Source of the DNA: a virus
DNA: 25,710 nucleotides
IMG/VR virus record: IMGVR_UViG_3300017739_003074
Span: 1-25,710 of that record
Reading direction: 5' to 3' (one strand)
Shown: in pieces, positions 1 through 25,710 of the stretch
How the letters are laid out: each line of letters starts with the position of its first letter
How positions within the stretch are numbered: position 1 is the first letter of the stretch
Program-made: the position numbers and the translations under genes
Notes under the pieces: generated by a model
What the model was told of the DNA's origin: nothing
What the model saw: only the letters and a program-made list of their open reading frames with translations
The model's database searches: none

Positions 1-768
1 CATGTGCATGATAATACTGTAGTCTTTACACGAGGACCTTGCAAAAACAGATTAGGTTATCTTAACAAACTTACAGAAATGGAAATGTTAGGTGCAACTA
101 TGGTCAACACTCGTGAGACACAAGAAGTCTGCAATGACAAGTGGCGTTGTCATATGGTCTTAGAAGAAATAGGATTGACACAACCTAAAACAGTTATGAT
201 TGCAAGTTCTCGTGATGATATAATAGAAAAACAATTTACTAAATTGGACATAAAGTTTCCTGTTGTTATAAAAAAACTTGAAGGTTCTTATGGTATCGGT
301 ATCATGATTGCAGATACAATGTTAGGACTTAAAACAATTATACAAACATTATACAAAGAAGAAGCAGTGCATCAATCAGGTGACGATGTAATCATACAAG
401 AGTTTGTAAATCACAAACATGATTATCGTGCCCATGTCTTAGACGGTCAAGTCATAGCGGCTATGAAACGAACACCACAAGAGGGAGATTTCAGGTCAAA
501 TGTTTCAAGAGGTGCAACAGTTAAGTATGTAGAATTATCAGACATAGAAAAACAACACTGTATTATGGCATCAACACAAGTCAATGCAAGATGGTGTGCA
601 GTAGATTTTATTAGGTCAGATAAAGAAAACTCACCCATAATATTAGAAGTTAATCATGCCCCACATACACAAGGTATAGAAGAGGCAATGAGAAACACAG
701 GTGCAGAAATCGATGCACCTTTAATGACACAAATCGTAGAACACTTTGAGAGGTTAGCAAATGAATAA
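1..768 (+). CDS. RimK-like ATP-grasp ligase, 5' end cut by window
   Basis: Predicted ATP-dependent carboxylate-amine ligase of the RimK type; family members add glutamate or similar residues to a protein or peptide C-terminus (RimK acts on ribosomal protein S6). Numbering from the GTG at position 4: a lysine pair at 90-91, the glycine loop GSYGIG at 95-100, QEFVNHKHDYRAHV (132-145) and AAMKR (152-156) as in RimK, GDFRSNVSRGA (161-171), and the metal-binding acidic strand IILEVNHAP (212-220). The first codon in the window is already in frame and the usual N-terminal pre-ATP-grasp domain is short, so the true start probably lies upstream. It overlaps the next gene by 8 bp. Family assignment is firm; the substrate is unknown. 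Confidence 0.85.
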   Translation, partial: HVHDNTVVFTRGPCKNRLGYLNKLTEMEMLGATMVNTRETQEVCNDKWRCHMVLEEIGLTQPKTVMIASSRDDIIEKQFTKLDIKFPVVIKKLEGSYGIGIMIADTMLGLKTIIQTLYKEEAVHQSGDDVIIQEFVNHKHDYRAHVLDGQVIAAMKRTPQEGDFRSNVSRGATVKYVELSDIEKQHCIMASTQVNARWCAVDFIRSDKENSPIILEVNHAPHTQGIEEAMRNTGAEIDAPLMTQIVEHFERLANE

Positions 769-1384
769 TGTAATGTATCCGTTCGGACCACCAGTTTATT
801 TAAGTAAAGTAGACAACGATATCATACAAGAATTAGATGTAAGAATAGAAGAGACAGGTGGTAAACCTGAGTTCGATGCAAGTGGTCAACTTGCAGGTCG
901 AATAAAAAAACAAACACTTTTAGATGAAGTGATATCAACTAAGGTCCGTGATCATATTTTAAATCATTGTAAAGATTTTTATGAACAAACATCACAAGAT
1001 AAAATACCTTTAACCGCAATGGTTCTAGACAGTATTTGGTCTAATATTCAAGAGGCTAGAGAATTTAATCCGCCTCATCAACATACTGGTAACTTTAGTT
1101 TTGTTATATATACAAGAAATGACTTAGAGAATATTACAGAACAAGAGTTGCAAAATAATGAATATGATAGTAGAATAGATGACTATCAGAATCAAAGACC
1201 TCTAGGTGGTTTGATAGAATTATTATACGGTGAAAACAATTGGATGAATTGGACTTCCTTTTGTCATTTACCAAAACGAGGAGATATATTAATTTTTCCG
1301 TCATGGTTGAGACATACAGTGTATGCACACTATGAAGCAGGCAAGATCAGAATCAGCGTGGCGGGTAATGTTAGTTTACAGTAA
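761..1384 (+). CDS. 2OG-Fe(II) oxygenase (TIGR02466-like)
   Basis: A 207-aa protein matching the putative 2-oxoglutarate/Fe(II) dioxygenase family common in marine T4-like phages. Visible signature: N-P-P-H-Q-H-T-G (His106, His108) followed by the FSFVIYT strand, then GDILIFPSWLRHTVYAH with His185, and an Arg at 197 in KIRISVAGN that would bind the 2OG carboxylate. This order is that of a double-stranded beta-helix fold. Its start overlaps the end of the ATP-grasp gene and its stop overlaps the next ATG (TAATG), so it belongs to the same operon. The substrate cannot be told from sequence. Confidence 0.8.
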   Translation: MNNVMYPFGPPVYLSKVDNDIIQELDVRIEETGGKPEFDASGQLAGRIKKQTLLDEVISTKVRDHILNHCKDFYEQTSQDKIPLTAMVLDSIWSNIQEAREFNPPHQHTGNFSFVIYTRNDLENITEQELQNNEYDSRIDDYQNQRPLGGLIELLYGENNWMNWTSFCHLPKRGDILIFPSWLRHTVYAHYEAGKIRISVAGNVSLQ

Positions 1385-1815
1385 TGAACAAAATACAACA
1401 GGCGATGCACAACAAAGCCAACAATGCCTTAGGCGAGGTTGAGTATCAGATCGATTTATTTTTAGATAACAATTGTAAGTCCACTTTTAAGATGGACAAA
1501 TATCTTGCACAACTAGATTTTAAAAAGAGACTTGTAATAATCATGAAAGACAGTTTTAATCCTTTACTGGAAGAAATTACCAGTGACGAGGAAGACTTTA
1601 TAGAAGCATACTCATTCTTGACTATACCTCAGAAAAAAAGATTCGTTAAATTCGTTATGGGACTTCAAGAGGGCTGTGACAAATATATTGCAAAGAATCA
1701 AGCAACATGGAAAGCAGACTCAGAACGAAAAAGATTTCAGAAGAAAATGAGAAAGGCACATGAAGAAAGAATTGCACAAATATCATCATCTACAGGTTAC
1801 AAAAAAAGAAAATGA
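1384..1815 (+). CDS. Hypothetical phage protein, basic C-terminus
   Basis: A 143-aa protein not recognised. It is mostly helical and charged; residues from about 100 onward are strongly basic (KADSERKRFQKKMRKAHEER and a GYKKRK tail), suggesting nucleic-acid or ribosome contact, which is only an inference. The ATG shares one base with the previous stop, and the next small gene starts inside its stop codon. No cysteines are arranged as a metal site and no membrane segment is seen. Confidence 0.7.
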   Translation: MNKIQQAMHNKANNALGEVEYQIDLFLDNNCKSTFKMDKYLAQLDFKKRLVIIMKDSFNPLLEEITSDEEDFIEAYSFLTIPQKKRFVKFVMGLQEGCDKYIAKNQATWKADSERKRFQKKMRKAHEERIAQISSSTGYKKRK

Positions 1816-1970
1816 CAGAACATATAGGATTTCCATTACCGTCTGAGATGTTTGCACCACCAGAGAAAGAAAAAGAAGACTTTGATAAACATGTAGCAAT
1901 TAGTAAACTTCTAGATATACCTTTGAAGTGTCCTCATTGTGAAAAAATATTAAAAGAAAAAAACACTTGA
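1812..1970 (+). CDS. Small CxxC protein, 52 aa
   Basis: A short ORF beginning at an ATG that overlaps the previous stop (AATGA) and ending at 1970. The protein starts MTEHIGFPLPSEMF and carries a C-P-H-C motif near its C-terminus, followed by a Lys-rich tail, so a single zinc-knuckle half-site is possible. Its coupling to the upstream gene and phage-like composition support it as real. Its stop codon lies inside the -35 box of the rnh promoter. Function unknown. Confidence 0.6.
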   Translation: MTEHIGFPLPSEMFAPPEKEKEDFDKHVAISKLLDIPLKCPHCEKILKEKNT

Positions 1971-1996
1971 CGATTAACATACATTAATAGTATACT
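1967..1996 (+). promoter_or_regulatory. Sigma70-type promoter for rnh
   Basis: A near-consensus -35 box TTGACG (1967-1972), an 18-bp spacer and -10 box TATACT (1991-1996). Only six bases separate the -10 box from the rnh ATG at 2003, so the expected transcription start falls on or next to that ATG. No Shine-Dalgarno is present. Confidence 0.65.
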
Positions 1997-2002
1997 TATA
2001 AC

Positions 2003-2839
2003 ATGATATTAATTGACTTTACCCAGACTATTATCGCCGGTTTGATGGCACAAATAAAAAGCAACAACGGCGAAATCAATGAAAACATGTTGAGACATAT
2101 GATTCTCAACAGTCTTAGAAATTATCAAAAGAGATATGCACAAGATTATGGTGAGATAGTGTTATGCACTGATGCATCTAATCCTTGGCGTAGAGATTAC
2201 TTTCCTTTGTATAAAGCAAACAGAAAGAAATCAAGAGAGGCAGATGATAAAGATTGGCAGTTGATCTTCGACACTTTGCATAAAGTGAAAATGGAAATCA
2301 AAGAGAACTTTCCTTATCGATACATGTATGTTGAGAAGTGTGAGGCAGATGATATCATTGCAATACTCGTAAAACATGCGAAAGAAAAAGTTTTGATTAT
2401 AAGTGGTGACAAAGACTTTCAACAACTACACACAGACAGTGTTGAACAGTGGTCACCTAATTTAAACAAAATGATAGATTGTCCTGAACCTGATATGTTT
2501 TTAAAAGAGCATATTCTCAAAGGTGACAAGTCAGATGGTGTGCCTAATATATTATCTAACGATGATTGTTTAGACCAAGGCATTAGACAAACGCCTTTAA
2601 GAAAACCTGTGCTTGATAAATATCTTAGGATTAGTATAGAAAAGGACGATAAATACTATAGAAATTATTTAAGAAATCAAACGCTGATTGATTTGAGTTT
2701 TATACCAGACGATATAGAGTCTGCAATATTAGAAGAGTATGGAGAAACAGCGATAACACTCGGTAATGTTTTACCTTACCTTCAAAAACACCGTCTCAAT
2801 CAGTTATTAGATCAAGCAGGAGATTTTGCAATATTATGA
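2003..2839 (+). CDS. rnh: RNase H / 5'-3' exonuclease (T4 Rnh-like)
   Basis: FEN1/T4 RNase H family nuclease that removes RNA primers and trims 5' flaps during lagging-strand synthesis. Metal-binding acidic residues are in the expected places: Asp5 in ILIDFTQT, Asp57 in VLCTDASNPWRRDYFPLYKANR, the EADD cluster at 114-117, SGDKDF at 134-139 and GDKSDGVPN at 174-182 (helix-hairpin-helix region). Length 278 aa is close to T4 Rnh (about 305). Start chosen at 2003, where the product begins with the MILIDFTQT strand; there is no ribosome-binding site because the promoter abuts the ATG. It overlaps the next ATG by 4 bp. In T4, rnh also lies upstream of 33-59-32, as here at a greater distance. Confidence 0.93.
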   Translation: MILIDFTQTIIAGLMAQIKSNNGEINENMLRHMILNSLRNYQKRYAQDYGEIVLCTDASNPWRRDYFPLYKANRKKSREADDKDWQLIFDTLHKVKMEIKENFPYRYMYVEKCEADDIIAILVKHAKEKVLIISGDKDFQQLHTDSVEQWSPNLNKMIDCPEPDMFLKEHILKGDKSDGVPNILSNDDCLDQGIRQTPLRKPVLDKYLRISIEKDDKYYRNYLRNQTLIDLSFIPDDIESAILEEYGETAITLGNVLPYLQKHRLNQLLDQAGDFAIL

Positions 2840-3354
2840 CTACAAAGAAAAAAGGAAGAGGCAGACCTAAGGGTGCGCCAAATAAACCTAAAATGGAACT
2901 CATTACTGAAAAGAAAGAGTTGTATAAAAATTCAGATGCCTTTGAAATATTTTGCCAGGCAGATTTAGTTGCACAAGAGAACGAAGACTTTGCAATCAAT
3001 GGTCTTATGGTCTACGGTCAAACTAACGGCGCCTTACAAGATATATTACAATGGGTATTTAACGATAGAATCAAATCAACATTACCTGATGGTAAAACAC
3101 CATTCAGAAAGAATGATGCACCTGCATCAGACTTATCTGAGAGTGCATTAAGATTTGAATTTAAAAAGTTTAAATACTTTTGCACAGAAGAAGTGCCAAA
3201 GACTCGAAGAGAAACAATGTGGATTGAAATGTTAGAAAGCATTCCAGCCAAAGAAGCTGAGATGATGGACTTAGTAAAAGATAAAGTTTGGCCTTTCAAA
3301 CACATCACAAAGGATATTGCTAGTAAGGCATTCCCAAACGCAAACATTGGATAA
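2836..3354 (+). CDS. AT-hook-containing phage protein
   Basis: A 172-aa protein with an N-terminal basic AT-hook-like stretch KKKGRGRPKGAPNKPK (residues 4-19), expected to bind the minor groove of AT-rich DNA. The remainder is a helical domain rich in Phe and Trp (ALRFEFKKFKYFCTEEV, KVWPFKHITKDIA). It is coupled to rnh by ATGA. In T4 the gene after rnh is dsbA, a double-strand DNA-binding protein; the position and DNA-binding look are similar, but I see no clear homology to DsbA. Its stop codon lies within a late promoter motif. Confidence 0.75.
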   Translation: MTTKKKGRGRPKGAPNKPKMELITEKKELYKNSDAFEIFCQADLVAQENEDFAINGLMVYGQTNGALQDILQWVFNDRIKSTLPDGKTPFRKNDAPASDLSESALRFEFKKFKYFCTEEVPKTRRETMWIEMLESIPAKEAEMMDLVKDKVWPFKHITKDIASKAFPNANIG

Positions 3355-3357
3355 ATA
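3350..3357 (+). promoter_or_regulatory. Late promoter GATAAATA
   Basis: Matches the T4-like late consensus NATAAATA and overlaps the stop of the AT-hook gene. The gene it would serve starts at 3456, leaving a leader of roughly 90 nt. Confidence 0.5.
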
Positions 3358-3455
3358 TTATTGTCCTCCGAGACTATACATAAAAGATGAACATTCATTT
3401 TAACAATGTGTAAAGAATTAAATAGTCGTGTAGGACTCCATGGAGATTTTTAATT
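3358..3455 (+). promoter_or_regulatory. Leader upstream of the acidic coiled-coil gene
   Basis: A 98-nt gap, long for this genome. It contains GTCCTCC at the beginning (3361-3367) and, just before the next gene, AGGAC (3432-3436) running into the 10-bp palindrome CTCCATGGAG (3436-3445), whose GGAG is the likely ribosome-binding site. GTCCT can pair with AGGAC, and CCTCC could mask GGAG. A folded leader controlling translation is possible but not demonstrated. Confidence 0.3.
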
Positions 3456-4556
3456 ATGAATGAAGAGAATAAAACATTTGCTGAGACAACAGTTCAACCA
3501 ACTGAAAGCGAAAGTATAAGAGAGCGTATCTCTAATTACAAAGCACAAGTCTCACCTCAATCGGTGCAAGTCGCACAATTACTTTTAGAACAACAACTCA
3601 AAGCAGGTCTAGTTAAGTCTACAGATTTAGATGCATTGATTATGATGAGAGATGACCTTAACAAAGCAAACATAGATTATAGAACTATGTTAGAGAATGG
3701 TCAGAAAAGATTACAACAACTTGCAGAAGAAGAACAAATTGCTCAAGTTGCTAAAGAAGAAGAGAAGAGACAAGTTCAAGAAACTAAACTTGTTGATGAG
3801 AGATCACTCAGAAAAACATTACAAGATAAACTTGCAATCGCAGAGGCAAAACTAGAGGCACTCGGTGGTGTTCAAGGTAATGTCGCTGAAACACCTAATG
3901 TAGATGTTGCAAATCCAGAAATTAAATATGGTGTAGAAGAAGAAAAGAAACCTACTCGTGCATTTGAAATAGCAAGGGCATTAAATCCAGAACCTACTGT
4001 TAGTGACGATGAAATGCAAAAGGCACATGAAGAACTAGATGCATTTAATTCTAAAGTAGAAGCGACTAAGAAATCATTTCAAGAATGGGATGAAGAGAAT
4101 GCACAATCTGAAACAAACTTTCAACCAAGTGGCACAACAACAGAATCTTTTTTAGATGAAGTAGACAGAGTTAATGAAGTTGCAGATGCAGATGAAATAC
4201 TTGAAGAAGAAACATCATCAGCACCTGTTATATCTAAAGCACAAGTAAGTGAAGAACAAGCAGACATAGAGGCCGATGAAGTTGATGTAGTTGAAGATGA
4301 AGAAGAATATGAAGAAGTCGTTATTCCTTCTGAGAATGAATTGAAGTCTATGACTAAATCACAAATCAACGATGTTGCAGAACAAGTTGGTTTTAAGATT
4401 AAAATGGCAGACACAAAGGCAGTGATGATTAGTTCTTTTGTAAAACAAACAGAAGAATATATTACCAATCTACAAGAGAGTGGTGAATTTATTTCTGCAA
4501 CAACTGATGATGAAGATGGCGATACCGATAATCAAAAAGATGGAGGTTACTTCTAA
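3456..4556 (+). CDS. Acidic coiled-coil protein with HeH/SAP-like C-terminus
   Basis: A 366-aa, highly acidic protein, not recognised by name. Residues about 15-140 are heptad-like, with Glu/Gln/Lys-rich helices typical of a coiled coil. A central low-complexity acidic region follows (about 185-290, with EEEYEEVV-type runs). Residues about 293-335 (NELKSMTKSQINDVAEQVGF, then TKAVMISSFVKQ) look like a helix-extension-helix/SAP-like module. It starts at an ATG preceded by GGAG and lies behind a late promoter, so it is probably a late, possibly virion or assembly, protein. The function is an inference only. Confidence 0.8.
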   Translation: MNEENKTFAETTVQPTESESIRERISNYKAQVSPQSVQVAQLLLEQQLKAGLVKSTDLDALIMMRDDLNKANIDYRTMLENGQKRLQQLAEEEQIAQVAKEEEKRQVQETKLVDERSLRKTLQDKLAIAEAKLEALGGVQGNVAETPNVDVANPEIKYGVEEEKKPTRAFEIARALNPEPTVSDDEMQKAHEELDAFNSKVEATKKSFQEWDEENAQSETNFQPSGTTTESFLDEVDRVNEVADADEILEEETSSAPVISKAQVSEEQADIEADEVDVVEDEEEYEEVVIPSENELKSMTKSQINDVAEQVGFKIKMADTKAVMISSFVKQTEEYITNLQESGEFISATTDDEDGDTDNQKDGGYF

Positions 4557-4935
4557 AAGTCTGGTCAAAAACGATGGTAGGTCTAGTAGAGTTTGTATAA
4601 GTGAAGAACTTGCAACTATACTAGGAACAAGATACTCAGAAATACCATTACAGATTTACAAAAAAGGAAGTAATCTTGCATTATCATTACTAACACTACC
4701 TTATGAAAAGGTGTGTGATGTCGACTTACATTGGTATAATACAACTAGAAGTCCAAGATCACCAGCAAGGTTTGATGAAGACCCACAATATTTTCAGGTA
4801 CCAATAGGTGTATTTGATGAGGGTGAATATAGAATGACACTCATACAACAAACAGATAAGATAGAAAGACATATCTTATGTGAAAAGGAACAAAGACCAT
4901 TAAAATTTTATTCATGGTCCGAATACTATAAATAA
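4540..4935 (+). CDS. Conserved-looking phage protein, late region
   Basis: The frame is open further upstream, but I choose the ATG at 4540 (MEVTSKSLVKNDGRSSRVC) because it gives only a 17-bp overlap with the preceding gene; starts at 4516 or 4480 are possible. About 131 aa, mixed beta/alpha, with DVDLHWYNTTRSPRSPARFDE in the middle and a C-terminal FYSWSEYYK. No motif is recognised. The last codons overlap the late promoter of the next gene. Confidence 0.7.
   Translation: MEVTSKSLVKNDGRSSRVCISEELATILGTRYSEIPLQIYKKGSNLALSLLTLPYEKVCDVDLHWYNTTRSPRSPARFDEDPQYFQVPIGVFDEGEYRMTLIQQTDKIERHILCEKEQRPLKFYSWSEYYK
4927..4934 (+). promoter_or_regulatory. Late promoter TATAAATA, leaderless arrangement
   Basis: Exact T4 late consensus TATAAATA. 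Only five bases separate it from the ATG at 4940, which places the expected +1 on the A of the start codon. It sits in the 3' end of the preceding gene. Confidence 0.7.
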
Positions 4936-4939
4936 TACT

Positions 4940-5200
4940 ATGTCAGATAATCAAATAGAATACAATGATTTTGGTTTTACAGCTATGGATGCCGATGAGT
5001 TGGCATCTGTCGATACTAAAATAGTTGAAACAACTACAACAGCAAAAGCAGTTATTGAGAAACTTGATAACTTTGTCCGTCCTCTTTTAGAGAATCTTGC
5101 AAAAGATTCTGATAAAGATTATATCTACTGGCCAAACAGACTAGATATACTCACAAAGAAACTAAAAGAATTAGACGACATTCAAAAAAATATCGTATAA
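4940..5200 (+). CDS. Small late protein, 86 aa
   Basis: Acidic N-terminal half (MSDNQIEYNDFGFTAMDADEL) followed by two helices (AKAVIEKLDNFVRPLLENLA and LTKKLKELDDIQKNI) flanking YIYWPNR. It resembles small proteins with a YWPNR motif that I believe occur in T4-like marine phages, but I cannot name a function. Driven by the adjoining late promoter and lacking a Shine-Dalgarno. Confidence 0.75.
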   Translation: MSDNQIEYNDFGFTAMDADELASVDTKIVETTTTAKAVIEKLDNFVRPLLENLAKDSDKDYIYWPNRLDILTKKLKELDDIQKNIV

Positions 5201-5264
5201 ACCCCTTTACTATGACTCTCACTTTTTGATAGAATACTATCTATATTAACTATGGAGAAATAAA

Positions 5265-5516
5265 ATGTCAAAATTTTCATACTATGATGATTCACCAGAG
5301 GTGAAAAAACTCGTAGAAATCGGTCGCAACATGATAAGGTTGTGTGAAGAAAACAAACTATTCCCTAAAGACGACTATCTATGGAATTGTGCCGTCACGG
5401 CAGGTAATAAACTTACCACTGTTGGCACCACATGGGCAAGAGTCAAGACTGCTGATGATCTTACACCAGATGAAAGAAAGGCAGTCATAGGTTATCTAGA
5501 TTACAATAGGGGTTGA
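5265..5516 (+). CDS. Hypothetical protein, 83 aa
   Basis: Preceded by a clear GGAGA ribosome-binding site (TATGGAGAAATAAAATG). Compact, mostly helical (SPEVKKLVEIGRNMIRLCEE; LTPDERKAVIGYLDYNRG). No known family recognised. The 64-base gap before it holds a possible weak promoter (ATGACT, 17 bp, TACTAT). Its stop codon lies in the -35 box of the next promoter. Confidence 0.75.
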   Translation: MSKFSYYDDSPEVKKLVEIGRNMIRLCEENKLFPKDDYLWNCAVTAGNKLTTVGTTWARVKTADDLTPDERKAVIGYLDYNRG

Positions 5517-5542
5517 CAATAGGTCTCATTTTTTAGTACCAT
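5513..5542 (+). promoter_or_regulatory. Sigma70-type promoter, TTGACA-18-TACCAT
   Basis: Perfect -35 box TTGACA (5513-5518), 18-bp spacer, -10 box TACCAT (5537-5542). The first downstream ATG is six bases away at 5549, with no ribosome-binding site, as at rnh. Confidence 0.6.
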
Positions 5543-5548
5543 ATAAGC

Positions 5549-5644
5549 ATGATGAAATTTATTTACAAACACGGTCTCTTAGATTTGGACTTTATTGTTC
5601 CTCTAGGAGTTGTTTTTTTAATTGTTTTAGGAGACTTAATATGA
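5549..5644 (+). CDS. 31-aa membrane peptide
   Basis: A tiny ORF starting MMKFIYKHGLL, with one hydrophobic segment (DFIVPLGVVFLIVLGDLI), ending at a TGA that overlaps the ATG of the following gene (ATGA). The promoter immediately upstream and the coupling support it. It also covers the ribosome-binding region (TTAGGAG) of the next gene, so it could serve as a translated leader. Confidence 0.5.
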   Translation: MMKFIYKHGLLDLDFIVPLGVVFLIVLGDLI

Positions 5645-5976
5645 AAAATTTAAATGAAGCGTGTCAAGAACTTTGTAATACTCTTACAGAGGCGACACAT
5701 ACTAAGTGGAAACACACTCGTGAGACCACAACCCACACTTATAAAGTTGGTCAAAAATACATCAAGATTATAATTTGTGATAATGGCAACGATAGGTCAG
5801 TATGGGGTTTCATTAACAAATCAAATCCAAATTTTAAAGAGGGTGATATACTCAAAGCAGCTGGTTGGAGAACACCTGCTCTAAACAAACCAAGAGGCAA
5901 TCTTTTAGAGATTGATATTAAAACTTATTGTGACCCTAATTCTATGAGAATTTATGGTCCTGATTATTTGAGGTAA
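5641..5976 (+). CDS. Hypothetical protein, 111 aa
   Basis: Preceded by TTTTAGGAGACTTAAT, a good ribosome-binding site. A small alpha/beta protein with a YKVGQKYIKIIICDNGNDRS strand pair followed by VWGFINK; it contains GDILKAAGWRTPALNKPRGN. No catalytic motif recognised. First full-length gene of the block of small early-type genes behind the TTGACA promoter. Confidence 0.75.
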   Translation: MKNLNEACQELCNTLTEATHTKWKHTRETTTHTYKVGQKYIKIIICDNGNDRSVWGFINKSNPNFKEGDILKAAGWRTPALNKPRGNLLEIDIKTYCDPNSMRIYGPDYLR

Positions 5977-5979
5977 ACT

Positions 5980-6132
5980 ATGGATGAATTAACATTAAAC
6001 GATCTTAAATCATATCAAGAAGATATGATTGCAGAAGAGAAAGAAGCTGCCAAAAGGGCAGAGAAGAATGAATGTGTCTGTGGCACCGTAGACTGTGCTA
6101 CTGAATATTCTTGTCATACAAGTGGATATTAA
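5980..6132 (+). CDS. 50-aa Cys-rich small protein
   Basis: ATG three bases after the previous stop, with an AGGTAA sequence upstream. The N-terminal helix is Glu/Lys-rich (LTLNDLKSYQEDMIAEEKEA) and the C-terminus has four cysteines (ECVCGTVDCATEYSC), which could hold a metal ion. Followed after one base by the next ATG. Function unknown. Confidence 0.6.
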   Translation: MDELTLNDLKSYQEDMIAEEKEAAKRAEKNECVCGTVDCATEYSCHTSGY

Positions 6133-6133
6133 T

Positions 6134-6328
6134 ATGATAAATTTATATGATCACAAACACGCAAACTTGCCTATGAGTGAAAGAGATAATCCTATTGTGT
6201 TAAGTTTCTTGAAGAATAATCCTTCTAGAATAAGATACAGAGGTAAATCTATACCTGGTATTTACAATAGACCAGCGTCTCATTGCATTAGAGAGTTTGC
6301 AACATCATTTACGATCTATCCTAGATAG
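6134..6328 (+). CDS. Hypothetical protein, 64 aa
   Basis: The frame is open back to 6095, but that would overlap the previous gene; the ATG at 6134 (MINLYDHKHANLPMSERDN) follows its stop by one base and is preferred. Basic, with a C-terminal half IRYRGKSIPGIYNRPASHCI. Not recognised. Confidence 0.6.
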   Translation: MINLYDHKHANLPMSERDNPIVLSFLKNNPSRIRYRGKSIPGIYNRPASHCIREFATSFTIYPR

Positions 6329-6355
6329 AGAAACTAACTTGACTAAGAGGAGGTC

Positions 6356-6886
6356 ATGGTGTATTATAGGAATAAAAAACAAGTTGTGAGAATTAGATAC
6401 TTTTACTTTTTAATAGGCGCAATATTGGGTCTAGTTGCAGGTCTATCATCAAAGATGTATGCATCAGATGAGAATGGCGAGGCAGTTTGCATGGCAAAAA
6501 ATATTTACTTTGAGGCAGGTAATCAACCACTCGCAGGTAAAGTCGCAGTTGCACAAGTTGTAATGAATAGAATACAGCATAGTGCATATGGTGATACTGT
6601 ATGTGATGTTGTGTATCAATCCAAATGGCGTGAGAACTGGAAAGGTAATATGATACCAGTTAGACATCAATGTCAGTTCAGTTGGTTCTGTGATGGTAAA
6701 TCAGATGAACCATTAGACACTGATACATTCTTTGAGTCTTATGTAATCGCATCAGATGTTCTTATGGGTAAATATCCAGACATAACAGAGGGTGCAACAC
6801 ATTATCATTCTATTATGGTCGAACCTTATTGGGCAGAGACATTAAATGAGACAGTTCAAATAACAGACCACATATTTTATAAATGA
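6356..6886 (+). CDS. SleB/CwlJ-type cell wall hydrolase with N-terminal anchor
   Basis: A 176-aa protein of the Hydrolase_2 (SleB) family, probably the phage endolysin cutting peptidoglycan. Residues 1-15 are basic and 16-31 form a hydrophobic segment (FYFLIGAILGLVAGLS), so it is exported or membrane-anchored. The catalytic domain shows AKNIYFEAGNQPLAGKVAVA with the family Glu at 53, VAQVVMNRI, CQFSWFCDG (106-114) and GATHYHS (147-152). A very strong AGGAGG (6348-6353) lies only 2 nt before the ATG at 6356 but 5 nt before an in-frame GTG at 6359, so the GTG may be the true start. It overlaps the next gene by 4 bp. Confidence 0.85.
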   Translation: MVYYRNKKQVVRIRYFYFLIGAILGLVAGLSSKMYASDENGEAVCMAKNIYFEAGNQPLAGKVAVAQVVMNRIQHSAYGDTVCDVVYQSKWRENWKGNMIPVRHQCQFSWFCDGKSDEPLDTDTFFESYVIASDVLMGKYPDITEGATHYHSIMVEPYWAETLNETVQITDHIFYK

Positions 6887-7104
6887 AATTAGTTGCAGAA
6901 GGAGAAAAGTTTAGAGTGTTTCAAACAAAATTATATGGTATCAAGTCTTACTTTATATTAGAAGACAGCACCAATGCAACTAGAAAAGATGGTGTTGACT
7001 TCAATGTTAAATTAACTAACTACTATTTTCAGACACTTGCACAAATGAAATTGATATGTTATGATATGTTTGAAGATGGACTTTCACCAGGAGTATGGAA
7101 ATAA
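6883..7104 (+). CDS. Hypothetical protein, 73 aa
   Basis: Coupled to the hydrolase by ATGA, so probably co-expressed. A small beta-rich protein (EGEKFRVFQTKLYGIKSYFI) ending DMFEDGLSPGVWK, with no signal peptide or membrane segment. I do not recognise it; an accessory role in lysis is only a guess from position. Confidence 0.65.
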   Translation: MKLVAEGEKFRVFQTKLYGIKSYFILEDSTNATRKDGVDFNVKLTNYYFQTLAQMKLICYDMFEDGLSPGVWK

Positions 7105-7193
7105 TGGCACAACCACAAACACAACAAAGACCAATAGATAAAGAATTGGAAAAGAAAAAGAAACAACAAGCACAAGATAGGAGAAACGGATAA
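7104..7193 (+). CDS. 29-aa Gln/Lys-rich peptide
   Basis: ATG overlaps the previous stop (TAATG), with CCAGGAG upstream, and its own stop overlaps the next ATG. The peptide (MAQPQTQQRPIDKELEKKKK and a basic tail) has low complexity. Kept because it sits in an unbroken chain of coupled starts. Confidence 0.4.
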   Translation: MAQPQTQQRPIDKELEKKKKQQAQDRRNG

Positions 7194-7288
7194 TGCCAAC
7201 AGACGAACAATTTGATAGAGCAGAAAAATTAATAATAGGTTTATATTTTTTTATACCTTTAATGTTTATACTTAAAAATATATTATGA
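7193..7288 (+). CDS. 31-aa single-pass membrane peptide
   Basis: Begins MPTDEQFDRAEKL, then a hydrophobic helix (IIGLYFFIPLMFILKNIL) to the end. Preceded by AGGAGAAACGGATA, a good ribosome-binding site, and coupled to the next gene by ATGA. Located three genes after the hydrolase; a holin or lysis-accessory role is possible but unproven. Confidence 0.5.
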   Translation: MPTDEQFDRAEKLIIGLYFFIPLMFILKNIL

Positions 7289-7848
7289 ATATCTTTGTGC
7301 TAGATAACGACCCTAGAGAAGCGGCTAGAATGTTATGTGACAAGCATGTCCCTAAAATGATTGTCGAGTCTGCACAAATGTTATCTACTGCACATCGAAT
7401 GTTAGATGGCACACCAATAAAAAAACCTTCAAGATCAGGTAAAACTATTCAAACTTATTACACCTTTGAAGATGAACGAGACGATATGTATTATCTGGCA
7501 GTTCATAAATACCATCCATGCACAACATGGACTATGCAGTCAAAAGAAAATTATCTTTGGCATTATGAACACTTCCACGAAATGAATTTAGAATTTCAAT
7601 ATCGCAGAAATAGATTACATGAAACTTTTAGAAAGTTAGGTATCATGTTGGCAAAACCACCAAAGAATATTCCTGAGGGTGATCTTACAGAGTTTGCACA
7701 AGCAATGTCACACTATCCAGATTGTATTGTAAAAGGTGATGCAGTTAAGGCATATAGAAATTACTATCACACAGCAAAACCATTTGCAAAGTGGGAGTGG
7801 AAAAGACCAGCACCAAAATGGTGGCAAGGTTATCAAGGAGTAGCATGA
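7285..7848 (+). CDS. Conserved phage protein (CDKHV...ESAQML family)
   Basis: A 187-aa protein with the N-terminal signature MNIFVLDNDPREAARMLCDKHVPKMIVESAQMLSTAHRM seen in many phage proteins (I recall the family but not a proven function). Conserved-looking His, Cys and Tyr residues are spread through the sequence (YLAVHKYHPCTTWTMQSKENY; KAYRNYYHTAKPFAKWEW). The C-terminus is Trp/Pro-rich (KRPAPKWWQGYQG). It starts inside the stop of the small membrane peptide. Confidence 0.8.
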   Translation: MNIFVLDNDPREAARMLCDKHVPKMIVESAQMLSTAHRMLDGTPIKKPSRSGKTIQTYYTFEDERDDMYYLAVHKYHPCTTWTMQSKENYLWHYEHFHEMNLEFQYRRNRLHETFRKLGIMLAKPPKNIPEGDLTEFAQAMSHYPDCIVKGDAVKAYRNYYHTAKPFAKWEWKRPAPKWWQGYQGVA

Positions 7849-8015
7849 GAATATTAGTAGCAGGATATGGAGATGTAAGAATCTTCTCAGATAGGCCTTT
7901 TGGTTATAAAAGATATTATGTTGAATGGTCTGATGGTCGTTCTCAAATGTATAGTGGTTTATGGTATAGTGAAAAGAAAGTCAAAGAGATAGTAGAGGAA
8001 CAATTAAATGCCTAG
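7845..8015 (+). CDS. Hypothetical protein, 56 aa
   Basis: The ATG at 7845 is preferred over a more upstream in-frame ATG (7791) because AAGGAG lies 4 bases before it and it gives a 4-bp ATGA overlap. The product, starting MRILVAGYGDVRIFSDRPFG, is a small beta-rich protein with YYVEWSDGRSQMYSGLWYSE in the middle. No family recognised. Confidence 0.65.
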   Translation: MRILVAGYGDVRIFSDRPFGYKRYYVEWSDGRSQMYSGLWYSEKKVKEIVEEQLNA

Positions 8016-8301
8016 TTATGATTTCTTAAATACAGAGACAGGTGATTTAGAAGAACACTTTATGTCTTACAAAGACTTAGACAATTTTAAAAGAAACAAT
8101 CCACATTTGATGCAACAGATAACAGCACCTAATATTGTAGGTGGTCATGGTGACAGAGTTAAAACAGATGCAGGTTTTAAAGAAGTGTTGTCAAAAATAG
8201 GTGAAGGACATCCAGGTTCTCACTTACATAAAAAGTCCGCAAAGGAAATTAAAACAAGAGAAGTTGTCAATAAACACATTGCATTACAGAGCAAGAAGTA
8301 G
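8008..8301 (+). CDS. FmdB-like small protein lacking zinc cysteines
   Basis: The N-terminus MPSYDFLNTETGDLEEHFMS parallels the FmdB/CxxC_CXXC_SSSS zinc-ribbon start (MPxYxFxC), and the middle and end (NNPHLMQQITAPNIVGGHGD; GFKEVLSKIGEGHPGS) match the related proteins of T4-like marine phages. The positions where zinc-binding cysteines would sit are Asn/Glu/Thr; there is no cysteine in the protein. Overlaps the previous gene by 8 bp. Role unknown. Confidence 0.7.
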   Translation: MPSYDFLNTETGDLEEHFMSYKDLDNFKRNNPHLMQQITAPNIVGGHGDRVKTDAGFKEVLSKIGEGHPGSHLHKKSAKEIKTREVVNKHIALQSKK

Positions 8302-8307
8302 TATAAT
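8279..8307 (+). promoter_or_regulatory. Sigma70-type promoter with consensus TATAAT
   Basis: A perfect -10 box TATAAT (8302-8307) with TTGCAT 17 bp upstream as -35. The exonuclease ATG is five bases downstream, again without a clear ribosome-binding site. It lies at the end of the preceding gene. Confidence 0.6.
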
Positions 8308-8312
8308 ACATT

Positions 8313-8993
8313 ATGACTAAAGTGAACATGAATCTTTTAGAACTTACAGATTTAGAAAATATAAAACTCAAAACAATTAATCACGAGGGTAAAAGATATT
8401 ATCTCGGCGAAGATGATATGAAATATCCTAGTGTGACTACAGTTGTTGGTCTACATTCAAAAAAACAAATCAAACTCTGGCGTGAAAGAGTTGGTGAAAA
8501 AGAAGCAAACAAAATAACTACGAGAGCAACAAAACGAGGCACCTCGTTTCATCAACATGTAGAAGATTATCTTAGAAAAGAAAAAGACTTTATCGAGTTT
8601 GATAATATCTTACAAGAACAAATGTTTAAATCAGTTCAACCTATGTTAGATGAGATTATACCTATCGCTCTTGAAGCACCTTTGTATTCTCACGCATTGC
8701 AAATGGCAGGTCGTGTTGACTGTATCGGTATTGCACATGACAAACTTGCAATTATAGATTTCAAATCAAGTTCAAAACCAAAACAAGAATACATGGCTAA
8801 ACCTTGGTATTTACAAATGACTGCCTATGCAATTATGGTTGAAGAACTTACAGGTCAACCAATCAAAGAGATATGTGCCATTGTGGCAGTTGAGGGTTTA
8901 AATACATTTCAATTATTTGTTTCTGACCCGACAAAACATGTAGACGAGTTATACGGTCTTAGAAAACAATATAGAAACCTTTACGGTATATGA
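8313..8993 (+). CDS. PD-(D/E)XK exonuclease (MGME1/Cas4/RecB-like)
   Basis: A 226-aa single-domain nuclease. Motifs in order: TTRATKRGTSFHQHVEDYL with His80, Glu121 in ALEAPLYS, MAGRVDCIGIAHDKLAIIDFKSSS giving Asp136, Asp149 and Lys151 (D-x12-D-x-K), and YLQMTAYA (Gln168, Tyr172), the QxxxY motif of RecB-family nucleases. This pattern is that of MGME1-like exonucleases, known in T4-like marine phages as a probable recombination or replication exonuclease. No iron-sulphur cysteine cluster is visible, unlike Cas4. It is the first gene of the replication cluster and overlaps the following oxygenase by 4 bp. Confidence 0.88.
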   Translation: MTKVNMNLLELTDLENIKLKTINHEGKRYYLGEDDMKYPSVTTVVGLHSKKQIKLWRERVGEKEANKITTRATKRGTSFHQHVEDYLRKEKDFIEFDNILQEQMFKSVQPMLDEIIPIALEAPLYSHALQMAGRVDCIGIAHDKLAIIDFKSSSKPKQEYMAKPWYLQMTAYAIMVEELTGQPIKEICAIVAVEGLNTFQLFVSDPTKHVDELYGLRKQYRNLYGI

Positions 8994-9595
8994 TACACAT
9001 TTACGATAACGATAAACAAATGATTGCAGTAGTGCATGATTTTGTTTCACAAGAAGAGTGCGAAGAAATACTTGCATATTCTTGGCAAAATATGGAAAGA
9101 TCAACCGTTGCAAGTAAAGATGGCAAAGGCCAAAAGCATAGTAAACGGACAGGTTCAAATACATGGTTAAGTCACGATGCATCACCTATAATAAAAGATG
9201 TTGCAGAACGAATATCACAAATGGTGAGAATGCCATTACAGAATGCAGAACCTTTCCAAGTTGTGCATTACGAAGAAAATGAAGAATACGATTATCATTG
9301 GGATAGTTTTGACGAATCTGATGATGTCGCAACAGAAGAGTATACAAAGAATGGTGGTCAAAGATTGATTACTGTTTTAGGATATTTAAGAGATGTGCCG
9401 AAAGGAGGTGAAACTGGTTTTAATCATCTAGGTGTAAACATTCAACCTAGAAGAGGCAGTATCATCGTATGGTGGAATGTTGAACCTAATACAACAAAGA
9501 GAGAAATTAAATCTCAACATGCAGGTCTTCCTGTATTAGAAGGAGAGAAGTATGCTTTCAATTTGTGGTTTAGAGAAAAAGAGTTTATAAAATGA
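8990..9595 (+). CDS. 2OG-Fe(II) oxygenase, prolyl-4-hydroxylase type
   Basis: A 201-aa protein with a complete P4H core: FQVVHYEENEEYDYHWDSFD (iron ligands His103 and Asp105), the RLITVLGYLRDVPKGGETGF strand pair (GGET), RRGSIIVWWN, and SQHAGLPVLEGEKYAFNLWF with the distal His177 and the 2OG-binding Lys187. All ligands are present, so it should be active. Distinct in sequence from the oxygenase at 761-1384. It lies between the exonuclease and gp33, overlapping both by 4 bp. The substrate (protein proline or another group) is unknown. Confidence 0.88.
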   Translation: MIHIYDNDKQMIAVVHDFVSQEECEEILAYSWQNMERSTVASKDGKGQKHSKRTGSNTWLSHDASPIIKDVAERISQMVRMPLQNAEPFQVVHYEENEEYDYHWDSFDESDDVATEEYTKNGGQRLITVLGYLRDVPKGGETGFNHLGVNIQPRRGSIIVWWNVEPNTTKREIKSQHAGLPVLEGEKYAFNLWFREKEFIK

Positions 9596-9831
9596 TAACA
9601 AGAAAAGAATTTACAGAACAAGTCGAAAGACTTATAGTTGGTGGCAGAACAGATGTGATGAGTGCAATACTCAAAGTGTGTGAAGTCAACAATGTAGAAC
9701 CAGAGGGTGCTAAGAGATTACTATCAATACCTCTGAGAGAAAAACTAGAAGCAGAAGCAGAAAGTTTAAAGTTAATTAATCGTCAAAAGGCCAGTCGAGG
9801 TTCTTTGACAACTTTTATGAGTAAGGAGTAA
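9592..9831 (+). CDS. 33: gp33-like late transcription co-activator
   Basis: A 79-aa helical protein in the T4 gene-33 position, two genes before gene 59. By eye its core (VERLIVGGRTDVMSAILKVC, then PLREKLEAEAESLKLI) aligns with T4 gp33 (112 aa), which links host RNA polymerase to the sliding clamp at late promoters. The C-terminal SLTTFM (71-76) resembles the short hydrophobic clamp-binding tail of gp33 and gp55. It would act on the NATAAATA promoters in this window. The family call is moderately sure because the protein is short and divergent. Confidence 0.72.
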   Translation: MITRKEFTEQVERLIVGGRTDVMSAILKVCEVNNVEPEGAKRLLSIPLREKLEAEAESLKLINRQKASRGSLTTFMSKE

Positions 9832-9833
9832 AT

Positions 9834-10133
9834 ATGAAAGAAGGCGATATAGTATCCGTGATCACCGTAAGTGGTGAGTATATCGGTAAATTAGTTTCTA
9901 ACAGACATGATTGTGTTGAGTTAGAAAACCCTAGAATTATTGTGAATACACCAGAGGGCAAAATGGGATTCGCAAAAGGCATTTGTGTCACAGGTTGTGT
10001 AAACCCTACAAGTGTTTCAATACAGAATTATGTATTCATGACAGAAACTAACGATGATATTATAACTGCATATCATACGGCAGTAAGTGGCATCGTAGCA
10101 CCTAAAAAGAAAAAGATTATAGTAAATCAGTAA
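9834..10133 (+). CDS. Sm-like small beta-barrel protein
   Basis: A 99-aa protein with AAGGAG 5 nt before the ATG. The N-terminus (MKEGDIVSVITVSGEYIGKL, then VSNRHDCVELENPRIIV) has the strand pattern of an Sm/LSm-type barrel: a start-of-barrel G-x-Y/F-x-G-x-L and a V-x-L-x-N-P turn. The C-terminus is basic (KKKKIIVNQ). It lies between gp33 and gp59, so a role with RNA or the replication apparatus is possible. The assignment is by fold pattern only. Confidence 0.6.
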   Translation: MKEGDIVSVITVSGEYIGKLVSNRHDCVELENPRIIVNTPEGKMGFAKGICVTGCVNPTSVSIQNYVFMTETNDDIITAYHTAVSGIVAPKKKKIIVNQ

Positions 10134-10726
10134 TGTCGAGTCGAGAGGGTTTTGATAGTTATCAACTGTATCTCGCAGTTAAGTTGCATTTTAAAAATGA
10201 AGACTATGACTTTATAAAATACAACGCTCGTGTAAAGGCAGACTTATCATCTTTCATGAAACGAAATGATAAGTTTCACTTTGCAAAATTATCAAGAACA
10301 TACAAACATGAACTCAAAGATTTCTATGTTGCAAACTTATCACAAGGTGATTATTGGGCTGGTGAACTTCTAGAAAAAGAGGCACAAAATAGATTTACAG
10401 AATACAAGAAAAGAAAACAAAAACTATCACACATGTTTGAACAAGAAGTCAGAGAGTTATTAGAAAAGAAAACAATACAAGAAGTTCTTACATGTTCAAA
10501 TGGTCAACACCCATATTTACTCAAACAATTTTTAGGCAAAAAAATATCTATAGAAACAATGTGTATTCTAAATGATATTACAGATTACAGTATAACATGG
10601 AATAAACTCATCAAAGAGAACATTGTATATCCTGATACATATCATAAGATTAAAAAATACAGAACATTCTTATCGTATGACTTTAAACAATACAAACAAA
10701 AATTAATTGAACTATGCTCTACTTAG
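10133..10726 (+). CDS. 59: gp59 helicase loader
   Basis: T4 gp59 loads the replicative helicase gp41 onto gp32-coated forks. The 197-aa protein shows the gp59 N-terminal signature (GFDSYQLYLAVKLHFKNEDYDFIKYNAR, compare YKLYLMIKQH...YDVIKYN in T4), then helical repeats with KLSRTYKHELKDFYVANL and W-x-G-E-L as in T4 (F-I-S-N-L, A-W-I-G). Length is close to T4 (217). It starts on the stop of the Sm-like gene, ends 13 bp inside the next gene and lies one gene before gp32, close to the T4 order 33-59-32. Confidence 0.9.
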   Translation: MSSREGFDSYQLYLAVKLHFKNEDYDFIKYNARVKADLSSFMKRNDKFHFAKLSRTYKHELKDFYVANLSQGDYWAGELLEKEAQNRFTEYKKRKQKLSHMFEQEVRELLEKKTIQEVLTCSNGQHPYLLKQFLGKKISIETMCILNDITDYSITWNKLIKENIVYPDTYHKIKKYRTFLSYDFKQYKQKLIELCST

Positions 10727-11460
10727 TAGGAAACGGACCAAGTCGTAAAGACTTAGATTTAGATACACTTGAAAACTGGTGGGGAATGAATATGGTTTAT
10801 AGAGACCATACACCTGATTTACTATTCGTGCAAGATGTCGCCCCACAAAATGAAATGATTACAGATCAATACTACAAGAAACATCCAGTATGTGTGGGAG
10901 AATGGAACGAACTGCCTATGGATATGTTTGACATTATGAAGTTTGGATTACCAGGTGAAGTAGTTGAGAATCGATTGCCGACAGACGACAGGTTTGTAGT
11001 GCAAGGAGAAGATTATCGAGGCGAAGGACAGAGAACATATATGATTGGATATTCCTCTGCGGAGGCAAACAACATAGTTATATATACAAATGAATTGCTC
11101 AAGAACACTTTTTGTGGCATCTATGCATTAGGTTATGCAGTGCATCATGGTCATAAAAAGATATGCTTAGCAGGTTATGATTCATTACAATACGGTGATC
11201 TACAGAATATATACGGACCAGATGATTGTTATACTTACAATGAAACATATACAGAACAAAATTCAGGTGTGGGAAGACCTCAGCAGGCACAATTTGTTGC
11301 ATTGCTGGAACACATAAATAAGGACTATCCAGATGTAGAGTTATATTTTAAAAACTCTATTGACGGATTCGATAAAATCGATTATACTGATATAGTATCT
11401 CGGTTAAATATCGAAGATAGGTGGGTTCTAGGCACAGCGTGTTTCGAATCCGAACTTTAA
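10714..11460 (+). CDS. GNGPS glycosyltransferase-like protein (GT42/DUF115-like)
   Basis: A 248-aa Rossmann-type protein inserted between 59 and 32. It starts MLYLVGNGPSRKDLDLDTLE and has WGMNMVYRDHTPDLLFVQD, then FCGIYALGYAVHHGHKKICLAGYD. This order (GNGPS, a G-x-N-x-x-Y-R segment, a G-x-Y-A-L helix, then I-x-L-x-G-x-D) is that of CMP-sialyltransferases of GT42 and the related DUF115 family. The catalytic His of GT42 is not obvious, so sugar transfer is an inference. It is of interest that a CMP-sugar synthetase is encoded further on. Overlaps gp59 by 13 bp. Confidence 0.65.
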   Translation: MLYLVGNGPSRKDLDLDTLENWWGMNMVYRDHTPDLLFVQDVAPQNEMITDQYYKKHPVCVGEWNELPMDMFDIMKFGLPGEVVENRLPTDDRFVVQGEDYRGEGQRTYMIGYSSAEANNIVIYTNELLKNTFCGIYALGYAVHHGHKKICLAGYDSLQYGDLQNIYGPDDCYTYNETYTEQNSGVGRPQQAQFVALLEHINKDYPDVELYFKNSIDGFDKIDYTDIVSRLNIEDRWVLGTACFESEL

Positions 11461-11464
11461 TAAG

Positions 11465-11499
11465 ATGCGATAAAATGCAAATACAATGCGATACAATGC
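11465..11499 (+). repeat. Two 14-bp direct repeats in the gp32 leader
   Basis: ATGCGATAAAATGC (11465-11478) and ATGCGATACAATGC (11486-11499), 13 of 14 identical, spaced 21 bp; ATACAATG occurs again at the gp32 start. They precede an AAGGAG ribosome-binding site (11503-11507). A site for autogenous control by gp32 is possible. Confidence 0.6.
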
Positions 11500-11517
11500 T
11501 ATAAGGAGTATAATACA

Positions 11518-12417
11518 ATGTCTACATCTTTAGATAAATTAAGGCAGGCCATGGAAACTGCTTCACCTACACAAGGTGAGAAAAAATCCTACGATGATGA
11601 TAAGTATTGGAAACCAGAACTTGATAAATCAGGTAACGGTTATGCAATAGTTAGATTCTTACCAACACCAGAAAACGAAGAGATGCCTTGGGTGTCTTAC
11701 TTCGACCATGGTTTCCAAGGACCTGGCGGTTGGTATATTGAGAAGTCTTTAACGACTCTCAGTAAAAATGATCCTGTTAGTGAATACAACACTCAGTTGT
11801 GGAACACTAACATCGAAGCAAACAGAGAACAGGCAAGAAAGCAGAAGCGTAGACTTCACTATGTGTCTAACATCTATGTTGTTTCAGACCCTAAACATCC
11901 TGAGAACGAAGGAAAGGTATTCATGTACCGTTATGGTAAGAAGATTTTTGAAATGTTGAAAGAGGCAATCTCTCCAGCATTTGAAGATGAAGCTGCTATA
12001 AACCCTTTTGATCTTAGAGGCGAGGGTGCAAACTTTAAAATTAAAATCAGAAAAGTCGATGGTTATTGGAACTATGACAAGTCTGAGTTTGATAGTCCTG
12101 CACCACTTTTTGAAGATGAAAATCAGCTGAATAATATATATACTACGCTGAGTCCTTTATCTTCAATCATTGCACCAGACCAGTTCAAATCTTATGATGA
12201 ACTGAAAACTAAACTCGATAGAGTATTAGGTTTAACTGGTGATGTTAGCACATCTACTGCTGAGTCAGTTGCAGAAGACCTTGACGAAGTGCCTTGGTCT
12301 GGCGTAAATACTGATACAGTAGCAGACGAACCTGTAATCGCATCAGCAGAATCTTCCCCAAGTGATTCAGAGGGAGACGAAGCGATGGATTACTTTAAGA
12401 AACTTGCAACTGAGTAA
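11518..12417 (+). CDS. 32: gp32 single-stranded DNA-binding protein
   Basis: The T4-type SSB that covers single strands in replication, recombination and repair. A 299-aa protein (T4: 301). N-terminal basic cooperativity region, then the OB core: GNGYAIVRFLPTPENEEMPW (39-58), HGFQGPGGWYIEKSLTT, KQKRRLHYVSNIYVVSDPKHPENEGKVFMYRYGKKIF (109-144), GEGANFKIKIRKVDGYWNYDKSEF. The acidic C-terminal tail (about 253-299) is the usual protein-docking arm. The zinc-binding His-Cys-Cys-Cys subdomain of T4 gp32 is replaced by LSKNDPVSEYNTQLW and the whole protein has no cysteine. Clear ribosome-binding site AAGGAG. Confidence 0.95.
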   Translation: MSTSLDKLRQAMETASPTQGEKKSYDDDKYWKPELDKSGNGYAIVRFLPTPENEEMPWVSYFDHGFQGPGGWYIEKSLTTLSKNDPVSEYNTQLWNTNIEANREQARKQKRRLHYVSNIYVVSDPKHPENEGKVFMYRYGKKIFEMLKEAISPAFEDEAAINPFDLRGEGANFKIKIRKVDGYWNYDKSEFDSPAPLFEDENQLNNIYTTLSPLSSIIAPDQFKSYDELKTKLDRVLGLTGDVSTSTAESVAEDLDEVPWSGVNTDTVADEPVIASAESSPSDSEGDEAMDYFKKLATE

Positions 12418-12431
12418 GTTTCTTATTAGGG

Positions 12432-12471
12432 AGTTGTAGTTTATAATATGTATTCGTGTTTTGCTACAACT
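12432..12471. repeat. 8-bp perfect inverted repeat around a start codon
   Basis: AGTTGTAG (12432-12439) and CTACAACT (12464-12471) with a 24-base interval containing TATAAT and the ATG of the 49-codon ORF. No T-run follows, so it is not a usual terminator. Confidence 0.4.
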
Positions 12472-12597
12472 GACTATGACCGTGGATATGGGGGTATCAT
12501 AGTAGGGGAAAAGATAACAAAAACTGATGCGGTGTTATCTGGTGTAGAGCGAGGTTGCTATAAAAGTATGGGGCGACTACACACTTTAATAAATTAA
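12448..12597 (+). CDS. Possible 49-aa protein between gp32 and bS21
   Basis: A short open frame (MYSCFATTDYDRGYGGIIVG, ending GRLHTLIN) filling most of the 182-base gap after gp32. The sequence is not low complexity and looks protein-like (GGIIVGEKITKTDAVL), but there is no clear ribosome-binding site: a TATAAT directly precedes the ATG. Coding is plausible; alternatively the gap is a structured untranslated region. Confidence 0.4.
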   Translation: MYSCFATTDYDRGYGGIIVGEKITKTDAVLSGVERGCYKSMGRLHTLIN

Positions 12598-12599
12598 TT

Positions 12600-12833
12600 A
12601 TGACAATGGTGAAACCTAAAATGCATCCTAAGACGAGACAAGTAGAGTCTTTCGATCGTATGTTGCGAAGATTTAAAAAGGCCTGTGATAGAAAAGGCAT
12701 AGTTAAAGAATGTCGAGATAGACAATATCATGAAAAACCTAACGACACTAGAAATCAACGCAATCAAGCAATCAAGAGAAAGAAAAAACTAGACGCTCGC
12801 AAAGCAGAATTCAATACTTACAGGAGAAAGTAA
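12600..12833 (+). CDS. rpsU: Ribosomal protein bS21, phage-encoded
   Basis: A 77-aa basic protein matching bS21 of the small ribosomal subunit, which sits beside the anti-Shine-Dalgarno end of 16S rRNA and assists initiation. Hallmarks: ESFDRMLRRFKKACDRKGIV (16-35), CRDRQYHEKPNDTRNQRNQA (38-57) with the conserved H/Y-x-E-K-P, then a Lys/Arg-rich tail. bS21 is known from marine phages, including pelagiphages. Start at 12600 (MTMVKPK); ATG at 12606 is also possible. No ribosome-binding site is seen; instead a late-promoter-like AATAAATT (12588-12595) lies 4 nt before the ATG. The product could replace host bS21 in ribosomes. Confidence 0.92.
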   Translation: MTMVKPKMHPKTRQVESFDRMLRRFKKACDRKGIVKECRDRQYHEKPNDTRNQRNQAIKRKKKLDARKAEFNTYRRK

Positions 12834-13012
12834 TGCGAAGTAAAAGAGAAAAGCGTATCATTCGAAGACGCCTTGTTTCTACTATTACTGCTCTTCTTCT
12901 TATTGTTAGTGCAATCTATATCTTCTTTGTTTTTAAACCACCAACTGCACTAGATATCAAAAACTATTACGATGCGCCTATCGAAGAGGACGATGGCACT
13001 CGCTATGGGTAA
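12833..13012 (+). CDS. 59-aa single-pass membrane protein
   Basis: ATG overlaps the bS21 stop (TAATG) and has AGGAGA upstream. Very basic N-terminus (MRSKREKRIIRRR), one hydrophobic helix (about 14-34, LVSTITALLLIVSAIYIFFVF), then a short acidic outside or periplasmic tail (ALDIKNYYDAPIEEDDGT). The positive-inside rule predicts a cytoplasmic N-terminus. Function unknown; holin-type accessory or envelope protein are possibilities. Confidence 0.7.
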   Translation: MRSKREKRIIRRRLVSTITALLLIVSAIYIFFVFKPPTALDIKNYYDAPIEEDDGTRYG

Positions 13013-13169
13013 AGGAAGTAAAAGAAGACCACAAATCGTATCAGACGATAAATTTCAAGAAGCATGGGATAATATCTTTGCTAGAAAAGTCACACCGCCA
13101 CATGCATCTACTCAGATGCACAAAGATAAAACTAAAGTAATTCCTAGAAAAGAAAAGTATAAAGATTAA
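13005..13169 (+). CDS. MGKGS family small phage protein
   Basis: Starts MGKGSKRRPQIVSDDKFQEAW, a form widespread among small phage proteins (MGKGSxxRP...F...W..IFG). The frame is open upstream to 12972, but the ATG at 13005 gives the family start, follows the previous gene with an 8-bp overlap, and gives 54 aa. C-terminal part basic (KDKTKVIPRKEKYKD). Last plus-strand gene before the convergent tape-measure block; the two stop codons overlap. Confidence 0.7.
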   Translation: MGKGSKRRPQIVSDDKFQEAWDNIFARKVTPPHASTQMHKDKTKVIPRKEKYKD

Positions 13170-15322
13170 CCATATAGTGAATGTATATGTTCACTTTGGC
13201 GAATATGATTATCTATAGGGTCTTTTCCATAAATATTCATTGTAGTATCATGTATAAAAGGATTAATTGAATTAAAACTTTGTAGATTGGTCTCTCGTTT
13301 AGGTCCAACAAAATCATCTTTTGTATCATTCATTTCATCAACTTTATTTTTTATCTCTTCAAAAGGCACAATCTCTAACATATCTTGGAATTTTATAAAA
13401 TCTTCTTCACTTAAATCATTCATCAAACCACCATATATTTTTGTTATAGCATCATCAGCGTATGTATCAGCGAAATATGAGACTCCAGCTGCTCCTAAAC
13501 TGGTAAGACCAAAAGAAATCGCACCTGGGATAGAAAAAGAGAATGGAGCGCTAGCCAGTTTAGCTCTAGCAAAAAATGTTCCAAAAGCACCGAGACCACC
13601 AGCAGTCGCACCAGCGATTTCTCCGGCTTTCTCTGCATTGAAAATACTCATTAATGTATCGTATTCATCTCCAGTCATTGGTCGAGGAATAGGTTCACCT
13701 GGAAATATGTAATGAAGTTTTGGACTTGGTATCATGGTATTAGATTCTTGATCATAAATTAATGTTGATTGTAATGCTTCAATTTTATCATCTACTGTGC
13801 CCATACCAATAAATGCATCTAGTCCTACAACTGCTATTGGAGCTCCAACTCTGAATGCATTTCCGAAAAATCTTTTTAATCTGGCGGAGTTTCCTTTAGT
13901 TTTTGTATCACTTGTTGCAACTGCATCTAAATCAAGTTCAGTCTGAACTGGTCCACCTGTTAAAATAGCTTGAACAGTTCTTTGAGCCGCCTTATAGATT
14001 TTTGTTCTCTTGTCTGGATTATTCCTCATTATCTCTTGATTCGTTTTCAAAATATCTTCTGTTGATTTTAGAGGAATACTTGTTGATGTAGCTACAGTAT
14101 TACCAGCACTGCTGATTAATTTTTGGTTAGCGGCAGCTGCCTTTGCAGTTGCCATAGCGGCTTGTATAGTGCCACCTTTCATCAATGCTCCGATACCATT
14201 TATTATAAAGGCACCTAGAGATGTAATATTACCTGAAAATACATTACTAATAGAGGCGCCAAGTCCAAGCAATATGGCTATCACACCAGCCAACATACCC
14301 ATACTTGCTTTACTTCTTATTCCTGCACTTTTATTTTCTTTTTTATCTTCGTCTAAAAGGTCTTCTAATATTTCAGTTTGTTCTTCTTGTTGTTCGAGAG
14401 TTTGCAAATTCATTGCTTCTTCTTCTCTTAATTCGTCTTTATATCTTTCAAAATCATCTCTCTCATCTAGAGCAGGCAAGGCATCTCTTATCGTTGTTCT
14501 AAATCTATCATAGACACTATCGGCTAAAATCACTTCATCTGACGACCCGCCACTAATATCAGAACTATCTTCTACTCGCATTTCTCCTGATTCAATTGCC
14601 TTTGCAATTGCATCTTCTGGTGTTTCAGTGGTACCAAGACCCTTAAACATACCACCTATTTTACCAGCAAAATCACCTACAGCTCTAAATGAACCTACAA
14701 AAATATCAAATACACCTTTAGCTTTGCTAAAAGTTGTTTTAACAGCATTTACTACAGGACCTAATGCACCCATACCATCTGTAAGGTTTGCAAAACCTTC
14801 TTTAACTTGATCTACTCCAGAATCTACCCCACCTGATACAAAATTCATAGTGCTTGATTTGAGAGAATCAGCTATTTTCATTATACCGTCTGGATTTCTG
14901 GTATCAAAATAATTTGACAACTTCATTAAATTGTCACTGGCTAATTGGCCGATTTTATCTTTAAAAGAAACATTTTTCATGTAATCTTTCATCAACTCGG
15001 CAGTTTCTCTAGTTCCTTTGTATTGTTCTATTAACTGTTGTCTTTGTTCTTCTGTTATGGTTTTAATTTCTTTTATCTGTTCAAGTGATAAATTCTTTAA
15101 TTCCCCTATAGCAGATGTAGTATCTTTGATTGCATCAGTTTCTTTGTAGATAGCCTTTTCGATCATCGTAGTAGATTGATCTTCATTCTCATCTAAGTTT
15201 TCTATTCTTTTTGTTGTTTCTTTTTGATCTTTTTGTAAATCGTTAATTTCAACGATTAAAGAACCTAGTAGTGTAGCTGGATCGTTTCCGAAAGCTGGAT
15301 TTGGTAATGTTCTTGTAGCCAT
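13166..15322 (-). CDS. Tail tape measure protein (gp29 position)
   Basis: A 718-aa protein, the longest in the window, following gp26 and gp51-like genes as T4 gp29 does. Residues about 20-115 are charged heptad-like helix, followed by Gly/Ala-rich amphipathic helices (FKDKIGQLASDNLMKLSNYF; DFAGKIGGMFKGLG), hydrophobic stretches (GMLAGVIAILLGLGASISNVF about 345-366; GAISFGLTSLGAAGVSYFA about 620), and a Gly-rich AGEIAGATAGGLGAFGTFFA. This make-up is typical of tape measures that set tail length and leave with the DNA. T4 gp29 is 590 aa, so a somewhat longer tail is expected. The homology to gp29 itself is not clear by eye. A late promoter abuts its ATG. Confidence 0.8.
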   Translation of the reverse strand: MATRTLPNPAFGNDPATLLGSLIVEINDLQKDQKETTKRIENLDENEDQSTTMIEKAIYKETDAIKDTTSAIGELKNLSLEQIKEIKTITEEQRQQLIEQYKGTRETAELMKDYMKNVSFKDKIGQLASDNLMKLSNYFDTRNPDGIMKIADSLKSSTMNFVSGGVDSGVDQVKEGFANLTDGMGALGPVVNAVKTTFSKAKGVFDIFVGSFRAVGDFAGKIGGMFKGLGTTETPEDAIAKAIESGEMRVEDSSDISGGSSDEVILADSVYDRFRTTIRDALPALDERDDFERYKDELREEEAMNLQTLEQQEEQTEILEDLLDEDKKENKSAGIRSKASMGMLAGVIAILLGLGASISNVFSGNITSLGAFIINGIGALMKGGTIQAAMATAKAAAANQKLISSAGNTVATSTSIPLKSTEDILKTNQEIMRNNPDKRTKIYKAAQRTVQAILTGGPVQTELDLDAVATSDTKTKGNSARLKRFFGNAFRVGAPIAVVGLDAFIGMGTVDDKIEALQSTLIYDQESNTMIPSPKLHYIFPGEPIPRPMTGDEYDTLMSIFNAEKAGEIAGATAGGLGAFGTFFARAKLASAPFSFSIPGAISFGLTSLGAAGVSYFADTYADDAITKIYGGLMNDLSEEDFIKFQDMLEIVPFEEIKNKVDEMNDTKDDFVGPKRETNLQSFNSINPFIHDTTMNIYGKDPIDNHIRQSEHIHSLYG
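13176..13195. terminator. Weak hairpin at the convergent junction
   Basis: Inverted repeat AGTGAA-8-TTCACT (13176-13181, 13190-13195) just after the plus-strand stop and inside the last codons of the minus-strand gene. A 6-bp stem without a strong T-run, so it is at best a weak bidirectional terminator. Confidence 0.3.
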
Positions 15323-15327
15323 TATAC

Positions 15328-15335
15328 TATTTATT
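15328..15335 (-). promoter_or_regulatory. Late promoter AATAAATA for the tape measure gene
   Basis: On the minus strand AATAAATA is followed by five bases (GTATA) and the tape-measure ATG, the same spacing as at 4927-4940. No Shine-Dalgarno is present between promoter and ATG. It overlaps the TAA of the preceding gene. Confidence 0.65.
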
Positions 15336-15730
15336 TACCTGTGTTTTCTATCTTTGCCATCAAAAGCTTTTCCTGCTTCTGATATACCAAAGGCACCTAG
15401 TGTCACAACAACAAACGATGTATAGATTGTTTCGGAAACTTTTAAGTCCATATCCCATACGATAGCAGTCACTAAGTCTGCTATACCGAATACAGTCATA
15501 AGAATAAAAGATATAAAACCTATGATAGATTTTTCATTAATGTCATTGTCATCTAAAAACAAATCCATCATTTTTCTTTTAGGTGGTGCAAGTTGAGCTT
15601 TGGCTTTACGAGCCTCTTCTTGCATCTCTTTAATTTTGTCTTCTTGCTCATCGAGTTGGTCGATAAGTGCCATATACTTATCTAAATCTATCTCGACTTC
15701 ATTTCTGTCATTATCGTTATCTTTAGCCAT
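15335..15730 (-). CDS. Membrane protein with coiled coil, in tail block
   Basis: A 131-aa protein: Asp-rich start (MAKDNDNDRNEVEIDLDKYM), a heptad-like helix (LIDQLDEQEDKIKEMQEEARKAKAQL, about 23-48), then two hydrophobic segments (SIIGFISFILMTVFGIADLV about 68-90; IYTSFVVVTLGAFGISEA about 101-118) and a basic tail. It has AAGGAA before its ATG. A membrane protein between tail chaperones and tape measure is unusual; a holin or a membrane-contact factor for DNA entry are options, but neither is shown. Confidence 0.75.
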   Translation of the reverse strand: MAKDNDNDRNEVEIDLDKYMALIDQLDEQEDKIKEMQEEARKAKAQLAPPKRKMMDLFLDDNDINEKSIIGFISFILMTVFGIADLVTAIVWDMDLKVSETIYTSFVVVTLGAFGISEAGKAFDGKDRKHR

Positions 15731-15732
15731 AA

Positions 15733-15927
15733 TTATTTCCTTTTATTATTAAGAGCCTTTATTCTTTCATTCTCTTTTTCAATATGTTGCATCAGAAGAT
15801 TTATGTAAATTTCCCTTTCCCATGGTAACATATTTTCTAATTCAGTTAATGAGTAATTGTGAGTTTGCATTAACTGAAAATTTGTTTTATAATAATTTTC
15901 TAATGTATCATGTGAAAGGGTTATCAA
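15733..15927 (-). CDS. gp51-like ORF, probably the frameshift extension of gp26
   Basis: A 64-codon frame that can be read from a TTG made by the last T's of a T8 run; no ATG occurs until residue 19 and no ribosome-binding site precedes either. The protein has ENYYKTNFQLMQTHNYSLTELENMLPWEREIYINLL and a charged helical tail. The M-L-P-W-E-R-E-x-Y motif is typical of small T4-like gp51/tail-assembly-chaperone C-terminal parts. It lies in the -1 frame relative to gp26 and overlaps its stop. Most likely it is made as a C-terminal extension of gp26 by -1 frameshifting; independent initiation at TTG is the alternative. Confidence 0.72.
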   Translation of the reverse strand: MITLSHDTLENYYKTNFQLMQTHNYSLTELENMLPWEREIYINLLMQHIEKENERIKALNNKRK

Positions 15928-16622
15928 AAAAAAGATTGTAAACCTTTCAAATTTATTTTATTCTCCGTGCCACAATTTGAACATTTATATTCGATGTTTT
16001 TTTCTAATGATGGCAAGTCATTAAAAAAATTCATAATTTCTGCGAACTGGTCAAGTGTAAGACTCTCAATAAAATTGTTTATCTCACTATCTGGAAAATC
16101 TTTTAGTTCATATATTTCACTTTCATCGTAAATTCTAACCATATTAGTTCTTAGTAATGGTTTTATTGCATCTACTTCTTGCAGTTCATCGACTATCAAG
16201 GCACTGCCGGCAGTCGGAAACTCTAACTCTATCATCAGACTATCACTAATTTGAATTTTATTTTCAGGTAATTTATCTGTATCTATTTTAATACTTTCTA
16301 AATCAACTGTTATGTCATGTTTATGTTGACAATTTTGACATTGTAGACCAATTTTAGATGTTTCACCTATAGATCGCATTCTTATTTGCAAAAATAGATA
16401 TTCTAAATCAACCATTGGTAATTTCAATGCATCAATTTTATCAAAAGTCACATGTGAAATTATATCACATATTGCATCAAATATTTCTTTTGCATTTTTT
16501 CCTTCTCTAGCCATCATCAAATTCTTTTGTTCTTTGACTAGAAATGGTCTAAATTTAACATTCTGTTTAGACAACGGCAAATGTGTATTAAAATTCGGTG
16601 TCTCTTGAACAGGTAATTTCAT
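15924..16622 (-). CDS. 26: gp26 baseplate hub assembly protein
   Basis: A 232-aa protein of the T4 baseplate-hub/gp26 type (Pfam T4_baseplate). N-terminus VQETPNFNTHLPLSKQNVKFRPFLVKEQKNLMMA is the family signature (P-F-x-V-K-E-x-K-x-L). Two CxxC pairs, Cys95/98 (LQCQNCQHKHD) and Cys214/217 (KCSNCGTEN), can form one zinc ribbon from distant halves. In T4, gp26 is needed for hub assembly. The gene order gp54-gp26-gp51-like-...-tape measure supports the call. GAGG lies before its ATG. The last seven codons contain the slippery T-run, so a longer gp26-gp51 product is predicted. Confidence 0.85.
   Translation of the reverse strand: MKLPVQETPNFNTHLPLSKQNVKFRPFLVKEQKNLMMAREGKNAKEIFDAICDIISHVTFDKIDALKLPMVDLEYLFLQIRMRSIGETSKIGLQCQNCQHKHDITVDLESIKIDTDKLPENKIQISDSLMIELEFPTAGSALIVDELQEVDAIKPLLRTNMVRIYDESEIYELKDFPDSEINNFIESLTLDQFAEIMNFFNDLPSLEKNIEYKCSNCGTENKINLKGLQSFF
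15927..15933 (-). other. Putative -1 ribosomal frameshift site (T TTT TTT)
   Basis: On the minus strand gp26 ends CAA-TCT-TTT-TTT-TGA. The heptamer T-TTT-TTT is in the right phase for tandem -1 slippage and sits directly before the stop. After slipping, reading continues TTG-ATA-ACC into the gp51-like frame. The run is eight T's in total. Confidence 0.65.
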
Positions 16623-16636
16623 AATTAATCCTCTAT

Positions 16637-16644
16637 TATTTAAT
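16637..16644 (-). promoter_or_regulatory. Late-promoter variant ATTAAATA before gp26
   Basis: On the minus strand, ATTAAATA differs at one position from NATAAATA and lies 14 nt before the gp26 ATG, with GAGG in between. A similar GTTAAATA precedes gp53. Weak evidence. Confidence 0.25.
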
Positions 16645-17575
16645 CAAAAATACCGCCGAGTTTAGCGAGTCTATCACTAAATCTCTGCAAGGTATTATTA
16701 GCACTATTGCCTTCTCGACCAAACACTGAAAGGTTTGTTATGTCTAGTAAAGCGTCTAGAGCTCTTCTTCCTTTATTTAGTCCATTCACCACAGGCGTAT
16801 TATGATAAGTTGTTGAAAAGGTCCTAAATGCAAATGTGCATTCAAATTGTAAAATAGAATCAGTCTGATCATATGCTAATGACATAGGATTATATGAGAT
16901 TGGGAAGGCACTCTCTAATTTATATGATAATCCTGGATTTGCTGAATTTGACATGGTCATAATTTCGATTTGACCAATGTAATCGTTATAATATGAAAAC
17001 ATAGGATTTATAGATGAACCTTGCGTATTAAAATCATTATTTTCATCCTTTTTACCACCTGAAAAAATGGCACCTAACCATGCATCTATGATATATCTAT
17101 CTGCAAAATTAGAGTCACACAAAAAAGTAAATGATACTTCTTGTCCGTCCATAGAAAGTTGATAAGGTCTTTTTTCTGTTGGTCCATATGGAGACCAATC
17201 GGCCGACTCTAATTGACGACCTGGTAATGTTGCATTAATACATCTAATACCTTCTAAATTTATGTTTAGATTAGGACAATATAAGTTTACACTATATCTG
17301 TTTGGTCTTGCACCTTGATCAAAATTATATCTGAGAGTATCAATTTTAAAACCTTTTTTTCTTTCTCGTCTTGTCTGTCTATCATTCTGTTCTTCTATAT
17401 CTTTACTTATTGCTTCTATACCTGCTTTAGCATTTGATTTCAATTCAGATTTAATATCAGCTGTTATCATTGCATTGATATCCTGGTCGATAGTGATATC
17501 AGGTATTCTTATTCGTTTAGCTACTACTTCTACATCTTCTATGACTGAATTATTAGCCTTATATCTGTTAGCCAT
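16640..17575 (-). CDS. 54: gp54 baseplate tail-tube initiator
   Basis: A 311-aa protein (T4 gp54: 320) of the tail-tube fold. After a charged helical N-terminus it shows RPNRYSVNLYCPN, then CINATLPGRQLESADWSPYG and KRPYQLSMDGQEVSFTFLCD, followed by FADRYIIDAWLGAIF and YYNDYIGQIEIMTMS, and an ESAFPISYNPMSLAYDQTDSILQFECTFAF segment. This is the gp19/gp54 tube pattern (A-T-L-P-G, then Y-x-x-Y-x-G-x-I). gp54 starts the tail tube on the gp48-capped hub. AGGAAA precedes the ATG; it overlaps the 197-aa gene by 8 bp. Tail-tube proteins of the same fold are an alternative, but the long N-terminus and position favour gp54. Confidence 0.8.
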   Translation of the reverse strand: MANRYKANNSVIEDVEVVAKRIRIPDITIDQDINAMITADIKSELKSNAKAGIEAISKDIEEQNDRQTRRERKKGFKIDTLRYNFDQGARPNRYSVNLYCPNLNINLEGIRCINATLPGRQLESADWSPYGPTEKRPYQLSMDGQEVSFTFLCDSNFADRYIIDAWLGAIFSGGKKDENNDFNTQGSSINPMFSYYNDYIGQIEIMTMSNSANPGLSYKLESAFPISYNPMSLAYDQTDSILQFECTFAFRTFSTTYHNTPVVNGLNKGRRALDALLDITNLSVFGREGNSANNTLQRFSDRLAKLGGIFD

Positions 17576-18161
17576 TTACTTTTTTCCTGCTTTGTTTATA
17601 TACTTCTGTTATACTTTGTTTTTGAAATCTTGCCAATGGTAACATTGCAACAGTATCCCAATGATCTGGTGTTACCTCTAAGGCCTCGCCTTTAACATGT
17701 GAAGCGAGATATCTTTTTAAACATGGTTTAGCCCATTTTAATTTAGATGCAGATTTTAATATATCATATGACATACGAATACGAGTCTGTATATCGTCTG
17801 CATCTTCATCGTCTTTTATTGCATACTCATATAATGCATCTAGTAAAGTTATACGATATCTAGGTGGTATGTAATGAAGATTTAAACCCATAAAACCATT
17901 TTCTTCAAGTGATAAAATTAAAGTCACAGGAAATATATCATAATAAGGTAATACTTCTGCATATTTAGGGTCATAAAAATAATTATACATACGACCTATT
18001 AAGTATCTATTAGTCTTATTGAATGTAGACTTATTATAAAAACTATTTACATTGACTCTAGTGCCTTGCATTTGATTTCTCAACCAAGTAAGACTTTCTT
18101 CTGATCTTGTTCTAAATTCAGAGGGCCTTTGATTTTGATATTTTTCTAATAGGCTTATCAT
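17568..18161 (-). CDS. Conserved T4-like virion-module protein (gp2-like?)
   Basis: A 197-aa protein with a strongly patterned core: LIGRMYNYFYDPKYAEVLPYYDIFPVTLIL, then GFMGLNLHYIPPRYRITLLDALYEYA and a C-terminal PCLKRYLASHV. The signature (G-R-M-Y...Y-D-P-K...L-P-Y-Y-D-x-F-P...G-x-N-L-H-Y) is shared by proteins found in many marine and related T4-like phages; I recall some annotated as gp2 DNA end protector, which I cannot confirm. It lies directly upstream of gp54 and behind a late promoter, so it is a late structural or assembly protein. Confidence 0.8.
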   Translation of the reverse strand: MISLLEKYQNQRPSEFRTRSEESLTWLRNQMQGTRVNVNSFYNKSTFNKTNRYLIGRMYNYFYDPKYAEVLPYYDIFPVTLILSLEENGFMGLNLHYIPPRYRITLLDALYEYAIKDDEDADDIQTRIRMSYDILKSASKLKWAKPCLKRYLASHVKGEALEVTPDHWDTVAMLPLARFQKQSITEVYKQSRKKVNG

Positions 18162-18167
18162 ACCTAT

Positions 18168-18175
18168 TATTTATG
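18168..18175 (-). promoter_or_regulatory. Late promoter CATAAATA for the gp54-gp26 block
   Basis: On the minus strand CATAAATA, then six bases (ATAGGT), then ATG. It immediately follows the TAG stop of the upstream 295-aa gene, dividing the sugar cassette from the tail genes. Confidence 0.6.
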
Positions 18176-19063
18176 CTAGTTTGTATAGATAACGAAGTTT
18201 TCTTTTACAACCTTTTCAGATGAATAAGGATATAGGGCAAGAAGATGTATTAAGTCTTGTTTTTTGAATTTGTAATTACCACTGTCAATGATTACACCTT
18301 TTGATTCTGATGTATCATCTGGTGAGTAATAGTTTGGTCTGATATACTCAAAGACATCATCTTCACAATCACCTATCAATATAGGTTTTTGAAAGTTAAA
18401 CATTGCACGAATACTTTGAACAGAACCTACAATGTCTTTTCTTTCTTCTTGCATATGCATTTCAAGTATTTGGCCATTATCATTAACTGCAAATATTTCT
18501 TTATCTGCTTTCTTAAAAATTTCATGCCATTCTTCGAATGATAATGGTGATCTTGGCCAACCAGAATTGGCCTCGGAAAATTTGTTATGTCTGTCCCAAA
18601 CAATAATTTTTTCATCGTATGCCTGTAGATATGAATGTGCATGTATACGAGAACAACCTGGATGCACGAACATATGATTTCCTTCTGTTAGTGCCTGCAT
18701 TGTAGAATGTAGACCAACAGTATTATATTGTTCTATAAGATACATAATCTTACAACAATGGTATAACATATTCTGTTCATTGTCAGCAGTTTGTTCAGAG
18801 AAGTTTTGCATGTCTATTGAATTGCCGTCTATACCTTTAATCAAAGCAATAACATGTTCTAAAAGTTTTTCTGTGCCATATCTTTGTGTGTTAGGTCCAT
18901 AAAGACCAACATTAATACATTCTTGTAATGTGACAAGATAAGGTTTTGAATGTCCAGATATGTAATCAAAACAATCTTTAGTTTCAGTAGTTATTGTAAA
19001 ATATCTTTTGAACTTTTCAAAATTGACATTGTTATTCATTGGTGTAATATCAATTATAGGCAT
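18176..19063 (-). CDS. Unknown 295-aa protein linked to the Kdo cassette
   Basis: Not recognised. Features: FDYISGHSKPYLVTLQECIN near the start, LLEHVIALIKGIDGNSIDM, a Cys-Cys helix, and HMFVHPGCSRIHAHSYLQAY with IIVWDRHNKF around residues 130-160. An H-P-G-x-S-R motif with following His residues suggests a binding or catalytic site. A strong GAGGAG precedes its ATG, and it overlaps kdsB by 14 bp, so it is co-expressed with the sugar genes. A glycosyl-transfer or sugar-processing role is only inferred from that. Confidence 0.75.
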   Translation of the reverse strand: MPIIDITPMNNNVNFEKFKRYFTITTETKDCFDYISGHSKPYLVTLQECINVGLYGPNTQRYGTEKLLEHVIALIKGIDGNSIDMQNFSEQTADNEQNMLYHCCKIMYLIEQYNTVGLHSTMQALTEGNHMFVHPGCSRIHAHSYLQAYDEKIIVWDRHNKFSEANSGWPRSPLSFEEWHEIFKKADKEIFAVNDNGQILEMHMQEERKDIVGSVQSIRAMFNFQKPILIGDCEDDVFEYIRPNYYSPDDTSESKGVIIDSGNYKFKKQDLIHLLALYPYSSEKVVKENFVIYTN

Positions 19064-19802
19064 TTAAAAACTCCTCGACTCTTTTTAAGTCATCTTGTGT
19101 ATCTACGGATAATCCGTGATCTTCTACTTCTATCATTTTAATTGCAAAACCATTTTCAATGTATCTCAACATTTCTACTGATTCTGCTTTTTCTAATTCG
19201 CCAACTTCTAGTTCTACAAACAATTCTAACATATGACGATTGAATGCATATAGACCTAATTGTTGTTTGAAAGGCACCTCTTCTTTCTTATGAAAAGGTA
19301 TACCAAATCTTGAATAGTAAACTGCATTGTTGCTCAGATCAGTCACAACTTTTACAACATTACTATCATGTAATTTATAATTATCATTGACATAGACATA
19401 CGCATTACCAATACCAATAGACTTATCAAACTGTTCTACTAAAGTATCTATTGCATCAGGATTGATTAGTGGTTCATCGCCTTGAATGTTTACGAATACA
19501 TCACCGTCAATCAACTCGATCGCTTTCGCACATCTGTCTGTTCCAGAACGCACATCATCATCTATTACTATGCAACGCATTTCATGTTTTGCACAATACT
19601 CATTTACTTTTTGATTGTCAGTTAATACTACAACTGTATCTAATTTTTCTGATGCACATGCCTGGTCGTAAACTCTACGAATCATTGGCACGCCATTAAT
19701 TAACGCCAAAGGTTTACCTTCGAAACGAGTCGAATGCCACCTTGCTGGTATTAATCCAACAACGAGTTTAGATTCTCTATCGATTTTACTGAGTGATCGC
19801 AT
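19050..19802 (-). CDS. kdsB: CMP-Kdo synthetase (KdsB)
   Basis: 3-deoxy-manno-octulosonate cytidylyltransferase, which makes CMP-Kdo from CTP and Kdo for lipopolysaccharide or capsule. A 250-aa protein, full length for the family. Motifs: GLIPARWHSTRFEGKPL (16-32) for CTP binding, SGTDRCAKA (86-94), VNIQGDEPLI (104-113) with the metal-binding Asp, and the late SVDTQDDLKRVE. The start at 19802 gives a 52-bp overlap with the phosphatase gene; no other start codon precedes the family core. Activated sugars of this type are rare outside cell-surface pathways, so the phage probably modifies the host surface or one of its own proteins. Confidence 0.9.
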   Translation of the reverse strand: MRSLSKIDRESKLVVGLIPARWHSTRFEGKPLALINGVPMIRRVYDQACASEKLDTVVVLTDNQKVNEYCAKHEMRCIVIDDDVRSGTDRCAKAIELIDGDVFVNIQGDEPLINPDAIDTLVEQFDKSIGIGNAYVYVNDNYKLHDSNVVKVVTDLSNNAVYYSRFGIPFHKKEEVPFKQQLGLYAFNRHMLELFVELEVGELEKAESVEMLRYIENGFAIKMIEVEDHGLSVDTQDDLKRVEEFLNAYN

Positions 19803-20344
19803 TTTCCATAACCATAACTTGCATGTATAAAGTCTATACCTGCCCTTGTAGCCGCTTCATAGTCGACTTGCATGTCTCCTATGTAGACTGCATCTTTAGG
19901 GTCAGTGTGTGTCATTGCAAGACAAAAAAGAATCTGATCTGGTGCTGGTTTGCCTCTCATACCTTTTTTAGGACTTACTACATAATTAAATTCTACATCT
20001 AAATGTTCTAGAATTACATTTGTTCTCTCAGCAGTCTTTGATGTGACTACTGCAATCTTACTATTCTTCTTTATTTCTTTTAATGTGTCTTCTACACCAT
20101 CGTAAAACTCTAAGCAATACTCCATGAGTTCTAAAGATGTCTTATCATAAGTGTGTTTGACTGCTTCAACATTTTCAACATTCAATTCTTTCATGATATC
20201 ACGAAAAGGTTTGCCTATCTGTTTAAAATAATCATCAAATGTTTGAGTTAATTTATGTTCTAACATGCATGTGTTCCATGATTGTTCCATCATGTGTTTA
20301 GAATCTATAATAACGCCGTCTAAGTCAAAAATATATGTTTTCAT
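19751..20344 (-). CDS. HAD-family phosphatase (PGP/beta-PGM-like)
   Basis: A 197-aa haloacid-dehalogenase-type hydrolase. Motif I is FDLDGVIID (6-14) with Asp7 and Asp9, motif II AVVTSKT, motif III lysine in RGKPAPD, motif IV YIGDMQVDYEAATRAG. A small helical cap lies between motifs I and II. Coupled to gp4 by ATGA and overlapping kdsB, so it could supply free Kdo from Kdo-8-phosphate or act on another sugar phosphate; the sequence is of the phosphoglycolate-phosphatase type and not the KdsC type, which leaves the substrate open. Confidence 0.85.
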   Translation of the reverse strand: MKTYIFDLDGVIIDSKHMMEQSWNTCMLEHKLTQTFDDYFKQIGKPFRDIMKELNVENVEAVKHTYDKTSLELMEYCLEFYDGVEDTLKEIKKNSKIAVVTSKTAERTNVILEHLDVEFNYVVSPKKGMRGKPAPDQILFCLAMTHTDPKDAVYIGDMQVDYEAATRAGIDFIHASYGYGKCDHSVKSIENLNSLLD

Positions 20345-20781
20345 TTTTTTGGTAGTAGTTGGTCTTCTGTAAGTATTCTAAAACTGTATCTTCTATCTTT
20401 ACAATACTCTTCAGCCGCTTTAAATTTTGCTTGATTTTTAATATATGTTGCAACTTCATTGAGATATCGTTTAGTTTTTCGCTTCGGTTGTTTCGGAGGC
20501 GAAAGATGTTTCTTCGGTTTTACTTCAATGATTTCACGAACTACTTTTTTATCCTTATTAATATATTTTACATAAAAATCGGGGAAATATCTATGGGTTT
20601 TTTGATCTAAAGGCGATTTATATGGTATTATTATCTCTTCACTGCCCCATTCTATGATTTTTGAGTTATTATCGCAGTAAACCATAAATCTTCGCTCCCA
20701 AAGTGAGCGATAAAAGATTTTTGTAGGGTCACCTCGATATTTTTTGTAATTCTTAGGTTTAAACTTACCACTATACGACAT
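20341..20781 (-). CDS. 4: gp4 head completion protein / nuclease
   Basis: T4 gp4 (also gp50/4) completes DNA-filled heads before tail joining. The 146-aa protein matches it throughout: NYKKYRGDPTKIFYRSLWERRFMVYCD, IIEWGSEEIIIPYKSPLD, THRYFPDFYVKY and IIEVKPKKHLSPPK. Glu29, Asp68, Glu86 and Lys88 make a PD-(D/E)XK (TnsA-like) nuclease site. It is the first gene of the minus-strand block, divergent from gp48. Its ATG overlaps the plus-strand late promoter of gp48. Confidence 0.93.
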   Translation of the reverse strand: MSYSGKFKPKNYKKYRGDPTKIFYRSLWERRFMVYCDNNSKIIEWGSEEIIIPYKSPLDQKTHRYFPDFYVKYINKDKKVVREIIEVKPKKHLSPPKQPKRKTKRYLNEVATYIKNQAKFKAAEEYCKDRRYSFRILTEDQLLPKK

Positions 20782-20786
20782 AAATA
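20779..20786 (+). promoter_or_regulatory. Late promoter CATAAATA for gp48
   Basis: Plus-strand CATAAATA, 28 nt before the gp48 ATG, with TAAGG as the ribosome-binding site. Its first three bases are the complement of the gp4 start codon. Confidence 0.6.
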
Positions 20787-20807
20787 ACTATATTAAGACT
20801 TTAAGGT

Positions 20808-20815
20808 TATTTATA
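20808..20815 (-). promoter_or_regulatory. Late promoter TATAAATA for gp4
   Basis: Minus-strand exact late consensus TATAAATA, 26 nt before the gp4 ATG. Its outermost base is the A of the gp48 start codon. It faces the gp48 promoter. Confidence 0.65.
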
Positions 20816-22095
20816 TGGCAAAAATCGATAAAATTATTCAGAAATTTAACAAAGCTAAAAACGCACTCAATACAATCAAAGGTATAACCAGTAAAATTGA
20901 AGCAATAGGTTATCAATCTGCTATCGATGAGTTAGGCGATGCTAGAAAATCAGCTGAAACTTTATTAAAACAAAGACAAGCAAATATGGAAGTAGGCCTA
21001 AGAGCTTCAAAATCTGCTTTATCACATGTAAAAGAAGTGCCAGAAGAGGTTGGTAATAGTTTGATATATCCGAAATATGATCCTCTTGCTAATTATCTCA
21101 CTTTCGATATTAGACCTAGAAAAGATAGAGGGTTTTCAAACTCCAGAGGCAAATTGACACAAGACACACTAAGTGAACCAGTTATGGTCGAGGGTCCAGA
21201 TGGAAAGAAGGTACCATCTGGTGATTTTACACCAATAGATGATAGTCCATTTAAAAGAAGAACAATAGCTCTCTACATACCAGATTCACTAATATCTCAA
21301 GCTAGTGTTTCTTATCGTGCAGAGGGTATAAGTCCTTTTGCTAGAAGTATAGCAAATGTTTTAAGTAAAATAGGAAGCAAAGATTTCTTTGACACAGCAG
21401 GAAAAGAAATAGGAGAAGGTGCTAGAGAGTTTATAAACATGACTATTAATAGAATAGGTGGTGATATTCCTAATTTAAGACAAGGTATTGCAAAGAATCC
21501 TCAACAAGAACAATTATTAGATTCTGTGCCATTTAGATCATGGGATTTTACATTTGATTTTTATCCAAAATCAAAAGAAGAGGCCAGAGATGTTAGAGAT
21601 ATAATCACTATCTTTAGACAATCGATGTTACCTGATACATTTAGACCAAGTGGTAAAGGTGGAACTCCTGATGCAGATAATCTTGCTGAGGAAAATGTAG
21701 GGGGACAATTTTTAAATGCAACTTATTATGGTTATCCTAATGTTTTCGATATATATTTTTCTGGCCCTATGGCAGATAAGATAGACGGTTTTTTACCAGC
21801 TGTTTGCACAAACGCACAAGTAGATTACACAGGTGGTCAAAAATTTTCAACTTTTTATGACGGTATGCCGAATCATATACAATTAACATTAAACTTTTTA
21901 GAAATCAAAACCATGACACTAGCAAATTACGAAGATGTGAGAGCTGAAATGGCACAAAACGGATTCGGAGCTACTTCTGACTTAAATGATTCTATTGGTG
22001 ATTTACAATCTAGAGGTGTAAATTTAGGAAATGATGAAGTCTCTGGTTACGACACTACTCAAAACCCATTCGGTGTGGGTGATAATAGTATATAA
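20815..22095 (+). CDS. 48: gp48 baseplate tail-tube cap
   Basis: A 426-aa protein of the T4 gp48 type, which caps the hub and begins the tail tube. N-terminal helical part (about 1-70), then a tube-fold body: RTIALYIPDSLISQASVSYR, FRSWDFTFDFYPKSKEEARDVRDIITIFRQSMLPD (about 240-275), YGYPNVFDIYFSG, CTNAQVDYTGGQKFSTFYDGMPNHIQLTLNFLE, all in the order seen in gp48. T4 gp48 is 364 aa; the extra length is in the N-terminal and middle parts. In T4, 48 and 54 are adjacent; here 54 is on the opposite strand. Confidence 0.85.
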   Translation: MAKIDKIIQKFNKAKNALNTIKGITSKIEAIGYQSAIDELGDARKSAETLLKQRQANMEVGLRASKSALSHVKEVPEEVGNSLIYPKYDPLANYLTFDIRPRKDRGFSNSRGKLTQDTLSEPVMVEGPDGKKVPSGDFTPIDDSPFKRRTIALYIPDSLISQASVSYRAEGISPFARSIANVLSKIGSKDFFDTAGKEIGEGAREFINMTINRIGGDIPNLRQGIAKNPQQEQLLDSVPFRSWDFTFDFYPKSKEEARDVRDIITIFRQSMLPDTFRPSGKGGTPDADNLAEENVGGQFLNATYYGYPNVFDIYFSGPMADKIDGFLPAVCTNAQVDYTGGQKFSTFYDGMPNHIQLTLNFLEIKTMTLANYEDVRAEMAQNGFGATSDLNDSIGDLQSRGVNLGNDEVSGYDTTQNPFGVGDNSI

Positions 22096-22107
22096 GGTTA
22101 AATACAT

Positions 22108-22818
22108 ATGGCTAATCAATACTTTAAAAATTTTCCAACAATATCATATAAATTATCTAATAATAAAATAGTTAATATAAAAGATTATTTTAGAAAATCA
22201 AAAATCGAACAAGATGCTGTTTCATCAATTGTAGAATATACAAAATATGAAATTAAAGAAGGAGAAAGACCTGATGTATTAGCAACTAAACTATATAACG
22301 ATGCGGATTTACACTGGTTGTTTTTTCTAGTAAATGATATAGAAAATTATTACGATTGGTATAAAGATTCTCTTGTATTTGAAGAATACATGAACAAAAA
22401 ATATATCGGTCAATATGCAATTGCAAGTTCTTCAACAGATATAGTTTCATCATCATCTAAATTTCTCTTAGGTGAAAAAGTCACGAGTGTATCATCAGAA
22501 GGAAGAGTTATATTAGTAGAACCTATCATGAATAGAATATGTATAGAGGGTGATAGTTTTGTTGCAAATGAACTAATTACTGGTAGTGTAAGCGATAAAT
22601 CATTTACACCAACATCTGTTATAAATCAACAAGACGGTATTAGTCATTATATAAACAGTGATGGTTTGAAAAGAAATTCTAGTGCTACAGGATATACAAG
22701 TGTCACTAATTATGAAAATGAAGTAGAAATAAACGATAAAAAAAGAAGTATAAAAATTATTACACCAGAAAAAGTTCCTCAAATAGTAAACGCTTTTGAA
22801 GAAGTAATGTTGACATAA
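22108..22818 (+). CDS. 53: gp53 baseplate wedge subunit
   Basis: The N-terminal half matches T4 gp53: NQYFKNFPTISYKLSNNKIV, then DYFRKSK and PDVLATKLYNDADLHWLFFLVNDIENYYDWYKDS (LysM-like helix pair). T4 gp53 is 196 aa; this one is 236 aa, with an extra beta-rich C-terminal half. It joins the wedge to the hub. TATAAGG lies 9 nt before its ATG. T4 order 4-53-5 is kept here in part. Confidence 0.85.
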   Translation: MANQYFKNFPTISYKLSNNKIVNIKDYFRKSKIEQDAVSSIVEYTKYEIKEGERPDVLATKLYNDADLHWLFFLVNDIENYYDWYKDSLVFEEYMNKKYIGQYAIASSSTDIVSSSSKFLLGEKVTSVSSEGRVILVEPIMNRICIEGDSFVANELITGSVSDKSFTPTSVINQQDGISHYINSDGLKRNSSATGYTSVTNYENEVEINDKKRSIKIITPEKVPQIVNAFEEVMLT

Positions 22819-22821
22819 AAA

Positions 22822-24318
22822 ATGAAAATACAAGGCGAATGCATAATTGACTCGATTTGTCTAGTCAATCAAGATGACGATATAATAGATATATCACAAG
22901 TTTGTTCAAACATAAATTTTTTTGAATCTATAGATCAATACTTTTGTTCAGGAAGATTAAGTGTAGTTGATTCTAGAGAATTAATAAAGAATTTTAAATT
23001 AGTTGGCCAAGAATCACTTACAGTTAAAATAAGACCAAGAGATGATACAAATACACAAGATGGTTATGCAACTAAAGAAAATAGTATTTTTAGAACATTT
23101 AGAATATACTCTATTACTGATGAAAAGGTATTAGATACAATAAATGCAAAAACTTATGTCTTACATTTTGTAGACCCAAAATATTTTTTAACAAATCAAA
23201 AAAGAATATCTAAAGTATTGTTCGGTTCGTGGTCAGACATATTACTTAAAGAATACAGAGAATTATGTTTTAAAGATAGAGAAGAACCAGCAAATTTAAC
23301 TGATCATTGGGAAAAATCAGATGGCGAAAACAAACAATTAGTTTGTCCAGATTGGACCTTTACAGAGTTGACAGATTATATTGTAGCGACTGCTAAAGAA
23401 CTTGAAACTAAATCTCCTTTTGAAAATGATATGTTTTTTTATGATACAATTTTTGGTGGTGTTAATAGATTTATGTCATTTGCTAAGATGTTAACCTTAG
23501 AAACACCAGTCACATTTGATACATATCCTAGAATAGATATTGCTACTGGTGAAGATGACCCTAATATGAATGCGCCTTATACAGGACTTAACACACAAAT
23601 ATTAGAATTCGAAAGACCAAAAAGAGCGAACTTAATAGAAGCGATATTAGGTGGAGCTTATGCTAGTAAATTAACGAGTTATGATCCTATTAGAAAAATA
23701 GATAGAGTTATGTCTTATGATTCTGGAGAAACTTATCATAAAATTAAAGAAAAAAATAATATATTCCCCTTAGTTAAATTAGATTATGCCGAGAAAGTTT
23801 CAAAAGCAACTAGAAGTGACGGCCAAAATGTTCCAGACATTTTAGATCAATATCAAACACTTTCTTTAAATGAAACTTTGTCTGCTGATGCTTTAAGTTT
23901 CGATAGAATTAATCCTACAAATATTTTTAGTGTTTCAGATCAATTGGTCGATTCTACATCTAGTGAAAACAAACAAGAATATATAGCAAATGAATTTAAA
24001 GATGATGCATTATGTAAAAGAAACTCACTTTTATTATTGATGGATCAATTAAAGATAAGTGTAGTTATACCATTTAGAACAGATATTTCTTGTGGTACCA
24101 TGATCAGATTAAGTTTACCACTCGTAGAACCAAATTCAGAGAAAGCGTCAAATAAAATGGATAACGGTAGTTATCTAATTACTAAAGTAAACCATGAGAT
24201 AGAACCTATAATGAATAGAGGCATAATGAGATTAGAATGTATTAAAATTGGATACGATACTGATCTAGTCAATTATAATCCTTTAGATGAAGAACCTACA
24301 GGAGATAAAAATTCATAA
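22822..24318 (+). CDS. 27: gp27-like baseplate central hub protein
   Basis: A 498-aa protein placed directly before gp5, as expected for the gp27-gp5 hub complex. The N-terminal region (IIDSICLVNQDDDIIDISQV, then IDQYFCSGRLSVVDSRELI) and the late NGSYLITKVNHEIEPIMNRGIMRLECIKIG have the tube-type beta domains of gp27 and related gpD-like hubs. Longer than T4 gp27 (391 aa). The call rests mainly on position and these segments. Confidence 0.75.
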   Translation: MKIQGECIIDSICLVNQDDDIIDISQVCSNINFFESIDQYFCSGRLSVVDSRELIKNFKLVGQESLTVKIRPRDDTNTQDGYATKENSIFRTFRIYSITDEKVLDTINAKTYVLHFVDPKYFLTNQKRISKVLFGSWSDILLKEYRELCFKDREEPANLTDHWEKSDGENKQLVCPDWTFTELTDYIVATAKELETKSPFENDMFFYDTIFGGVNRFMSFAKMLTLETPVTFDTYPRIDIATGEDDPNMNAPYTGLNTQILEFERPKRANLIEAILGGAYASKLTSYDPIRKIDRVMSYDSGETYHKIKEKNNIFPLVKLDYAEKVSKATRSDGQNVPDILDQYQTLSLNETLSADALSFDRINPTNIFSVSDQLVDSTSSENKQEYIANEFKDDALCKRNSLLLLMDQLKISVVIPFRTDISCGTMIRLSLPLVEPNSEKASNKMDNGSYLITKVNHEIEPIMNRGIMRLECIKIGYDTDLVNYNPLDEEPTGDKNS

Positions 24319-25367
24319 TGAGACATTTTTTCGGAATAATAGAAGATAGAAGAGACCCATTAAAAATAGGTCGTGTTAGAGTTCGTGTTCGTGGTGTGCA
24401 TACTCATGAAAAACGGTTTGTTGCAACACCAGACTTACCTTGGGCTCATGTAATTATGCCTGTCACAACACCAGGTTTAGGCGGGTTAGGAAAAAATCAT
24501 AATCTAGTTGAAGGCACATCAGTAATAGGTGTTTTTACAGATAAAGCAATGCAACAGTTTTTAGTATTGGGCGTAAATCAAGGTGTATCTCAAAAAGTTT
24601 TTATTGAAAATGAAAAAGATATCGGTACCGATATATCTCCAGATTACGGATTTAATGACCCTAGAAGAGTAGAATCTAAAGATTATGAAGCAGTGCAAGG
24701 AAAACCAGATGCAACAAATCCAGATCATTTTAAATCGAGAACTCATGGCCTAGATAAAGGGTTAGATTTTTATCCACATCTTCCTAAAGGTCATATATTT
24801 GATTATACTGGCAGAGGTTTAACACAAATAGACGAATTTAAAGATTCTGAAAAAACACTCCCATATTATCCATTAGTAAAAGATGCATCTGATATAAATG
24901 TGTTTAGCACACAAGACGGAAAAGATGCACACACATCTGCGCCTCTATCAAGAGATTTGAGTTTGATAGGTGGAGGATTTTCTGAGGTCAAATCATCTGC
25001 AAAACCACAATACCCTTTCAATCATGCAACATATACTGAGTCTGGTCATTTATTTGAGTTAGATGATAGTAGAAGTCATGAGAGAGTATCATTACAACAC
25101 AGATCGGGAACATATTTCGAATGGCAACCAGACGGTGATGCACACACAAGAATAGTAAAAGATAACTATACTGCTATATTAAATAATGATGAAATCTTTA
25201 TAGGCGGTAAAGTAAACATAAAAGTTTTAGGAGATGCCACACTCGATGTAGGTGGTAATTTAAAGGCAGATGTAGCAGGCACAACAACAATTGATGGAAC
25301 AGATAATATTACAGTGACGGCGCCTATTATATCTATGAACGGCCAAACAATCAAACTTAATTCATAA
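24318..25367 (+). CDS. 5: gp5 baseplate spike without lysozyme domain
   Basis: A 349-aa central spike. The N-terminal OB-fold (1-about 95) shows the gp5 pattern: HFFGIIEDRRDPLKIGRVRVRV, then PWAHVIMPVTTPGLGGLG and GTSVIGVFTDKAMQQFLVLG. A linker with GFNDPRR follows. The C-terminal part (about 285-349, KVNIKVLGDATLDVGGNLKA and later) has the short repeated strands of a triple-stranded beta-helix needle. The lysozyme domain that T4 gp5 carries between them is absent. The ATG overlaps the hub stop by one base. Confidence 0.88.
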   Translation: MRHFFGIIEDRRDPLKIGRVRVRVRGVHTHEKRFVATPDLPWAHVIMPVTTPGLGGLGKNHNLVEGTSVIGVFTDKAMQQFLVLGVNQGVSQKVFIENEKDIGTDISPDYGFNDPRRVESKDYEAVQGKPDATNPDHFKSRTHGLDKGLDFYPHLPKGHIFDYTGRGLTQIDEFKDSEKTLPYYPLVKDASDINVFSTQDGKDAHTSAPLSRDLSLIGGGFSEVKSSAKPQYPFNHATYTESGHLFELDDSRSHERVSLQHRSGTYFEWQPDGDAHTRIVKDNYTAILNNDEIFIGGKVNIKVLGDATLDVGGNLKADVAGTTTIDGTDNITVTAPIISMNGQTIKLNS

Positions 25368-25710
25368 TGGCATTTACAGCTACGATACCAACGGAACTAT
25401 CTTGTCCAGAAGCAGACATATTTTCGTTACCCACAAAAGAAGATTTAGTCAATTCTTTTAATAAACTTGCACAAATACCTAGTAAACTCAAAGTAGAAAA
25501 GGTAAAGTTAGGTGATGAACTTACAGCAGAAGTCGAAGAAGAAATAGACAAGATTGTAGAAGATATCGAAAAGTTTATTGATGGTTTTGCAGACATCTTA
25601 TCGCCATTTTGGGAAAAAGGAACAATTCGTAATTGGCAAAAAGAAGCCAATGATGCATTTACTGAATTACTACAAGAGTTTCAAATTTTTGTGCCTGCTA
25701 AAATTGCAGA
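25367..25710 (+). CDS. Unknown tail-region protein, 3' end outside window
   Basis: An ATG on the gp5 stop (TAATG) opens a frame that stays open to the window end: at least 114 residues. It starts MAFTATIPTELSCPEADIFS and continues with charged helical heptads (KLKVEKVKLGDELTAEVEEE; IDKIVEDIEKFIDGFADILS). Probably another baseplate or tail component, expressed with gp5. Not identified. Confidence 0.75.
   Translation, partial: MAFTATIPTELSCPEADIFSLPTKEDLVNSFNKLAQIPSKLKVEKVKLGDELTAEVEEEIDKIVEDIEKFIDGFADILSPFWEKGTIRNWQKEANDAFTELLQEFQIFVPAKIA

Follow-up and report, generated by a model that had tools for sequence, protein, structure and literature searches.

The gp26 gene of an uncultured T4-superfamily phage and the open reading frame that follows it in the -1 phase very probably constitute a single tail assembly chaperone gene, whose two products would arise through -1 ribosomal slippage. 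The DNA analyzed here (the window) is the whole 25,710-base record of an uncultured virus that, judged by its gene content, is a T4-superfamily phage. The original prediction held that a frameshift fusion of this kind was undescribed in the T4 family; this was mistaken, as such frameshifting has already been published for T4-like phages (PMC10885494, PMC12846349), and the window adds a well-supported example to a known kind instead of revealing a new one. It does correct an annotation: the -1 frame belongs to the gp26 gene, yet no annotated record that we examined joins both frames, and gp51 appears in those records as a separate gene, as a hypothetical protein, or not at all.

The slip site and its surroundings

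The features of the region, all on the minus strand of the window, are as follows.

15924..16622, minus strand: gp26-like protein, 232 aa (Pfam T4_baseplate, PHROG 150); putative unshifted short chaperone form (TAC-N / 'G')
15926..15933, minus strand: 8-T run holding the in-phase heptamer T_TTT_TTT (15927-15933), with the gp26 stop TGA directly next
15736..15927, stop 15735-15733, minus strand: -1 frame extension, 64 residues; putative gp51-like C-terminal part of the long form (TAC-NC / 'GT')
15733..16622, minus strand: predicted 296-aa gp26-gp51 frameshift fusion, from an in-silico -1 shift at the heptamer
15943..15947 (approximate), minus strand: Shine-Dalgarno-like AAAGG, ~9 nt before the heptamer, candidate stimulator by anti-SD pairing
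15837..15926, minus strand: weak AU-rich hairpins 3' of the slip, candidate stimulator by folding energy
15335..15730, minus strand: 131-aa ORF that includes a hydrophobic, transmembrane-like segment; it separates the gp51-like frame from the putative tape measure gene
13166..15322, minus strand: putative tape measure protein, 718 aa, from position and length

The gp26 frame ends TCT TTT TTT TGA (sequence at the slip site, TCTTTTTTTTGA), so the coordinates, the phase and the perfect heptamer before the stop had been predicted correctly. Exactly -1 to this frame lies the gp51-like frame of 64 codons, and a computed -1 shift on T_TTT_TTT yields a fusion of 296 aa, in agreement with the predicted length of about 296, with GLQSFFLITLSHDTLEN as its predicted junction peptide. 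The gp51-like frame had been described as having neither an initial ATG nor a ribosome-binding site. This is borne out: its first ATG is 19 codons in, and the TTG that overlaps the gp26 stop (15927-15925) has no good Shine-Dalgarno sequence at normal spacing. An in-phase heptamer near the end of gp26 and an open second frame at -1 are the features of a TAC-N/TAC-NC pair.

Profile searches place both parts in baseplate families. The gp26-like protein matches Pfam T4_baseplate (PF12322) over profile positions 2-218 of 219 (E 2.6e-57; 194.5 bits against a curated cut-off of 24.5 bits) and PHROG 150, 'baseplate hub' (E 6.8e-56). The -1 frame covers positions 58-119 of 121 in PHROG 634, the 'baseplate hub assembly catalyst' family (E 3.8e-27), the same profile region that the C-terminus of T4 gp51 matches, and the last 64 residues of the fusion also match the last part of PHROG 150. 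The gp26-like protein carries two CxxC pairs; its AlphaFold model (pLDDT 86.5) matches models of T4-like gp26, and a Foldseek search of the PDB returned only a very weak match to a known tail assembly chaperone, HK97 2ob9_B (E 1.7, probability 0.28, TM 0.20/0.39).

The putative chaperone pair lies upstream of the putative tape measure gene. The gp51-like frame had been placed one gene before the tape measure, which requires amendment, as the 131-codon ORF (15730-15335) intervenes and the two do not directly adjoin. Searches of Pfam and PHROG gave no significant family match for this small ORF and none of its own for the 718-aa protein; in HTVC008M the gene at the corresponding position carries the annotation 'putative tail tape measure'. 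The place of the 131-aa ORF is also taken by a small ORF in HTVC008M, Melnitz, IG49 and phiM7.

Conservation among relatives

The T run is not rare in itself, an argument that we rejected: the AT-rich window contains 21 occurrences of TTTTTTT where 29 are expected, and its genes hold 53 in-phase XXXYYYZ heptamers. Since T7 runs alone prove nothing, the test had to be comparative. From IMG/VR and named phage genomes we collected homologues of gp26 together with the DNA downstream of them, and assembled a main set of 156 loci in which gp26 has a phenylalanine pair near its end (the F-L of phiM9 was counted), falling into 29 clusters at <70% identity. The truncated or broken ORFs L067 and L159 were excluded, as were the motif-free genes of two distant phages, Vibrio phage K351 (L092) and Klebsiella phage phi1_146021 (L093). 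The original prediction turned on whether relatives share the slippery run at the junction, and they do: an in-phase T_TTT_TTY/G is found at 156/156 loci (T_TTT_TTC at 141, T_TTT_TTT at 14 and T_TTT_TTG at one), each followed by an open -1 frame; on contigs of sufficient length this frame spans 56-68 codons. Atu_ph07, S-B68, BUCT-ZZ01, S-RIM44 and ACG-2014f, added later, have T_TTT_TTC, and RHph_I1_18, also a later addition, has T_TTT_TTA. The gp26 frame of Mosig runs 8 codons beyond the slip, and the site and the -1 protein are still conserved. K351 and phi1_146021 have a gp51-like ORF in the -1 frame (MPWH motif) without a T heptamer; the start codons that lie close to the gp26 stop or beyond it point to separate translation in these two phages.

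The probability that all 29 clusters would use NNT-TTT by chance, conditioned on the pre-slip residue and codon usage of each lineage, is log10 -16.7 (~10^-17), a figure that is only approximate because the clusters are not fully independent. TTT is used even in GC-rich phages such as Mendera, phiM9 and IG49, whose own codon bias runs the other way. As judged from these comparisons, the combination of position, phase, a homologous -1 frame and conservation at 156/156 loci is far beyond chance, and it supports the predicted programmed -1 frameshift that would extend gp26 by a gp51-like part, after the logic of G/GT.

Coding constraint on the -1 frame

Upstream of the slip, the -1 frame contains no ATG, GTG or TTG in any of the 29 representatives and is closed by a stop 2-11 codons away. 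Downstream, the first 18 codons of the frame lack ATG, GTG and TTG at 74 of the 156 loci. Among the 41 distinct start-less sequences, differences at -1-frame codon positions 1, 2 and 3 number 1023, 592 and 2113, and stops occur in 0 (the -1 frame), 33 and 40 of the 41 sequences in the three frames; all 90 distinct sequences show the same -1-frame coding pattern. Residues from just past the slip onward are common to the set (a conserved L, Y-Y/F and N-F). By this substitution pattern the start-less 18-codon stretch evolves as -1-frame protein: the second frame lacks a start of its own, yet is constrained, with the overlapping TTG to be noted in the window. The predicted absence of an ATG is thus conserved in part. 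It does not extend to the Vibrio, Caulobacter, Sinorhizobium and Stenotrophomonas lineages or to some cyanophages, which have an ATG 2-4 codons past the slip, in some cases as a TGATG or TAATG overlap, and nevertheless keep the heptamer. Where an ATG follows the slip by 2-4 codons, gp51 could also arise separately.

T4-type gp26 and gp51 as a control

T4 relatives carry gp51 as a separate, already fused paralogue of gp26. Both T4 proteins match Pfam T4_baseplate, the first 201 residues of the 249-aa T4 gp51 doing so with E 3.9e-52; on PHROG 150 the match of T4 gp51 runs the full length (13-280 of 282), whereas that of T4 gp26 stops at 235. A profile of the frameshift fusions aligns with T4-type gp51 end to end across the junction (E 1.4e-24), and the -1 extensions alone match its C-terminus (E 9.7e-11). 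These alignments indicate that T4 gp26 is the counterpart of the unshifted product and T4 gp51 that of the shifted one; T4 encodes them as two divergent genes without a slippery site. With gp51 separate, T4-type gp26 needs no shift, and most T4-type gp26 genes examined end GLKEFF, coded GAG/GAA TTC TTT, which is non-slippery; in three more distant ones the FF itself has drifted. This amounts to a natural experiment in which the FF residues are identical and slippery codons are found only where a shift is needed. In one T4-type contig (L176) the gp51 frame at 1801-2546 is broken into pieces, through either an error or a genuine disruption.

Both T4 proteins have been listed as chaperones of hub assembly, and gp51, though needed for assembly, is not found in the particle (PMC3004832). 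Our comparison supports the view, already published, that the essential and long unexplained gp51 of T4 is the long form of a tail assembly chaperone. A broader reading, drawn from cyanophages, pelagiphages and freshwater, Vibrio, rhizobial and Caulobacter phages, is that the T_TTT_TTY -1 frameshift is the general state of the T4 superfamily, and that the T4 lineage duplicated the gene, fused the second copy and erased the slippery codons while keeping the FF. We offer this reading tentatively, as a possibility that we would not yet call probable. A single duplication in the T4 lineage predicts that T4-type gp26 and gp51 form one clade, and this topology was not rejected (p-AU 0.29), in a tree where the T4-type gp51 branch is very long, too long to date the duplication.

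Alternative explanations

The original prediction had warned that the true run might have seven T's, in which case gp26 and gp51 would be one continuous gene misread through an assembly or sequencing error. An 8-T homopolymer is a classic place for indels. The same 8-T run followed by a stop is nonetheless present in the isolates HTVC008M and Melnitz and in independent contigs (L157-L165), and because isolate genomes share it, it is not an assembly error; we rejected sequencing error on the same isolate genomes, which also answers the earlier worry. Moreover, 142 relatives have only six T's and then a C, with the frames still -1 apart, and a run of seven T's would drop one of the two phenylalanines conserved in relatives, whereas the frameshift product aligns without a gap. 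We consider this explanation extremely unlikely. Less credible still is that the T run is a by-product of the conserved FF and of AT richness, with no frameshift at all. T7 runs are indeed as common in the window as expected, and the FF is conserved in T4-type gp26 too, but there it is coded TTC TTT after a purine, whereas at every main-set site the pre-slip codon has T in third position and the first F is coded TTT, GC-rich phages included (~10^-17). The start-less -1 frame under coding constraint is likewise at odds with such a by-product.

Two further explanations accept that the -1 frame is translated and differ on how. Re-initiation or a non-canonical start past the gp26 stop, such as the window's TTG (15927-15925), would give gp51 as a separate, unfused protein. 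The overlap of that TTG with the stop fits this explanation, as do the TGATG/TAATG overlaps or nearby ATG codons of several lineages and the separate annotation of gp51 in most records. It is very unlikely all the same: the slippery heptamer is kept in every main-set lineage, start or no start, the first 18 codons are conserved as protein even at the 74/156 loci that offer no start there, and in T4 gp51 a gp26-like domain is part of the natural protein. Alternatively, the fusion could result from transcriptional slippage, RNA polymerase adding or dropping a base on the 8-T run. A run of this length is long enough for polymerase slippage, and the window, HTVC008M, Melnitz and L165 all have one. 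In 142/156 relatives, however, there are only six T's, interrupted by C in T_TTT_TTC, a sequence ill suited to polymerase slippage but ideally suited to the slippage of tandem tRNAs, and the strictly conserved codon phase is something that polymerase slippage would not need; on this account we regard a transcriptional origin as improbable.

Proposed mechanism and candidate stimulators

The preferred reading is thus one gene with two products through -1 ribosomal slippage, gp26 and gp26-51 being most likely chaperones of the G/GT type by analogy with lambda. Most ribosomes would stop at the TGA and release the 232-aa gp26 as the short form. In a minority, the tRNA-Phe molecules in the P and A sites on T_TTT_TTT would slip back one base and re-pair on the T run, and these ribosomes would read 64 more codons, making the long form, the 296-aa gp26-gp51. 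If the pair works as gpG/gpGT do in lambda, both forms would coat the tape measure protein with their gp26 part; the gp51 tail, present in the rare form alone, would bring in components of the tail tube or hub, and the tube would be built around the tape measure. The heptamer, its phase and conservation, the constraint on a start-less -1 frame and the homology of the fusion to T4 gp51 are observed; that ribosomes slip during infection, how often they do so, and that the products act as chaperones we infer. Counting against this reading are the ATG 2-4 codons past the slip in several lineages, the two distant heptamer-free loci (K351, phi1_146021), the very weak PDB match of the gp26 model to a known chaperone, and the lack of a strong downstream structure shared by all lineages.

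Nearly all representatives have a Shine-Dalgarno-like stretch ~9-10 nt before the heptamer, with a mean anti-SD pairing energy of -6.2 kcal/mol against -1.9 kcal/mol elsewhere in gp26 (29 representatives). An upstream stimulator of this type is known from dnaX, and the stretch is possibly a frameshift stimulator here, a suggestion only, because the signal is confounded by the conserved (E/K/R)-G-L residues that it encodes. Downstream of the slip, the predicted weak AU-rich hairpins of the window (15837..15926; -11.8 kcal/mol, z -3.65) are also a possible stimulator, the first 40 nt having a z of only -0.86. No strong downstream RNA structure is common to all lineages among the 29 representatives; strong hairpins occur in IG49, L165, L110, L128 and Cr30 and not in other lineages, and we therefore rejected a universal downstream RNA stimulator.

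Relation to known systems

The lambda pair gpG/gpGT likewise comprises a short form and a rare long form, the latter made by a -1 shift close to where the first frame ends, and the locus precedes the tape measure gene. Lambda slips on GGGAAAG, whereas the heptamer of the window is T_TTT_TTT; the short protein of the window is larger and carries the two CxxC pairs. No lambda-type chaperone family was among the Pfam or PHROG matches. The lambda proteins and the conserved tail-chaperone frameshift were described by Levin (1993) and by Xu, Hendrix & Duda (2004) (cited in PMC5009743). Phage P2 gpE/gpE+E' is similar in having a contractile tail and a -1 shift on a T-rich heptamer before the tape measure gene. 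The P2 heptamer is T_TTT_TTG, and our Pfam and PHROG family searches returned no P2-type family. The P2 system was reported by Christie et al. (2002) (cited in PMC12859696). The chaperone frameshift of Vandenendeviridae and Andersonviridae, which uses a GTTTTT motif, shares with the window a T-rich slippery site, a conserved open -1 frame and a downstream ORF misannotated as a separate gene; these are other phage families, and the likeness is one of described features (PMC12846349).

Closest is the work of Vladimirov, Gautam and Davidson (Virology 2022), who identified the tail chaperone genes of T4-like phages. By its title and the papers that cite it, that study concerns the same genes in a short and a long form, the window representing another, uncultured lineage. 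The PRFect paper credits to it the statement that some T4-like phages have one short gene and one longer fused gene without frameshifting (PMC10885494), and the paper on phage Adele cites it for the slippery poly-T sequences that T4-like phages carry in their TAC-N genes (PMC12846349). Each piece of the superfamily reading may already be contained in that study; what may be absent from it is the breadth of the reading, together with the direction of change and the negative control at codon level.

Other observations in the window

An in-phase A_AAA_AAA heptamer lies three codons from the end of a head-closure gene (20341-20781, minus strand), which overlaps the start of the next gene, a HAD-family hydrolase; this heptamer is probably there by chance. 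Overlapping sugar-metabolism-like genes, encoding a cytidylyltransferase (CTP_transf_3) and a HAD hydrolase, lie within the tail/head module (19050-20344, minus strand). The plus-strand genes at 761-1384 and 8990-9595 are both 2OG-Fe(II) oxygenase-like but differ from each other (Pfam 2OG-FeII_Oxy_5 and _3).
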